Assembly: GCF_002556545.1 (NCBI RefSeq)
Contig: NZ_CP022685.1
Coordinates: 2,046,001-2,110,000, forward strand
Length of the DNA: 64,000 nucleotides
Reading direction: 5' to 3'
Source: Streptomyces formicae
GTDB taxonomy: Bacteria > Actinomycetota > Actinomycetes > Streptomycetales > Streptomycetaceae
A program made the position numbers and the translations under genes. This document shows positions 1 to 64,000 of the stretch, piece by piece (the first letter of the stretch is position 1; the number at the start of each line of letters is the position of its first letter). Under the pieces are notes generated by a model that did not search any database, was not told the DNA's origin, and saw only the letters and a list, made by a program, of their open reading frames with translations.

Positions 1-302
1 AGCCGCGCCTGCTGCCCGTCGAGCACGAAGCCCTCCACCGCCGCCGCGTACTCGGGCCGCGTGTAGAACCGCCACCCGCCCGCCACGAGACGCAGCTCGA
101 AGCCCCGCTTCTGCACCGTGTACTCGTCGGCGAGCTCCCGCAGCGCCTCGGCGACCTGGCGCCTGGGCCGCTGCAGGATCTTGGCGAGGTGCTCCTCGGT
201 GGCGGGCTCGTCCACCACCATCAGGACGGCCTCCAAGGCGGGCCGCAGCTCCAGCTCGGCCACGGCACCGGCAAGCTCCCCCACGGGACTCTGCTCGCTC
301 AC
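1..302 (-). CDS. scpB: Segregation and condensation protein B, C-terminus outside window
   Basis: This is the kleisin-associated winged-helix subunit of the bacterial SMC-ScpAB condensin, which compacts and helps segregate the chromosome. About 100 N-terminal residues are visible, beginning with a GTG codon whose last two bases overlap the TGA of scpA (a GTGA overlap), so the two are translationally coupled. The visible part has the family's first winged-helix region: a leucine-rich helix, then a run about opening a locus, and the segment RGFELRLVAGGWRFYTRPEY, typical of ScpB. The gene runs off the left edge, so the second winged helix is not seen. Identification is firm because of this motif and the adjacent scpA. 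Confidence 0.93.
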   Translation of the reverse strand, partial: MSEQSPVGELAGAVAELELRPALEAVLMVVDEPATEEHLAKILQRPRRQVAEALRELADEYTVQKRGFELRLVAGGWRFYTRPEYAAAVEGFVLDGQQAR

Positions 303-1246
303 GCCTTCTCCTCCATCGGCTCGGGGGCCCGGTCGAACTCGTCGGTCACGGTCGGCTCCGCCGCGCCGTCCCCGCCGGTCCACCGGACCATCAGCTCGCC
401 CAGCGGGTCCTCCTGGTCCAGGGCGACGGCCTTCTCCCGGTACAGCTCCAGGAGGGCCAGGAAGCGGGCGACGACCGTCAGGGTGTCCCCCGCGTCCTCC
501 ACGAGCACCTGGAAGCTGACCTCCCCGCACTCCCGCAGGCGGGCGACGACGAGGCCCGCCTGCTCGCGTACGGAGACCAGCGGGGCGTGGATGTGGTCCA
601 CGTACACCTGCGGCTTGGCGCGCGGCTGCATGGCCTTCACGGCGAGCTTGGCGAACCCCTCCGCGCCGATGCTGATGACGACCTCGGGCAGCAGCTCCGC
701 GTGGTGCGGCTCCAGGCCCACGGTCCGCGGATAGCGCCGGGCCTCGTCATCGAGGCGCCCGCTGAAGATGTCCGCGATCCGTTTGTACGCGCGGTACTGC
801 AACAGCCGCGCGAAGAGCAGGTCCCTGGCTTCCAGCAGCGCCAGATCGCCCTCGTCCTCGACCTCGGCGGCGGGCAGCAGCCTGGCCGCCTTCAGATCGA
901 GCAGGGTGGCCGCCACCACCAGGAACTCGGTCGTCTGGTCCAGGTCCCAGTCGGCCCCCATGGCCCGGATGTGCGCCATGAACTCGTCGGTCACCTTGGA
1001 CAGCGCGACCTCGGTGACGTCGAGCTTGTGCCGGGAGATCAGCTGCAACAGCAGATCGAAGGGCCCTTCGAAGTTCGCGAGCCGCACCGTGAAACGCCCG
1101 TCGTCGGGCTCGGGTGCCACCGGTTCCGGCTCCACAGCCTCCGGCTGCGAGTCCGGCTCCGGCTCCGCGGGAGCCTCCCCGGGCCCACGGCCCAGAGCAC
1201 GGCGTCTGCCGGACGGGGGCGGTGCGGAGTAGTCGTTCGTGGCCAT
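299..1246 (-). CDS. scpA: Segregation and condensation protein A (kleisin)
   Basis: ScpA is the kleisin that bridges the two SMC ATPase heads and carries ScpB. The protein has 315 residues. The first 50 or so are a Pro/Glu-rich, probably disordered tail. The family core starts near residue 52 with VRLANFEGPFDLLLQLI and HKLDVTEVALSKVTDEFMAH, the diagnostic N-terminal ScpA motif, followed by ATLLDLKAARLLP. The C-terminal winged helix lies around residues 210-285. It sits directly upstream of scpB with a 4-base overlap and directly downstream of the small RHH-like gene and parA, so all four probably share one transcript. The long acidic N-terminal tail is common in actinobacterial ScpA. Confidence 0.95.
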   Translation of the reverse strand: MATNDYSAPPPSGRRRALGRGPGEAPAEPEPDSQPEAVEPEPVAPEPDDGRFTVRLANFEGPFDLLLQLISRHKLDVTEVALSKVTDEFMAHIRAMGADWDLDQTTEFLVVAATLLDLKAARLLPAAEVEDEGDLALLEARDLLFARLLQYRAYKRIADIFSGRLDDEARRYPRTVGLEPHHAELLPEVVISIGAEGFAKLAVKAMQPRAKPQVYVDHIHAPLVSVREQAGLVVARLRECGEVSFQVLVEDAGDTLTVVARFLALLELYREKAVALDQEDPLGELMVRWTGGDGAAEPTVTDEFDRAPEPMEEKA

Positions 1247-1264
1247 CAGGCGGGAACGCTACCC

Positions 1265-1855
1265 TTACCGCCCGCGCAACCGTCGTACGAGAATGCTCGC
1301 GTCCCCGCGCGACTCCAGGTCGGCGAGGACGACGGCGACCGCCTCGCGCACGATGCGCCCGCGGTCGACCGCGAGCCCGTGCTCGCCGCGCAGCACGAGG
1401 CGCGCGTGCTCCAGGTCCATCAGTTCCTCGGCGGAGACGTACACGGTGATCTTCTCGTCGTGCCGCTCACGCCCGCTGGGGCGCCGGTTCGCCGCCCTGG
1501 CCCGCCGCCGTGCCTGCGCGGTCGACGAGCCGGACTTGCCGCCGCCCTGGGTGGCCGAACCTTCCTGCGCCGGGGCCGCGCGGCGCCCGGCACCCTTCTC
1601 GCCCTCGGCGGCCGCGGCGCGGCTGCGCGACTCGGCGCCCGACTCCGCGTCCGTGGCCGCGTGTTCGGCGGGGTCACCGCCGTCGCCCTGCGCGGCGGCG
1701 TCGTCCGTGGCCGCGGCCTCGTCGCTCTCGCCCGCGGGCCCCGGCACGCGCGCCTCGCCGTTGGCCGGGCGCCGCGGAGACGACGACTGGAGCGCCATCC
1801 CCCCGGTCGTACGGAACAGCTCGTCGGCCCCGGGCAGACTCACTCGGCGTGACAC
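1265..1855 (-). CDS. Hypothetical protein with ribbon-helix-helix-like C-terminus, ParA neighbour
   Basis: A 196-residue protein in two parts. Residues 1 to about 128 are low-complexity, rich in Ala, Gly, Arg, Glu and Pro and probably disordered. The last 68 residues look folded: a short strand (KITVYVSAEELMDLE), a helix, then a second helix (RGRIVREAVAVVLADLE), the order expected of a ribbon-helix-helix DNA-binding dimer. It starts with GTG at 1855 inside the end of parA (16-base overlap); a GTG at 1843 in a GTGA overlap is an equally plausible start. Position immediately after a ParA ATPase suggests a centromere-binding or partner role, by analogy with ParA/RHH pairs. That function is inference; the RHH fold is read by eye. 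Confidence 0.75.
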   Translation of the reverse strand: MSRRVSLPGADELFRTTGGMALQSSSPRRPANGEARVPGPAGESDEAAATDDAAAQGDGGDPAEHAATDAESGAESRSRAAAAEGEKGAGRRAAPAQEGSATQGGGKSGSSTAQARRRARAANRRPSGRERHDEKITVYVSAEELMDLEHARLVLRGEHGLAVDRGRIVREAVAVVLADLESRGDASILVRRLRGR

Positions 1856-3012
1856 CGGGCGAGCACCTCCCTGGCGAGCTGACGATAGGCGGCCGCGCCG
1901 ACCGAGTTGGAGGCGTACGTCGTGATGGGCTCACCGGCGACCGTGGTCTCCGGGAAGCGCACCGTGCGCCCGATGACCGTGTGGTAGACGTGGTCGTCGA
2001 AGGCCTCGACCACGCGCGCGAGCACCTCACGGCTGTGCACCGTGCGGGAGTCGTACATGGTCGCGAGGATGCCGTCGAGCTCCAGGTCGGGGTTGAGCCG
2101 CTCCTGGACCTTCTCGATCGTCTCGGTCAGCAGGGCCACACCGCGCAGCGCGAAGAACTCGCACTCGAGCGGCACGATCACCTTGTGAGCCGCCGTCAGG
2201 GCGTTCACGGTGAGCAGGCCGAGCGAGGGCTGACAGTCGATCACGATGTAGTCGTAGTCCTGCATCAGCGGCTTCAGGGCGCGCTGCAGCGTGGACTCGC
2301 GGGCGACCTCGCTCACCAACTGCACTTCGGCGGCCGACAAGTCGATGTTGCTGGGCAGCAGGTCCATGTTCGGGACCGCCGTCTTCAGGAGCACCTCGTC
2401 CGCGGACATGCCGCGCTCCATGAGGAGGTTGTAGACCGTCAGGTCCAGCTCCATCGGGTTCACCCCGAGGCCCACCGAGAGCGCGCCCTGCGGGTCGAAG
2501 TCGACGAGCAGGACCCGGCGTCCGTACTCCGCGAGGGCCGCGCCCAGGTTGATGGTCGACGTCGTCTTGCCGACGCCGCCCTTCTGGTTGCACATCGCGA
2601 TGATCTTCGCGGGACCGTGGTCGGTCAGCGGGCCCGGGATCGGGAAGTACGGCAGCGGGCGCCCCGTGGGACCGATGCGCTCGCGGCGCTGACGGGCGGC
2701 GTCCGGCGCGAGCGTGGCCGCGTACTCCGGATCGGGCTCGTACTCGGCGTCGGGGTCGTAGAAGTGCCCCTGGGGCAGTTCCTCGTAGTCGGCGAGGTGG
2801 GTGTGGGTGTTATCGCCACTCCGGTCGCCGGCCATGGCGTTCACGTGATGGCCATCCATGCTCTGGGGTGCTGACTGTGTCGGCTGGGGGCTCTGCCGGG
2901 CTTCGAAGGTGCGGACAGCGACCGAGCCGACGGCCTCGAGCCCCACGGGTCCTTGGCCCCGCTCAGAGGTTCCTGGTTGACCACCCCCGGGAGCAAATGT
3001 CGACTCATTCAC
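1840..3012 (-). CDS. ParA/Soj-family chromosome-partitioning ATPase with long N-terminal extension
   Basis: A deviant-Walker ParA/MinD ATPase of 390 residues. The family core begins near residue 135; KGGVGKTT at 144-151 is the deviant Walker A with both signature lysines, VLLVDFDPQGALSVGLG is the A' motif and YDYIVIDCQPSLGLLT the Walker B. Such ATPases bind DNA non-specifically and move or position a partner complex. Residues 1-134 are an acidic, Pro/Tyr-rich extension not needed for the fold. The GTG start is supported by AAGGAGG 11 bases upstream. No ParB gene is adjacent, and the origin-proximal parAB pair is normally elsewhere, so this is probably a second, orphan ParA. Its neighbours, an RHH-like protein and scpAB, point to a role in chromosome organisation. 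Confidence 0.92.
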   Translation of the reverse strand: MNESTFAPGGGQPGTSERGQGPVGLEAVGSVAVRTFEARQSPQPTQSAPQSMDGHHVNAMAGDRSGDNTHTHLADYEELPQGHFYDPDAEYEPDPEYAATLAPDAARQRRERIGPTGRPLPYFPIPGPLTDHGPAKIIAMCNQKGGVGKTTSTINLGAALAEYGRRVLLVDFDPQGALSVGLGVNPMELDLTVYNLLMERGMSADEVLLKTAVPNMDLLPSNIDLSAAEVQLVSEVARESTLQRALKPLMQDYDYIVIDCQPSLGLLTVNALTAAHKVIVPLECEFFALRGVALLTETIEKVQERLNPDLELDGILATMYDSRTVHSREVLARVVEAFDDHVYHTVIGRTVRFPETTVAGEPITTYASNSVGAAAYRQLAREVLARCHAE

Positions 3013-3359
3013 AAGTCGTCTTACCTCCTTGGTGACCAGGAAATTTCTCGATAGGTCAGCGTGGCGCCATGCCGACGGTTGGCGACTCTATGGCGTGTCA
3101 CCGGTCCACAGCAACACAATCCGCCGGACCGGACCCGATGTGTCGGCAACGGAACACCCTGATGTCAAGGGCGTGCGGCATGCCATCGGCACGTTTCAGG
3201 GGTGGGCGAAACGGTTAAATGGTTACGTTCAAGGCGAGTTGAGCGTGTCCACACTGATACGCATACGGCCGGACCCCTCTCAAGGTCCGGCCGCTGGCGT
3301 GAGATTGACGACTCTCGTTGACGAAAGTGTCGGAGACTGACCGAAGTCAGTCACCCGGG
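3013..3359. other. Intergenic region between parA and ald, no gene supported
   Basis: 347 bases between the parA start and the ald stop. The part near 3013-3230 is expected to carry the parA-operon promoter (minus strand); no clear -10/-35 pair stands out. Two hairpins lie near the ald end and are listed separately. A 103-codon open frame on the plus strand (3029-3340) lacks a ribosome site and recognisable protein features and I do not believe it. Confidence 0.6.
3266..3352 (-). terminator. Two stacked hairpins downstream of ald
   Basis: Nearest the ald stop is GACTGAC(cgaa)GTCAGTC at 3335-3352, eight bases past the stop codon. Further out is a perfect 10-bp stem CGGCCGGACC/GGTCCGGCCG with an 8-base loop at 3266-3293. 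Neither has a long U tract, as is usual for Streptomyces terminators. Confidence 0.65.
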
Positions 3360-4475
3360 TCAGCCGAGGAGCGTCTCGATCTCGAGGTGCTCGAGACCGT
3401 GGGCCTCGGCGACCTCCTTGTAAACGACCTTGCCGTCATGGGTGTTGAGACCCAGGGCGAGCGCCGGGTCGCGGCGCAGGGCCTCGACCCAGCCGCGGTT
3501 CGCCAGCTCGACGATGTACGGCATCGTCGCGTTGGTCAGCGCGTACGTGGAGGTGTTGGGCACCGCGCCGGGCATGTTGGCGACGCAGTAGAAGACCGAG
3601 TTGTGGACCGGGAAGGTCGGCTCGGCGTGCGTGGTGGCGTGCGAGTCCTCGAAGCAGCCGCCCTGGTCGATCGCGATGTCGACAAGGACACTTCCCGGCT
3701 TCATCCGCGAGACGAGCTCGTTGGTGACCAGCTTCGGGGCCTTGGCACCCGGGATCAGCACGGCGCCGATGACGAGGTCGGCGTCGAGGCAGGCCTTCTC
3801 CAGCTCGAAGGCGTTGGAGACGACGGTCTGGATCTTCGTGCCGAAGATCTTGTCCGCCTCCTTGAGCTTGTTGATGTCCTTGTCGAGCAGGGTCACGTGG
3901 AAGCCCATGCCGATGGCGATCTGCGCGGCGTTCCAGCCGGAGACGCCGCCGCCGATGACGACGGCCTTGCCCGCGGCCACGCCCGGGACGCCGCCCGGCA
4001 GGACACCGCGGCCGCCCTGGGCGGCCATCAGGTGGTAGGCGCCGACCTGCGGGGCCAGACGGCCCGCGACCTCGGACATCGGGGCGAGCAGCGGGAGCGC
4101 GCGGTTCGCGGTCTCCACGGTCTCGTACGCGATGGCGGTGGTGCCCGACTCCAGGAGCGCGTCCGTGCACTCCTTGGACGCGGCCAGGTGCAGGTAGGTG
4201 AAGAGGGTCTGGTCCTTGCGCAGGCGGTGGTACTCCTCCGCGATGGGCTCCTTGACCTTCAGCAGCAGGTCGGCGGTGGCCCAGACCTCATCGGCGGTCT
4301 CCAGGATCTTCGCACCGGCCGAGACGTACTCGGCGTCCGTGATCGAGGAGCCCACACCGGCGTTCCGCTCGATGACGACCTGGTGGCCGTGGCGCACCAG
4401 CTCGTGCACGCCGGCGGGGGTGATGGCCACCCGGAACTCGTTGTTCTTGACCTCGCGGGGGATGCCGACCTTCAT
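3360..4475 (-). CDS. ald: Alanine dehydrogenase
   Basis: Catalyses reversible NAD-dependent oxidative deamination of L-alanine to pyruvate and ammonium; in streptomycetes it supplies nitrogen and pyruvate when alanine is abundant. The 371-residue length is exactly that of the family. It starts MKVGIPREVKNNEFRVAITP, the invariant N-terminus; LLKVKEPI carries the pyruvate-binding Lys, and VVIGGGVSGWNAAQIAIGMG near residue 170 is the NAD-binding Rossmann loop followed by LLDKD. DIAIDQGGCFEDSHATTHA is the late conserved motif. A TAGACT hexamer at 4580-4585 (minus strand) in the 145-base upstream gap could be a -10 element, but no good -35 pairs with it. Two hairpins follow the gene. Confidence 0.96.
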   Translation of the reverse strand: MKVGIPREVKNNEFRVAITPAGVHELVRHGHQVVIERNAGVGSSITDAEYVSAGAKILETADEVWATADLLLKVKEPIAEEYHRLRKDQTLFTYLHLAASKECTDALLESGTTAIAYETVETANRALPLLAPMSEVAGRLAPQVGAYHLMAAQGGRGVLPGGVPGVAAGKAVVIGGGVSGWNAAQIAIGMGFHVTLLDKDINKLKEADKIFGTKIQTVVSNAFELEKACLDADLVIGAVLIPGAKAPKLVTNELVSRMKPGSVLVDIAIDQGGCFEDSHATTHAEPTFPVHNSVFYCVANMPGAVPNTSTYALTNATMPYIVELANRGWVEALRRDPALALGLNTHDGKVVYKEVAEAHGLEHLEIETLLG

Positions 4476-4620
4476 CGTGGATCACGGTCCTTGGCTCAGG
4501 GGATTTCTCGGGCAATGCAACACAGACCGGTGCACACGAGGGCGCAACGGGAGACACCACGGATGTACGCGGCGGAGCCAGTCTAATGAAGGATTTCTCG
4601 CTGTCTAGCCTTCCAATACT

Positions 4621-6714
4621 TCAATCTTCTGTAGATGCACTACGGATTTCGCAGGCGGAAGGCTGTGCTCCACCGTTCGATTCAAGCCTGGCGGCCGCGG
4701 GGATCTCCGTTCCCAGCATGCGCTCGGCCGCGCCCCTGTGCAGCCGGGCGGCCGCCGGGTCGCCGAGCCGGTCCAGGGTGTCGGCGAGCCGGAGCTGCAA
4801 CGCGGCCTGCAGCCGCACGTCCTTGGCGTGCCGCGCCCACTCCACCGCTTCCTGGCAGGTCCGCAGCGACTCCTCGGGACGCCCCGCGTACTCCTGGACC
4901 CGCGCCATCTCGCTCAACGCCCGTGCCTGGGCCGCCACGTCCCCGTTCTTGCGGTGCCCGGTGACGGACGAACTCCAGTTGCGCAGGGCCTCTCCGTAGC
5001 GGCCCGCATAGGTGTGCACCGCGCCGATCCGGCCGTAGATCCTGGCGGCGTCGGCGCGCTCGTCGCGCGCGAGCCGCTGGGCCAGCGCCCTGCCGTACCA
5101 GTCGGAGGCCCTCGGCCAGTCCCCCAGCTCCTGGTAGGCGCCGCCTACGGATTCCATCGCGCGCGCGGTCGCGTACGGATCACCGGCCGCCCGCCCCGCA
5201 TCGAGCGCCGCCCGGTAGCGGACCAGCGCTTCCCGCGTACGTCCGGTCTGGGCGTCCAGGTCCGCGAGGTTCAGGAGCGCGGCGGCCTGCTCGCGCGGCA
5301 GGTTCCGCCGCTCGGCGACGTCGAGCACCAGACGGTGGATCCCGTAGAGCACCGGGGCCGCGTCCTCCGTGCCCCGGTGCGCGACCAGGGCCCTGACCAG
5401 CGCGGCCATCAGGCGCCGCGCGAGGGTGTCGAGCTCCCCGTCGGCCACCGCGATCCTGGCGGCGGCGAGCAGCGCGGGCTGCCGGATCCACAGCCACTCG
5501 GCGGCGGCCGCAGCGGAGGGGAAGCGCAGCGCCCGGGGCAGCCCCGCGAGCTTCTTGCGGGCAGCGGATCCCTCCGGCTCCGTGACCGCCCGGCAGGACT
5601 GCAACAGGCGGACGGTCCGCTCCAGCATCCGGGCCCTGGCCAGCTGGACCTCGGCGGGCCTGTCCTGGCTCTCGGTGCGGGCGCGCAGGAGCGGCACCAG
5701 ACAGCCGGGCACCTCGTACTGCGGCAGCGGCGAGTCCACGGCGCGCACCAGGCCGAGCGCCACGAAGTCGTCGAGGGTCGTGCGGGCCGCGGAGACCGAG
5801 CAGCCCGCGAGCGCGGACGCGGTGTGCGGGTCGACGTGGCCCGCGGGGGCCAGCGAGAGGAATCGCAGTATCCGCGCGGCGGGCCCGGGCAGCGAGGCGT
5901 ACGTGTGGTGGAAGACACGTGCGAGGGCCGATCCCTCGTCCGGCATGTCGTGCACCTGCTTGGCCAGATCGGCGACGGCGGCCTTGGGCCGCACCGAGAG
6001 CCAGCCACCGGCGAGGACCAGCGCCTCGGGGTGCGCCTGGCACGCCTCGACCAGGGACTCGGCCGAGCGCGGGTCGACGGTGATGCGCACGGGCCCCGAC
6101 GCCCTGGCGAGCAGCTCGACGGCGGCGCCCTTGTCCAGGCCGCCGAGCGTGCACGGCCGTACGTCGGGGATGCCGGTGAGCGGCCCCTCGGAGACCGCGA
6201 CGACCAGGCAGTCGGGGGTGTCGGGCAGGAGCGGGTCGACCTGTTCCGCGTCGGCCGCGTCGTCGAGCAGGAGCAGCGCCCTGCGGTCGGCGAGCGCGTC
6301 CCTGAGGGCGGCGGAGAGGTCGTCCTCGCAGGCCCCGGGCGGCGCGGGCACGGCCAGCGCGTCGAGCAGTTCGCGGGCGGTGCGCTCGGTGGGGACCCGG
6401 GCGCCGTCGGGTTCGGTGAGGCGGGCGCGGAGCACCCCGTCGGGGTAGTCGTCCGCCAGCTGCCGCGCCAGTTCCACGGCGAGCGAGGTGCGGCCCGAGC
6501 CGGGGCGTCCGGCGACCAGCAGGACGCGTGCCCGGGGTGCCTTGCGGCCCGAGAGGGTGTCGAGTCCCGCCCGGTCGATGTCGGCACGGAGTTCCTTCAA
6601 CTCCCGGCGTCTGCCCACGAACTGAGCCTTGGTCGGCTGGGCCGCGGCACTCGCGGGCGACGGCACAGCGCCACCCGCCGCCGCACCGTCCGTGTCGACC
6701 GCCTGATCCGTCAC
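4621..6714 (-). CDS. STAND-type ATPase-like protein with C-terminal TPRs
   Basis: A 697-residue cytoplasmic protein with the architecture of the AfsR/STAND group but without an N-terminal SARP or other effector domain. FVGRRRELKELR at 32-43 is the usual entry motif, followed by a P-loop GRPGSGRTS at 69-77 and a Walker B-like stretch RALLLLDDAAD near 150. A winged-helix-like region follows (about 270-340), then helical repeats; clear TPRs occupy about 475-680 (LNLADLDAQTG, AYQELGDWPRA, VHTYAGRYGEAL, RVQEYAGRPEESL). The P-loop lysine is replaced by arginine, so ATP turnover may be weak or lost. Related proteins act as signal-responsive switches or scaffolds; the partner here is unknown. Downstream of it on the same strand is ald, 145 bases away. 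Confidence 0.8.
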   Translation of the reverse strand: MTDQAVDTDGAAAGGAVPSPASAAAQPTKAQFVGRRRELKELRADIDRAGLDTLSGRKAPRARVLLVAGRPGSGRTSLAVELARQLADDYPDGVLRARLTEPDGARVPTERTARELLDALAVPAPPGACEDDLSAALRDALADRRALLLLDDAADAEQVDPLLPDTPDCLVVAVSEGPLTGIPDVRPCTLGGLDKGAAVELLARASGPVRITVDPRSAESLVEACQAHPEALVLAGGWLSVRPKAAVADLAKQVHDMPDEGSALARVFHHTYASLPGPAARILRFLSLAPAGHVDPHTASALAGCSVSAARTTLDDFVALGLVRAVDSPLPQYEVPGCLVPLLRARTESQDRPAEVQLARARMLERTVRLLQSCRAVTEPEGSAARKKLAGLPRALRFPSAAAAAEWLWIRQPALLAAARIAVADGELDTLARRLMAALVRALVAHRGTEDAAPVLYGIHRLVLDVAERRNLPREQAAALLNLADLDAQTGRTREALVRYRAALDAGRAAGDPYATARAMESVGGAYQELGDWPRASDWYGRALAQRLARDERADAARIYGRIGAVHTYAGRYGEALRNWSSSVTGHRKNGDVAAQARALSEMARVQEYAGRPEESLRTCQEAVEWARHAKDVRLQAALQLRLADTLDRLGDPAAARLHRGAAERMLGTEIPAAARLESNGGAQPSACEIRSASTED

Positions 6715-6871
6715 GGGCCACGCTCCCGTCCGCCTGCACGAACCCGCCGGGACTCCGGGCGGGACGCTTTCAGAGCCTAGTTCAGGCCCCGTGGCCCTCC
6801 CGGCCGCGCGGCGCGCGCAAGTCGCCCGATCGGATCAGTGGATCGTCACACCGCAGGCGTCGACGGCGCTT

Positions 6872-7498
6872 TCACACCTCGAAGGGGCGGGCCGGCCACG
6901 GCGCCTCCGCGGGGCGCAGCGCGTCGACGCCGTCACCCTTGAGGGCGGCGTACAGCGAGAGGGCACCCACCACGAGGCAGTTGTTGTGCAGCTCGCCCCC
7001 GAGCACGCCGCGCACGAGCTCCTCCAGCGGGATCCTGGCGAGCTCCATGTCGGCCTCCTCCTCGGAGACCTCGAAGCGCTCGCCCTCGGCCTCGGAGAGG
7101 TCACGCGCGAGGAAGACGCGCACGGCCTCGTCGCAGCCGCCCGGCGTGGTGTAGACGTCGGTGAGGACCCGCCAGTCCTCGGCCTTGACGTGCGCCTCTT
7201 CGTAGAGCTCGCGCTGGGCGGCGTGCAGCGGGTTCTCGCCGGGGACGTCCAGGAGACCCGCGGGGATCTCCCAGAGCTTCTGGCGGACGGGGTGGCGGTA
7301 CTGGCGGATGACCAGGACGCGGCCCGCGTCGTCGAGCGCGAGGACGGCCACCGAGCCGGGGTGGACCTGGTAGTCGCGGTGCGCGACGGTCCCGTCGGGC
7401 ATGACCACGTCGTCGGTACGCACGGAGGTCTTGTTCCCGACGAACGGCGTCCGGCTCGCCGTGACCTGCCACTCCTCGGCGGTGTCCTTGATCGTCAT
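6872..7498 (-). CDS. NUDIX hydrolase, ADP-ribose pyrophosphatase type
   Basis: Probably cleaves ADP-ribose or a related nucleoside-diphosphate sugar to AMP and ribose 5-phosphate. The 208-residue protein has the ADPRase hallmark LWEIPAGLLDVPGE followed by the Nudix box core AAQRELYEE near residues 100-125; the usual EExG glycine is replaced by His (EEAHV). An RQYRH motif ahead of the box fits ADPRase rather than MutT. The open frame continues far upstream over pyrG antisense, but the true start is the ATG at 7498, preceded by GGAGG at 10 bases. It lies 86 bases downstream of pyrG on the same strand, so it may be partly cotranscribed with it. Confidence 0.9.
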   Translation of the reverse strand: MTIKDTAEEWQVTASRTPFVGNKTSVRTDDVVMPDGTVAHRDYQVHPGSVAVLALDDAGRVLVIRQYRHPVRQKLWEIPAGLLDVPGENPLHAAQRELYEEAHVKAEDWRVLTDVYTTPGGCDEAVRVFLARDLSEAEGERFEVSEEEADMELARIPLEELVRGVLGGELHNNCLVVGALSLYAALKGDGVDALRPAEAPWPARPFEV

Positions 7499-7531
7499 GT
7501 CGTCCTGTCCTCCCACGCACACAAGCGGAAA

Positions 7532-7565
7532 CCGGGGCACGCGCCTCGAAAGGCACGCACCCCGG
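7532..7565 (-). terminator. Hairpin between pyrG and the NUDIX gene
   Basis: CCGGGG and CCCCGG arms flank an inner CCT/AGG pairing 20-50 bases beyond the pyrG stop. It looks like an intergenic attenuator or weak terminator; no U tract follows. Confidence 0.45.
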
Positions 7566-7584
7566 CAACCGTACAACCCTGGTG

Positions 7585-9270
<1,686 letters not shown>

Positions 9271-9713
9271 AGGGGGGCTCCCGTGGTCGCGGTCTGGAGG
9301 TGCGTTCCGGCGCCCTCACCAGGGATTCGGGGAGGCGCCGTCGCTGCGGTTCGGGGGTTCTATGACCACCGGCTCACGGGCTACCAGGGTATCAGCGACG
9401 GGGCGGGCCCGCTTCCGGCCACGCTCCGCCACGAGGCGCGCACATCTCGGTCACGAGACCCGCACGCCCCTCTTCCTGCCCCGCGCACCGCCTCTCACCA
9501 GGCGCTCACCCGTTCGGCGTAGCCGCGTTGTCCAGAGGGGCGCGCAGATCACTAACGTGCGTCGTATCCTGCTCGGACACTCGCTGCCGAGCCCCCTCCG
9601 GCACACGGCATCACCCCGCCCTGCACCCGGAACAAGCGCTCGTCAACGATCACTTGACCGCTGACCAGTAAGCGCCCCGCGGGGCGAACGTGGCCGTTCG
9701 ACTGGAGATGCAC
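9271..9713. other. Divergent intergenic region between pyrG and the GH15 gene
   Basis: About 440 bases that should hold promoters for pyrG (minus) and the GH15 gene (plus). I see no coding region here that is not a shadow. A 14-base palindrome CGCCCCGCGGGGCG at 9673-9686 sits just ahead of the GH15 start and could fold over its translation start region. No confident sigma-factor sites. Confidence 0.55.
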
Positions 9714-11519
9714 GTGGCCGGGCGCATCGAGGACTACGCACTCATCGGAGACATGCAGACCGCTGCCCTGGTCTGCCGGGACGGCACAGTCGACTGGCTG
9801 TGCCTGCCCCGCTTCGACTCCCACGCCGTTTTCGCCGCCCTCTTGGGCACCGACGAGCACGGCTTCTGGCGCCTGGGGCCTGCGCATGGCCCGGAGGCGC
9901 AGCCACCCAGGGCCGCGCGCCGCACCTATCGCGGCGACTCCCTGGTGCTCGAATCCGAGTGGGACACTCCGCGCGGCACCGTCCGCGTGATCGATTTCAT
10001 GCCGCCGCGCGACACCGACGCCCCGCAGCTCGTGCGGATCGTCGAGGGCGTCAGCGGCCGGGTGCCGATGCGCTCGGCGCTGCGCATGCGGTTCAGCTAC
10101 GGCCGTGTGGTGCCCTGGGTCCACAAGGTCGACGGGCGCACGGTGGCCGTCGCCGGACCCGATTCCGTGTGGCTCGACACCTCCGCCGAGACCTTCGGCA
10201 AGGACCTCACCACCTACTCGGACTTCACGGTGGCGCCGGGCGACCGGATCGCGTTCACCATCTCGTGGCAGCCCTCGCACAAGGAGCCGCCCGCGCTGCC
10301 CGAGCCCGAGGCGGCGCTCACCGCCACGGAGACCTTCTGGCGGGAGTGGGTCGAACACTGTACGTACCACGGTCCCTACCGGGAGGCCGTGGTCCGCTCG
10401 CTGATCACGCTCAAGGCGCTCACCTACGCGCCGACCGGCGGGATCGTCGCGGCGCCCACCACCTCGCTGCCCGAGGACATCGGGGGCTCGCGCAACTGGG
10501 ACTACCGCTTCACCTGGCTGCGCGACGCCGCGATCACGCTCTCCTCGCTGCTGCGCACCGGCTACCGCGAGGAGGCCCGCGCCTGGCGCGAGTGGCTCCT
10601 GCGCGCGGTCGCGGGCGACCCGGAGAACCTGCAGATCATGTACGGCATCGCGGGCGAACGCGAGCTCGGCGAGACCGAACTCGACTGGCTGCCCGGATAC
10701 GAGAACTCGCAGCCGGTCCGGGCGGGCAACGGCGCCGCGCACCAGCTCCAGCTCGACGTGTACGGCGAGGTCACCGAGGCCCTGCACCTGGCCCACATGA
10801 CGGGCCTGGCCCGCAACGACTACGCCTCGCTGCTCCAGCTCAAGCTGATCCGCTACCTGGAGACGCACTGGGACCAGCCGGACGAGGGCATCTGGGAGGT
10901 GCGGGGGCCGCGCCGCCACTTCGTGCACTCCAAGGTGATGGTCTGGGTCGCCGTCGACCGCACCATCAAGCTCATCGAGTCCGGTGACGCGGACGGCCCG
11001 CTGGAGAAGTGGCGCGAGCTGCGCGACGACATCCACCGGGACGTCTGCGAGAAGGGCTACGACAAGGAGCGGAACACCTTCACGCAGTCGTACGGCTCAA
11101 AGGAGCTGGACGCCTCGCTGCTGCTCATCCCGCAGATGGGCTTCCTGCCGCCCGACGACAAGCGCGTCATCGGCACGATCGAGGCGATCCAGCGCGAGCT
11201 CTCCACGTCCGACGGCTTCATCCTGCGCTACCCGACGACCGGTGACGACGCGGGCGTGGACGGCCTCGAAGGCGACGAGGGGGCGTTCCTCGCCTGCTCG
11301 TTCTGGATGGCCGACGACCTCGCGATGATCGGCAGGGTCGACGAGGCCCGCAAGCTCTTCGAGAAGCTGCTCGCGCTCCGCAACGACCTGGGCCTGCTCG
11401 CCGAGGAGTGGGACCCGCGCCTGCAGCGCCAGGTCGGCAACTTCCCGCAGGCGTTCAGCCACGTGCCGCTGATCGACACGGCGCTCCGGCTGACGGCTTC
11501 GGGGGCGTACGGAGGGTAG
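9714..11519 (+). CDS. GH15 family glucan hydrolase or trehalase
   Basis: A cytoplasmic glycoside hydrolase family 15 enzyme of about 601 residues. The N-terminal beta domain starts RIEDYALIGDMQTAALV and is followed by an (alpha/alpha)6 barrel. Landmarks are EDIGGSRNWDYRFTWLRDA, then GIWEVRGPRRHFVHSKVM with the expected general-acid Glu, and LGLLAEEWDP with the expected general-base Glu. Actinobacterial members of this exact type include mycobacterial GH15 trehalases, so trehalose is a candidate substrate; glucoamylase or isomaltose activity is the alternative. I chose the GTG at 9714 because GGAG lies six bases before it; the frame is also open from GTG 9690 and ATG 9708. No signal peptide is present. 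Confidence 0.88.
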   Translation: MAGRIEDYALIGDMQTAALVCRDGTVDWLCLPRFDSHAVFAALLGTDEHGFWRLGPAHGPEAQPPRAARRTYRGDSLVLESEWDTPRGTVRVIDFMPPRDTDAPQLVRIVEGVSGRVPMRSALRMRFSYGRVVPWVHKVDGRTVAVAGPDSVWLDTSAETFGKDLTTYSDFTVAPGDRIAFTISWQPSHKEPPALPEPEAALTATETFWREWVEHCTYHGPYREAVVRSLITLKALTYAPTGGIVAAPTTSLPEDIGGSRNWDYRFTWLRDAAITLSSLLRTGYREEARAWREWLLRAVAGDPENLQIMYGIAGERELGETELDWLPGYENSQPVRAGNGAAHQLQLDVYGEVTEALHLAHMTGLARNDYASLLQLKLIRYLETHWDQPDEGIWEVRGPRRHFVHSKVMVWVAVDRTIKLIESGDADGPLEKWRELRDDIHRDVCEKGYDKERNTFTQSYGSKELDASLLLIPQMGFLPPDDKRVIGTIEAIQRELSTSDGFILRYPTTGDDAGVDGLEGDEGAFLACSFWMADDLAMIGRVDEARKLFEKLLALRNDLGLLAEEWDPRLQRQVGNFPQAFSHVPLIDTALRLTASGAYGG

Positions 11520-11532
11520 CGCCGCTCGGCTC

Positions 11533-11567
11533 CGGACGGCGACGGGCAGCGGACCCGTCGCCGTCCG
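11533..11567 (+). terminator. Hairpin after the GH15 gene
   Basis: Perfect 14-bp stem (arms 11533-11546 and 11554-11567, GACGGCGACGGG in the core) with a 7-base loop, 14 bases past the stop codon. No U tract. Confidence 0.65.
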
Positions 11568-11626
11568 CGTGTGACGCACGCCACCGGAGATGTCCCGGGG
11601 ACGTGCGCCCCGGTAGCGTCCGCGCC

Positions 11627-13249
11627 ATGGACAGTCAGGGCACTCAGGGCGGCATCACCGTGCAGCGCGCGCTGGAACTGCCGGGCCTGCGCGGCGGTCT
11701 CCCCGAGGTCGTCGCGGGCGCGGAGCGGTTGCAGCGCACGGTGCGATGGGTACACGCGGGCGAGGTGCCCAACATCGCCTCGCTGCTCAAGGGCGGCGAG
11801 CTGCTGCTCACCACCGGCCTCGGGCTCGGCGCGCGCCCCGCCGAACAGCGGGCCTTCGTGCGCAACCTCGCCGAGCGCGGCATCGCGGCGCTCGTGGTCG
11901 AGCTGGGGCCGCGCTTCACCCGGCTGCCCGCCGCGATCGTGGACACGGCGCGGGCGGCAGGACTGCCCCTGGTGCAGCTGCACCGCGAGGTGCCGTTCGT
12001 GACGGTCACCGAAGAGGTGCACACCGAGATCGTCAACGGCCACTACGCGCTGCTCCAGCGGGCCGAGGAGGTGCACAGGCGCTGCACCGAGGCGCTGCTC
12101 GGCGGCGGCGGGGTGCCCCAAGTGCTCGGCATCCTCGCGGAGTTCAGCGGCAACCCGGTCTTCCTGGAGACGGCGGACGGCCAGCTCCTGTACGCCGCGG
12201 GCGCGGGCACCGAGTGCGCCGACCCGCTCCAGGTGTGGGAGGGGCTGCGGGGGCACCGCAAGGACGGGCCGCCCGCGGGCGCGGTCCTCGTCGACGTACC
12301 GGGCGGCGGTCCCGGCGCCGGTTCGGTGCGGGCCAGGCTCGTGCTGCTCGCCGTGGAGGCCGCGCCGCTTCCGGTGCACCGCATCGCGGCCGAGCGGGCC
12401 GCGAGCAGCCTCGCGGTGGTGCTCATGCAGGCCCGCCAGGAGGAGGAGCTCGCGGCGCGCGGCCGGGGCGACTTCCTCACCGACCTCGCGGAGGGCCGGA
12501 TCGCCGCCGACGACGCGCCCGCGCAGGCCCGCGTACTCGGCTTCAAGCCCGGCGAGAGCCCGCTCCTGCCGGTCGTGATGCGGCTCGCCGACGGGCTGCC
12601 GACCGGCAGCGGCTGGGCGGTGCTCGCCCGCGCGGTCGCCGAGGAGCTGGCGTCGGTGGGAGTGCCGGTGCTCCTCGGCGTACGCCCCGTGGAGGGCCGC
12701 GTGCCGCTCCTGCTCGGTCTGCGCTCGGAGTCGGAGCGCACCGCGGTGGCCGACCGCGTCGCGGCCGCGCTGCGGGCCGGTGTGGAGCGGGCCGGGATGC
12801 GGCGGCCGGGGGCGCAGCCGCCGGTCGTCGTGGTCGGGGTCGCGGGCGGCTGGGCCGCGGCCTCCGCGGGCCTGCGGCACGCGGCGGAGACGGCGGCCGC
12901 GGCGCAGGGCCTGTCCGACCGGCCTTGGTACGACGCGCGGCGCCTGGACATCGACCTGCTCCTGTGGCGGCTGCGCGACCACCCCGACCTCGCGGCGTTC
13001 GTGGACCGCGCGATCGGCCCGCTGCGGGCCCACGACGAGCGCTCCAAGCCGCCGCTGCTGCCCACGCTCCAGACCTACCTGGCGCACGCGGGCCGCAAGG
13101 CGGAGACCGCGCGCGAACTCCACCTCAACCGCCAGACGCTGTACAACCGCCTGGCCCGGATAAGCGAGCTCCTGGGCACGGACCTCGACGACCCGCAGAC
13201 GGTGCTGGCCCTGAGCCTGGCCCTGCGGGCGCGCCGCCACGTGACGTGA
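11627..13249 (+). CDS. PucR-family transcriptional regulator
   Basis: A 540-residue regulator. Residues about 8-130 match the PucR N-terminal domain (ITVQRALELPGLRGGLPEVVAG, then VRWVHAGEVPNIASLLKGGELLLTTGLGLG). The middle is a GGDEF-like/CdaR region, and the C-terminus has the PucR helix-turn-helix around residues 480-530: KAETARELHLNRQTLYNRLARI. Family members sense purine or related metabolites and switch catabolic genes; no target operon is adjacent, so the ligand cannot be assigned. The frame is open upstream to 11408, but the ATG at 11627 begins the conserved domain; no good Shine-Dalgarno is visible, so the mRNA may be leaderless. It ends six bases from the convergent glycosyltransferase. 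Confidence 0.88.
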   Translation: MDSQGTQGGITVQRALELPGLRGGLPEVVAGAERLQRTVRWVHAGEVPNIASLLKGGELLLTTGLGLGARPAEQRAFVRNLAERGIAALVVELGPRFTRLPAAIVDTARAAGLPLVQLHREVPFVTVTEEVHTEIVNGHYALLQRAEEVHRRCTEALLGGGGVPQVLGILAEFSGNPVFLETADGQLLYAAGAGTECADPLQVWEGLRGHRKDGPPAGAVLVDVPGGGPGAGSVRARLVLLAVEAAPLPVHRIAAERAASSLAVVLMQARQEEELAARGRGDFLTDLAEGRIAADDAPAQARVLGFKPGESPLLPVVMRLADGLPTGSGWAVLARAVAEELASVGVPVLLGVRPVEGRVPLLLGLRSESERTAVADRVAAALRAGVERAGMRRPGAQPPVVVVGVAGGWAAASAGLRHAAETAAAAQGLSDRPWYDARRLDIDLLLWRLRDHPDLAAFVDRAIGPLRAHDERSKPPLLPTLQTYLAHAGRKAETARELHLNRQTLYNRLARISELLGTDLDDPQTVLALSLALRARRHVT

Positions 13250-13255
13250 GGCGCG

Positions 13256-14395
13256 TCAGCTGTACGGCACGGGCTGCGTCAACTCGTCGTACACGCTGAG
13301 GACTTGGGTGACGGTCTCGTCCTCCGACGGCCAGGTGGCGGCCTGCGCCTCGCCCCTGGCCTTCAGCTCGTCCCTGCGCACCGGGTCGGCCAGCAGGCGC
13401 GCCACGGCGGTGCCGAGGGCCTCCGCGTCGCCGTACGGGACGAGTTCGGCGGCGTCGCCGACCAGTTCGGGGAGACCGCCGACGGCCGTCGCCACGAGGG
13501 GCACGCGCGCGTGCAGGGCCTCCTGGGCGAGCACGGAGCGGGACTCCCAACTGCTGGGCACCACCGCGAGGTCGGCGGCCGCGAGCAGCTCGGGCACGTC
13601 GTCGCGCCGCCCCACGAGCCGGGCGGGCAGCCCCTCGGCCTCGATGCGCCGTTGCAGGGCGCCCCGTTCGGGCCCCTCCCCCGCGACGACGAGGAGCGGC
13701 AGCGGATCCAGATGCCGCCACACGCGCGTGGCATCCAGGAGGTGGTCGTAGCCGCAGTGCCGTTCGAGCGCGCCGACGGCGAGGATCAACGGCCGGTCGA
13801 CGGCGCCGAGTTCGGCACGGGCCTTGTGCAGGAGGCTGTCCGGTTCCTCGGCCGCGTCGTCGGGGCGGCGCGGCGCGGGCAGCGCGATGGCGGCGAGCCT
13901 GGCGTCGCGCGCGCCCCTGCTGCGGGCCCGGTCGACGAGGTCGGACGAGGCCCCGAGGACCACGGCGGCCGCCTTGGCCACGCGCCGCTCCAGGAGGCGC
14001 AGCACACGGGCGCGGGCGCCTTCCGCGTACGAGCGGGTGTGCCAGGTGACGACGAGCGGGACGCGTCGCCCCGTCAGCGCCACGGAGGCCCTGAGGGCGG
14101 CGTGCAGTCCGTGTGCGTGCACGAGGTCGGCCTCGGCGCAGGCCGCGCGCAGGGCGGCGACGGAGGCGGGGTCCCCGCTGCGCGGCACCGGGACGTGGCG
14201 GGCGCCCGTAGCCGCGAAGTCGTACGCCCGATCCGCCTCGTCCGGAGCGCACACGGTGACCCGCACGCCCCGGGCGGCAAGTCCCGCCGCCAGCGATCTG
14301 ACATGCGCGCTGCTGCCCGCGCTGCCGCCGCCGAGGACTTGAACGGTGTGCAGCGGCGTCTGTCCGTGCGGCGAGTGGCTGCTCACGTGGCTCAC
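13256..14395 (-). CDS. GT4-family glycosyltransferase
   Basis: A 379-residue GT-B fold transferase. The N-terminal half has the glycine-rich VLGGGSAGSSAHVRSLAAGLAARG loop; the C-terminal half has LAVGALERHCGYDHLLDA, LLVVAGEGPERGAL and the EX7E motif in PSSWESRSVLAQEAL, which binds the nucleotide sugar and retains configuration. The frame is open to 14476, but AGGAG ten bases ahead of the GTG at 14395 and conservation starting near VQVLGGG make that the better start. Acceptor and donor are unknown; members near cell-envelope loci usually act on lipids or surface glycans. No signal peptide or transmembrane segment. Confidence 0.87.
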   Translation of the reverse strand: MSHVSSHSPHGQTPLHTVQVLGGGSAGSSAHVRSLAAGLAARGVRVTVCAPDEADRAYDFAATGARHVPVPRSGDPASVAALRAACAEADLVHAHGLHAALRASVALTGRRVPLVVTWHTRSYAEGARARVLRLLERRVAKAAAVVLGASSDLVDRARSRGARDARLAAIALPAPRRPDDAAEEPDSLLHKARAELGAVDRPLILAVGALERHCGYDHLLDATRVWRHLDPLPLLVVAGEGPERGALQRRIEAEGLPARLVGRRDDVPELLAAADLAVVPSSWESRSVLAQEALHARVPLVATAVGGLPELVGDAAELVPYGDAEALGTAVARLLADPVRRDELKARGEAQAATWPSEDETVTQVLSVYDELTQPVPYS

Positions 14396-14563
14396 GTGGC
14401 CGGGGCTCCTGAGTCTGCGTCGGGTCGGTGCTCGGGCGGGTCGGGCAGATGCTGCGCCAAGGATGCCAGTCCGCACGGGCGTTCCGGCACCGCTGAAAGG
14501 TCACTTCCGCGTTTGTCCTGGCAACTCTCCGGGCGGGATCACCCACACGGGTGAGTTTGCGCC

Positions 14564-14716
14564 GCCGGGTGGGTGGGGGAGGTGGTGACATCTTCCCCAC
14601 GTCCGGCGCGGCGGCACACGGGGGTTCGCGCAGTTCCCTGCCGGGTGGGTGGGGGAGGTGGTGGCATCTTCCCCCCGTCCGGTGCGACGGCACACGGGGG
14701 TTTCGCGCAGTTCCCC
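14564..14716. repeat. Tandem direct repeat, two copies of 76-77 bases
   Basis: Copy 1 is 14564-14639 and copy 2 is 14640-14716. Both begin GCCGGGTGGGTGGGGGAGG and end in a CGCGCAGTTCCC-type sequence; they differ at a handful of positions and a one-base insertion. The G-rich start could form a G-quadruplex on the plus strand. Copy 2 ends inside the dispersed element at 14703. Confidence 0.88.
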
Positions 14717-14725
14717 GCGCCCCTA
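14703..14725. repeat. Dispersed 23-base intergenic element, copy 1
   Basis: Begins TCGCGCAGTTCCCCGCGCCC and is identical over 23 bases to 38863-38885. Elements of this kind are common in Streptomyces intergenic regions near transcript ends (recalled, not searched). Here it is followed by CCTAAAAACGGGCC. Confidence 0.8.
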
Positions 14726-14764
14726 AAAACGGGCCGCAGCCGCCAAGACGGCCCGAGGGGACGT

Positions 14765-14856
14765 GGGGGTATGTGCGCACGGAGCACATCAGTGAACGAG
14801 GCAGGGAAGCAAGTCCGTTGGCAATGCTCTGGGACGGCGAGTACGCACATACCCCC
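14765..14856. repeat. Widely spaced 13-bp inverted repeat
   Basis: Arms GGGGGTATGTGCG at 14765-14777 and CGCACATACCCCC at 14844-14856 are perfect reverse complements 66 bases apart. The enclosed sequence is AT-richer than its surroundings. No target-site duplication is seen outside the arms. Confidence 0.75.
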
Positions 14857-14912
14857 GCGGCCCCGCCCCACGACGAACCCGAGGCGACACCCGCCCAAGG
14901 CGCCCCCGCCAG

Positions 14913-16664
14913 CTACCCGTCCCCCCGAGCCGCAGCCAACAACTCCTCCGCATGCGCCCGAGCCGTCTCCGAGTCCTCCTGCCCCGCCAGCATCCGCGAC
15001 AGCTCCCGCACCCGGTCCTCGCCCTCGAGCACCTGCACCCCGGACCGCGTCACCATGCCGTCGTTCGTCTTCTCCACCAGCAGCTGCCGATCCGCGAACG
15101 CCGCCACCTGCGGCAGGTGCGTGACGACCACGACCTGCGCGGACTTGGCAAGGCGCGCGAGCCGTCGGCCGATCTCGACCGCCGCCTTGCCGCCGACCCC
15201 CGCGTCGACCTCGTCGAACAGATACGTGGGAACCGGATCCGTACCCGCGAAGACCACCTCGACCGCGAGCATCACGCGCGACAGCTCACCGCCCGACGCC
15301 CCCTTGGCGATGGGCCGGGGCGGCGCGCCAGGATGCGGGGCGAGCAGCAGCTCGACCTCGTCGACCCCCGCGGGCCCGTACGCGACCGTGCGGTCCCCGA
15401 CGACCACGCCGTCCCCGCCCTCGGGAACCTCCGTGCTGCTGATGGCGATCGTCACGCGCGCGTGCGGCATGGCCAACGAGGCCAGCTCCTCGGTGACCGC
15501 CGCGGCGAACCGCGACGCCGCCTCCTGGCGCGCGTCGGTCAGCGCCGAGGCGAGCCCGGCGAGTTCGGCCCGCAGCGCGTCCCGCTCGGCCGTCAGCTCG
15601 CCCAACCGGTCGTCGTCACCCTCCAGTTCGCCGAGCCGCTCGGCCCCCGCCTCCGCCCAGGCGAGCACGGCGTCGATGTCCTCGCCGTACTTCCGGGTGA
15701 GCTGGGTCAACGCGGCCCGCCGCTCCTCGACGGCCGCGAGGCGCAAGGGATCGGCGTCGAGGTCGTCGGCGTACCCGGCGAGCTCGCCCGCCACGTCGCC
15801 GAGCAGGATCCCGATCTCACCGAGCCGGTCGGCGAGGGCGGACAGGGCGGGGTCGTGGGAGCGCACGGCCTCCAGGGCCCGCGAGGCCCCCGCCACCAGC
15901 GTGGAGGCGTCGACGCCCTCCGGGTCCTCGGGGTTGCCCGCGAGCGCGGCGTGCGCGGACGCGGCGGCGGAGGCGAGGGCCTCCGCGTGGCCGAGCCGCT
16001 CGGCCTCACCGGCCAGCTCGACGTCCTCGCCCGCGCGCGGCTCGACGCCACCGATCTCGTCGAGGCCGAAGCGCAGCAGATCCGCTTCCTGGGCTCGCTC
16101 ACGCGCGCGTGTGGTGATCTCGTCGACCTCGACGGTGACGGCCCGCAGCCGCCGGTACGCGGCCGTGTACTTGGCGAGCGGCACGGCGACGGCGTCGCCC
16201 GCGTACCGGTCGAGCGCGCCGCGCTGCCGGGCGGGCTTGAGCAGCCCCTGCTGGTCGGTCTGACCGTGCACGGCGACGAGGTCGTCGGCGAGTTCGGAGA
16301 GCAGGCCGACCGGCACGGACCGCCCGCCGAGATGGGCGCGCGAGCGCCCTTCGGCCGAAACGGTACGGCTGATGAGCAGCGCCCCGTCGTCGAGTTCGGC
16401 CCCCGCCTCCTCCGCGCGGACGACCGCGGAGGCGCCCGCGGGCACGGCGATGCGCCCTTCCACCACCGCCGACTTGGCGCCGATCCGCACCAGGGCGGGA
16501 TCCGCGCGCCCGCCGAGCAACAGCCCCAGGCTCGTGACCACCATCGTCTTGCCCGCACCCGTCTCACCCGTCACGGCGGTGAAACCGGGTGACAGCTCGA
16601 CGACCGCGTCGTCGATGACTCCGAGCGACCGTATCCGCATCTCCTCCAACACGGACCCGACCAT
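14913..16664 (-). CDS. recN: DNA repair protein RecN
   Basis: An SMC-like ATPase that helps process double-strand breaks by holding or aligning DNA ends. The 583-residue protein has an N-terminal Walker A GETGAGKT at 33-40, a long Ala/Glu-rich coiled-coil middle (about 160-360), and a C-terminal half with the ABC signature GASGGELSRVMLA and Walker B YLFDEVDAGVGG followed by VVTHLPQVA. This split-head layout is diagnostic. The ATG at 16664 is preceded by GGGG at nine bases; an ATG eight codons later begins the conserved MRIRSLGVIDDA and is an alternative. nadK and tlyA on the same strand lie upstream, beyond a plus-strand permease gene, an arrangement that differs from the contiguous tlyA-nadK-recN order common in actinobacteria. 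Confidence 0.96.
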   Translation of the reverse strand: MVGSVLEEMRIRSLGVIDDAVVELSPGFTAVTGETGAGKTMVVTSLGLLLGGRADPALVRIGAKSAVVEGRIAVPAGASAVVRAEEAGAELDDGALLISRTVSAEGRSRAHLGGRSVPVGLLSELADDLVAVHGQTDQQGLLKPARQRGALDRYAGDAVAVPLAKYTAAYRRLRAVTVEVDEITTRARERAQEADLLRFGLDEIGGVEPRAGEDVELAGEAERLGHAEALASAAASAHAALAGNPEDPEGVDASTLVAGASRALEAVRSHDPALSALADRLGEIGILLGDVAGELAGYADDLDADPLRLAAVEERRAALTQLTRKYGEDIDAVLAWAEAGAERLGELEGDDDRLGELTAERDALRAELAGLASALTDARQEAASRFAAAVTEELASLAMPHARVTIAISSTEVPEGGDGVVVGDRTVAYGPAGVDEVELLLAPHPGAPPRPIAKGASGGELSRVMLAVEVVFAGTDPVPTYLFDEVDAGVGGKAAVEIGRRLARLAKSAQVVVVTHLPQVAAFADRQLLVEKTNDGMVTRSGVQVLEGEDRVRELSRMLAGQEDSETARAHAEELLAAARGDG

Positions 16665-16857
16665 ACGAGGTTTCCCCTGTGCGCCGCGACGTCACCCCTT
16701 CGTTGGCCCGCGAAGGCGCAGGTTGGCGACCGACCCGCACGTTCGACGTCACTCTCCGAGGGGACGGCCGGGAAGGGGTACGGGAGGAGGGGTGGGGATA
16801 ACCCCAGCAAGATCCACCAGCCCACCGCATGGCCACCCGCACCGCCCCCGCAGGACC

Positions 16858-18225
16858 ATGATCGACATGGCAACAGGACTGGCACAGGCTGCCCTGCGCG
16901 CGCACCGCCCGGCTTTCGTGGGCACGGCGGTGGCCGCGCTCTTCGCGGCGACCGTGGTGAGCGCTTCGACAATGATGCTCACCTCGACGAGCGCGGGGAG
17001 CACCGAGGGACTCTCCGCGGCGGCCCGCGCGCAGATCGCGGAGAACAGCGTGGGCGACATGGCCGTCGTCCTGTTGATCGGATCCATCTACATGTCGATT
17101 TTCGTGGTCGCGTCGACGATGGGCACGGCCGTGGCACAGCAGCACCGCGAGCTGGCCATGGTCCGCTCGATCGGCGCCAAGCCCCGCCAGGTCCGCCGCG
17201 CGGTGGCCGTGCAGGCGCTCGCCGCGTCGGTCCCCGCGGCCCTCGCCGGCTTCGTCCTCGGCGGCTTCGGCGCCCGCTGGTGGCACGCGGGGATGGTCTC
17301 GCACGGGCTGCTGCCCGCCGAGGCCACCTTCCGCTTCAGCTGGCTCGCGCTGCCCGTGTGCATCGGTGTGGCCGTGGTGACCACGACGCTCGCCGCCTTC
17401 CTCTCCGCGCTGCGCTTCTCCCTGTTGCGTCCGGCCCGCGCCCTGGGCGAGGCGGCGACCGGGCGGCGCGGCCTCGGGCTCCTGCGCGCACCGCTCGGGG
17501 TGATCGCGATCGCGGGGGCCTGCGTGGTCGCCGTACTCCTGTCGAAGCAGCCGGCGGCCGAGGCGGGCGAGGGCGCGTTCCTCGTGCTGATCCTCTTCTG
17601 CGTCGGCGCCGGTCTGCTCGGCCCGCGACTCATCGGCCCCGCGGCCTGGCTGGTCTCCTCGGCCGTCGGCCGGTTCGGCCCGAGCGCGCGCCTGGCGATG
17701 CTCAACGTCCGTTCGCAGCCCCGCCGCTTCTCCGCCGCGGTCGTCCCGCTCGTCCTCGTCGTGGGGTTCGGGCTCACCAAGATCGGCATGCATACGACGG
17801 CGCAGCACCACACCGGCTCGGCGGGCAGCCCCGGCGAGGTCTGGCTCGACTACGTGGGCACGGGTCTGTACGCGGGCTTCGCCGCCATCGCCGCGGCGAA
17901 CACCCTCGCGATGATCTCCTTCGAACGCCGCCGTGACGTCGCCCTGCTGCGGGTGGTGGGCAGTCAGCGCGCGCAGGTGCGCGCGATGGCGGCCTGGGAG
18001 GCCGTGGTCGTCGCGGGCACGGCGCTGCTGCTCGGCTGCGCGATCGCACTGGGCACGCTCGCGCCGATCCTCAGCACGGCGTTCGGCTCCTCCCTGCCGT
18101 ACCTGCCGTGGCCCGTGCCGACCGGCGTCGCGACGGGCACGCTGCTGCTGACCCTGCTCGCCACCGGGTTGCCGGTCCGCGCCGTGATGCGCAAGCGGGC
18201 GATCTCGGTGGTCGGCGCCACCTGA
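16858..18225 (+). CDS. FtsX-like ABC transporter permease, no ATPase alongside
   Basis: A 455-residue integral membrane protein made of two FtsX-like halves: hydrophobic segments near residues 20-40, 65-90, 115-140, 165-190 and 215-270, then again near 290-310, 340-370, 385-410 and 425-445. Each half has the family's cytoplasmic loop motif: AVAQQHRELAMVRSIGAKPRQVRRAV and MISFERRRDVALLRVVGSQRAQVRAM. Such permeases work with a LolD/MacB-type ATPase, but none is adjacent and both neighbours are on the other strand. The frame is open upstream over recN antisense; I place the start at ATG 16858 (AGGA three bases before), with ATG 16867 as the alternative. Its stop codon lies in a small palindrome shared with nadK. 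Confidence 0.85.
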   Translation: MIDMATGLAQAALRAHRPAFVGTAVAALFAATVVSASTMMLTSTSAGSTEGLSAAARAQIAENSVGDMAVVLLIGSIYMSIFVVASTMGTAVAQQHRELAMVRSIGAKPRQVRRAVAVQALAASVPAALAGFVLGGFGARWWHAGMVSHGLLPAEATFRFSWLALPVCIGVAVVTTTLAAFLSALRFSLLRPARALGEAATGRRGLGLLRAPLGVIAIAGACVVAVLLSKQPAAEAGEGAFLVLILFCVGAGLLGPRLIGPAAWLVSSAVGRFGPSARLAMLNVRSQPRRFSAAVVPLVLVVGFGLTKIGMHTTAQHHTGSAGSPGEVWLDYVGTGLYAGFAAIAAANTLAMISFERRRDVALLRVVGSQRAQVRAMAAWEAVVVAGTALLLGCAIALGTLAPILSTAFGSSLPYLPWPVPTGVATGTLLLTLLATGLPVRAVMRKRAISVVGAT

Positions 18226-18238
18226 CCCCGAGGGTCAG
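18222..18238. terminator. Small palindrome spanning two convergent stop codons
   Basis: CTGACCC(CGA)GGGTCAG contains the TGA of the plus-strand permease (18223-18225) and the TGA of the minus-strand nadK (18235-18237). Seven-bp stem with a 3-base loop; could slow either polymerase but is short for a terminator. Confidence 0.4.
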
Positions 18239-19155
18239 TGCGGCGCCCCCCGCCACCCGGAGACCGGCAGCGCGAACTTGGCGACGAGTCGATCCGTGAA
18301 CGACGCGTGGTGCAGCCGCGCGAGCCGCACCGGCACCTCGCCCCTGCGCACCTCGACCCGCGCCCCCGCGGGCAGTTCGACGGTCCGCCGCCCGTCGCAC
18401 CAGAGCACGCCGTGCGGCGTGTGCTGCTGGACCTCGACGGCGAGCACCGAGTCGGGCGAGGTCACCAGGGGCTTGGCGAACAGCGCGTGCGCGCTGATCG
18501 GCACCATGAGCAGCGCCTCGACCTCGGGCCAGACGACGGGACCGCCCGCCGAGAAGGCGTACGCCGTCGATCCCGTCGGCGTCGCGCAGACGATGCCGTC
18601 GCAGCCGAAGCCGGTGACGGGCCGCCCGTCGATCTCCAGGACGACCTCCAGCATCCGCTCGGGCGAGACCTTCTGGACCGCGGCCTCGTTGAGCGCCCAG
18701 TCGCGGTGCACGACGTCGCCGTTGCGGCGCACGACGACGTCGATCGTCATGCGCTCCTCGACCTCGTACGCCTTGGTGACCACGCGGTCGACGACCTTGT
18801 CGAGGTCGTCGCGCTCGGCCTCGGCGAGGAAGCCGACCCGGCCGAGGTTGACGCCGAGCATCGGCACCCCGGAGGCCCGGGCGAACTCGGCGCCGCGCAG
18901 CAGCGTCCCGTCGCCGCCGAGCACGACGATCAGCTCACAGTCGTCGATGCAGTCGGCGGTGGCCTCCTTGACCGTCTCGACCTCGTCGGGCAGCGGCAGG
19001 TCCTCGGCCTCCGCCTCCAGGACCCGTACGCCGAGGCCGCTGCGCAGCAGCCCCTGGACGACGAGTTCGGCGCTGCGGATGGCCGCGGGCCGTCCCGTGT
19101 GCGCGAGCAGGAAGACGGTACGAGCTCGGGTCTGGGTCACTCGGGTCTGGGTCAA
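18235..19155 (-). CDS. nadK: NAD kinase
   Basis: Phosphorylates NAD to NADP, using ATP or polyphosphate in actinobacteria. The 306-residue protein has the catalytic GGDGT at 80-84 in LIVVLGGDGTLLRGAEF, then VPMLGVNLGRVGFLAE and the NAD-binding VCATPTGSTAYAFSAGGPVVWPEV. The TTG start at 19155 overlaps the tlyA stop (TTGA) and has GGAGG seven bases upstream, so the genes are coupled. The first ten codons contain a 15-base tandem repeat giving MTQTR-VTQTR; the second copy begins with GTG at 19140, a possible second start. The same strand order tlyA-nadK is standard in actinobacteria. Confidence 0.96.
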   Translation of the reverse strand: MTQTRVTQTRARTVFLLAHTGRPAAIRSAELVVQGLLRSGLGVRVLEAEAEDLPLPDEVETVKEATADCIDDCELIVVLGGDGTLLRGAEFARASGVPMLGVNLGRVGFLAEAERDDLDKVVDRVVTKAYEVEERMTIDVVVRRNGDVVHRDWALNEAAVQKVSPERMLEVVLEIDGRPVTGFGCDGIVCATPTGSTAYAFSAGGPVVWPEVEALLMVPISAHALFAKPLVTSPDSVLAVEVQQHTPHGVLWCDGRRTVELPAGARVEVRRGEVPVRLARLHHASFTDRLVAKFALPVSGWRGAPH

Positions 19156-19967
19156 CGGGGCCCCTCCGCCACGGCACGGTCAACGTCCGCCGGGTCCAGT
19201 TCGGGAGCCCCGGCGCGCAGCCACAGAAAGTACTCGACGTTCCCCGAAGGCCCTGGCAGCGGGCTCGCGGTCACCCCGCGCACCCCGAGGCCGAGCCCCC
19301 ACGCCTGCCGCGCCACCTCGCGCACGGCCTCGGCCCGCAGTTCGGGGCTGCGCACCACGCCGCCGCTGCCGAGCCGCTCCTTGCCGACCTCGAACTGCGG
19401 CTTGACCATGAGCGCGAGGTCCGCGTCCGGCGCCGCGCACCGCACGAGGGCGGGCAGCACCAGGCCGAGCGGGATGAACGAGAGGTCGCCGACGACCAGG
19501 TCGACGGGGACGCCGTCGATGGCTTCGAGCGTCAACTCCCGTACGTTCGTACGGTCCTTCACGGTGACCCGGTCGTCACTCTGGAGGGACCACGCGAGCT
19601 GGCCGTAGCCGACGTCGACGGCGACGACGTGCGCGGCGCCCGCCCGGAGGAGCACGTCGGTGAAGCCGCCGGTGGAGGCGCCCGCGTCGAGCGCGCGCCG
19701 CCCCTCGACGACCAGCCCCCGCGGCCCGAAGGCGGCGAGCGCGCCCGCGAGCTTGTGCCCGCCGCGCGAGACGTAGTCGGGGTCGCTGTCGTCCTGCGAG
19801 ACCACGATCGCGGCGGCCGTCTCGACCTGGGTCGCGGCCTTGGTCGCGACGGTCTTGCCGACCGCGACCCGGCCTGCGGCGATCAGCTGGCTCGCGTGCT
19901 CGCGCGAGCGCGCGAGCTTCCTGCGGACGAGCTCGGCGTCGAGGCGGCGTCGTGCCACTCCTGCCAC
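19152..19967 (-). CDS. tlyA: TlyA-family rRNA (cytidine-2'-O)-methyltransferase
   Basis: Methylates the ribose of conserved cytidines in 16S and 23S rRNA in actinobacteria, which also affects capreomycin sensitivity. The 271-residue protein has an N-terminal S4 RNA-binding domain (about 5-65: RRRLDAELVRRKLARSREHASQLIAAGRV) and a Rossmann methyltransferase domain: YVSRGGHKLAGAL, then ALDAGASTGGFTDVLLRAGA as the SAM-binding loop, VVGDLSFIPL and LALMVKPQFEVG with the catalytic Lys. The older name haemolysin is misleading. Its 3' end overlaps nadK by four bases; upstream is the small acidic protein eight bases away. Confidence 0.95.
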   Translation of the reverse strand: MAGVARRRLDAELVRRKLARSREHASQLIAAGRVAVGKTVATKAATQVETAAAIVVSQDDSDPDYVSRGGHKLAGALAAFGPRGLVVEGRRALDAGASTGGFTDVLLRAGAAHVVAVDVGYGQLAWSLQSDDRVTVKDRTNVRELTLEAIDGVPVDLVVGDLSFIPLGLVLPALVRCAAPDADLALMVKPQFEVGKERLGSGGVVRSPELRAEAVREVARQAWGLGLGVRGVTASPLPGPSGNVEYFLWLRAGAPELDPADVDRAVAEGPR

Positions 19968-19974
19968 GTTCGGT

Positions 19975-20283
19975 TCAGCTCCTGTTGTACGAAGGTGTGG
20001 GCGCCCCTGGGGGTGCCGGTGGGCCGGGACGGGTGTCGAGCGCGGTCAGCGCGTCGCGCAGGCCCCGGTGTACATCCTCGTACACCTCGGTGTGTCCTTC
20101 CGTGGCGAGGTGGTCCGCGTCGCCGAGACGGGCCAGGCCGGAGTCCACGTCGGCGTTGCCCGTGGGGGTGCGCTCGACGCCGAGGGGCGCCGGGGCTGCG
20201 GGGTCGTACGACGGCTCGTCCGGAACCTGAGGCTCCGGGTCCACCGCCTCCCCCTCTTCGGGGCCCGCGTAAGAGTCGCTCAT
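19975..20283 (-). CDS. Small acidic protein of unknown function upstream of tlyA
   Basis: A 102-residue Pro/Glu/Asp-rich protein with no recognised domain. The first 50 residues look disordered; the part around 44-85 (ADVDSGLARLGDADHLATEGHTEVYEDVHRGL) could form helices and reads like a conserved core. It begins with ATG at 20283 and ends eight bases before tlyA, so it is probably the first gene of the tlyA-nadK transcript. I recall a similar small protein in this position in other streptomycetes, without having checked. No function is offered. Confidence 0.75.
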   Translation of the reverse strand: MSDSYAGPEEGEAVDPEPQVPDEPSYDPAAPAPLGVERTPTGNADVDSGLARLGDADHLATEGHTEVYEDVHRGLRDALTALDTRPGPPAPPGAPTPSYNRS

Positions 20284-20325
20284 GGCACGACGCTACCCCG
20301 AAGCGCTGCGGTACCGTCGATCACG

Positions 20326-20673
20326 ATGGCGACCATGGCGGAGTGCCGCACCGCACTCGACAGACTCTCGGACAATCTCGCGTCCGCAGACGGCGACGTG
20401 CGCGGCGCCGTGGCCCTGAACCGCTCACTGAGCTGCCGCATCACCGATCTCGACGTCACCTTCACCGGGCGTCTGGAGAACGGCCGGATCACGGTGCTCG
20501 ACCACCATCCGGGCCCGCCCCGCGAGAAGGCCGAGATCCGCCTCGCGATGACCGGCGACGACCTCGTCGCGATGGTCTCCGGCGAGCTGAACTTCGCGAA
20601 GGCGTGGGCCTCGGGCCGGGTGAAGCTGGAGGCGGGCTTCCGGGATCTGCTGAAGCTCAGATCCCTGCTTTAG
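20326..20673 (+). CDS. SCP2 sterol-carrier-like domain protein
   Basis: A 115-residue single-domain protein of the SCP2 type: strands NRSLSCRITDLDVTFTGRLENGRITVLD, then AEIRLAMTGDDLVAMVSGELNFAKAWASGRVKLEAGFRDLLKL, where GELNFAKAWASGRVKLEG-type sequence is the family's late signature. SCP2 folds form a hydrophobic pocket for lipids or fatty acyl groups; the ligand is unknown here. Start ATG 20326 begins MATMAECR; a second ATG is three codons on. Its last 17 bases overlap the 3' end of the convergent siderophore ATPase gene, so there is no room for a terminator between them. Confidence 0.87.
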   Translation: MATMAECRTALDRLSDNLASADGDVRGAVALNRSLSCRITDLDVTFTGRLENGRITVLDHHPGPPREKAEIRLAMTGDDLVAMVSGELNFAKAWASGRVKLEAGFRDLLKLRSLL

Positions 20674-21469
20674 CCGGTGCCCTGCGCCCCGCGCGCGCCG
20701 CCGGGATCACCAGCGGCGTCCCCGTCTCCGGGTCGTCGATGATCTGGCAGCTGATCCCGAACGTCTGCTCCACGAGGTCCGCCGTGACGATGTCGGCGGG
20801 CGCGCCCTCGGCGACGACCGCGCCGTCGCGCAGCGCGATGAGGTGCGTGGCGTAGCGGGCGGCGTGGTTCAGGTCGTGCAGCACGGCGACGAGCGTGCGG
20901 CCCTGCTCCTCGTGGAGCTCGGCGCACAGGTCGAGGACGTCGATCTGGTGCTGGATGTCGAGGAACGTCGTGGGCTCGTCGAGGAGGAGCAGCGGGGTCT
21001 GCTGCGCCAGGGCCATCGCGATCCAGACGCGCTGGCGCTGGCCGCCGGAGAGTTCGTCGACATAGCGATCGGCGAGTTCGCGCACGCCGGTCGACTCCAT
21101 CGACGCGTCGACGATCCGCTCGTCGTCGTCCGACCACTGCCGCAGAAGGCCCTGGTGCGGATAGCGGCCGCGCGCCACCAGGTCGCCGACCGTGATCCCG
21201 TCGGGCGCGATGGACGACTGGGGCAGCAGGCCGAGCGTCTTGGCGACCTTCTTGGCGGGCATCGACTGGATGACGTTGCCGTCGAGCAGCACGCGGCCCT
21301 CGGACGGCTTCAGCATCCGGGACAGGGCGCGCAGCAGCGTCGACTTGCCGCAGGCGTTGGGGCCCACGATCACGGTGAAGGAGTTGTCGGGGATCTCGAC
21401 GGACAGCTTCTCCGCGATGACGCGCTGGTCATAGCCGAGGGTGACGTCGTCGGCGATGAGCCGGTTCAC
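20657..21469 (-). CDS. ABC transporter ATPase, ferric siderophore uptake
   Basis: FecE/FhuC-type ATPase that powers import of a ferric siderophore through the two FecCD permeases encoded just upstream. In the 270-residue form, Walker A GPNACGKST is at 36-44, the Q-loop at LLPQSS, the signature VDELSGGQRQRVWIAMALAQ and Walker B LLLLDEPTTFLDI followed by the switch His in AVLHDLNHAAR. I chose GTG 21469 because AGGAG lies nine bases upstream and conservation begins at NRLIADDVTLGYD. The frame is also open to an ATG at 21538 that overlaps the permease stop in ATGA, giving a 23-residue Pro/Arg-rich extension; this alternative is quite possible. Confidence 0.92.
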   Translation of the reverse strand: MNRLIADDVTLGYDQRVIAEKLSVEIPDNSFTVIVGPNACGKSTLLRALSRMLKPSEGRVLLDGNVIQSMPAKKVAKTLGLLPQSSIAPDGITVGDLVARGRYPHQGLLRQWSDDDERIVDASMESTGVRELADRYVDELSGGQRQRVWIAMALAQQTPLLLLDEPTTFLDIQHQIDVLDLCAELHEEQGRTLVAVLHDLNHAARYATHLIALRDGAVVAEGAPADIVTADLVEQTFGISCQIIDDPETGTPLVIPAARAGRRAPAKAGI

Positions 21470-21534
21470 AGCAGCACGCTCCTGGTCCTTGGGTAGTACG
21501 CGGTCCTGGGGTGGTACGGGTTCGCGGCGGGGCC

Positions 21535-22563
21535 TCATATGCGTCCCGCCTTGCGCTGCGTGACGAGCAGCCACAGCAGATAGACGCCGCCGAGCACGCC
21601 GGTGACGACGCCGACGGGCAGCTGGTCCGCGCCGAAGGCCCGCTGCGAGGCCCAGTCCGCGACGATCAGGAGCGTGGCGCCCATGAACATCGCGGGCATC
21701 AGGTTCGGGCCCGGCGAGCGGGTCAGGCGCCGGGCCAGTTGCGGTGCGGTGAGCGCGACGAAGGCGACCGGGCCCGCGGCGGCGGTGGCGGCCGCGGTCA
21801 GCAGCACGGAGGCGACCAGCAGCACCAGGCGGGTGCGTTCGACGCGCACGCCGAGCGCGCCCGCGACGTCGTCGCCCATCTCCAGCATCCGCAGCGGCCG
21901 CCCGTACACGAGCACGAGCGGTACGAGGACGGCACAGAGCGCGAGCAGCGGCCAGACCTGGTCCCAGTCGCGCCCGTTGAGGGATCCCGTCATCCAGACC
22001 ACGGCACGGGCGGCGTCCACGAAGTCGGCCTTGGTGAGCAGATAGCCGTTGACGGCCGTCATGAAGGCGGAGACGCCGATGCCGACGAGGACGAGCCGGT
22101 AGCCGTGCACGCCCCGCTTCCAGGCGAGCAGATAGATGGCGAGGCCGGTCACCAGACCGCCGACGAGCGCGCCGCCCGCGACCTCGACCGCGTCGCCCTG
22201 GAACAGGACGATCATCGTGAGCGCGCCCGCGGTCGACCCCTGTCCGAGGCCGAGCACGTCCGGGCTGCCCAGCGGGTTGCGCGCGATGGACTGGAAGAGC
22301 GCGCCGCCGAGACCGAGGGCCGCGCCGACGAGCAGTCCGACAAGGACCCGCGGAAGGCGCAGGTCGTTGATGATGAACTCCTGCCCCGCGTTGCCGTTGC
22401 CGAGCAGGGTGCGGACGACGTCGGCGGCGGGGATGGGGAAGTCGCCGGTGCCGATGAGGACGACGCTCGCGGCGAGCGCGGCCACAAGGAGCAGGGCGAC
22501 GACCACCGCGGTGCGGACGTCGAGCCGGACGGAGAGGCCGCCCCGGGTGCGTATCGCCTTCAC
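21535..22563 (-). CDS. FecCD-family siderophore ABC permease 2
   Basis: A 342-residue inner-membrane permease with about ten transmembrane helices. FecCD hallmarks are LRLPRVLVGLLVGAALGLGGALFQSIARNPLGSPDVLG, which includes the RNPL(A/G)xPxxLG motif that contacts the ATPase, and VAFVALTAPQLARRLTRSPG. GTG 22563 overlaps the previous permease's stop codon as GTGA. The pair of permeases probably forms a heterodimer. The C-terminus ends in a short basic tail at TGA 21535. Confidence 0.94.
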   Translation of the reverse strand: MKAIRTRGGLSVRLDVRTAVVVALLLVAALAASVVLIGTGDFPIPAADVVRTLLGNGNAGQEFIINDLRLPRVLVGLLVGAALGLGGALFQSIARNPLGSPDVLGLGQGSTAGALTMIVLFQGDAVEVAGGALVGGLVTGLAIYLLAWKRGVHGYRLVLVGIGVSAFMTAVNGYLLTKADFVDAARAVVWMTGSLNGRDWDQVWPLLALCAVLVPLVLVYGRPLRMLEMGDDVAGALGVRVERTRLVLLVASVLLTAAATAAAGPVAFVALTAPQLARRLTRSPGPNLMPAMFMGATLLIVADWASQRAFGADQLPVGVVTGVLGGVYLLWLLVTQRKAGRI

Positions 22564-23603
22564 AGCTGGGCCAACTTCCGCCGACGTACGAGAAGGATGA
22601 AGACGGGCGCGCCGATGACCGCGGTCACGATGCCCACCTGGAGCTCGGCGGGCCGCGCCACCACGCGGCCCACGACGTCCGCGCCGAGCAGCAGGACCGG
22701 CGAGAGGACGGCGGCGTACGGCAGGATCCAGCGCATGTCGGGTCCGGTGAAGGAGCGCACGATGTGCGGCACCATCAGACCGACGAAGACGATGGGCCCG
22801 CAGGCCGCCGTCGCCGCGCCGCACAGCAGGGTCGCGGCCGCCATGGACAGCGCGCGCGTACGCGTCAGATGGGCGCCGAGCGCGCGGGCGGTGTCGTCGC
22901 CCATGGCCATGGCGTTCAGCGGCCGGGCCAGGGAGAGGGCGAGCACGGTGCCGATCACGAGGAAGGGCAGCACCTGCTTGATGGTGTCCATGTTGGCGGA
23001 GGCCAGGGAGCCGACCGTCCAGAAGCGCATCTTGTTGAGCGCGGCGCCGTCCGTGATCATCACGGCCTGGAGATAGCCGTAGAGCGCGGCGCTGATGGCG
23101 GTGCCCGCGAGCGCGAGCCGCACGGGCGTCGCGCCGCGCGCGCCGCCGAGGATGTAGAGGAACACGCCGACGATCGCGGCGCCCGCGAAGGCGAACCACA
23201 CGTAGCCGCTGAGCGAGGTCACGCCGAAGAAGCTGATCGCGGTGACGACCGCGGCGGACGCGCCCAGGTTGATGCCGAGCAGCCCGGGGTCGGCCAGCGG
23301 GTTGCGGGTGAGTGCCTGGAGGACGGCGCCGGAGAGGCCGAGCGCGACACCGGCGAGCAGGCCGAGCAGGGTGCGGGCGAGCCGCTCGCCGACCACCACG
23401 TCCCCGTACGTCCCCGAGTCCTCGAACAGTCCGTGCCAGACCTGGTCCAGGGACATCGATTTCGCGCCGATCGCGATGCTCGTCAGGAAGAGGAGCAGCA
23501 GCACGAGCACCGACGCCAGCAGTCCGATGCTGCGTATCGCGCGGCGCTTGGGGGGCGCGGGAGCGGATTCCGCGCGGGGTTCTGGGGGACTGTCGACCAA
23601 CAC
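22560..23603 (-). CDS. FecCD-family siderophore ABC permease 1
   Basis: A 347-residue permease with about ten transmembrane helices and a short cytoplasmic Pro/Arg-rich N-terminus. It carries LARTLLGLLAGVALGLSGAVLQALTRNPLADPGLLGINLGAS and CGPIVFVGLMVPHIVRSFTGPD, the two FecCD signature regions. The GTG start at 23603 has no Shine-Dalgarno; the iron box begins five bases upstream, so the transcript is likely leaderless or nearly so and directly blocked when the repressor binds. It heads the permease-permease-ATPase operon and is divergent from the binding-protein gene. Confidence 0.94.
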   Translation of the reverse strand: MLVDSPPEPRAESAPAPPKRRAIRSIGLLASVLVLLLLFLTSIAIGAKSMSLDQVWHGLFEDSGTYGDVVVGERLARTLLGLLAGVALGLSGAVLQALTRNPLADPGLLGINLGASAAVVTAISFFGVTSLSGYVWFAFAGAAIVGVFLYILGGARGATPVRLALAGTAISAALYGYLQAVMITDGAALNKMRFWTVGSLASANMDTIKQVLPFLVIGTVLALSLARPLNAMAMGDDTARALGAHLTRTRALSMAAATLLCGAATAACGPIVFVGLMVPHIVRSFTGPDMRWILPYAAVLSPVLLLGADVVGRVVARPAELQVGIVTAVIGAPVFILLVRRRKLAQL

Positions 23604-23607
23604 CAGG

Positions 23608-23626
23608 TTAGGTTAGCCTACCCTCG
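23608..23626. promoter_or_regulatory. Iron box (DmdR/IdeR-type operator)
   Basis: TTAGGTTAGCCTACCCTCG matches 16 of 19 positions of the IdeR/DmdR consensus palindrome TTAGGTTAGSCTAACCTAA. It lies between two divergent siderophore-uptake transcripts, five bases from the permease start and 30 from the binding-protein start. It predicts repression of both operons by an iron-loaded DtxR-family regulator such as DmdR1. Confidence 0.85.
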
Positions 23627-23656
23627 CACTGCACTTCGATGAGAGAAGCGCCACCC

Positions 23657-24685
23657 ATGCCCGCATCCCGTCGCTCCCCCTCGACTGCCCTGAACCGCCG
23701 CGGCGTAATCACCGCGGGCGGCGCGCTCGGCGTCGGCGCGCTGCTCACCGCGTGCGGCGGCGGCAAGGAGAAACGGTCCGGCGGCGACACCAGGGCCTGG
23801 CGCTTCAAGGACGACCGCGGCAAGACCGCCACCGCCGAGCGACTCCCGAAGAACATCGTCGCCTTCGTCAGCACTGCCGCCGCCCTGCACGACTACGGCA
23901 TCGAGTGCACGGGCGTCTTCGGTCCCTCCGAGCACATCGACGGCAAGCCCAACCCGCAGGCGGGCGACCTCGACCTCACCGAGCTGACCAGCCTCGGCAC
24001 CGCGTGGGGCCAGTTCAACATCGAGAAGTACGCGGCCCTCGAACCCGACCTGCTGATCAGCAACATGTTCCCCGCGCCCGCCCTCTGGTTCGTCCCCGAG
24101 GAGAGCCGCGAGAAGATCGCCTCGCTCGCCCCGAGCGTCGGCATCAACGGCGCCCGCGTCTCCCTGGAGCAGCCGCTCAAGCGCTACACCGAACTGGCCA
24201 CCTCCCTCGGCGCCGACCTGGAGACCGACAAGGTGCGTGCCGCCAAGGCCCGCTTCCAGAAGGCCGAACGCACCCTGCGCAAGGCCGCGGCGGCAGGTCG
24301 CGGCCTCAAGGTCCTCGCCATGACGGGCGACGCCGACCAGATGTACGTCGCCGTCCCCGACTCCTACTGCGACCTGAACTACTTCAAGGACCTCGGCATC
24401 GAGTTCGTCGAGGGCGAGAAGAGCGACGAGTGGGGCTTCTGGGAGTTCCTCAGCTGGGAGAACGCCGACAAGTACCACGCCGACCTGATCATGATCGACA
24501 ACCGCACGACCGCGCTGCCCCCCGAGGAGCTCGCGAAGAAGCCCACCTGGGCCCGGCTCCCCGCCGTCAAGGCAGGACAGACCGTGGCCTGGTCGATGGA
24601 GGAGCGCTACAGCTACGCCGGATACGCCCCCGTCCTGGAGGGGCTCGCCACCGCAGTCGAGAAGTCGAAGAGGCTCAAGCGATGA
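23657..24685 (+). CDS. Siderophore-binding lipoprotein of an ABC importer
   Basis: A periplasmic-side substrate-binding protein (FepB/FhuD type, helical-backbone class) that hands a ferric siderophore to the divergent FecCD importer. From ATG 23657 the 342-residue protein has twin arginines at 14-15, a hydrophobic stretch and a lipobox LTAC with Cys 33, so it is probably a Tat-exported lipoprotein. The mature part has the typical NIVAFVSTAAALHDYGIE and ALEPDLLISN segments. An ATG at 23639 gives six more residues but has no ribosome site, while GAGAG lies upstream of 23657. Its stop overlaps the start of the siderophore-interacting protein (ATGA). Confidence 0.92.
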   Translation: MPASRRSPSTALNRRGVITAGGALGVGALLTACGGGKEKRSGGDTRAWRFKDDRGKTATAERLPKNIVAFVSTAAALHDYGIECTGVFGPSEHIDGKPNPQAGDLDLTELTSLGTAWGQFNIEKYAALEPDLLISNMFPAPALWFVPEESREKIASLAPSVGINGARVSLEQPLKRYTELATSLGADLETDKVRAAKARFQKAERTLRKAAAAGRGLKVLAMTGDADQMYVAVPDSYCDLNYFKDLGIEFVEGEKSDEWGFWEFLSWENADKYHADLIMIDNRTTALPPEELAKKPTWARLPAVKAGQTVAWSMEERYSYAGYAPVLEGLATAVEKSKRLKR

Positions 24686-25515
24686 CCGAATCCCCGTACC
24701 AGTTCTTCGACGCGCAGGTCCTGCGCGCCGAACACCTCACCCCCGCCATGATCCGCGTCGCCTTCGGCGGCACCGGCCTGTCCCGCATGGCATCGGGCGG
24801 CCGCGACCAGCGCATCAAGATCTTCCTGCCGCACCCCGGCCAGGACACCCCGGTCATGCCGGACACCGACTCCGGTGACGCGATGGACTGGTACGCCGCG
24901 TGGTGCGCGCTCGACCCGGACGTACGCGGCATCATGCGCACCTACACGACCCGCGAACTGCGCCGCGAACCCGAGGAGTTGATCGTCGACTTCGCCGTGC
25001 ACGGCGCGACCCCCTCGCCCGCCGACGGCCCGGCCACCAGCTGGGCACGGACCGCGCGGCCCGGCGCCCGCATCGGCGTCCTCGCCCCGGTCGACGAGGA
25101 GAACGGGGCGTACGACTTCCGGCCGCCGCAGGACACCGACTGGCTCCTGCTGACCGCCGACGAGTCCGCGCTCCCGGCCGTCGCGAGCATCCTGGAGACG
25201 CTCCCGCCGGGACTGCCGACCCGCGTCTGGATCGAGGTGCACGACCTGGCAGACCGTCAGGAACTGCCCACCGAGGCCGACGCCGAGATCCACTGGCTCA
25301 CCGAGGAGGGCGCCACCACGGACGCGCTACGCGGCGCCGACCTCCCCGAAGGCACGCCCTACGCCTGGGTCGCGGGCGAGTCCGCGACCGTCAAGGCCGT
25401 CCGCCGCCACCTCGTGCGCGACCGGGGCATCGACCGCAAGAAGGTGTCGTTCTCCGGCTACTGGCGCAAGGACACGACCACGGACGAACTGATCGCACGG
25501 GGCGAAGCCGCCTGA
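24682..25515 (+). CDS. Siderophore-interacting FAD-binding reductase
   Basis: A 277-residue member of the SIP/ViuB family, cytoplasmic flavin enzymes that reduce and release iron from imported ferric siderophores. Residues about 1-125 form the FAD-binding barrel, with IMRTYTTRELR matching the family's RxYTxR flavin motif and DFAVHG following. The C-terminal NAD(P)H domain has LLLTADESALPAVASILETLP, and YAWVAGESATVKAVRRHLVRDRGIDRKKVSFSGYWRKD is the diagnostic C-terminal motif. Translationally coupled to the lipoprotein by an ATGA overlap, so it falls under the same iron-box control. Confidence 0.94.
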   Translation: MTESPYQFFDAQVLRAEHLTPAMIRVAFGGTGLSRMASGGRDQRIKIFLPHPGQDTPVMPDTDSGDAMDWYAAWCALDPDVRGIMRTYTTRELRREPEELIVDFAVHGATPSPADGPATSWARTARPGARIGVLAPVDEENGAYDFRPPQDTDWLLLTADESALPAVASILETLPPGLPTRVWIEVHDLADRQELPTEADAEIHWLTEEGATTDALRGADLPEGTPYAWVAGESATVKAVRRHLVRDRGIDRKKVSFSGYWRKDTTTDELIARGEAA

Positions 25516-25528
25516 GACAAGGCGTCGG

Positions 25529-25559
25529 CGTCAGGGCGGGCCCCCCGCCTGCCCTGACG
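25529..25559. terminator. Hairpin between convergent siderophore and HAD genes
   Basis: CGTCAGGGC pairs with GCCCTGACG, with additional G-C pairs inward. It sits between two converging genes and probably serves both. Confidence 0.65.
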
Positions 25560-25583
25560 TCACGTCACGTCACCTCGCGCCGC

Positions 25584-26636
25584 TCACACCCCGAGCCGGG
25601 ACAGCGCCTTGCCCGCGTCGAGCGCGCACGTGCCCTCCCCTGCCTCGGTCCAGGCCGCCGCGCACAGCGCCCGCAGCCCGTCGATGACCTCGCCCTCGCC
25701 GTCGAGCCCGAGCTCGTCGCCCCGCACCGAAGCGGTCCACCCACCACAGCTGAACCCGCCCTCCACGGCGGCGACTTCGGGCTGCCCGGTGAGCATGCCG
25801 CGCAGATCGGCGTCGACATACGTCGGCCGGTGCTCGGGCGGCGCGGCAAGGAGCTGCGCCCCGTCCGTGACCCCGGTCAGGACGAGGAGCGAGTCCACCT
25901 CTCCGTTGAACGCCCCCTCGATGTCCGTGTCCAGGCGGTCGCCCACGACCAACGGCCGCTCCGCGCCCGTCCGCAGGATCGTCTCCCGGTGCATCGGGGG
26001 CAGCGGCTTCCCCGCGACCTGCGGCTCCGCGCCCGTCGCGATGCGTACGACCTCGACGGCCGCGCCATTGCCCGGCGCGATGCCCCGCGCGCTCGGAATC
26101 GTCAGGTCCGTGTTGGACGCGAACCACGGAAGGCCGCGCGTGATCGCGTAACTGGCCTCGGCGAACCGTCCCCACGCCATGTCGGGCCCGCCGTACCCCT
26201 GCACGACCGCCACCGGATCGTCGTCCGCCGACTCCACGGGCTCCAGCCCCCGCTCCCGGAGCGCCACCCGCAGCCCTTCCCCGCCGATCACCAACACCCG
26301 GGCCCCGGCAGGCACTTGCTCACTCACGAGCCGGGCGGCCGCCTGCGCGGACGTGATGACGTCCGAGGCCCCGGTCGGGATCCCCAGCTCCGTCAGATGC
26401 TCCGCCACCGCGTCCGGAGTGCGCAGCGCGTTGTTCGTGACGTACGCCAGGTGCATGCCGCCCTCGCGCGCGGTGCCCAGCGAATCGACGGCGTGCGCGA
26501 TGGCGTGCCCGCCCGCGTAGACCACCCCGTCCAGATCGAGCAGCGCCGTGTCATAGCCCTCGCTCAGCGCCCGCGCGCTGCCCTCGGGCCGCGTCCTGAC
26601 GCTCCGGTCCGCGCCGCCGTCTGCGGTCTGGCTCAT
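25584..26636 (-). CDS. HAD-IIA family hydrolase (NagD-like phosphatase)
   Basis: A 350-residue cytoplasmic phosphatase. Motif I is ALLDLDGVVYAGG with the nucleophilic Asp, motif II is YVTNNALRTP, the C2-type cap follows (VVQGYGGPDMAWGRFAEA), and motifs III/IV are VAGKPLPPMHRETI and VVGDRLDTDIEGAFNGEVDSLLVLTGV. Substrates of this group include phosphoglycolate, p-nitrophenyl phosphate and nucleotide monophosphates, so the real substrate is open. The last 70 residues are an actinobacterial extension. I chose ATG 26636, with GAGGAG nine bases upstream, over an ATG 13 codons earlier. Divergent from the DUF1015 gene across 72 bases. Confidence 0.9.
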   Translation of the reverse strand: MSQTADGGADRSVRTRPEGSARALSEGYDTALLDLDGVVYAGGHAIAHAVDSLGTAREGGMHLAYVTNNALRTPDAVAEHLTELGIPTGASDVITSAQAAARLVSEQVPAGARVLVIGGEGLRVALRERGLEPVESADDDPVAVVQGYGGPDMAWGRFAEASYAITRGLPWFASNTDLTIPSARGIAPGNGAAVEVVRIATGAEPQVAGKPLPPMHRETILRTGAERPLVVGDRLDTDIEGAFNGEVDSLLVLTGVTDGAQLLAAPPEHRPTYVDADLRGMLTGQPEVAAVEGGFSCGGWTASVRGDELGLDGEGEVIDGLRALCAAAWTEAGEGTCALDAGKALSRLGV

Positions 26637-26708
26637 TACACATCGCTCCTCGCTCGATCCCACTCCCCCGATCATCGCTTATGCCACTGACACACATACG
26701 ATGCCCTA

Positions 26709-27986
26709 ATGAACACAGTGGGTCACGCGGACGCAAACGGCCTCGAACTGCGCCCATTCCGGGGGGTGCGCTACGTTCCCGAACGGGTCGGCAGTCTCGC
26801 CGCGGTGACCTCACCCCCGTACGACGTGGTCGTACGACCGGACGGCCTCCTCCACCTGGAATCCGCCGACCCGCACAACATCGTCCGCCTGATCCTCCCG
26901 CAGGCCACCACCCCGGCCGCCCGCAACCAGCAGGCCGCGGACACCCTCGGCAACTGGCTCGCGGAGGGCATCCTCGCCCCCGACACCGAGCCCAGCCTGT
27001 ACGTCTACGAACAGCACGACGGCGACATCCTGCAACGCGGCATCATCGGCACGCTGCGCCTCTCGGAGGCCGCGGAGGGCGTCGTCCTGCCGCACGAGGA
27101 CGTCATGCCGCACGTCGTCGAGGACCGCGCGGGCCTGATGCGCGCCACCTCCGCCAACCTGGAGCCGCTGCTCCTCACCTACCGCAGCGACGGCTCGGCG
27201 ACGGGCGCCCTGGGCGTCATCGAGCGCACCGCCCTGCGCGACCCGCTCCTCTCCACGACCACGGAAGACGGCTTCAGCCACCGCCTGTGGTCCGTGCGGG
27301 ACCCGGCCGAGATCGCCGAGATCGCGTCAGATCTCGCCCGCCACCAGGCCCTGATCGCGGACGGCCACCACCGCTGGGCGACCAATCTGCGGCTGCGCGC
27401 CGAGCACCCTTCGCCCAGCGCCTGGGACCACGGCCTCGTCCTCCTGGTCGACACGGCCCGCTATCCGCTGCGGGTCCGCGCCATCCACCGCTACCTGCAC
27501 CGCCTCCCGGTCGCCGACGCGCTCGCCGCCCTCGGCGACTCCTTCCGCGTACGCACGGTGGAAGGCCCCCTCGACCACGCGCTCGGCGCCCTGGCCGAGG
27601 CCGCGGGCAAGGGCAACGCGTTCGTCCTCGCGGGTGACGGCGCCTTCCACCTCATCGACCACCCGGCCCCCGACCTCCTCGCGCGCACGGTCCCCGCCGA
27701 CTTCCCCGAGGCATGGCGCACCCTGGACGCGACGGTCCTGCACGCCACGCTCCTCGACCACGTCTGGCGGATCCCCGACGACCCCGAGCACATCGCGTAC
27801 ATCCACGACACCGCGGCGACGGTCGAGAAGGCGGAGCGCGACGGCGGCACGGCGGTCCTGATGCACCCGGTCCGCGAGGAGGTCGTCCGCGACCTGGCCC
27901 GCCAGGGCGTCACGATGCCCCGCAAGTCCACGTCCTTCGGCCCCAAACCGGCCACCGGCCTGGTCCTGCGCAGCCTGGACTTCTGA
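26709..27986 (+). CDS. DUF1015 family protein
   Basis: A 425-residue cytoplasmic protein of the DUF1015 family, which is widespread but has no established reaction. The family start GLELRPFRGVRYVPERVGSLAAVTSPPYDVV is clear, as are SLYVYEQ, the HEDVMPHVVEDR segment, and ALIADGHHRWATNLRLRAE, whose invariant DGHHR resembles a catalytic or metal-binding site. Members are often found with serine or phosphoglycerate metabolism genes; no such link is visible here. The ATG at 26709 has a TACGAT hexamer just upstream and no Shine-Dalgarno, so the message could be leaderless. GTG 26718 is an alternative. Confidence 0.88.
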   Translation: MNTVGHADANGLELRPFRGVRYVPERVGSLAAVTSPPYDVVVRPDGLLHLESADPHNIVRLILPQATTPAARNQQAADTLGNWLAEGILAPDTEPSLYVYEQHDGDILQRGIIGTLRLSEAAEGVVLPHEDVMPHVVEDRAGLMRATSANLEPLLLTYRSDGSATGALGVIERTALRDPLLSTTTEDGFSHRLWSVRDPAEIAEIASDLARHQALIADGHHRWATNLRLRAEHPSPSAWDHGLVLLVDTARYPLRVRAIHRYLHRLPVADALAALGDSFRVRTVEGPLDHALGALAEAAGKGNAFVLAGDGAFHLIDHPAPDLLARTVPADFPEAWRTLDATVLHATLLDHVWRIPDDPEHIAYIHDTAATVEKAERDGGTAVLMHPVREEVVRDLARQGVTMPRKSTSFGPKPATGLVLRSLDF

Positions 27987-28013
27987 CCCCGGGCACCTTC
28001 CGGACCTACGACA

Positions 28014-28046
28014 ACGGGCGGGCCCCCCTCAGGGAGTCCCGCCCGT
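28014..28046. terminator. Hairpin between DUF1015 and the repeat protein
   Basis: ACGGGCGGG at 28014-28022 pairs with CCCGCCCGT at 28038-28046, with a further CCCCT/AGGG pairing inside. It separates two convergent genes and is probably used by both. Confidence 0.65.
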
Positions 28047-28066
28047 CTCAGCTTGCGCGAAGGACG

Positions 28067-30079
28067 TCAGTCCTTGTCGCCCTCGGCGCTCTTGTCGCCC
28101 TCGGCGTCGGAGGAGACCCGGCGCTCGACGACCTCGGCAACCTCGTCCGTCCCGTCGACCTCGTCGTCACCGAGCGCGTCGACGAACTCGACACCGTCCA
28201 GCTCGGCGAGCCGGTCGGAGGCGTCGGTGCTGCCGTCCTTGTCGGACTCGACGGCCTTGGCGAACCACTCGCGCGCCTCGGCCTCACGGCCCGCGGCCAG
28301 CAGCGCGTCGGCGTACGCGTACCGCAGTCGCGCCGTCCAGGGCTGCACGGAGTTCGCGGCCAGCTCGGGGCTCTGCAACGTGACGATGGCGGCATCGATC
28401 TGGTCCAGGTCGCGCCGGGCCCCCGCGGCCACGAGCCGCATCTCGACCTGACCGGCCTTGTCCAGCTTCTGCACCTCCGGCGCACCGGCCATCTCCAGCG
28501 CCTTCTCGGGCCGGCCGAGCCCACGCTCGCAGTCCGCCATGACGGGCCACAGCTCGACGCTGCCGGTCATCCGCCGCGCGGCACGGAACTCCGCCAGTGC
28601 CTCGCTGTACTTCTGGTTCGCGTACGCGGCGAAACCCGCTGCCTCACGCACGGCGGCGACCCTGGAGGCCAGCCGCAGCGCGATCCGCGAGTAGGCGTAC
28701 GCCTGCTCGGGGTCCTCGTCGATGAGCTTGGCGACCATCACCAGGTTCCTGGCGACGTCCTCCGCGAGCCCCTTGGGAAGGCTCTGCAGCTCCTGCTGCA
28801 CGTCCTTGTCGATCTCGTACCCGGTGACGTCGTCCGGGATCGGCAGCCGCCTGATGGGCTCGCGGTCACGGTCGTCGCGCCCGCGGTAGCCCCCGCGGTC
28901 GCCGTCGCGCCGGTCGTCCCTGCGGTCGTCACGCCGGTCATCACGCCCACGGAAGCCGCCTCGGTCGCCGCTGGAACGCCCGCCCCGGTCGTCACGGCGC
29001 GGCCCACGCCCGCGGTCGTCGCGCCCACGGTCGTCCCGACCCCGGAACCCGCCACCACCACGGTTGTCATCACGCCGGAAGCCACCGCGGTCGCCATCGC
29101 GCCGGTCGTCCCTGCGGTCGTCGCGCCGGTCGTCACGCCCACGGTAGCCACCGCGGTCGCCATCGCGACGGTCATCGCGACGGTCATCGCGACGATCGTC
29201 ACGGCGGTTGTCGTCTCGGCGGTCGTCGCTGCGGAAGGCGGGGCGGTCGCCGTCGCGGCGGAAGCCGGGACGGTCGCCATCACGCCGGAAGCCACCACGG
29301 TCGCCGCCACGGCTGTCCCCGCCGCGGTCGTCACGGCGGGGCCCGCTGGGACGGTCATCGCGCCGGAACGGCGGACGCCCGCCACCACCACGGTTGTCAT
29401 CACGCCCGCGGTAGCCACCACCACGGTTGTCATCGCGGCCACGGAAACCGCCACCACGGTTGTCATCACGACGGTCGTCACGGCGGTCATCGCGGCGATC
29501 GTCACGGCCACGGAAACCACCACGGTCGCCGCCACGGTTGTCGTCACGCCGGTCGTCACGCCCACGGAAACCGCCACCGCGGTTGTCGTCGCGACGGTTG
29601 TCGTCACGGCGGAAGCCACCACGGTCCGGACGGTCCCCGCCCCTGCGGTCGTCTCGGCGGTCGTCGCTGCGGAAGGCGGGGCGGTCGCCGTCGCGGCGGA
29701 AGCCGGGACGGTCACCATCACGCCGGAAGCCACCGCGGCTGTCGCCGCCGCGGTCGTCACGGCGGGGCCCGCTGGGACGGTCATCGCGCCGGAACGGCGG
29801 ACGGCCGCCACCACCACGGTTGTCATCACGCCCGCGGTAGCCACCACCACGGTTGTCGTCACGGCCACGGAAGCCGCCACCACGGTTGTCGTCACGACGG
29901 TCGTCACGCCGGTCATCGCGGCGATCGTCACGGCCACGGAAACCACCACGGTCGCCGCCGCGGTTGTCGTCACGCCGGTCGTTGTCCCGGCGCGGAGCAC
30001 CGCGGTACCCGCCCCGGTCGCCACCGTCCCGGCCGCGCTGGTCGCGCTCCGGTCGCTCGTCGGGAGAGTTGGTGGACAT
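28067..30079 (-). CDS. Arg/Asp/Gly-repeat protein with C-terminal TPR-like domain
   Basis: A 670-residue protein in two unlike halves. Residues 1 to about 408 consist almost wholly of R, D, G, N and some F/Y in repeats such as DNRGGGFRGR, DDRRDD and RRDGDRPGF, including many RGG-like motifs. This part is disordered and resembles RNA-binding RGG regions. Residues 35-117 and 177-259 are identical, a 426-base tandem duplication in the DNA. Residues about 410-640 are helical and TPR-like (LAEDVARNLVMVAKLIDEDPEQAYAYSRIA, YANQKYSEALAEFRAA, PEKALEMAG), and the C-terminus is acidic (VEFVDALGDDEVDGTDEV). ATG 30079 is preceded by AGGAGT. It lies directly downstream of the rRNA operon on the same strand, beyond the terminator. 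Function is unknown; RNA or ribosome association is inference. Confidence 0.88.
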   Translation of the reverse strand: MSTNSPDERPERDQRGRDGGDRGGYRGAPRRDNDRRDDNRGGDRGGFRGRDDRRDDRRDDRRDDNRGGGFRGRDDNRGGGYRGRDDNRGGGGRPPFRRDDRPSGPRRDDRGGDSRGGFRRDGDRPGFRRDGDRPAFRSDDRRDDRRGGDRPDRGGFRRDDNRRDDNRGGGFRGRDDRRDDNRGGDRGGFRGRDDRRDDRRDDRRDDNRGGGFRGRDDNRGGGYRGRDDNRGGGGRPPFRRDDRPSGPRRDDRGGDSRGGDRGGFRRDGDRPGFRRDGDRPAFRSDDRRDDNRRDDRRDDRRDDRRDGDRGGYRGRDDRRDDRRDDRRDGDRGGFRRDDNRGGGGFRGRDDRGRDDRGRGPRRDDRGGRSSGDRGGFRGRDDRRDDRRDDRRDGDRGGYRGRDDRDREPIRRLPIPDDVTGYEIDKDVQQELQSLPKGLAEDVARNLVMVAKLIDEDPEQAYAYSRIALRLASRVAAVREAAGFAAYANQKYSEALAEFRAARRMTGSVELWPVMADCERGLGRPEKALEMAGAPEVQKLDKAGQVEMRLVAAGARRDLDQIDAAIVTLQSPELAANSVQPWTARLRYAYADALLAAGREAEAREWFAKAVESDKDGSTDASDRLAELDGVEFVDALGDDEVDGTDEVAEVVERRVSSDAEGDKSAEGDKD
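29210..29977 (-). repeat. Intragenic tandem duplication of period 426 bases
   Basis: 29648-29977 and 29210-29551 encode the same repeat block of about 110 residues, identical for the first 83 and then differing by a four-residue DRGG insertion. Smaller 9-12 base repeats pervade 28860-30050. Such an array can expand or contract by recombination and is easily misassembled. Confidence 0.85.
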
Positions 30080-30153
30080 CGGTGACTCCTAGTCTTCGGT
30101 ACCGCAGTCATTCTCGCGCAGCCGGGATGCCGGCGCGCTTCGACAAAAACAAA

Positions 30154-30195
30154 AGGACCCCTGGTCCCAGCGTGGACGCTGGGACCAGGGGTCCT
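30154..30195 (-). terminator. Intrinsic terminator of the rRNA operon
   Basis: Perfect 19-bp stem (arms 30154-30172 and 30177-30195) with a 4-base loop, followed in the transcribed direction by TTTTGTTTTTGTC. It begins ten bases beyond the 5S gene and is the strongest U-tract terminator in the window besides the one at 38161. Confidence 0.93.
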
Positions 30196-30204
30196 CCAAA
30201 AATT

Positions 30205-30323
30205 GTTCGGCGGCGTCCTACTCTCCCACAGGGTCCCCCCTGCAGTACCATCGGCGCTTTGAGGCTTAGCTTCCGGGTTCGGAATGTAACCGGGCGTTTC
30301 CCTCACGCTATGACCACCGAAAC
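30205..30323 (-). rRNA. rrf: 5S ribosomal RNA
   Basis: About 119 bases. Read on the minus strand it starts GTTTCGGTGGTCATAGCGTG and ends AGTAGGACGCCGCCGAAC, the usual Streptomyces 5S termini, which pair with each other to form helix I. CCGAACCCGGAAGCTAAGC in the middle is the conserved loop region. Ends are accurate to a few bases. Confidence 0.95.
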
Positions 30324-30441
30324 CCTATGAATTATCCAGCGAAATCGCCGGATCTCAAACAGGGCAGCGAACAAGCACACTCTTCAATTAATTAGTGACG
30401 CTGTTCAGCCGACACAACTGTTCGTTGTTTCAGAACCAACA

Positions 30442-30456
30442 CAGTGGACGCGAGCA
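30442..30456 (-). other. 23S rRNA processing stalk, 3' arm
   Basis: CAGTGGACGCGAGCA here is the exact reverse complement of 33588-33602 on the far side of the 23S gene. The two form the 15-bp stem expected to be cut by RNase III during maturation. Confidence 0.8.
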
Positions 30457-30459
30457 ACT

Positions 30460-35406
<4,947 letters not shown>

Positions 35407-35971
35407 TGTGTACCGGTAATCCGGTGCGACACCACGAGAGCGGAACCAAGGAGAGGAATAATCCCCCCGGTTCACAGCGTCCTCGCTGTGCTGCCTGCAC
35501 GAACCTCAAGGGCCGTACAGGACTTTTTCAAAGGAACCTCAACTCACCGAAGTGAGTCGGGGTATCAACATATCTGGCGTTGACTTTTGGCACGCTGTTG
35601 AGTTCTCAAGGAACGGACGCTTCCTTTGTACTCACCCGCAGAACATTCTCTGGGGCTTTCCTCCGGGCGCTTCCCTTCGGTATTTCGTGTTTCCAACCTT
35701 ACCAGATCCGTTTTCCGTTCCGTTTCCGGTTCGGATTTCATTTCCGGTGGCCGTTGGAGGGCCTTTGCCTTTCGGCGTGTTCACTACTTTAGCGGATTCC
35801 CTCCGCAACTCATAATCGAGTTCCGCGAGTTCGAATTTCGACATGCGAGCATGCGAAATAAGCCCCCGCCGAGGGGAAGTCGTAGGTAGTGGTTGGCCGC
35901 CTCCGGCTGTCAGCAGATTGCTGTGACCGGTTCAGCGGCTCGGACTACATTACGGATGCCCCAAGGACGCG
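35407..35971 (-). promoter_or_regulatory. rRNA operon promoter and leader region
   Basis: 565 AT-richer bases upstream of 16S. A good sigma-HrdB-type promoter reads TTGACG (35970-35975) and TAATGT (35947-35952) with a 17-base spacer on the minus strand; a second -10-like TAAAGT lies at 35786-35791, suggesting several tandem promoters as usual for Streptomyces rrn. The leader contains TTGAGAACTCAACAGCGTGC (near 35590-35610), a conserved actinobacterial rrn leader element with a boxA-like core, and a GACTCACTTCGGTGAGTT hairpin near 35540-35557. No gene is present. Confidence 0.75.
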
Positions 35972-36613
35972 TCAAGTTCGTCGACGCCTGGGCGTATGGG
36001 CCCGATAAGGGCTCACCGTAGGGTCGTTGGCGATCCAGAAGCGCCACGGGTGGACGCCGCCCTCCCCCGATACGCCCGTCCGGGGTCCGCTCCTGACCTG
36101 GTCGGGGTGGGCCGGAGTGCCGGACAGGACGGTGAACGGGGAGTCCGGGTCGCCACAGGCGTCGCTGCCGTTGAGGCTCCGGTCCACATCGAGGGCCGTG
36201 GCCAGGCGCGCGGGGCCTTTGGCCAGTTCCTTGTCGTTACGGGCCGAGAGTCGACGTTTGCGGGCCAGCTCGTCGCCCTCGGTGATCTCTCCCGCGCGGA
36301 GCAGGACCGCGCTCGCCATGCCCGGTGGACCGCAGACCAGGTTCATGCAGTGCCACATGCCGTAGGTGAAGTAGACGTACACGTGTCCTGGCTCTTCGAA
36401 CATCACGCCGTTGCGCGCGGTGCGACCGCGATAGGCGTGGGAGCCGGGGTCGACCTCCCCCGCGTACGCCTCCACCTCTGTCAGGCGGAGTTCGATCGGA
36501 CCGTCCTGCGAGTCGCGTACGAGGACGCGCCCCAGCAGATCCGGGGCCACGTCCAGGACGGGCCGGTCGAAGAAGTCACGGGTCAGGGGCGTACGGTCAG
36601 GGGCCGCGATCAT
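35972..36613 (-). CDS. 3-methyladenine DNA glycosylase (AAG/MPG family)
   Basis: Removes alkylated bases such as 3-methyladenine and hypoxanthine to begin base-excision repair. The 213-residue length fits the AAG family. [26 protein letters not shown] contains the catalytic Glu and the RxxxN lesion-pocket motif, [20 protein letters not shown] the intercalating Tyr loop, and [13 protein letters not shown] the C-terminal signature. The C-terminus is a basic RRRRT tail whose stop codon overlaps the -35 box of the rRNA promoter at 35970-35975. Start ATG 36613 begins [15 protein letters not shown]. Confidence 0.94.
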
Positions 36614-36773
36614 GTCGTACGAGCGTAGTGCACCCGTCCTGTGGGCACGCGTGGTCTTCGGACCGCTCGATTGACGGGTGAGGGCGCGGAACCGGGCACG
36701 GTCCCCTCGCGTTTGTACCGATCAAGGATTCAAGTCGAGACGAGCCACAGGCGGCGGCCTGGGGAGGAGTGTC

Positions 36774-37556
36774 ATGGGGTTCAAGAAGCTGCTCGCGAGT
36801 CTGGGGGCCGGTGGTGCCTCGGTCGAGACCGTGCTGACCGAGGTCAACGTGGTGCCGGGCGGCGTGGTCCAGGGCGAGGTCCGGATCCAGGGCGGGTCCG
36901 TGGACCAGGAGATCGAAGGACTCTCCGTGGGCCTGCAGGCCCGGGTCGAGGTCGAGGGGAACGACCAGGAGACCGAGCAGGACATCGAGTTCACCAAGGT
37001 GCGGCTCGGTGGCGCCTTCACCCTGCGGGCAGGACAGGTGCACGCGGTGCCCTTCGGCCTGGAGATCCCGTGGGAGACGCCGGTCACGAGCATCGACGGG
37101 CAGCAGCTGCGCGGCATGAACATCGGTGTGACCACCGAGCTGGAGATCGCGCGCGCCGTGGACTCGGGCGACCTCGACCCGATCAACGTGCACCCGCTGC
37201 CCGCGCAGCAGGCCATCCTCGACGCCTTCATCCAGCTGGGCTTCCGCTTCAAGAGCGCGGACATGGAGCGCGGCCACATCCGCGGTACGCGGCAGAAGCT
37301 GCCGTTCTACCAGGAGATCGAGTTCTTCCCGCCGCAGCAGTACCGCGGTCTCAACCAGGTCGAGTTGAGCTTCGTCGCGGACGACCGCGAGATGGACGTC
37401 GTCCTGGAGATGGACAAGAAGCCGGGTCTGTTCAGCGAGGGCAGTGACTCGTTCCGCTCGTTCCAGGTCGGTCTCAACGACTTCCAGGGCACGGACTGGG
37501 CGGCGTACCTCAACGAGTGGCTGTCCCAGGTCGGCAGCAAGCGCAACTGGTTCTAG
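36774..37556 (+). CDS. Spo0M-like sporulation-control protein
   Basis: A 260-residue soluble protein of the Spo0M/arrestin-like family. It starts MGFKKLLASLGAGGASVETVL, typical of Spo0M, followed by two beta-sandwich halves with VVPGGVVQGEVRIQGGSVDQEIEGLSVGL and the later FKSADMERGHIRG. In Bacillus, Spo0M modulates sporulation initiation and cell shape; the role in Streptomyces is not established. The start at ATG 36774 has GGAGGAG four bases upstream. The C-terminal 30 residues (GLNDFQGTDWAAYLNEWLSQVG) are helical. The PEBP gene follows 48 bases later on the same strand. Confidence 0.9.
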   Translation: MGFKKLLASLGAGGASVETVLTEVNVVPGGVVQGEVRIQGGSVDQEIEGLSVGLQARVEVEGNDQETEQDIEFTKVRLGGAFTLRAGQVHAVPFGLEIPWETPVTSIDGQQLRGMNIGVTTELEIARAVDSGDLDPINVHPLPAQQAILDAFIQLGFRFKSADMERGHIRGTRQKLPFYQEIEFFPPQQYRGLNQVELSFVADDREMDVVLEMDKKPGLFSEGSDSFRSFQVGLNDFQGTDWAAYLNEWLSQVGSKRNWF

Positions 37557-37604
37557 GCTCGGAGAGGATCAGCGAGGACCAGCAACCAACCAGGAGGTGC
37601 CGAC

Positions 37605-38144
37605 GTGACCGAGCTCAAGAGGCCGCCGCTTCCCCATGACTTCCATCCGCCCGTGCCGTCGTTCACGGTCGTGAGCGAGGACTTCGAGCCGGGGGCGGTC
37701 CTTAAGGACGCTCACGTCTACGCGGCCGGGAACACCTCGCCGCAGCTGCGGTGGGAGGGCTTCCCGCCGGAGACCAAAAGCTTCGCCGTGACGTGCTTCG
37801 ACCCGGACGCCCCTACGGGCAGCGGGTTCTGGCACTGGACCGTCTTCGACATCCCGGTGTCGGTGACGGAGCTGCCCGGTGGCGCGGGCAGCGGCACATT
37901 CGAAGGACTGCCCGCGGGCGCGGTGCAGGTGCGCAACGACTACGGGACGAAGGACTTCGGGGGCGCCGCCCCGCCGCCCGGCGATCCGGCCCACCGCTAT
38001 GTGTTCACCGTGTACGCGGTGGACCAGGAGAAGCTGGGTCCCGACTCGGACGCCTCGCCCGCGGTCGTCGGGTTCAACCTCCGGTTCCACACGCTGGCGC
38101 GCGCGCAGGTGCTCGCGGAGTACGCGGCCCCCGCGGAGAACTGA
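37605..38144 (+). CDS. YbhB/YbcL-type PEBP family protein
   Basis: A 179-residue phosphatidylethanolamine-binding-like protein (Raf kinase inhibitor homologue). It has the anion-pocket motifs [36 protein letters not shown] and [29 protein letters not shown] with the conserved DPDAP and GPxPP-H-like regions. The GTG start at 37605 is preceded by AGGAGG at seven bases. No signal peptide, so cytoplasmic. The ligand and role in bacteria are uncertain. A strong terminator follows. Confidence 0.94.
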
Positions 38145-38160
38145 GCGTTCATCGGTTGTT

Positions 38161-38207
38161 TGCCCGTCTCTGGTCATGGAAGTGATCAGAGACGGGCATT
38201 TTTTATT
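38161..38207 (+). terminator. Rho-independent terminator after the PEBP gene
   Basis: Fifteen-bp stem with one G-U pair (arms 38161-38175 and 38184-38198), 8-base loop, followed by TTTTTTATT at 38199-38207. An unusually classical terminator for this GC content. Confidence 0.93.
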
Positions 38208-38294
38208 GCGTTGTCCATCCCGGCGTGCCCGGCCAGAGTTGATCCCAGCCCGCCAGGCGGTGGGCCGGTGTGCATACGGGAGGTGGGCAGGTTG

Positions 38295-38801
38295 ATGCGG
38301 GACACGCTGGTGCTGAACGCGAGCTTCGAGCCGCTCTCGACGGTGTCGCTCAACCGAGCCGTCGTTCTGGTGCTCCAGGACAAGGCCGTGGTCGAGCACG
38401 CCCACCCCGGACTGCGCGTGCGCGCCGCGGCGATCGACATCCCGGTGCCGCGGGTGATCAGGCTCTGCCGGTATGTCCGGGTGCCGTTCCGAAGACAGGC
38501 TCCATGGTCCAGGCGGGGTGTGCTGGTCAGGGACGGGCACCGGTGCGCGTACTGCGGCAGGCGCGCCACGACGGTCGACCACGTGGTGCCCCGGTCGCAG
38601 GGCGGCGCGGACTCCTGGCTGAACACGGTGGCTTCGTGCGCGATGGACAATCACCGCAAGGCGAACCGGACGCCGGACGAGGCAGGCATGCCGTTGTTGC
38701 GGCAGCCCTTCGAGCCGACGCCCGCGGATGCGATGCTCTTGTCTCTTGGGCGGAATGAGTTGGCCTCGTTGCCCGAGTGGCTGGCTCAGCCTGCGGCGTA
38801 G
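38295..38801 (+). CDS. HNH endonuclease
   Basis: A 168-residue protein with a typical HNH fold: two CxxC pairs (CAYCG and the later Cys), the DHVVPRSQGG core with the catalytic His, and NTVASCAMDNHRKANRTPDEAGM. The N-terminal 70 residues (LVLNASFEPLSTVSLNRAVVLVLQDKAVV) are characteristic of a widespread actinobacterial and cyanobacterial HNH subfamily found outside phages, whose role is unknown. ATG 38295 is the best start; GGGAGG lies about 13 bases upstream. Not part of a restriction system by context. Confidence 0.9.
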   Translation: MRDTLVLNASFEPLSTVSLNRAVVLVLQDKAVVEHAHPGLRVRAAAIDIPVPRVIRLCRYVRVPFRRQAPWSRRGVLVRDGHRCAYCGRRATTVDHVVPRSQGGADSWLNTVASCAMDNHRKANRTPDEAGMPLLRQPFEPTPADAMLLSLGRNELASLPEWLAQPAA

Positions 38802-38862
38802 GGCTCCGTGCCCGCCGTGTCGGTCACCGGCCGTTGCTCGGCCGCAGCTTGTTCTGGGCTGG

Positions 38863-38885
38863 TCGCGCAGTTCCCCGCGCCCCTA
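38863..38885. repeat. Dispersed 23-base intergenic element, copy 2
   Basis: Identical to 14703-14725. Here it lies between two convergent genes, immediately before the terminator hairpin, whose arms repeat its CCCCGCGCCCC core. Confidence 0.8.
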
Positions 38886-38888
38886 GAA

Positions 38889-38924
38889 CAGAACCCCGCG
38901 CCCCCTGAGGGGCGCGGGGTTCTG
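38889..38924. terminator. Bidirectional hairpin between HNH and slipin genes
   Basis: Perfect 16-bp stem (CAGAACCCCGCGCCCC and its complement) with loop CTGA, between convergent genes. Confidence 0.85.
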
Positions 38925-38932
38925 TCATCACG

Positions 38933-39871
38933 TCAGTCGATCTTCGGCTGTTCGCGGCGCTCCTTGCCGGAGGCGCCGCCGCTCGGACCGCCGCCCATCG
39001 GGCCGAAGTTGCCGAGGGCGCCGCCCAGGCCCTTGAGGGCGTCGCCGATCTCGCTGGGCACGATCCAGAGCTTGTTCGCGTCGCCCTCGGCGATCTTCGG
39101 GAGCATCTGGAGGTACTGGTAGGAGAGGAGCTTCTGGTCCGGGTCTCCGGCGTGGATGGACTCGAAGACCGTACGGATCGCCTGGGCCTCGCCCTCCGCG
39201 CGCAGTGCCGCGGCCTTGGCCTCACCTTCGGCGCGCAGGATCGCGGACTGCTTCTCACCCTCGGCGCGCAGGATCTCCGACTGTCGTACACCTTCGGCCT
39301 GGAGGATCGCGGCGCGCTTGTCCCGGTCGGCGCGCATCTGCTTCTCCATCGAGTCCTGGATGGAGGTCGGCGGCTCGATCGCCTTGAGCTCGACGCGGTT
39401 GACGCGGATGCCCCACTTGCCGGTGGCCTCGTCGAGGACGCCGCGCAGGGCCGCGTTGATCTCCTCGCGGGAGGTCAGGGTGCGCTCCAGGTCCATGCCA
39501 CCGATGATGTTGCGCAGGGTGGTGACGGTGAGTTGCTCGATCGCCTGGATGTAGCTGGCGACCTCGTACGTCGCGGCCCGCGCGTCGGTCACCTGGTAGT
39601 AGATGACGGTGTCGATGTTGACCACCAGGTTGTCCTGGGTGATCACCGGCTGCGGCGGGAACGGGACGACCTGCTCACGCAGGTCGATGCGGTTGCGGAT
39701 CGAGTCGATGAACGGGACGACGATGTTCAGTCCCGCGTTCAGCGTGCGGGTGTAGCGCCCGAACCGCTCGACGATGGCGGCGCTGGCCTGCGGGATGACC
39801 TGGATGGTCTTGATCAGGGCGATGAAGACCAGCACCACCAGAATGATCAGGACGATGACGATTGGCCCCAT
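38933..39871 (-). CDS. SPFH/band-7 (slipin/stomatin-like) membrane protein
   Basis: A 312-residue protein anchored by one N-terminal hydrophobic helix (about 2-24, IVIVLIILVVLVFIALIKTI), followed by a band-7 domain: VERFGRYTRTLNAGLNIVVPFIDSIRNRIDLREQVVPFPPQPVITQDNL is the stomatin/QmcA signature. Residues 195-245 form a coiled coil of Arg/Glu/Ala repeats (ILRAEGEKQSAILRAEGEAKAAALRAEG). These proteins form large oligomeric membrane rings and organise microdomains or proteases. The NfeD gene lies 108 bases upstream on the same strand, the classical slipin-NfeD pairing. Confidence 0.95.
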   Translation of the reverse strand: MGPIVIVLIILVVLVFIALIKTIQVIPQASAAIVERFGRYTRTLNAGLNIVVPFIDSIRNRIDLREQVVPFPPQPVITQDNLVVNIDTVIYYQVTDARAATYEVASYIQAIEQLTVTTLRNIIGGMDLERTLTSREEINAALRGVLDEATGKWGIRVNRVELKAIEPPTSIQDSMEKQMRADRDKRAAILQAEGVRQSEILRAEGEKQSAILRAEGEAKAAALRAEGEAQAIRTVFESIHAGDPDQKLLSYQYLQMLPKIAEGDANKLWIVPSEIGDALKGLGGALGNFGPMGGGPSGGASGKERREQPKID

Positions 39872-39979
39872 CGTGACTCCCCGTACCCTTCATGCCTCGG
39901 TGTTCCGGAACGATCCCGCGTCGTCGGCGAAGATCTTGCTGGTCGAGTCTGTCAGACCATCGCACCGCCCGTGGGGCAA

Positions 39980-40408
39980 TCACATGACGATCGCCGTGGC
40001 TCCGTCGATCTCGACGACGTCGACTTCCTGACCGGCCTCGTAGGCGCTGTCCGTGTCGAGCGCGCGGGCCGACCAGATCTCGCCCGCCAGCTTGATGCGG
40101 CCGCCCGCTGCGTCGACCCGCTCCAGGACGACGGCCTGTCGGCCCTTCAACGCCTCGACTCCGGTGGCCAGTTCGGGACGCTGGGCGCGGTGCCTGGCGG
40201 CGACCGGGCGTACGACGCCGATGAGCGCGACCGAGACCGCGGCGAAGACCACGACCTGGAGGACCATGTCCCCGCCGAGACCCGCGGTCACGGCGCCCGC
40301 GACGGCGCCCACGGCCAGCATGCCGAGTTCCGGCATGGCGGTCAGTACCAGCGGGATTCCGAGCGCGGCAGCGCCGATCAGCCACCACACCCATGCGTCG
40401 ATGTCCAC
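39980..40408 (-). CDS. NfeD-family membrane protein
   Basis: A 142-residue NfeD of the short class: two or three N-terminal transmembrane segments (WVWWLIGAAALGIPLVL, LGMLAVGAVAGAVTAGLG, VLQVVVFAAVSVALIGVV) and a C-terminal OB-fold domain of about 60 residues (VEALKGRQAVVLERVDAAGGRIKLAGEIWSARAL). The short class lacks the ClpP-like protease domain. It partners with the downstream SPFH protein, presumably in membrane-domain assembly or quality control. Confidence 0.92.
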   Translation of the reverse strand: MDIDAWVWWLIGAAALGIPLVLTAMPELGMLAVGAVAGAVTAGLGGDMVLQVVVFAAVSVALIGVVRPVAARHRAQRPELATGVEALKGRQAVVLERVDAAGGRIKLAGEIWSARALDTDSAYEAGQEVDVVEIDGATAIVM

Positions 40409-40451
40409 ATGGTCATGGTAGGACCACGGGTCCTTCGGGGACAGGGCGCGG

Positions 40452-41246
40452 CTAGCTGAGCGGGAGCCCCGTGGCCGTCCAGCGGTCGTTGCGCTGCTCG
40501 ACGACCAGCGGGAGGCCGAAGCAGAGGGAGAGGTTGCGCGAGGTCAGTTCGAGCTCCAGCGGGCCCGCGGCCATGACCTTGCCCTGGCGGATCATGAGCA
40601 CGTGCGTGAAGCCGGGCGCGATCTCCTCGACGTGGTGCGTGACCATGATCATCGAGGGTGCGATCGGGTCGCGGGCGAGGCGGCCGAGGCGTCGTACGAG
40701 GTCTTCGCGGCCGCCGAGGTCGAGGCCGGCTGCGGGCTCGTCGAGGAGCAGCAGCTCGGGGTCGGTCATCAGGGCGCGGGCGATCAGGGTGCGCTTGCGC
40801 TCGCCCTCGGAGAGGGTGCCGAACCTGCGGTCCAGGTAGTCGCTCATGCCGAGGCGGTCGAGGAAGGCGCGGGCGCGCTGCTCGTCCACGTCCTCGTAGT
40901 CCTCGTGCCAGCCCGCGGTCATGCCGTACGCGGCGGTGAGGACCGTCTGCAGGACGGTCTGGCGCTTGGGGAGCTTCTCGGCCATCGCGATGCCGGCGAC
41001 GCCGATGCGCGGGCGCAGCTCGAAGACGTCGGTGCCGGGCTTGCCGAGGGTCTCGCCGAGGATGGTGGCGGATCCGGTGCTCGGGAAGAGGTAGCTGGAG
41101 GCGACGTTCAGGAGGGTGGTCTTGCCCGCGCCGTTCGGGCCGAGGATGACCCAGCGCTCGCCTTCCTTGACCGACCAGGAGACCTGGTCCACCAGAGCCC
41201 GGCCCTCGCGGACCACAGATACGTCCTCAAGCTCCAGTACATCGCT
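40452..41246 (-). CDS. Lone ABC transporter ATP-binding protein
   Basis: A 264-residue ABC ATPase with Walker A GPNGAGKTT near residue 37, signature GTLSEGERKRTLIARALM (a variant LSEGE rather than LSGGQ), Walker B ELLLLDEPAAGLDL and switch His in VTHHVEE. No permease or binding protein is adjacent. The LSEGER form resembles YlmA/ModF-type soluble ATPases, so it may not belong to a transporter at all. I chose ATG 41246, preceded by GGGAG at ten to eleven bases, over the upstream ATG at 41267. Confidence 0.9.
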   Translation of the reverse strand, partial: SDVLELEDVSVVREGRALVDQVSWSVKEGERWVILGPNGAGKTTLLNVASSYLFPSTGSATILGETLGKPGTDVFELRPRIGVAGIAMAEKLPKRQTVLQTVLTAAYGMTAGWHEDYEDVDEQRARAFLDRLGMSDYLDRRFGTLSEGERKRTLIARALMTDPELLLLDEPAAGLDLGGREDLVRRLGRLARDPIAPSMIMVTHHVEEIAPGFTHVLMIRQGKVMAAGPLELELTSRNLSLCFGLPLVVEQRNDRWTATGLPLS

Positions 41247-41370
41247 CATGAGCGCGCTGTCTCCCATTGCAGTCTCGGTCGTCGCTCGCGCCTGTGGACG
41301 CGGCCCCCGGATAAAACCTACGCCACCGGCCGACCGTTCCTGTCGTGAGGCCGGTCCTTAGGCTGTGTGC

Positions 41371-42153
41371 ATGCTCTCGGAACCACGCTCAGGACGCCTG
41401 GCCGCATGGGGAAATGCCCTATTGGCCGGACTTGTTTCACCGGATGACGCGGCGCTCGCCATGGTCGGCGAGGACGCGCTGCACCGGGTCGAAGGGCTCC
41501 CCGGGGAGTCGGGCCCGGTCGGACTCACGCTCGCGATGGGCCGCCTGCGGGGGCTCGGCGTGAGAGGTCTTCGGGTGGCGCTGCCCGCGCCCGGGCATCC
41601 GCTCGGGCTGAGCGGCCCGCCCGAGTTCAACGCGCGGGCCCTCGACGCGGAGGAGGCGGTGGTCGCGTTCGGCGCGCCGTACGGCCTGGTGCCCGAGGTG
41701 TACGAGGCGGGGCCCGACGGCGACGTGCACGTCGAGGTCGTCTGGCACTGTCTGCCGGTGCGCGAGGCGCCGCCCGCGGACGTGCCCTCGCTCGGCGAGG
41801 CGGAGCGCGAGCTCGCGGAGGCGCTGCGGGAGGCGACCGAGGTCCTCTCCCGGCTCGACGTCGCCGGGTCCGGCCCGGTCGCCGAGGCGGCGCTCGACGC
41901 CTACCGGGCGCGTGCCGAGCGGGGCCGCGAGATCCTCGCGCCCGGGTATCCGCCGCGTGCGGTACGGGTGTTGGAGCTGGCGCAGCGGGTCGGGCTGCTG
42001 GTTTCCCTGGCGTACGAGAACGGGCACGGCGGGGCCGTGAGCGCCTCGGAGATGGCCGCGCGGGGGCAGGCTCTGCGTCCGGTGGAGCGGACGGCCAGGC
42101 GGGCCCAGGTGGCCGCCTACAACGCGTACGTGGAGGAGCGGAACCGGAACTGA
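41371..42153 (+). CDS. Hypothetical protein, Streptomyces-type, unknown function
   Basis: A 260-residue soluble protein rich in Ala, Glu and Leu with no motif I recognise. The middle (ALDAEEAVVAFGAPYGLVPEV, then VHVEVVWHCLPVREA) looks like a beta-rich folded core and the C-terminal half is helical (ALREATEVLSRLDVAG, VLELAQRVGLLVSLAYENGHGGAVSA). Codon use is like its neighbours. ATG 41371 begins MLSEPRSGRLAAWGNALLAG; a GTG two codons earlier is possible. Divergent from the lone ABC ATPase across about 124 bases. Confidence 0.8.
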   Translation: MLSEPRSGRLAAWGNALLAGLVSPDDAALAMVGEDALHRVEGLPGESGPVGLTLAMGRLRGLGVRGLRVALPAPGHPLGLSGPPEFNARALDAEEAVVAFGAPYGLVPEVYEAGPDGDVHVEVVWHCLPVREAPPADVPSLGEAERELAEALREATEVLSRLDVAGSGPVAEAALDAYRARAERGREILAPGYPPRAVRVLELAQRVGLLVSLAYENGHGGAVSASEMAARGQALRPVERTARRAQVAAYNAYVEERNRN

Positions 42154-42168
42154 GTCCCGGCACGGCGA

Positions 42169-42201
42169 AGGCCCCGGGACCGGGTGCGGTCCGCGGGGCC
42201 T
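42169..42201. terminator. Hairpin between the hypothetical gene and chaplin 1
   Basis: AGGCCCCG and CGGGGCCT form the outer stem with GACCG/CGGTC inside and a GGTG loop. Serves two convergent genes. Confidence 0.75.
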
Positions 42202-42224
42202 CGTGTGCCGGGGGGGGCGGTGCG

Positions 42225-42464
42225 TCAGTCGTTGACCGCGTGGTTGCCGAAGGCCGGGTTGAGCACACCGATCACGTTGACGCTGTCGCCGGTCACGTTG
42301 ACGGGGACGTGCACCGGGACCTCGGCGTGGTTGCCGGAGCCGACGCCCGGGGACTGGGTGGCCGCGCCGTTGGCGTCCGCGTCGGCGAACGCGGCACCGG
42401 CGGAGCCGCCCGCGGCGATGCCGGCGACGGCGACGGCCAGGGCGGCCTTCTTGGCGATGTTCAT
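42225..42464 (-). CDS. Short chaplin, cysteine-free (ChpE type)
   Basis: A 79-residue secreted surface protein. Residues 1-27 are a Sec signal peptide (KKAALAVAVAGIAAGGSAGAAFA), leaving a mature chaplin domain of about 52 residues: QSPGVGSGNHAEVPVHVPVNVTGDSVNVIGVLNPAFGNHAVN. Chaplins assemble into amyloid fibrils that lower surface tension so aerial hyphae can leave the medium. It lacks the two cysteines of most short chaplins, a feature of ChpE. AGGAGG lies ten bases before the ATG. A second chaplin gene lies 252 bases upstream. Confidence 0.94.
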   Translation of the reverse strand: MNIAKKAALAVAVAGIAAGGSAGAAFADADANGAATQSPGVGSGNHAEVPVHVPVNVTGDSVNVIGVLNPAFGNHAVND

Positions 42465-42660
42465 GGGAAGTGTTCCTCCTGCGGAAAATGTCGTGCGCGA
42501 CCCCAGCCGTGGGGTCGCACGCTGGGAAACGCCTGGGCCGTCCGGATGACACGGGGCGCCGGGGCGATGCCCTCGTTCGGATCAATCAGCGTGCGAACAG
42601 CGGAACTTGAGGGCGCGTGAGGCGTTGGGCGCCGCCCGCGAGGACCCTCCACCACGCGGG

Positions 42661-42695
42661 ACCGGCCCCCCGGGGACGTGCTCCGGGGGGCCGGT
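42661..42695 (-). terminator. Hairpin after chaplin 2
   Basis: Perfect 13-bp stem ACCGGCCCCCCGG with its complement and a 9-base loop, about 20 bases beyond the stop codon of the 42716-42964 gene, implying the two chaplins have separate transcripts. Confidence 0.8.
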
Positions 42696-42715
42696 GGTCG
42701 CCGCTGGGACGTGCG

Positions 42716-42964
42716 TCAGCTGTTGACGCCGTCGTTCGCGAAGGCCGGGTTGAGGGCGCCGATGACGGACACGGTGTTGCCGACCGCGTTCACGGGAACG
42801 TGCACCGGGGCCTGAACCAGGTTGCCGGAGCCGACGCCGGGCGACTTGACGGCCTCGCCGTTCGCGTGGGCGCCGCCGCTCGTGGCGGACGCCATACCGG
42901 CACCGGCGGCGACGAGGCCACCCGCTACGAGCGTGACGGCCGCGGCCTTCTTCAGGTTCTTCAC
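42716..42964 (-). CDS. chpE: Short chaplin ChpE-like, cysteine-free
   Basis: An 82-residue secreted chaplin. The GTG start at 42964 has AAGGAGG eight bases upstream; the longer frame to 43012 is not needed. Signal peptide about 1-28 (VKNLKKAAAVTLVAGGLVAAGAGMASA), then the chaplin domain with KSPGVGSGNLVQAPVHVPVNAVGNTVSVIGALNPAFAND. No cysteine is present, so the fibril form cannot be fixed by a disulfide. Sequence and position near the serB/fab region fit ChpE of S. coelicolor (recalled). Developmental control is expected; no clear sigma site is read in the upstream 170 bases. Confidence 0.92.
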   Translation of the reverse strand: MKNLKKAAAVTLVAGGLVAAGAGMASATSGGAHANGEAVKSPGVGSGNLVQAPVHVPVNAVGNTVSVIGALNPAFANDGVNS

Positions 42965-43136
42965 TTCTTGACCCTCCTTGCGATCGCCGCGACCAGCCGT
43001 CGCGGCACGCACTGGAGAACGGTCGGGCGGGCCGCAGGATGCGCCGTGTGCGGAATACTCACACGACGGTATGAATCTCAGACCGGAAGGCGACGGTCCG
43101 CGCTGACTCCGCTCCGTGTGCGCCGGAGCCGCCCCG

Positions 43137-43799
43137 TCAGCCCGTCACTCCGTGCCGAACTGCCCAGAGCGCGGCCTGCGTCCGGTCGGCGAGGTCCAGT
43201 TTCATCAGGATGTTCGAGACGTGGGTCTTGACGGTCTTCTCGGAGAGGACGAGGGCGCGGGCGATCTCGCGGTTCGAGCGGCCGTCGGCGATCAGCCCGA
43301 GGACCTCGCGCTCGCGCTCGGTGAGCGAACCGCCCCTGCCCTGGGAGCCGTTGGCCTCCTCCTGGGTGAGCAGCGCGCCCGCCACCTCGGGCTGGAGCAG
43401 CACGTGCCCCGCGTGCACCGAGCGGATGGCGCCTGCGAGGGCGTCCGGGTCGACGTCCTTGTAGACGTAGCCCGCGGCGCCCGCGCGCAGGGCGGGGACG
43501 ACCGTGCGCTGCTCGGTGAAGCTGGTGACGATGAGGACGCGCGCGGGGTTGGCCAGTTCGCGGAGCTTGCGCAGCGCCTCGACGCCGTCCATGACCGGCA
43601 TCTTGACGTCCATCAGGACGACGTCCGGCTTCAACTCCTCGGCCCGTGCCACGCCTTCGGCGCCGTCCGACGCCTCGCCGACGACCTCGATGTCCTCCTG
43701 GATCTCCAGGAACGTACGCAGACCGCGGCGGACCACCTGGTGGTCGTCGACCAGCAGTACCCGGATTCCGGTCTTCGAGTTCTGCGCAGTGTCAGCCAC
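43137..43799 (-). CDS. NarL/FixJ-family response regulator
   Basis: A 220-residue two-component regulator. The receiver domain (about 12-130) has Asp 18-19 in LLVDDH, the phospho-acceptor Asp 64 in VVLMDVKMP, the switch Thr in LIVTSF and the conserved Lys in AGAAGYVYKDVD. The C-terminal LuxR-type helix-turn-helix (about 150-215) contains LTEREREVLGLIADGRSNREIARALVLSEKTVKTHVSNIL. It overlaps the kinase gene by eight bases and is its cognate partner. The pair resembles DevR/DevS or other GAF-kinase systems; targets are not known. Confidence 0.95.
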   Translation of the reverse strand: MADTAQNSKTGIRVLLVDDHQVVRRGLRTFLEIQEDIEVVGEASDGAEGVARAEELKPDVVLMDVKMPVMDGVEALRKLRELANPARVLIVTSFTEQRTVVPALRAGAAGYVYKDVDPDALAGAIRSVHAGHVLLQPEVAGALLTQEEANGSQGRGGSLTEREREVLGLIADGRSNREIARALVLSEKTVKTHVSNILMKLDLADRTQAALWAVRHGVTG

Positions 43800-44937
43800 C
43801 GGGGACCTCCATCTCGATCGTCGTACCCTTGCCGGGCTCCGATTCCACGGTCAGCCGTCCGCCGACCCCGTCGGCCCTGTCCCGCATGGAGACCAGGCCC
43901 AAGTGACGCCCCGCGCGCCGTATGGCGGTCGGGTCGAAGCCGCTGCCGTCGTCGATGACGCGCAGGACGGCTCCGGCGCCGCGCTTCTCCAGGACCACCG
44001 CCACGTGCCCGGCCGCCGAGTGGCGCAGCGCGTTGTGCAGGGCCTCCTGGGCGACCCGGAGCATGGCTTCCTCTTGTGAGGCGGGCAGGGCCCGTACGCC
44101 GTTGCTCTCGAAGGTGACCCGGGCGGAGTGCGCGCGGTGCAGCACCTGGGTGTGCGTACGCAACGTGGCCACCAGGCCGTCCTCGTCGAGGGCCGCGGGG
44201 CGCAACTCCACGACGGCCGCGCGCAGTTCGTCCGCCGCCTCGGCCGCGAGGGTCGCGACCTGCTGCAGTTCGCCCTTGGCCCGCGACGGGTCGCGGTCCA
44301 CCAGGGCGGCCGCTGCCTGGGCCGTCAGGCGCAGCGAGAAGAGCTTCTGGCTGACGGCGTCGTGCAGTTCGTGGGCGAGGCGCGAGCGCTCCTCGGCGAT
44401 GGTCAGCTCGCGGCTGCGCTCGTAGAGGCGGGCGTTGGTGAGGGCGATCGCCGCGTGCTGGGCGAGGATGGAGAGCAGGTCCTCGTCGTCCGCGGTGAAG
44501 CCGCAGCCGCCCTGCGGCTTGACGCACTTCTTGTTGGCGAGGAAGAGCGCGCCGAGGGTCTCGTCCCCGTAGCGGATCGGCAGGCCGAGGAAGTCGGACA
44601 TGTCCGGGTGCGCGGCGGGCCAGCCCTCGAAGCGCGGGTCCTGGCGCACGTCGGCCAGGCGCTCGGGCTCCGCCTTGCGGAGCATCGCGGCGAGGATGCC
44701 GTGCTGGCGGGGCAGCGGCCCGATCGCCTTCCACTGCTCGTCGCTCACGCCGTCGACGACGAACTGGGCGAACCCTCCGTGGTCGTCGGGGACCCCCAGG
44801 GCGGCGTACTCGGCGTCGAGCAGCTCGCGGGCCGAGGCGACGATCGTCTTGAGGACGTCGCGCACCTCCAGCTGCCTGCTCATGGCCAGCAGCGCGGAGC
44901 TCACCGCGGTCAGCCCTGATCGGGGTCCTTGGCTCAT
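43792..44937 (-). CDS. GAF-domain sensor histidine kinase
   Basis: A 381-residue soluble kinase with no transmembrane segment. Residues about 20-170 form a GAF domain ending QHAAIALTNARLYERSREL; its FLGLPIRYGDETLGALFL core is DevS/NarL-kinase-like. HisKA_3 follows with AEERSRLAHELHDAVSQKLF, phospho-acceptor His 192. The HATPase domain (about 280-381) has EALHNALRHS and DDGSGFD, then GLVSMRDRA. The stimulus could be redox, haem or a small molecule; I see no haem-ligand evidence. It is divergent from the SDR gene, with a perfect inverted repeat in the shared promoter. Confidence 0.94.
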   Translation of the reverse strand: MSQGPRSGLTAVSSALLAMSRQLEVRDVLKTIVASARELLDAEYAALGVPDDHGGFAQFVVDGVSDEQWKAIGPLPRQHGILAAMLRKAEPERLADVRQDPRFEGWPAAHPDMSDFLGLPIRYGDETLGALFLANKKCVKPQGGCGFTADDEDLLSILAQHAAIALTNARLYERSRELTIAEERSRLAHELHDAVSQKLFSLRLTAQAAAALVDRDPSRAKGELQQVATLAAEAADELRAAVVELRPAALDEDGLVATLRTHTQVLHRAHSARVTFESNGVRALPASQEEAMLRVAQEALHNALRHSAAGHVAVVLEKRGAGAVLRVIDDGSGFDPTAIRRAGRHLGLVSMRDRADGVGGRLTVESEPGKGTTIEMEVPGG

Positions 44938-45005
44938 GGCCTCACCGTACCGGCGGGGTGTGACGGTGCGTATCGGACCTGTGGTGGCCCCCGCCTAGGG
45001 CCCGG

Positions 45006-45034
45006 GGACTAGGCCCATGGGCCCGGCCTAGTCC
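45006..45034. promoter_or_regulatory. Inverted repeat in the divergent kinase/SDR promoter region
   Basis: GGACTAGGCC at 45006-45015 and GGCCTAGTCC at 45025-45034 are perfect reverse complements with a 9-base centre. It lies between the histidine kinase and the SDR genes, where a dimeric regulator such as the NarL-type response regulator could bind. Confidence 0.6.
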
Positions 45035-45126
45035 GAAGGGCCCCGGGGAGTTACGGCCCGCGTACGAGGTGTGAGGAGGGCGCCCGTTCCTACGGTGAAG
45101 GCCGGACGAACCGAGGGGACGATGTC

Positions 45127-45834
45127 ATGCCGGTGGCGATCATTACGGGGGCTTCCAAGGGGCTCGGGCGCGCGCTCGGCGCGGCGCTCGCGGAGAGCGG
45201 CTGGAATCTGGTGCTCGACGCCAGAACCTCCGGGGTGCTCCAGGAGTCCGCGACGTATGTAGGGGAGCGTGCGAGGGACGGCGCGCGCGTGGAGGCGCTC
45301 GCCGGGGACGTCCAGGACGCGGGGCACCGTGCCGCGCTGGTGGCCGCCGCGCGCCGCCTGGGCGGCCTGGACCTGCTGGTGAACAACGCGAGCGCGCTGG
45401 GCGCCGAGCCGCTCGTGCGCCTGGCGGGGCTCCCGCTCGACGGGCTGCGGGCCGCCCTGGAGACGAACGTGGTGGCGGCGCTCGGCCTGGTCCAGGAGGC
45501 GCTGCCGCTGCTGCGGGCGTCCGGGGGCGCGGTGCTGAACGTCAGCTCGGACGCGGCCGTCGACGCGTACGAGACGTGGGGCGGGTACGGCGCGTCCAAG
45601 GCCGCTCTGGACCACCTCTCGGCGGTGCTCGGGGTGGAGGAGCCGGGGATCCGGGTGTGGTCCTTCGACCCCGGGGACATGCGGACGGATCTGTACCGGG
45701 CGGCGGTGCCCGCCGACGATCCTTCCGGGCGGCCGCTCCCTGAGGAGGTGGTGCCCGCCTTCCTCGACGTCATCACCCGGCGTCCCGCCAGCGGGCGCTA
45801 CACGGCTCCCGCCCTGCTCGCGGGTGCCCGATGA
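45127..45834 (+). CDS. Short-chain dehydrogenase/reductase
   Basis: A 235-residue classical SDR. The cofactor loop is ITGASKGLGRALGAAL (TGxxxGxG), NNAS corresponds to the NNAG motif, and the catalytic Tyr-x3-Lys is YGASKAALDHLSAVLG with Ser in VLNVSSDAA ahead of it. The substrate is unknown. The gene overlaps the next by ATGA, so it is coupled to the QueA-like protein, an unusual partner. Start ATG 45127. Confidence 0.9.
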   Translation: MPVAIITGASKGLGRALGAALAESGWNLVLDARTSGVLQESATYVGERARDGARVEALAGDVQDAGHRAALVAAARRLGGLDLLVNNASALGAEPLVRLAGLPLDGLRAALETNVVAALGLVQEALPLLRASGGAVLNVSSDAAVDAYETWGGYGASKAALDHLSAVLGVEEPGIRVWSFDPGDMRTDLYRAAVPADDPSGRPLPEEVVPAFLDVITRRPASGRYTAPALLAGAR

Positions 45835-46907
45835 GCATGCTCGGTGCCGCGCGGCACGTGCCCGCCGCGCTGCTCGCCCGGGTGCCCGCCGAGCAACGGG
45901 GGCCCGGGCTCGGCAGGGACGCGGTGCGGCTGCTCGTGTCGCGCGGCACCGCGGTGAGCCATCACGCGTTCGCCGAGCTGCCCACGCTGCTGCGCGCCGG
46001 GGACCTGCTCGTCGTCAATACGTCGCGCACCCTGCCCGCCGCCGTCGACGGGCGGCTCGGGCACGCGCGCGTGGTGGTGCACTTCTCCACGCGGGGCGAG
46101 GGCGGCCGCTGGGCGGTGGAGCTGCGTGATCCGGACGGGAAGGGCACGACACGCGCGCGTGCGGGTGGTCCGGCCGGTGCGGTGGTGCGACTGCCCGGGG
46201 ACGTACCCCTTGTCTGTGAGGAGCGGCTCGCGGAGGGGAGCGGGCGGCTGTGGTGGGTGCGGGTGTCGGCGGACGTGCCCGGGCTGCTGCGGCGGCACGG
46301 GCGGCCCATCCGGTACTCCTATACGGACAGGGACCAGCCGCTCTCCGCGCACCAGACCGTCTTCGCGCTGCCGTCGCCGGACGGCGCGGGCAGCGCGGAG
46401 ATGCCGAGCGCGGGGCGGCCCTTCACGGCCGCACTCGTGGCGGAGCTGGTGAGCAGGGGCGTGCAGTTCGCGCCCGTCACGCTGCACACCGGCGTCGCGT
46501 CGCAGGAGGCGCACGAGCCGCCCTACCCGGAGCTCTTCGAGGTGCCGCTGCCTTCGGCACGGCTGATCAACGCGGCGAAGGCGGGCGGGGGCCGGGTCGT
46601 GGCGGTCGGGACGACGGCCGTGCGGGCCGTGGAGTCCGCGGCGGGCTCCGACGGCGTGGTCCGCGCGGCGGCGGGCCGCACCGATCTCCTGGTGACACCG
46701 GAGCGCGGGGTGCGCGTGGTGGACGGGCTGCTCACGGGGCTGCACGAGCCGGCGGCCTCACATCTGCTGATGCTGGAGGCGGTCGCGGGGCGCGCGGCGG
46801 TCGACCGTGGCTACGCGGAGGCGGTACGCCGTCTCTACCTTTGGCACGAGTTCGGCGACGCGCACCTCATCCTCCGGGAGGACGCTCCTCACTGTGAGCG
46901 TTGCTGA
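45831..46907 (+). CDS. QueA-like S-adenosylmethionine:tRNA ribosyltransferase-isomerase
   Basis: A 358-residue QueA family protein. Family landmarks are present: GDLLVVNTSRTLPAAVDG near residue 58, then RVVAVGTTAVRAVESAA and VRVVDGLLTGLHEPAASHLLMLEAVAG late. QueA converts preQ1 in tRNA to epoxyqueuosine using SAM. Two motifs differ from canonical QueA: the GAGTF loop after TLH is TGVASQEAHEPPYPE, and the TNFH loop is TGLHEP. No tgt or other que gene is nearby; streptomycetes generally lack the canonical pathway (recalled), so this may act on another substrate. Coupled to the SDR by an ATGA overlap. Confidence 0.8.
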   Translation: MSMLGAARHVPAALLARVPAEQRGPGLGRDAVRLLVSRGTAVSHHAFAELPTLLRAGDLLVVNTSRTLPAAVDGRLGHARVVVHFSTRGEGGRWAVELRDPDGKGTTRARAGGPAGAVVRLPGDVPLVCEERLAEGSGRLWWVRVSADVPGLLRRHGRPIRYSYTDRDQPLSAHQTVFALPSPDGAGSAEMPSAGRPFTAALVAELVSRGVQFAPVTLHTGVASQEAHEPPYPELFEVPLPSARLINAAKAGGGRVVAVGTTAVRAVESAAGSDGVVRAAAGRTDLLVTPERGVRVVDGLLTGLHEPAASHLLMLEAVAGRAAVDRGYAEAVRRLYLWHEFGDAHLILREDAPHCERC

Positions 46908-47215
46908 GGCAACTCCTGGTGAGACTGTTACGCGGTCGATGTGAGCCCGCGCATAGGACGCACATCACGTACGAAGGTCCCTAGTGGATAAGGAATCCCT
47001 TAATACGTGGGGGGTGCGAGGGTGTCCCCGGCATCGGCGCACCCCCTGATCCACTACCCGGGATCGTACGTCACGTCTTTGCCACAGAATTTTGCTGCCG
47101 CTAAGAATTGCTCCCGTCGCTCGGCGCCGCGGTCTCGCACCGCGGCGTTTGTGCCGGAAGCAGTCGTCCCCGCCGGACCAGAGCGACCTCCCCTATTCGA
47201 AGAGGTCCCACTCGC
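46908..47215 (+). other. 308-base leader/promoter region upstream of the SLT-domain gene
   Basis: No gene is present. It contains three nested perfect inverted repeats (listed next), a GCCGCGGTCTCGCACCGCGGC hairpin near 47126-47146, and an AT-richer stretch near 47080-47110. Its length and structure suggest a long structured 5' UTR. Confidence 0.6.
46967..47071 (+). ncRNA. Possible structured 5' leader, nested three-stem element
   Basis: Three nested complementary arm pairs: ACGTACGA (46967-46974) with TCGTACGT (47064-47071), TAGTGGAT (46982-46989) with ATCCACTA (47049-47056), and GGGGGTGCG (47010-47018) with CGCACCCCC (47038-47046). The co-linear nesting within about 105 bases is unlikely by chance and suggests a long imperfect hairpin in RNA or an extended operator. 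I compared it with the ydaO (c-di-AMP) motif and do not see its conserved core. Confidence 0.5.
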
Positions 47216-47929
47216 ATGTCCCAGCACACCACCCCTGGTCATAGTCGCTCCACCGTGACCAAGGCCCAGAAGTTCTCGATCGCCGGTGTCGCCACGCTCG
47301 GCGCCGCCGCCCTCGCGTTCTCCCTCGTGCCGGGCAGCTCCGAGGCCGGGGCCCAGGCCGCCGACGTCTCCCCCGTGGCCTTCGCCGCGTCGACGAGCGC
47401 GCAGCAGACGGTCCACGCCAGCGTCACCAAGCAGCAGTCCAACGCCGACAAGCAGGCCAAGGACGCCGCCGCGAAGGCCGCCGCGGACAAGAAGAAGGCC
47501 GACGAGGCCAAGAAGGCCGCCGACGAGGCCGCCGCGAAGAAGAAGGCCGAGGACGAGCGCAAGGTCAAGGAGGCCGCCAGCCGCGCCGCCGCCCGCAAGC
47601 CCGTCTACGCCAACAACCTCGACGGCTGGATCCGCCAGTCCCTGGACATCATGAAGGCCAAGGGCATCCCCGGTTCCTACGAGGGCCTGCACCGCAACAT
47701 CATGCGCGAGTCGACGGGCAACCCGAACGCCATGAACGGCTGGGACGTCAACGCCCAGAACGGCACCCCGTCGATCGGCCTGCTCCAGGTCATCCAGCCG
47801 ACGTTCAACGCGTACCACGTCGAGGGCACGTCGACGAACATCTACGACCCGGTCGCCAACATCACCGCCGCGGCCAACTACGCGGCCGACAAGTACGGCT
47901 CGATGGACAACGTGAACGGCGCCTACTGA
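47216..47929 (+). CDS. Secreted transglycosylase SLT-domain protein
   Basis: A 237-residue exported protein. Residues about 1-48 include a signal peptide (KFSIAGVATLGAAALAFSLVPGSSEAGAQA). Residues 70-130 are a Lys/Ala/Glu coiled-coil linker (AAADKKKADEAKKAADEAAAKKK). The C-terminal 105 residues form an SLT lytic-transglycosylase-like domain: WIRQSLDIMKAKGIP, NIMRESTGNPNAMNGWD with the catalytic Glu, PSIGLLQVIQPTFNAYH and ITAAANYAADKYGSM. It should cleave or bind peptidoglycan outside the membrane, as in the Rpf/SwlA-type hydrolases. ATG 47216 begins MSQHTTPGHS; no good Shine-Dalgarno is seen. Downstream is a 15-bp hairpin. Confidence 0.9.
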   Translation: MSQHTTPGHSRSTVTKAQKFSIAGVATLGAAALAFSLVPGSSEAGAQAADVSPVAFAASTSAQQTVHASVTKQQSNADKQAKDAAAKAAADKKKADEAKKAADEAAAKKKAEDERKVKEAASRAAARKPVYANNLDGWIRQSLDIMKAKGIPGSYEGLHRNIMRESTGNPNAMNGWDVNAQNGTPSIGLLQVIQPTFNAYHVEGTSTNIYDPVANITAAANYAADKYGSMDNVNGAY

Positions 47930-47975
47930 GCCCCTGAACAGGGGACCTCTTCAGCGAGGCTCAGCGAACGACGCC

Positions 47976-48009
47976 GAAGGGCGGCACCCCGTGCGGGGTG
48001 CCGCCCTTC
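47976..48009. terminator. Bidirectional hairpin between SLT and FHA-ABC genes
   Basis: Perfect 15-bp stem GAAGGGCGGCACCCC with its complement and a GTGC loop. It ends both the SLT gene (plus) and the FHA-ABC gene (minus). Confidence 0.85.
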
Positions 48010-48036
48010 TTCGTGTGTCCGGTGTGTCCCGGCCGG

Positions 48037-50706
48037 TTACTTGCGCATGACCTCGGGCTCGTGGCGCCGCAGCAGACGGGCGACCGCGAAGCCGCAGGCG
48101 ACGCCGAGCAGCAGGAGGACCGTGATGTTGAGGCCCCACTGGCCGACCGAGTGCTCCCAGAGCGGGTCCAGGTCGTTCGGCTTCTTCGGGTCCCACGGCG
48201 GCATCAGGTGCGCGAGGTCGAGCGTGGCGCCCGCGCCCGCGATGGCCCAGCGGGACGGCATCAGCCAGGCGAACTGCTCGAGACCCGGCGAGCCGTAGAT
48301 CTGGAAGAGGACGCCGGTGAACACGACCTGGACGATCGCGAACATCACCAGGAGCGGCATGGTCTTCTCGGAAGTCTTCACCAGCGAGGAGATGACCAGG
48401 CCGAACATCATCGACGTGAAGCCGAGCGCGATGATGACCAGGCAGATCTCCACGGCGGGGGGCATGATCAGCCCCTCCTCCGGCAGCTCGCGCGGGGCGA
48501 AGCCGATGCCGCAGATGATGACGCCCTGGAAGGCCGTGATCAGGCCGAGGACGATGACCTTGGACATCAGGTACGCCGAGCGGGAGAGGCCGGTGGCCCG
48601 TTCCCGTTCGTAGATGACCCGTTCCTTGATCAGCTCACGGACGGAGTTGGCCGCGCCGGAGAAGCACATGCCGACCGCGAGGATCAGCATGATCGTGCCC
48701 GCGTCCCCGTTGAACTTGGCCGGGGGCTTCGGCGGGCCGAGGCCGAAGTCGGCGGGGATCACGACGCTGACGATGCCGAGGACCGCGGGCAGGATCACCA
48801 TCAGGCCCAGGAAGCCCCGGTCGGAGGCGATCACCGAGACGTAGCGGCGGATCAGGGTCCACAGCTGCGAACCCCAGCCTTGCGGCTTCGGCGGCCGGAC
48901 CGCTTGCGGCGGCGGCATCTGCACCGACTGCGCGGCGACGGCGTCGATATCCGCGGCGTACATCTGGTAGTGCTGCGAGCCCTTCCAGCGGCCCGCCCAG
49001 TCGTAGTCGCGGTAGTTCTCGAAGGCGGAGAAGACATCGGCCCAGGTGCTGTAGCCGAAGAAGTTGAGGGCTTCCTCCGGCGGGCCGAAGTACGCCACCG
49101 AACCGCCGGGCGCCATCACCAGGAGCTTGTCGCAGATCGCCAGCTCGGCGACCGAGTGCGTGACGACCAGGACGGTGCGGCCGTCGTCGGCGAGGCCGCG
49201 CAGGAGCTGCATGACGTCGCGGTCCATGCCCGGGTCGAGGCCGGAGGTCGGCTCGTCGAGGAAGATCAGCGACGGCTTGGTCAGGAGCTCCAGGGCCACC
49301 GAGACGCGCTTGCGCTGGCCACCGGAGAGGGAGGTGACCTTCTTCTCCTTGTGGATGTCCAGCTTGAGCTCGCGCAGGACCTCGTCGATGCGGGACTCGC
49401 GCTCGGCCTCCGTGGTGTCCGCGGGGAAGCGCAGCTTGGCCGCGTACTTGAGGGCCTTCTTGACGGTCAGCTCCTTGTGCAGGATGTCGTCCTGCGGGAC
49501 CAGACCGATGCGCTGGCGCAGCTCGGCGAACTGCTTGTAGAGGTTCCTGTTGTCGTAGAGGACGTCGCCCTGGTTGGCGGGCCGGTAGCCGGTGAGCGCC
49601 TTGAGCAGGGTGGACTTGCCGGAACCGGAGGGGCCGATGACCGCGATGAGCGACTTCTCGGGGACGCCGAAGGAGACGTCCTTGAGGATCTGCTTGCCGC
49701 CGTCGACCGTGACCGTGAGGTGGCGGGCCGAGAAGGAGACGTCACCGGTGTCGACGAACTCCTCGAGCTGTCCGCCGACGATGCGGAAGGTCGAGTGGCC
49801 GACGCCGACGATGTCGTTCGGGCCGATCAGGGCGGTCGAGGACTTCGCGATCGGCTGGCCGTTGACGTACGTGCCGTTGTGCGACCCGAGGTCGTGGAGC
49901 TCGAAGCGGCCGTCGGGCGTCGCGGTGAACTCGGCGTGGTGGCGCGAGACCTGGAGGTCGGAGACGACGAGCTCGTTCTCCAGGGCACGGCCGATGCGCA
50001 TCTTGCGGCCGAGTGCCAGCTGGTGGAACGTCGTCGGGCTGCGGTCGCCGTAGACCGGCGGGGCCCCCGCGGCACCGCCGGAACCCGGAGCCTGCTGCGC
50101 GTACGGCTGCGACGGGCCGCCCTGCTGCGGGGGCACGTGCGGCTGCTGCTGCCAGCCTTGCTGCTGCGGCGCCTGGTGCTGCTGTTGTTGCTGTTGCTGC
50201 CAGCTCTGCTGCTGCGGCGGCTGCTGTGCCTGATGAGGGGCCTGCGGCTGCGGGGCCTGCTGGTGCGGGGCCTGCGCATGAGGTGCCTGCGCGTGCGGAG
50301 CCTGCTGGTGCGCGGCCTGCTGCTGGGGTGCCTGCTGCTGCGGTGCCGAGACGGCGGCCGCGGCGGCGCCCTGCGCGCTGCCGGACACGTTCACCCGCGG
50401 ACCGTCGGTCGCGTTGCCGAGGTGCACGGCCGAACCAGGGCCGATTTCCATCTGGTGGATCCGCTGGCCCTGCACGAAGGTGCCGTTGGTGCTGCCGTGG
50501 TCCTCAATGACCCAACTGCGACCGCTCCAGCTGATCGTGGCGTGACGCCAGGACACCCTGGCGTCGTCGAGCGAGATATCTCCCTGCGGATCACGTCCGA
50601 GGGTGTATGGCCTGGACGGGTCGAGCGTCCAGGTCCTTCCATTCAATTCCAGTACGAGTTCCGGCACTCCATGCCCCACTGAGTTGTCCCCCGAGCTAGC
50701 CCCCAT
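48037..50706 (-). CDS. FHA-domain ABC transporter, ABCG-like (Rv1747 type)
   Basis: An 889-residue half-transporter. Order: FHA1 (about 15-105, GR at 37-38, S-x-RH at 52-55, Asn 74), a Gln/His/Pro-rich linker (about 116-205, repeats of QAPH and poly-Q), FHA2 (about 225-315, GR 239-240, SRHH 254-257, NGTY), ABC ATPase (Walker A GPSGSGKST 358-366, signature TSLSGGQRKRVSVALELL, Walker B LIFLDEPTSGLDPG), then about six C-terminal membrane helices. It matches mycobacterial Rv1747, whose FHA domains bind phosphothreonines of Ser/Thr kinases. Substrate is unknown, possibly lipid or envelope material. A TAGACT -10 at 50715-50720 lies so close to ATG 50706 that the mRNA may be leaderless. No kinase gene is adjacent. 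Confidence 0.93.
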   Translation of the reverse strand: MGASSGDNSVGHGVPELVLELNGRTWTLDPSRPYTLGRDPQGDISLDDARVSWRHATISWSGRSWVIEDHGSTNGTFVQGQRIHQMEIGPGSAVHLGNATDGPRVNVSGSAQGAAAAAVSAPQQQAPQQQAAHQQAPHAQAPHAQAPHQQAPQPQAPHQAQQPPQQQSWQQQQQQQHQAPQQQGWQQQPHVPPQQGGPSQPYAQQAPGSGGAAGAPPVYGDRSPTTFHQLALGRKMRIGRALENELVVSDLQVSRHHAEFTATPDGRFELHDLGSHNGTYVNGQPIAKSSTALIGPNDIVGVGHSTFRIVGGQLEEFVDTGDVSFSARHLTVTVDGGKQILKDVSFGVPEKSLIAVIGPSGSGKSTLLKALTGYRPANQGDVLYDNRNLYKQFAELRQRIGLVPQDDILHKELTVKKALKYAAKLRFPADTTEAERESRIDEVLRELKLDIHKEKKVTSLSGGQRKRVSVALELLTKPSLIFLDEPTSGLDPGMDRDVMQLLRGLADDGRTVLVVTHSVAELAICDKLLVMAPGGSVAYFGPPEEALNFFGYSTWADVFSAFENYRDYDWAGRWKGSQHYQMYAADIDAVAAQSVQMPPPQAVRPPKPQGWGSQLWTLIRRYVSVIASDRGFLGLMVILPAVLGIVSVVIPADFGLGPPKPPAKFNGDAGTIMLILAVGMCFSGAANSVRELIKERVIYERERATGLSRSAYLMSKVIVLGLITAFQGVIICGIGFAPRELPEEGLIMPPAVEICLVIIALGFTSMMFGLVISSLVKTSEKTMPLLVMFAIVQVVFTGVLFQIYGSPGLEQFAWLMPSRWAIAGAGATLDLAHLMPPWDPKKPNDLDPLWEHSVGQWGLNITVLLLLGVACGFAVARLLRRHEPEVMRK

Positions 50707-50933
50707 CGATGGGGAGTCTAGGGATGTCGAACATCGGGAGGAACTATTTCAGGCGGAGGGCTCTGACCGAAAGTCGGGCCTTGTGAAGACTGCGTACGGG
50801 CCTCTACGGCCGTCCCGTTGACGAGGAAGATATCGCCCCGGAGAGTAGTAAGCGCCCATCAGTGCATACGGATCATGCGCATTGGCGCCATTACGTGCAT
50901 GTGGGGCGACGCACTGCGGTTCGGGGGGTCCTG
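50707..50933. promoter_or_regulatory. Divergent promoter region, FHA-ABC and streptophobe genes
   Basis: 227 AT-richer bases. On the minus strand TAGACT (50715-50720) is a good -10, but the -35 is weak (TTCCTC at 17 bases). On the plus strand the likely start ATG 50934 has GGGGG five bases before it. No operator palindrome was found. Confidence 0.5.
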
Positions 50934-52670
50934 ATGCAGACCGACGAGTACCGACGTGAAAGCCGGGGCGTGCGCTGGGGTGACGTGCTGCTCTCGGCGA
51001 TCGCCGCGGTCAGCTGGGCCCTGGTCGGCATGGCGGGGACGGCCGCGCTCGGGCTGCATCTGCTCGGCGCGGACGACGTGGGCTCGCTCGGACCGATGAC
51101 GGCGGCGACGGTGGCGCTCGGCGCGGGAGGCTCGGTCACGCCGTCCGGCGACGTCTCCGCGTTCGGCCTCAAGGGCGCGGAAGCGGCCACGGCGATCGAC
51201 ATCGCGCCACTCGGCGTGGGTCTCGTGGGCGCGCTCCTGCTCGCCCTCTTCTTCTTACGCTCCCTGCGCGGCGCCGGATCGGTCATCTCGCGCGGCGAGC
51301 TCGCCGCGCGCCTGGGCGCGGTGATCGCCCTCTTCCTCGCGATGCTCGCGGGGCTCGCCTGGGCGGGACACGACATCATCACGATCGACGGCGAGAAGCT
51401 CGGCATCGACAAGGGGATCGACAAGGGACTCGACGAACTGCCGGGCGGCATCGGCGACAAACTGCCCGGCGGGATCGGCGGCCTGCTGCCCGACAGGCTC
51501 GGCGACCTCGCGAAGGCCAAGGCCGCGGTCGGGTTCACGGTGGACACCGCGCCGACGCTGCTCGGCGGTGCGGTCTGGGTGGCCGGGGTGCTGCTCATCG
51601 CGCTGCTCGCCTCGCGCCGCGCTCCGCTGCCGCGCGGGCTCGACGCGCTCCACCGGGTCGTGCGGCCCGCGGTCTCCGCGCTGGTCGCGGTGGTCGTGGT
51701 GGCGGTCGTCGCGGGCCTCGCCGCGGCCGCGTACGCGATGGTGGGCGACGACCACCCCAAGCGCATCGCCGGTGCCGCGCTGCTCGGGGCGCCCAACGGC
51801 GTCTGGCTCGGGGTTCCCGTCGGGCTCTTCGTGCCGTGGGACGGCAGGGCGACGGGGGCGCTCACCCAGTTCCTGCCGGATCCGGTGGACGACCTGCTGA
51901 CCGGCCCTTCCGACAAGGCGGTCACGCTCGGCAGGCTCGCCGAACTCGACGGCCGGGTCTGGCTCCTGGGAGTGGCGGCGGCCCTGATGATGCTGTTCGC
52001 GGGGGTGCTCACCGCCGTGCGGACTCCTTGGGTGCGTGGGGCGGTGGGCGCGGTGGGGTTCGCGGGGCGGTGCGGTGTGCGGCTCGGGATCGTGACGGCG
52101 CTCGGGCTTCCGCTCCTCGTGTGGCTGACCGGGGTCTCTGCCGACGCCTCGCTGTCCGTGTTCGGCGTCGACGCGTTCGGCGCGGGGATCGAACTGCACG
52201 GGCGGCTGGGGCCCGCGGTGCTGCTCGGGGCGGCGTGGGGGTTCGGCGCCGGGGTCGCGGGAGCGTTGCTCGCGGTGGCGTCGGGGGCGGCGGGCGGCAG
52301 CGTGGCGCCGCTGGCGCTGACCGGGCACGAGGCGCGGACGGGGCACGAGGCGCGGGCCGGGTCGGCGTACGGGGCCGCGGCGCCGGCCGGGACCGGGCCG
52401 TATCAGCCCGGCGCTCCGCACCGGCCGCCGAACCCCGACACGAACCCCTATCTCAAGCCGCCGCCGCGCGCGGGCGGCGCTCCCCCGCCGGGCGACTCCT
52501 CCGGGCGGCCGCCCCGGGACGTCTCGGGAGCGCCGACCGTGGTGGGCCCCGTCGTACCGCCCCCGCGACCGCGCTCCCGCTCGACGGACTGGCCTCCCCC
52601 GCCGCCCCCTCCCCCACCGCCACCGGAGCAGGGCCCGCCTCCCCCGGGGAAGCCACGCGGGCCCCGCTAG
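50934..52670 (+). CDS. Streptophobe-family membrane protein
   Basis: A 578-residue multi-spanning membrane protein. The first ~470 residues contain about ten hydrophobic helices; the first is VLLSAIAAVSWALVGMAGTAALGLHLLGADDVG, and the sequence PMTAATVALGAGGSVTPSGDVSAFGLKGAEA is the region I associate with the streptophobe family known from streptomycetes (function unknown). The last ~110 residues are a disordered Pro/Gly/Arg tail ending in a run of about ten prolines, exposed probably to the cytoplasm. ATG 50934 is preferred over the frame start at 50862, because GGGGG precedes it. It is divergent from the FHA-ABC transporter and ends about 130 bases before serB. Confidence 0.85.
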   Translation: MQTDEYRRESRGVRWGDVLLSAIAAVSWALVGMAGTAALGLHLLGADDVGSLGPMTAATVALGAGGSVTPSGDVSAFGLKGAEAATAIDIAPLGVGLVGALLLALFFLRSLRGAGSVISRGELAARLGAVIALFLAMLAGLAWAGHDIITIDGEKLGIDKGIDKGLDELPGGIGDKLPGGIGGLLPDRLGDLAKAKAAVGFTVDTAPTLLGGAVWVAGVLLIALLASRRAPLPRGLDALHRVVRPAVSALVAVVVVAVVAGLAAAAYAMVGDDHPKRIAGAALLGAPNGVWLGVPVGLFVPWDGRATGALTQFLPDPVDDLLTGPSDKAVTLGRLAELDGRVWLLGVAAALMMLFAGVLTAVRTPWVRGAVGAVGFAGRCGVRLGIVTALGLPLLVWLTGVSADASLSVFGVDAFGAGIELHGRLGPAVLLGAAWGFGAGVAGALLAVASGAAGGSVAPLALTGHEARTGHEARAGSAYGAAAPAGTGPYQPGAPHRPPNPDTNPYLKPPPRAGGAPPPGDSSGRPPRDVSGAPTVVGPVVPPPRPRSRSTDWPPPPPPPPPPPEQGPPPPGKPRGPR

Positions 52671-52798
52671 AGCGGCGGACGCGAAACAACAGAACAACGA
52701 CGCAAGAAGACAGAAGCGGCAACGCGAAGCGACAACCTGTCCGGCACGCGGACCGCCCGGACGCCCAGGAGAGGCGGGCGGATACCGTAGGGATCACC

Positions 52799-54013
52799 AT
52801 GAGTGCTTCGCAGCCCCCTCAGTCTGCCGACGTCCCGACGCTCCTCGTCAAGATCTTCGGCAAGGACCGCCCCGGCATCACCGCCGGCCTCTTCGACACC
52901 CTCGCCGCCTACTCCGTCGACGTCGTCGACATCGAGCAGGTCGTCACCCGCGGCCGCATCGTGCTGTGCGCGCTCGTGACCGAGCCGCCCGCCGGCCTGG
53001 AGGGTGACCTGCGTTCCACCGTCCACAGCTGGGCGGAATCCATGAAGATGCAGGCCGAGATCATCTCCGGCATCGGCGACAACCGGCCCCGCGGGCTCGG
53101 GCGTTCGCTGGTGACCGTCCTCGGCCACCCGCTGACCTCGGAGTCGACGGCCGCGATCGCCGCCCGCATCACGGCGACCGGCGGCAACATCGACCGCATC
53201 TTCCGTCTCGCCAAGTACCCGGTCACCGCCGTGGAGTTCGCGGTGTCCGGCACGGAGACGGAGCCCCTGCGCACCGCCCTCGCCCTGGAAGCGGCGCGGC
53301 TCGGCGTGGACGTCGCGGTCGTCGCGGCGGGCCTGCACCGCCGCGCCCAGCGCCTGGTCGTGATGGACGTCGACTCGACGCTCATCCAGGACGAGGTCAT
53401 CGAGCTCTTCGCGGCGCACGCCGGATGCGAGGCCGAGGTCGCCGAGGTGACGGCCGCCGCGATGCGCGGCGAGCTGGACTTCGAGCAGTCGCTGCACGCG
53501 CGCGTGGAGCTCCTCGCGGGCCTGGACGCCTCGGTCGTCGAGAAGGTCCGCTCCGAGGTCCGGCTCACGCCTGGCGCCCGCACCCTGATTCGTACGCTCA
53601 AGCGCCTGGGCTACCAAGTGGGCGTCGTCTCGGGCGGGTTCACCCAGGTCACCGATGACCTGAAGGAACGTCTCGGCCTCGACTTCGCCCAGGCCAACAC
53701 CCTGGAGATCGTCGACGGCAAGCTCACCGGCAAGGTGACCGGCGAGATCGTCGACCGGGCGGGCAAGGCGCGTCTCCTTCGCCGCTTCGCCACGGAGGCG
53801 GCCGTCCCGCTGGAGCAGACCGTCGCGATCGGCGACGGCGCGAACGACCTCGACATGCTGAACGCGGCCGGTCTCGGGGTCGCCTTCAACGCCAAGCCGG
53901 TGGTCCGCGAGGCCGCGCACACCGCCGTCAACGTCCCCTTCCTCGACACCGTCCTCTATCTCCTCGGCATCACGCGCGAAGAGGTCGAGGCGGCGGACAC
54001 GCACGCCGACTGA
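52799..54013 (+). CDS. serB: Phosphoserine phosphatase with two ACT domains
   Basis: Final step of serine synthesis: phosphoserine to serine. The 404-residue protein has two N-terminal ACT domains (about 13-90 and 97-172) and a C-terminal HAD phosphatase: motif I VVMDVDSTLIQDEVIELFA with the nucleophilic Asp, motif II VVSGGFTQV and motif III/IV VAIGDGANDLDML. This ACT-ACT-HAD layout is that of mycobacterial SerB2, which is regulated by serine binding to the ACT domains. ATG 52799 begins MSASQPPQSADVPTLLVKIFG; GATACCGT just upstream looks like a -10, so it may be leaderless. Confidence 0.96.
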   Translation: MSASQPPQSADVPTLLVKIFGKDRPGITAGLFDTLAAYSVDVVDIEQVVTRGRIVLCALVTEPPAGLEGDLRSTVHSWAESMKMQAEIISGIGDNRPRGLGRSLVTVLGHPLTSESTAAIAARITATGGNIDRIFRLAKYPVTAVEFAVSGTETEPLRTALALEAARLGVDVAVVAAGLHRRAQRLVVMDVDSTLIQDEVIELFAAHAGCEAEVAEVTAAAMRGELDFEQSLHARVELLAGLDASVVEKVRSEVRLTPGARTLIRTLKRLGYQVGVVSGGFTQVTDDLKERLGLDFAQANTLEIVDGKLTGKVTGEIVDRAGKARLLRRFATEAAVPLEQTVAIGDGANDLDMLNAAGLGVAFNAKPVVREAAHTAVNVPFLDTVLYLLGITREEVEAADTHAD

Positions 54014-54035
54014 CGCCACCGCGCCTCTCGTACGT

Positions 54036-54074
54036 CGACGGGGCCCGGCACCATCGCGGTGCCGGGCCCCGTCG
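54036..54074. terminator. Bidirectional terminator between serB and sixA-like gene
   Basis: Perfect 17-bp stem (54036-54052 and 54058-54074) around a 5-base loop between convergent genes. Confidence 0.88.
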
Positions 54075-54095
54075 TCGGATGCGGAGGTGAGAGAG

Positions 54096-54614
54096 CTACT
54101 CGGAGGGGGCCCAGTAGTCGACGAGCGTGGCCACGCCGGGCTCAAGTGCCTTCCACGAACCGGAGTACGTCAGGACGGCGAAGGTGGCGGTCGGGAAGCC
54201 GCGGCGGTTCAGCCGGGTCCTCGCATCGCCCTCGGAGTCCCCGGAGAGGACGTCGGTCAGTCCCTGCACTCCCGGGTTGTGGCCGATCAGGACGACGTTC
54301 TGCACGTCGTCCGGGGTCTCGTTGAGCACGGCGATCAGCTCGCCGGGAGACGCCTCGTACAACCGGTCTTCGTAGACGGTCTTCGGCCGCTGCGGCAGCT
54401 CCTGGACGGCCAGCTTCCACGTCTCGCGGGTGCGGGCGGCAGTCGAGCACAGGGCCAGGTCGAAGGGGATGCCGCTGTCGGCCAGCTTGCGTCCGGCGAC
54501 GGGGGCGTCCCTGCGGCCTCGCTCGGCGAGGGGCCTCTCGTGGTCGGAGACCTGCGGCCAGTCGGCCTTCGCATGCCGGAAAAGGACAATCCTGCGGGGT
54601 TCTGCGACGCTCAT
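54096..54614 (-). CDS. SixA-type histidine phosphatase
   Basis: A 172-residue branch-2-like histidine phosphatase. RIVLFRHAKADWPQVSDHERPLAERGRRDAP holds the catalytic RHG/RHA motif with His 14; LALCSTAARTRETWKLA and VVLIGHNPGVQGLTD contain the second catalytic His. E. coli SixA dephosphorylates phosphohistidine proteins; the substrate here is unknown. Start ATG 54614. Convergent with serB. Confidence 0.92.
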   Translation of the reverse strand: MSVAEPRRIVLFRHAKADWPQVSDHERPLAERGRRDAPVAGRKLADSGIPFDLALCSTAARTRETWKLAVQELPQRPKTVYEDRLYEASPGELIAVLNETPDDVQNVVLIGHNPGVQGLTDVLSGDSEGDARTRLNRRGFPTATFAVLTYSGSWKALEPGVATLVDYWAPSE

Positions 54615-54726
54615 GCTGTCCAGCTTCGCATGAAACGCGCCACGGGGCGCAGGGAGTTGGAGCGGTGGCCCGGCACGGGTGACGAGACGGGTGGCGGGAC
54701 GGGTGACAGCACCGGTCGGCCGGGGG

Positions 54727-54942
54727 TCAGGGCGTCAGCCGCAGGACCGTCTCCTGTATGCGCTCGAGCAGCTGGGTGACCATCGGCTCGCTGCTCGCGG
54801 CGTGCGCGTCCGCCGGGTTCAGGATCAGCAGGAGCAGGGCGGCGAAGGCGAGGGCGGGGAGGGCGACCGCCCACCAGGGAAGCTGGACCTCGACGCTGCC
54901 GGTCTCCGCCGGGTCGCGCCGGGTGTGCGAACGGGCCGACAT
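54727..54942 (-). CDS. Small single-pass membrane protein, unknown function
   Basis: A 71-residue protein: a basic N-terminus (ARSHTRRDPAETGSVEVQ), one hydrophobic helix (LPWWAVALPALAFAALLLLIL) and an alpha-helical tail (SEPMVTQLLERIQETVLRL). ATG 54942 has GGAGG four to five bases before it. Reading frame and codon use look real, but there is no recognised family and no function to suggest. Confidence 0.7.
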   Translation of the reverse strand: MSARSHTRRDPAETGSVEVQLPWWAVALPALAFAALLLLILNPADAHAASSEPMVTQLLERIQETVLRLTP

Positions 54943-55111
54943 GCCGCCTCCGTGGTCTTCGAGATCGTCCGTGCCGCGTCGTCGCGGGCACAGCTCGAAG
55001 TTAGGCGATCGGCGACCCTCAGCCCATCCGGTGATCCACCCACTTGACCCTGAGACTGGCCCCCTAGGGGATGGTGGTGCTAACCCCACCATCCGCCCGT
55101 CGGGGGCCGGT

Positions 55112-55228
55112 TCACGGTGAGGCGACGGACGCGACGATGCCGATGATCACGGTGATGGCCAGCATCGCGCCGAGCACGATGAGGAACTTCTTCTGGCCGT
55201 TCTGGGGGTTCGGGTCGAGGACGGGCAT
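55112..55228 (-). CDS. 38-residue SGM_5486-family small membrane protein
   Basis: Too short to be called by length. The minus-strand frame from ATG 55228 encodes MPVLDPNPQNGQKKFLIV followed by a hydrophobic helix LGAMLAITVIIGIVASVAS and stop at 55112. I recognise this as the transporter-associated small protein family annotated in Streptomyces as SGM_5486. It is immediately downstream of an MFS transporter gene on the same strand, consistent with the name. Function is unknown. Confidence 0.85.
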   Translation of the reverse strand: MPVLDPNPQNGQKKFLIVLGAMLAITVIIGIVASVASP

Positions 55229-55279
55229 ACGGCCAGTCTCGCACCCTTTGCCCGAACCCCCTCCGGTGGGGTGGGCCCC

Positions 55280-56599
55280 TCAGGCGGCGACGCGCGCCGC
55301 CGCGGCGGCCTTCGCCTCGACCTCGTCCTCGACGGTGCGGTTGCGGCCCGCCAGGGTGCCGACCACGATCTGCGGCACCATCAGGCCCGCCATGAGCGCG
55401 ATCGGGAGGCTCCAGCCGCCGCTGTGCTGGTTGAGCACGCCGATCAGGAGCGGGCCCGGGATCGAGATCAGATAGCCGGTGCTCTGCGCGAAGGCGGACA
55501 GCTTCGCCACGCCCACGCTGCTCTTGGCGCGCATCCCGACCATGGTGAGGGCGAGCGGGAAGGAACAGTTGGAGATGCCGAGCAGCAGGGCCCACGCCCA
55601 GGCGCCACCGGCGGGCGCGAGGTAGAGGCCCGCGTATCCGGCGAGGCCGCACGCGCCGAGGACGACCACGACCGGGCCCTGATTGGGCAGGCGCGTGGCG
55701 ACCCGGGGGATGACGAAGGCCAGCGGGACGCCCATCGCCATGGTGACGGCGAGCAGCACGCCCGCCTCACCCGCGGGCACGCCCGCGTCGCGGAAGATCT
55801 GCGGCATCCAGCCCATCGTGATGTACGCGGCGGTGGCCTGGAGCCCGAAGAAGACGGCCAGCGCCCAGGCCGTACGGCTGTGGGTGATGCGCAGCTCGGC
55901 GTCCTCGCGCTGGACGGTCTTGCTGATGTGCTCCGGAGCGGCCGCGGCGGCGGCGCCCCGGTCGCGGACGAGCGGGATCCACGGCAGGACGGCGACGGCG
56001 GCGAGGACCGCCCAGACGGCGAGGCCGGTCTGCCAGCGGCCTCCGAGGGCGTCGGTCATGGGCACGGTGACGGCCGCCGCCAGGGACGTGCCGAGCGCGA
56101 GCGCCATCGAGTACAGGCCGGTCATCGAGCCGACCCGGTCGGGGAACCAGCGCTTGACGATCACCGGCATCAGGACGTTGCTGACCGCGATGCCCATGAG
56201 GGCGAGGGCGGTGGCGGCCAGGAAGCCCGCGGTGCCGCCGATGAAGGGCCTGATCACCAGGCCGGTGGCGATGGCCGCCATGCCGACGCAGACCACCGCG
56301 CTCGGGCCGAAGCGCCGGGCGAGCCTCGGAGCCATCACACCGAAGAACGCGAAGCAGAGCGGCGGTACGGAGGTGAGCAGGCCCGCGAGGGTGCCGCTCA
56401 TGCCGAGGCCGTCGCGCACCTCTTCGAGGAGGGCGCCGAGGCTGGTGATCGCGGGGCGCAGGTTCATGGCGGCGAGGACGATGCCGACGATGACGAGCCG
56501 CGTGCCCCACGCGCGCGTGGGGGCTTGTTTCTCCGTGGCGCCGGTCCGTATGGGGGGTGTGTCTGTCGGTGTCATCGTCTCGGTTTCCTCACTAGCCAT
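55280..56599 (-). CDS. MFS transporter, CynX/NimT type
   Basis: A 439-residue twelve-helix major facilitator of the cyanate/nitroimidazole (CynX/NimT) type, recognisable by LVIVGIVLAAMNLRPAITSLGALLEEVRDGLGMS and the helix 2-3 loop FGVMAPRLARRFG. Substrates of this branch are poorly known. Starts at ATG 56599; an ATG eight codons on (MTPTDTPP) is possible. It is divergent from a FadR-type regulator with a palindrome in the gap, and the 38-residue gene follows. Confidence 0.9.
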   Translation of the reverse strand: MASEETETMTPTDTPPIRTGATEKQAPTRAWGTRLVIVGIVLAAMNLRPAITSLGALLEEVRDGLGMSGTLAGLLTSVPPLCFAFFGVMAPRLARRFGPSAVVCVGMAAIATGLVIRPFIGGTAGFLAATALALMGIAVSNVLMPVIVKRWFPDRVGSMTGLYSMALALGTSLAAAVTVPMTDALGGRWQTGLAVWAVLAAVAVLPWIPLVRDRGAAAAAAPEHISKTVQREDAELRITHSRTAWALAVFFGLQATAAYITMGWMPQIFRDAGVPAGEAGVLLAVTMAMGVPLAFVIPRVATRLPNQGPVVVVLGACGLAGYAGLYLAPAGGAWAWALLLGISNCSFPLALTMVGMRAKSSVGVAKLSAFAQSTGYLISIPGPLLIGVLNQHSGGWSLPIALMAGLMVPQIVVGTLAGRNRTVEDEVEAKAAAAARVAA

Positions 56600-56612
56600 G
56601 GAGCCATCATAG

Positions 56613-56627
56613 AATCATGGGATGATT
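56613..56627. promoter_or_regulatory. Palindrome in the MFS/GntR divergent promoter
   Basis: AATCAT-GGG-ATGATT is a perfect 15-base palindrome between the start codons. It sits where a GntR-family dimer would repress both genes and is the only clear operator candidate in the 114-base gap. Confidence 0.65.
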
Positions 56628-56713
56628 GGCTGTCCAGTCCGTTCACGTCACACGGCCCGCCACCCGAGCCGTCCGCCGCGCCACACGCCCCCGGCCACGC
56701 ACGAAGGAACGTC

Positions 56714-57388
56714 ATGCCGCTGACCACCCCTCGCCGTTCGGCACTCTCCGAACAGGTCATCTCCGAGCTGCGCAACCAGATCTCGTCGGGCGAATGGCCG
56801 GTCGGCTCCCGCATCCCCACCGAACCCGAGCTCGTCGAGCAGCTGGGAGTGGCGAGGAACACGGTCAGGGAGGCCGTGCGCGCCCTCGCGCACAACGGGC
56901 TGCTCGACATCCGGCAGGGCTCGGGCACCTACGTCGTGGCGACCAGCGAGCTGGCGGGCGTCATGCAGCGCAGGTTCGCCGACGCCGAGCCCCGGCACAT
57001 CGCGGAGCTGCGCAGCACGCTGGAGTCGAGCGCGGCGAAGCTGGCCGCCCAGCGGCGCACGGAGCGCGACCTCAAGCAGCTCGACGCCCTCCTCGCCCGG
57101 CGCGAGGAGGTCTGGGCCTCGGGGGACACGGAAGCCTTCGTGACGGCCGACGCGACGTTCCACATGGCCGTGGTGGCGGCCTCCCACAACGACGTGATGA
57201 CGGCGCTCTACGCGGACCTCGGCGAGGTCCTGCGCGACTGGCTGCGCGAGGACATCGGCACGGAGCTGACCCCCGAGACGCACATGGACCACACCCGGCT
57301 CGTCGAGGCGATCCGCGCGCAGGACGCGGAGGCGGCGGAGACCGAGGCCGCGGGCTATCCGTTCCTGTGCCGCCCGGTCACCGGCTGA
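56714..57388 (+). CDS. FadR-type GntR regulator (FCD domain)
   Basis: A 224-residue repressor. The winged helix is in residues about 8-75 (ALSEQVISELRNQISSGEWPVGSRIPTEPELVEQLGVARNTVREAVRALAHNGLLDIRQGSGTYVV in segments). Residues about 90-220 form an FCD effector domain (AELRSTLESSAAKLAAQRRTERDL; metal/ligand-binding His and Asp in ADATFHMAVVAASHNDVMT and ETHMDHTRLVEAI). It probably controls the divergent MFS gene through the palindrome at 56613-56627 and responds to a small acid. ATG 56714 has AAGGAA upstream. Confidence 0.93.
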   Translation: MPLTTPRRSALSEQVISELRNQISSGEWPVGSRIPTEPELVEQLGVARNTVREAVRALAHNGLLDIRQGSGTYVVATSELAGVMQRRFADAEPRHIAELRSTLESSAAKLAAQRRTERDLKQLDALLARREEVWASGDTEAFVTADATFHMAVVAASHNDVMTALYADLGEVLRDWLREDIGTELTPETHMDHTRLVEAIRAQDAEAAETEAAGYPFLCRPVTG

Positions 57389-57418
57389 TACGCGCTACCG
57401 GTAGGGCGGCCGCCCCGG

Positions 57419-57757
57419 TCACTTCCGGTGGCTGACCCACACCGCGCGGACCTCTTTCCAGCACCGGCCGGTCAGCCGCACGCTCTGCGCGGGCCCCGCG
57501 TCGACGGGCGCGCTGTCGAGGTCGATGTCCCACCACCGGTCGCACTCCACGTGGAGGCGCACCCGGTCGGTCTCGGGGTAGGGGTTGTGGCAGTCCGCGA
57601 CCACCCGCGAGCCCGCGACGCTGGTGCGGCACTCCGAGCCGAACGGGCGGGGCTCCGGTGCCCGCACGCGCGCGTGGGAGGGCCGCTCGGGAACGCCGCT
57701 CGGCGCGACGACCGCGAGGGAGAGGGCGGCGAGCACCGCGACAGGTGACAGACGCAC
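57419..57757 (-). CDS. Small secreted protein, unknown function
   Basis: A 112-residue protein with a signal peptide (about 1-24, MRLSPVAVLAALSLAVVAPSG). The mature part contains four cysteines (SECRTS, VADCHNPYP, VECDRWWD, GRCWKE) and an aromatic-rich core, suggesting a small disulfide-bonded extracellular protein. No family recognised. Its 3' end is 30 bases from the end of the convergent regulator. Confidence 0.78.
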   Translation of the reverse strand: MRLSPVAVLAALSLAVVAPSGVPERPSHARVRAPEPRPFGSECRTSVAGSRVVADCHNPYPETDRVRLHVECDRWWDIDLDSAPVDAGPAQSVRLTGRCWKEVRAVWVSHRK

Positions 57758-57812
57758 ACTTCAGAGTGCGCGGCACCGCCCCGCGGCGCCCGGCAAGGGG
57801 GCCGAACGGGCG

Positions 57813-57849
57813 ACGCCCCGCCTCCCGCACGCTGCGGGGGACGGGGCGT
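57813..57849 (-). terminator. Terminator hairpin after fabI
   Basis: Sixteen-base arms (57813-57828 and 57834-57849) pair with one mismatch and one G-U around a 5-base loop, 22 bases beyond the fabI stop. Confidence 0.8.
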
Positions 57850-57871
57850 CACGTGCGTACGACGTGCCTGG

Positions 57872-58633
57872 TCAGGCACCCATCATGTGGACGCCGCCGT
57901 CGACGTGGATGATCTCGCCCGTGGTCTTCGGGAAGAAGTCCGAGAGCAGCGCGACGATGCCGCGGCCCGCGGGCTCCGGGTCGGCCATGTCCCAGTTCAG
58001 CGGGGAGCGGGTGTTCCAGACGTCCGCGAGCTCACCGAAGCCCGGGATGGACTTGGCCGCCATGGAGCCGAGGGGGCCCGCGGAGATCAGGTTGCAGCGG
58101 ACGTTCTCCTTGCCCAGATCGCGGGCGAGGTAGCGGCTGGTGGCCTCGAGGGCGGCCTTGGCCGGGCCCATCCAGTCGTACTTGGGCCAGGCGTACTGCG
58201 CGTCGAAGGTGAGGCCGACGACCGAGGCGCCGTCCTCGAACAGCGGGCGGCAGGCCATGGTGAGCGACTTCAGGGAGAACGCCGAGACGTGCATCGCCGT
58301 CGAGACGTCCTCGAAGCTCGCCTCCAGGAAGTTGAAGGCGCCCTGCGGAGCGAATCCGATGGAGTGCACGATGCCGTCGAGGCCGCCGAGCTCGTCCTTG
58401 ACGACGCCCGCGAGGCGGTCGAGGTGCTCCTGGTTGGTCACGTCGAGCTCGATGACCTTGGCGGGCTCGGGGAGCTTCTTGGCGATGCGCTCGGTGAGCG
58501 TGGGCCGCGGGAAGGCGGTCAGGATGACCTCGGCGCCCTGCTCCTGCGCGACCTTGGCCGCGTGGAAGGCGATGGACGCCTCCGTCAGCACGCCGGTGAC
58601 GAGGATGCGCTTGCCGTCGAGAATTCCGCTCAT
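57872..58633 (-). CDS. fabI: Enoyl-[acyl-carrier-protein] reductase (NADH)
   Basis: Last reduction of the type II fatty-acid elongation cycle. The 253-residue protein starts LDGKRILVTGVLTEASIAFHAAKVAQEQGAEV, the InhA/FabI cofactor motif, and has HSIGFAPQGAFNFLEA and the FabI-type Tyr-x6-Lys in YDWMGPAKAALEATSRYLA, then RCNLISAGPLGSMAAKSIPGF. C-terminal GEIIHVDGGVHMMGA is conserved. It lies five bases downstream of fabG on the same strand, the standard actinobacterial mabA-inhA order. Confidence 0.97.
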   Translation of the reverse strand: MSGILDGKRILVTGVLTEASIAFHAAKVAQEQGAEVILTAFPRPTLTERIAKKLPEPAKVIELDVTNQEHLDRLAGVVKDELGGLDGIVHSIGFAPQGAFNFLEASFEDVSTAMHVSAFSLKSLTMACRPLFEDGASVVGLTFDAQYAWPKYDWMGPAKAALEATSRYLARDLGKENVRCNLISAGPLGSMAAKSIPGFGELADVWNTRSPLNWDMADPEPAGRGIVALLSDFFPKTTGEIIHVDGGVHMMGA

Positions 58634-58638
58634 GGTGA

Positions 58639-59397
<759 letters not shown>

Positions 59398-59545
59398 CTA
59401 TCGGTACCTTCCGCGATACGGAGAATCGGCGACCGACAGTGGCTGAGGGGACTCCCTGTCGGATCCCTACAGAAAGGTCTGGCCGCCGGGCCGCCGGGCG
59501 CGACATGATCGGACCTGACCCGGTGCCGACTGCAGGGAGACATCC

Positions 59546-61069
59546 GTGCCTCATACCCTCGATGAAGCCTTCACGGCGCTGCCGCTGCGGGCTCTCGCCG
59601 ACGCCGCGCTCGCCCGCGCGCGTGCGCTCGGCGCCGACCACGCGGACTTCCGCCTGGAGCGGGTGCGCAGCGCGGCCTGGCGGCTGCGCGACGCCAAGCC
59701 GTCGGGCACCTCCGACACCACGGACCTGGGCTACGCGGTCCGCGTCGTGCACGGCGGCACCTGGGGGTTCGCCTCCGGTGTGGATCTGACGATGGACGCG
59801 GCGGCCCGGGTCGCCTCGCAGGCCGTGGCGATGGCGAAGCTGTCCGCGCAGGTCATCAAGGCCGCGGGGTCCGACGAGCGGGTGGAGCTCGCGGCCGAGC
59901 CGGTGCACGCGGACAAGACGTGGATCTCGTCGTACGAGATCGATCCCTTCTCCGTGCCGGACGAGGAGAAGGCGGGGCTGCTCGCCGACTGGAGCGCGCG
60001 GCTGCTCGCGGCCGACGGGGTCGCGCACGTCGACGCCTCGCTGCTCACCGTGCACGAGAACAAGTTCTACGCGGATACGGCGGGGACGGTGACCAGGCAG
60101 CAGCGGGTGCGGCTGCACCCGCAGCTGACCGCGGTGGCCGTCGACGAGTCGAGCGGCGAGTTCGACTCGATGCGCACGATCGCGCCGCCGGTCGGCCGCG
60201 GTTGGGAGTACCTGACGGGGACCGGCTGGGACTGGGAGGGCGAACTGGCCCAGATCCCGGAGCAGTTGGCCGAGAAGATGCGGGCGCCGAGCGTGCGGGC
60301 GGGCTCGTACGACCTGGTCGTCGACCCGTCGAACCTCTGGCTGACCATCCACGAGTCCATCGGCCACGCCACCGAGCTGGACCGCGCGCTCGGCTACGAG
60401 GCGGCGTACGCGGGGACCTCATTCGCCACCTTCGACCAGCTCGGCAAGCTCGCGTACGGCTCGTCGATCATGAACGTGACCGGCGACAGGACGGCCGAGC
60501 ACGGGCTCGCCACCATCGGGTACGACGACGAGGGCGTGGCCGCCCAGTCCTGGGACCTGGTCAAGGACGGCACGCTCGTCGGCTACCAGCTGGACCGGCG
60601 CATCGCGAAGCTCACCGGCTTCGAGCGGTCCAACGGCTGCGCGTACGCCGACTCCCCCGGCCACGTGCCCGTGCAGCGCATGGCGAACGTCTCGCTGCGG
60701 CCGGACCCGGGCGGGCTCTCCACGGAGGACCTGATCGCTGGCGTGGACCGCGGGATCTATGTCGTGGGCGACCGGTCGTGGTCCATCGACATGCAGCGCT
60801 ACAACTTCCAGTTCACCGGCCAGCGCTTCTACAAGATCGAGAACGGTCGGCTCGCCGGGCAGCTGCGCGATGTCGCCTACCAGGCGAGCACCACCGACTT
60901 CTGGGGTTCGATGACCTCGGTCGGCGGCCCGGGGACCTATGTGCTCGGGGGCGCCTTCAACTGCGGGAAGGCCCAGCCGGGCCAGATCGCCGCGGTCTCG
61001 CACGGCTGCCCGTCCGCCCTGTTCCGGGGCGTGAACATTCTGAACACCACGCAGGAGGCCGGTCGATGA
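59546..61069 (+). CDS. tldD: TldD-family metalloprotease
   Basis: A 507-residue TldD with the catalytic zinc-binding HEXXXH motif in LWLTIHESIGHATELDRALGYEAAYAGTSFA (about residues 275-285). N-terminal LGYAVRVVHGGTWGFASG and C-terminal GQLRDVAYQASTTDFWGSM are family landmarks. TldD/TldE form a heterodimer with the active site in TldD; in E. coli it matures peptides such as microcin B17. Start GTG 59546 (MPHTLDEAFTALPL). Its stop overlaps the tldE start (ATGA). Confidence 0.95.
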   Translation: MPHTLDEAFTALPLRALADAALARARALGADHADFRLERVRSAAWRLRDAKPSGTSDTTDLGYAVRVVHGGTWGFASGVDLTMDAAARVASQAVAMAKLSAQVIKAAGSDERVELAAEPVHADKTWISSYEIDPFSVPDEEKAGLLADWSARLLAADGVAHVDASLLTVHENKFYADTAGTVTRQQRVRLHPQLTAVAVDESSGEFDSMRTIAPPVGRGWEYLTGTGWDWEGELAQIPEQLAEKMRAPSVRAGSYDLVVDPSNLWLTIHESIGHATELDRALGYEAAYAGTSFATFDQLGKLAYGSSIMNVTGDRTAEHGLATIGYDDEGVAAQSWDLVKDGTLVGYQLDRRIAKLTGFERSNGCAYADSPGHVPVQRMANVSLRPDPGGLSTEDLIAGVDRGIYVVGDRSWSIDMQRYNFQFTGQRFYKIENGRLAGQLRDVAYQASTTDFWGSMTSVGGPGTYVLGGAFNCGKAQPGQIAAVSHGCPSALFRGVNILNTTQEAGR

Positions 61070-62460
61070 GCCGCAGCGCCACCAAGCCGCACGAGATCGT
61101 CGAGCGCGCACTCGAACTGTCCACCGCAGATGGCTGCGTGGTGATCGCCGACGAGGAGTCCACGGCGAACCTGCGCTGGGCGGGCAACGCCCTGACCACC
61201 AACGGCGTCACCCGGGGCCGCACCCTGACCGTCATCGCGACCGTCGACGGCAAGGAGGGCACCGCGTCTGGCGTCGTGACGCGCGCGGCCGTGACCGCCG
61301 ACGACCTGGAGCCGCTGGTGCGGGCCGCCGAGGAGGCCGCGCGGGGCGCCGGGCCCGCCGAGGACGCGCAGCCCCTGGTGACCGGCACCCCCGCGTCCCC
61401 GGACTTCACGGAAGCCCCCGCGGAGACCACGTCCGCCGTCTTCGCGGACTTCGCGCCCGCGCTCGGCGAGGCGTTCGCCAGGGCCCGCGCGGGCGGCCGC
61501 GAGCTCTACGGCTTCGCGAACCACGAGATGGTGTCGAGCTACCTCGGTACGTCGACGGGCCTGCGCCTGCGGCACGACCAGCCCAACGGCACCCTCGAAC
61601 TCAACGCCAAGTCGCCGGACCGCACCAAGTCGGCGTGGGCGGGGCGGGCGACGCGGGACTTCAAGGACGTCGACCCCGCGGCGCTCGACCTGGAGCTCGC
61701 GCAGCGCCTGGACTGGGCGCGGCGGCGCGTCGACCTGCCCGCGGGGCGGTACGAGACGCTACTGCCCTCCACGGCCGTCGCGGACCTGCTGATCTACCAG
61801 ATGTGGTCCTCATCGGCCCGGGACGCCGCCGAGGGCCGCACGGTCTTCTCCAAGCCGGGCGGTGCCACGCGTCTTGGCGACCGGCTCGCCGAGCTGCCGC
61901 TGACCATGCGCAGCGACCCGCACGAGCCGGGCCTGGAGTCGGCGCCCTTCGTGCTCGCGCACTCCTCGGGCGGGGACTCCTCGGTCTTCGACAACGGACT
62001 GCCGGTCGGTCCCACCGACTGGATCCGCGAGGGTGAGCTGGCCCACCTCGCCACCAGCAGGCACAGCGCGGCGCTGACCGGCCTGCCGGTGGCCCCCGCC
62101 ATCGACAACCTCATCCTCGACGGGGGCGGCGACCGCTCCCTGGACGAGATGGTCGCGGCCACGGAGCGCGGTCTCCTGCTGACCTGCCTCTGGTACATCC
62201 GCGAGGTCGACCCGGCGACGCTGCTGCTCACAGGGCTGACCAGGGACGGCGTCTACCTCGTGGAGAACGGCGAGGTGGTGGGCGAGGTGAACAACTTCCG
62301 GTTCAACGAGTCGCCGGTCGGGCTGCTCGGCCGGGCCACCGAGGCGGGCCGCACGGAGAAGACGCTGCCGCGCGAATGGGGCGACTACTTCACCCGGGCC
62401 GCGATGCCCGCGCTGCGCGTCCCGGATTTCAATATGAGTTCGGTCAGCCAGGGCGTATAA
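61066..62460 (+). CDS. tldE: TldE/PmbA-family protein
   Basis: A 464-residue partner of TldD without the HEXXXH motif. Landmarks: ANLRWAGNALTTNGVTRGRTLTVIA, NHEMVSSYLGTSTGLRLRHDQPNG, GGRYETLLPSTAVADLL-like segments and LLLTCLWYIREVDPATLLLTGLTRDGVYLVENGEVVGEVNNFRFNES near the end. ATG 61066 is coupled to tldD by ATGA. The heterodimer's natural substrate in streptomycetes is unknown; no peptide-precursor gene is adjacent. Confidence 0.95.
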   Translation: MSRSATKPHEIVERALELSTADGCVVIADEESTANLRWAGNALTTNGVTRGRTLTVIATVDGKEGTASGVVTRAAVTADDLEPLVRAAEEAARGAGPAEDAQPLVTGTPASPDFTEAPAETTSAVFADFAPALGEAFARARAGGRELYGFANHEMVSSYLGTSTGLRLRHDQPNGTLELNAKSPDRTKSAWAGRATRDFKDVDPAALDLELAQRLDWARRRVDLPAGRYETLLPSTAVADLLIYQMWSSSARDAAEGRTVFSKPGGATRLGDRLAELPLTMRSDPHEPGLESAPFVLAHSSGGDSSVFDNGLPVGPTDWIREGELAHLATSRHSAALTGLPVAPAIDNLILDGGGDRSLDEMVAATERGLLLTCLWYIREVDPATLLLTGLTRDGVYLVENGEVVGEVNNFRFNESPVGLLGRATEAGRTEKTLPREWGDYFTRAAMPALRVPDFNMSSVSQGV

Positions 62461-62517
62461 CCTCGGACCGTGCACGTCAGTGCACCCATTAAGCACACCC
62501 AAGGAGACGCGAGACCC

Positions 62518-63786
62518 GTGACGGACATCGTCGACGAGCTGAAGTGGCGGGGGCTCTTCGCCCTGTCCACCGATGAAGACGCACTGCGCAAGGCGCTCGC
62601 GGACGGTCCCGTCACGTTCTATTGCGGCTTCGACCCGACCGCGGCGAGCCTGCACGTGGGACACCTCGTGCAGGTCCTCACCATCCGCCGGCTCCAGCAG
62701 GCGGGGCACCGTCCGCTGGCCCTGGTCGGCGGCGCGACGGGGCAGATCGGTGACCCCCGACCGACCGCCGAGCGCACCCTGAACGACCCCGAGACGATCG
62801 CGAACTGGGTGGGCAGGCTGCGCACCCAGATCGAGCCGTTCCTGTCCTTCGAGGGCGAGAACGCCGCGACCATGGTCAACAACCTGGACTGGACGGCGGG
62901 CCTCTCCGCCATCGAGTTCCTGCGCGACATCGGCAAGCACTTCCGGGTGAACAAGATGCTCACCAAGGAGTCGGTCGCCCGCCGCCTGGAGTCCCAGGAG
63001 GGCATCTCCTACACGGAGTTCAGCTACCAGCTCCTCCAGGGCATGGACTTCCTTGAGCTCTACCGGCGGTACGGCTGCACGCTGCAGACCGGCGGCAGCG
63101 ACCAGTGGGGCAACCTCACGGCGGGCATCGACCTGATCCACCGCCTGGAGCCGGACGCCACGGTGCACGCCATGGGCACGCCGCTGATGGTCAAGGCGGA
63201 CGGCACCAAGTTCGGCAAGACCGAGGGCGGCGCCGTCTGGCTCGACCCCGAGCTGACCACGCCGTACGCGTTCTACCAGTTCTGGCTGAACGTGGACGAC
63301 CGGGACATCTCGACCTACCTGCGGATCCTCTCCTTCAAGTCCCGCGAGGAGCTGGAGGAGATCGAGAAGCAGACCGAGGAGCGTCCGCAGGCGCGGGCCG
63401 CGCAGCGCGCGCTCGCCGAGGAGCTGACGACGCTGGTGCACGGCGCCGACCAGTGCGCCGCGGTGATCGCCGCGTCCAAGGCCCTCTTCGGGCAGGGCGA
63501 CCTCACCGATCTCGACGAGGCCACGCTGAGCGCGGCGCTCTCGGAGCTGCCGCGCGTCCAGGTCGCCGAGCTCGGCCAGGTCGTGGACCTGCTCGCCGAG
63601 GTCGGCCTGGTGGCGAGCAAGTCCGCCGCCCGGCGCACGGTGAAGGAGGGCGGTGCCTACGTGAACAACGTCAAGGTCGCCGCCGAGGACGCCGTCCCCG
63701 GCAGGGACGAGCTGCTGCACGGCCGCTGGCTCGTCCTGCGCCGCGGCAAGAAGAACCTGGCCGCGGTCGAGGTCACCGCGGGCTGA
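62518..63786 (+). CDS. tyrS: Tyrosyl-tRNA synthetase
   Basis: Charges tRNA-Tyr. The 422-residue class I enzyme has the HIGH-equivalent [19 protein letters not shown] after [11 protein letters not shown], Tyr/Asp-binding residues in [15 protein letters not shown] and [12 protein letters not shown], and the KMSKS-equivalent KFGKT in [20 protein letters not shown]-terminal S4 RNA-binding domain occupies about 355-420. I chose GTG 62518 because AAGGAG precedes it; the frame is open to GTG 62470. The 57-base gap from tldE shows no T-box. Downstream is a strong hairpin. Confidence 0.96.
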
Positions 63787-63800
63787 CGTCCGGAGCGTTC

Positions 63801-63874
63801 CGTACGACGGCGAGGGCCTGCGTACGACGGCGAGGGCCCGGCCCCCTTCACCAGGGGGTCGGGCCCTCGCCGTC
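63801..63874. terminator. Long hairpin after tyrS with a duplicated arm
   Basis: A 22-bp stem with one G-U pair (arms 63826-63847 and 63853-63874, loop TCACC) separates tyrS from a convergent gene. The sequence CGTACGACGGCGAGGGC of its first arm also occurs 20 bases earlier (63801-63817), a direct repeat. Confidence 0.85.
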
Positions 63875-63882
63875 CGCGTGGT

Positions 63883-64000
63883 TCAGGTCGTCTGTCTGTT
63901 GCCCTTGATCATCTTGTACGCCGCGTCACCGACACCGACCACGACGACCGCCGCGACCAGCTGCAACGCGTGCCGGCCCCAGTCGATGCCCCGGGTCTCG
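63883..64000 (-). CDS. Small membrane-associated protein, C-terminal end only
   Basis: Only the last 39 codons are in the window, ending at TGA 63883. The visible part reads TRGIDWGRHALQLVAAVVVVG, a hydrophobic helix, then VGDAAYKMIKGNRQTT, a short basic cytoplasmic tail. It looks like a small one-helix membrane protein; no family can be assigned from this fragment. Confidence 0.6.
   Translation of the reverse strand, partial: ETRGIDWGRHALQLVAAVVVVGVGDAAYKMIKGNRQTT

Follow-up and report, generated by a model that had tools for sequence, protein, structure and literature searches.

An RGG-tailed TPR protein encoded behind a Streptomyces rRNA operon belongs to an actinobacterial family of rrn-linked, arginine-tailed TPR proteins

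Here we describe a gene of Streptomyces formicae whose start codon lies 126 nt behind the 5S rRNA gene of an rRNA (rrn) operon, on the same strand. The whole 64,000-nucleotide stretch of DNA that was analysed is referred to as the window, and the features of the locus, given in the direction of transcription, are as follows.

33881..35406, minus strand: 16S rRNA
30460..33582, minus strand: 23S rRNA
30205..30321, minus strand: 5S rRNA
30153..30196, minus strand: terminator-like hairpin between 5S and the gene, 20-pair stem with a T-rich tail
30110..30115, minus strand: GAGAAT, a -10-like element by consensus only, with no clear -35
30086..30090, minus strand: AGGAG, likely ribosome-binding site, conserved in an alignment of Streptomyces-type intergenic stretches
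28067..30079, minus strand: CDS of 670 aa, with Arg/Asp/Gly tail, TPR domain and acidic end (ORF list, translation, Pfam)
28859..30079, minus strand: low-complexity tail, residues 1-407; 34% R, 26% D, 22% G; 25 RGG (composition)
29729..29980, minus strand: first copy of an exact 84-residue duplication, residues 34-117
29303..29554, minus strand: second copy of the same duplication, residues 176-259
28169..28858, minus strand: TPR domain, about residues 408-637 (AlphaFold2 mean pLDDT 92.3; Pfam TPR_19; fold matches)
28070..28168, minus strand: acidic C-terminal end of low model confidence, about residues 638-670 (model and composition)

The reading frame opens with an ATG at 30079 and continues to 28067 on the minus strand without an internal stop. 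The original prediction, made from the letters of the window, had described an Arg/Asp/Gly repeat region with many RGG motifs, a TPR-like helical domain and an acidic tail, encoded beside a complete rRNA operon on the same strand, and each of these elements was found: a repeat region of 407 aa with 25 RGG, a domain that scores above the TPR_19 cut-off, an acidic stretch of approximately 33 residues at the C-terminal end, and 16S, 23S and 5S genes directly upstream on the minus strand. The prediction was also right that the tail contains an exact internal duplication, which is 84 rather than 83 residues long. Residues 1-407, which are presumably disordered, comprise 137 R, 107 D, 91 G, 17 P, 17 F and 14 N, and RGG motifs cluster in them beyond what this composition would lead one to expect (25, versus a mean of 6.8 and a maximum of 15 in 2000 same-composition shuffles). 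Other recurrent motifs are FRGR (7), YRGR (4) and DDRRDD (15). The net charge of +27 over 407 residues is close to balanced, which could weaken RNA binding by the Streptomyces tail. Public protein records of the window gene (P0003-P0007) carry part of the tail in a different reading frame and, because they change frame there, indels or gene-calling errors seem common in the tail repeat.

Comparison of the C-terminal domain with known structures, a check proposed with the original prediction, returned TPR proteins as the best matches. The AlphaFold2 model of the domain, built from a 63-sequence alignment, contains 14 helices arranged as tandem helix pairs in a superhelix. At the sequence level the window protein matches PF14559 (TPR_19) with 27.2 bits against a cut-off of 25, and TPR_19 and TPR_14 each match 45 of the 63 members of alignment A2 (E <= 0.001). 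Pfam found only generic TPR models in the window protein, NCBIfam gave no match for it and only TPR models below cut-off for its relatives, and a PDB sequence search returned weak matches or mainly designed TPR chains. A common TPR fold shows no function, and the fold match is thus no functional pointer.

A query with the C-terminal domain matched 56 of the 61 genomes in the set of relatives. Such a long arginine-rich repeat joined to TPRs had been called unusual, a claim that needs qualifying, as 35 of the 36 genomes sampled within the genus have the domain, and the sole miss is a genome that is 79% complete. Across 296 Actinomycetota genomes, a search with alignment A1 matched 125 and a search with the broader alignment A2 matched 170 (E <= 0.001). 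The A2 matches split into 126 genomes with a best E of 7.1e-42 or lower and 44 with a best E of 1.4e-11 or weaker, the listed matches of the latter being mainly short stretches, as expected from generic TPRs. Because of this gap, only the 126 genomes above it were taken to carry an orthologue. The remaining 170 of the 296 sampled genomes have no orthologue at this gap, and much of the phylum therefore manages without the gene. The query from locus L152 had its best named matches in Mycolicibacterium and Mycobacterium.

The position of the gene behind an rrn operon is not local to the window but extends across the phylum. Using the window rRNAs as blastn queries, we surveyed 120 loci from 119 of the 126 orthologue genomes; outside these loci were the genome of the window itself (G000), four others of the same genus (G013, G161, G279 and G342), G082 and G134, of which G013 proved linked and G134 unlinked from separate positions, while G082, G161, G279 and G342 stand outside the linkage counts. 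In 87 of the 120 loci, same-strand rRNA lies no more than 3 kb upstream of the TPR domain, with a 5S in 85 and a 16S only in L169 and L192. A further two loci have rRNA 4-6 kb upstream, ten have none in the available 3.5-7.0 kb, and in 21 the contig ends within 2 kb before any rRNA appears; an opposite-strand rRNA match was found in none of the 120. Since loci with shorter upstream sequence count only if rRNA shows, the ratio was restricted to the 61 loci in which 3 kb or more of upstream sequence is available, among which 49 have same-strand rRNA within 3 kb (48 of them a 5S), two have it at 4-6 kb and ten have none. With at least 6.5 kb upstream, 41 of 50 loci are linked, and 38 of the 59 shorter loci are rRNA-linked as well.

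Counts of linked, rRNA-free, far and contig-edge loci are 7/0/0/0 for Streptomyces, 17/2/0/5 for the rest of its class and 63/8/2/16 for other classes. At least one linked locus occurs in 23 of 30 family codes; of the other seven, four (f23, f26, f32 and f65) contain only rRNA-free loci and three (f5, f29 and f67) only contig edges. A named set of near relatives (79 Streptomyces and one Streptantibioticus) has a 5S upstream in 60 of 80 loci, the other 20 reach a contig edge in under 2.2 kb, and there are no counterexamples. A random gene would satisfy the linkage condition in about 0.1% of cases or fewer, estimated as the number of rrn operons times 3 kb divided by twice the genome size. We give no p-value because the genomes are related, but the linkage between rrn and TPR gene is far above chance. 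In 24 chosen genomes the gene is linked in 20, and among the ten of these with a single 23S match it follows that rrn in six. The S. formicae genome contains six matches to a 601-base 23S probe, and the operon in the window is therefore probably one of six.

Genome G255 contains two rrn-TPR units that are 99.2% identical over 6678 columns, the duplicated block beginning about 0.4 kb ahead of the 16S and stopping no more than 25 nt from where the TPR frame ends. One unit has a TyrRS gene upstream and no detected downstream partners; the other is followed by HAD, TlyA, NADK and RecN genes, as would be expected had an ancestral block been divided by recombination between them. The TPR gene can therefore be duplicated or homogenised along with the operon.

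Several rRNA arrangements in these loci are recorded here as observations in their own right. Two same-strand 23S matches lie about 7.5 kb apart just before the TPR gene at G117:C1:1083543-1092248, probably two tandem rrn operons. In ten loci from several distant actinobacterial families (L158, L167, L168, L185, L197, L204, L209, L210, L216 and L236) the match to the window 23S is interrupted by gaps of about 0.3-2 kb that resemble intron- or IVS-like insertions at recurrent points. At L192:785-2741 a 16S match in two pieces about 430 nt apart adjoins the TPR gene with no intervening 23S, and the rRNA genes of this genome seem to be unlinked.

Directly behind the 5S and on the same strand, the window gene occupies the position of a distal rRNA-operon cistron. 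Because a strong terminator-like hairpin separates it from the 5S, we describe it as adjacent to the operon and not plainly inside it. Alignment of 96 Streptomyces-type intergenic stretches, some sharing one genome, showed the AAT of GAGAAT at 95% or more, and the hairpin together with this conserved AAT would suggest termination followed by a promoter of the gene's own. We accordingly rejected the idea that the TPR gene is a mere part of the Streptomyces rRNA transcript, against which stand the 20-pair hairpin and then the conserved AAT and AGGAG, while read-through of the hairpin into the gene is possible. A hairpin with a T-rich tail was scored in 42 of 85 loci with a 5S by an automatic criterion that misses hairpins without T-tracts. 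Some distant loci place the start codon a few tens of nucleotides after the hairpin, a gap that would fit read-through and would also fit a leaderless promoter.

The main alternative to a role connected with rRNA is that the gene has simply kept an inherited place in an old block of genes, with a function unrelated to rRNA. Two members of the presumed block in the window are needed for this comparison.

25584..26675, minus strand: HAD phosphatase with a GNAT-like C-terminal domain; in some relatives it adjoins the TPR gene or is fused with it
19152..19967, minus strand: TlyA-type S4-FtsJ methyltransferase, member of the putative ancestral cluster

TlyA methylates rRNA. Among 117 loci with at least 2.5 kb downstream, same-strand neighbours within 4 kb were HAD in 45, TlyA in 36, NADK in 28 and RecN in 26; these counts come from Streptomyces queries, which undercount in distant classes, and the HAD figure leaves out three matches that overlap the end of the TPR domain. 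On the upstream side, 22 loci include a 16S and extend 900 nt or more beyond it; TyrRS was found there in 11 (on the opposite strand in two) with one mycobacterial query, an insensitive survey, and Pfam identified a W/Y synthetase domain in six of ten upstream frames, four of these six also having a TyrRS C-terminal domain. From the upstream and downstream partners taken together, the ancestral order looks like tyrS-rrn-TPR-HAD-TlyA-NADK-RecN, which agrees with rrnB lying downstream of tyrS in several mycobacteria, as stated in PMC10218544.

Several exceptions to linkage fit inheritance of such a block. In G066, G080 and G094 (L182, L191 and L199) only 6-71 nt and no rRNA separate an upstream TyrRS-type gene from the TPR domain match; in G150 and G200, which carry the genus code of a query whose best named matches are Mycolicibacterium, the distance is 0.7 kb (L220) and 4 kb (L143). 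G075 and G285 each have one 23S match, which is found upstream in the same orientation at a distance of 12.5 and 40 kb, respectively. No linkage is seen in G134, where about 695 kb separate the gene from its rrn, or in G200. Against an inherited position as the whole explanation, the rrn-TPR pair (49 of 61) is retained more often than the other pairs measured, though the protein queries are less sensitive. Furthermore, in the window the gene ahead of the 16S encodes a DNA glycosylase, and HAD, TlyA, NADK and RecN are scattered over about 13 kb, yet rrn and TPR gene are still together. Inheritance of position also leaves the arginine-rich tails unexplained, and we regard it as rather unlikely to be the full account. 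Two further features of this part of the window were noted: uptake genes at 20657-24685 that separate HAD from tlyA and are absent at this place in relatives (Pfam identified FecCD and an ABC ATPase, and a binding-protein-like ORF at 23639-24685 was recognised by eye), and a two-copy tandem repeat of a 76-bp unit at 14564-14715, adjoining recN.

Tails were compared in the 85 loci with a 5S (7 Streptomyces, 17 of the same class and 61 of other classes), where they range from 6 to 700 aa when started at the earliest in-frame ATG or GTG at least 25 nt behind the 5S, a rule that may over- or underestimate length. Of the 73 tails with at least 20 aa, 72 contain at least 15% Arg, against TPR-domain medians of 9-11% Arg, and median net charge per residue in the three groups is +0.08, +0.08 and +0.12. 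Within the named near-relative set the tails measure 207-539 aa (59 loci, some with leader residues or a flipped frame), and long tails are also found outside Streptomyces. At the other extreme are tails of 6-21 aa in f48, f24 and one f54 locus, and tails of 43-62 aa in three mycobacteria-type loci. Homologues lacking the repeat region had been named in advance as evidence against the original prediction, and these short-tailed proteins answer that description in part, though they are still encoded behind rrn. What homologues keep is the arginine-rich composition and not the length or a long RGG region. Given arginine-richness in 72 of 73 tails and such disparate lengths, the arginine-rich tail is a widespread trait and the long R/D/G repeat a lineage elaboration outside the family core; orthologues whose tails are as short as 6-21 aa show that the mechanism cannot lie in the tail alone.

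This variation in length, within Streptomyces as across the phylum, and the internal duplications of the window tail would be expected if the tail were a functionless repeat-expansion by-product of high-GC DNA and only the TPR domain mattered. The near-constant arginine-richness of tails argues against this, as does the divergence between repeat copies. The DNA of the two 84-residue copies differs at 10 of 252 positions, every one a third codon position, and duplicated stretches of 84 and 25 codons together show 11 synonymous and no non-synonymous differences, where 26% of random single changes would be synonymous; as the 84-residue seed was picked by amino-acid identity, this pattern is supportive only. 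We consider a functionless tail improbable. It is more doubtful still that the TPR protein is a partner or regulator of the downstream HAD phosphatase, forming one unit with it to which RNA is incidental: the two share a single open frame in G306 and G312, of one genus code (L060/L150 and L052/L219), and HAD follows on the same strand in the 45 of 117 loci counted above, but it goes undetected beside the gene in most other-class loci (with a Streptomyces query), the two are separated in the window by a DUF1015 gene on the other strand, and nothing in this proposal gives a reason for the tail.

The reading that accounts for linkage, tail and polymerase pull-down (see below) together is that of a TPR adaptor, tethered to RNA, that takes part in synthesising rRNA or in assembling ribosomes, and we give it about an even chance of being correct. 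We infer that the basic, flexible N-terminal tail would bind RNA with little sequence specificity and would attach the protein to pre-ribosomes or to nascent pre-rRNA. The TPR superhelix, which is conserved, would dock a protein partner, candidates being RNA polymerase, an elongation factor acting with it, an enzyme that matures rRNA, or an assembly factor. Genomic context speaks for such a role too, as tyrS and the gene of the rRNA methyltransferase TlyA are among the neighbours. In Streptomyces the tail would have grown into an R/D/G polyampholyte of roughly 200-540 aa with more valency, which could support clustering. The original prediction of an RNA- or ribosome-associated scaffold thus gains weight in its link to rRNA, from the phylum-wide rrn linkage, the arginine-rich tails and co-purification with polymerase, and loses the long RGG/RD repeat as an essential part, given the short-tailed orthologues. 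The genomes that retain the gene where rrn is absent from its side can be counted against the adaptor, as can the 170 sampled genomes with no orthologue and the near-balanced charge of the Streptomyces tail.

A more ambitious version of the adaptor would make the protein a dedicated actinobacterial scaffold of rRNA biogenesis, and its gene the last cistron of an ancestral rRNA operon. Read-through of the hairpin after the 5S would then couple expression of the gene to that of rRNA, the protein would be made beside the operon that it serves, its arginine-rich tail would bind nascent rRNA and its TPR domain would recruit polymerase or assembly factors, with a nucleolus-like organiser as the outcome in Streptomyces. 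We think it unlikely that this full version holds.

On a practical level, a gene tied to rrn across a phylum, whose product has a tail of RNA-binding-like character, is a candidate for a factor by which actinobacteria synthesise rRNA or assemble ribosomes, and the family, with natural tails of anywhere between 6 and 700 aa, lends itself to comparative work on bacterial Arg-rich disordered tails. Within this actinobacterial family, whose TPR proteins are rrn-linked, Arg-tailed and without assigned function, the S. formicae protein represents Streptomyces. We found no report of phylum-wide rrn linkage among titles and the beginnings of abstracts in the open literature, where it may still be reported, and SCO1790, a tag guessed from gene order, had no literature match.

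The closest known counterpart is the mycobacterial protein Rv1691/MSMEG_3754, which has both its domain type and its gene order in common with the family, Rv1691 being compared by published gene order. The order given in PMC3072309 is lprJ, Rv1691, Rv1692, Rv1693, tlyA, ppnK, recN, and mycobacteria-type loci in our survey read TPR-HAD-TlyA-NADK-RecN; in contrast to the 407 residues of the window protein, the Arg-rich tail is short in these loci, at 43-62 aa in three. MSMEG_3754, the Rv1691 orthologue, is among 214 high-confidence proteins of an anti-RNA-polymerase pull-down from M. smegmatis, and co-purified with RNA polymerase with no recoverable DNA, according to PMC7092591; a crosslinked RNA-polymerase pull-down brings many proteins. 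The same protein appears in the ClpC1 interactome in PMC10433963, a listing that is unspecific. A survey of prokaryotic low-complexity regions links Arg-rich regions with RNA binding and processing (PMC6821194). The TPR superhelix is common to the window domain and the bacterial proteins TTC0263, YrrB, MamA, PilF and Rap, from which it differs in sequence, with only about 9-20% identity.

Among eukaryotic RNA-binding proteins with RGG/GAR regions, nucleolin, fibrillarin and Gar1 combine a long RGG-rich region with a link to rRNA. The window protein has both features in common with them but lacks an RRM or enzyme domain and has an Asp-rich tail, and we claim no homology. U1-70K contains a mixed-charge Arg/Asp region, and the alternating R and D blocks of the window tail (the 15 DDRRDD) resemble it by analogy only; the window protein differs in that its R/D blocks are joined with RGG motifs and a TPR domain.
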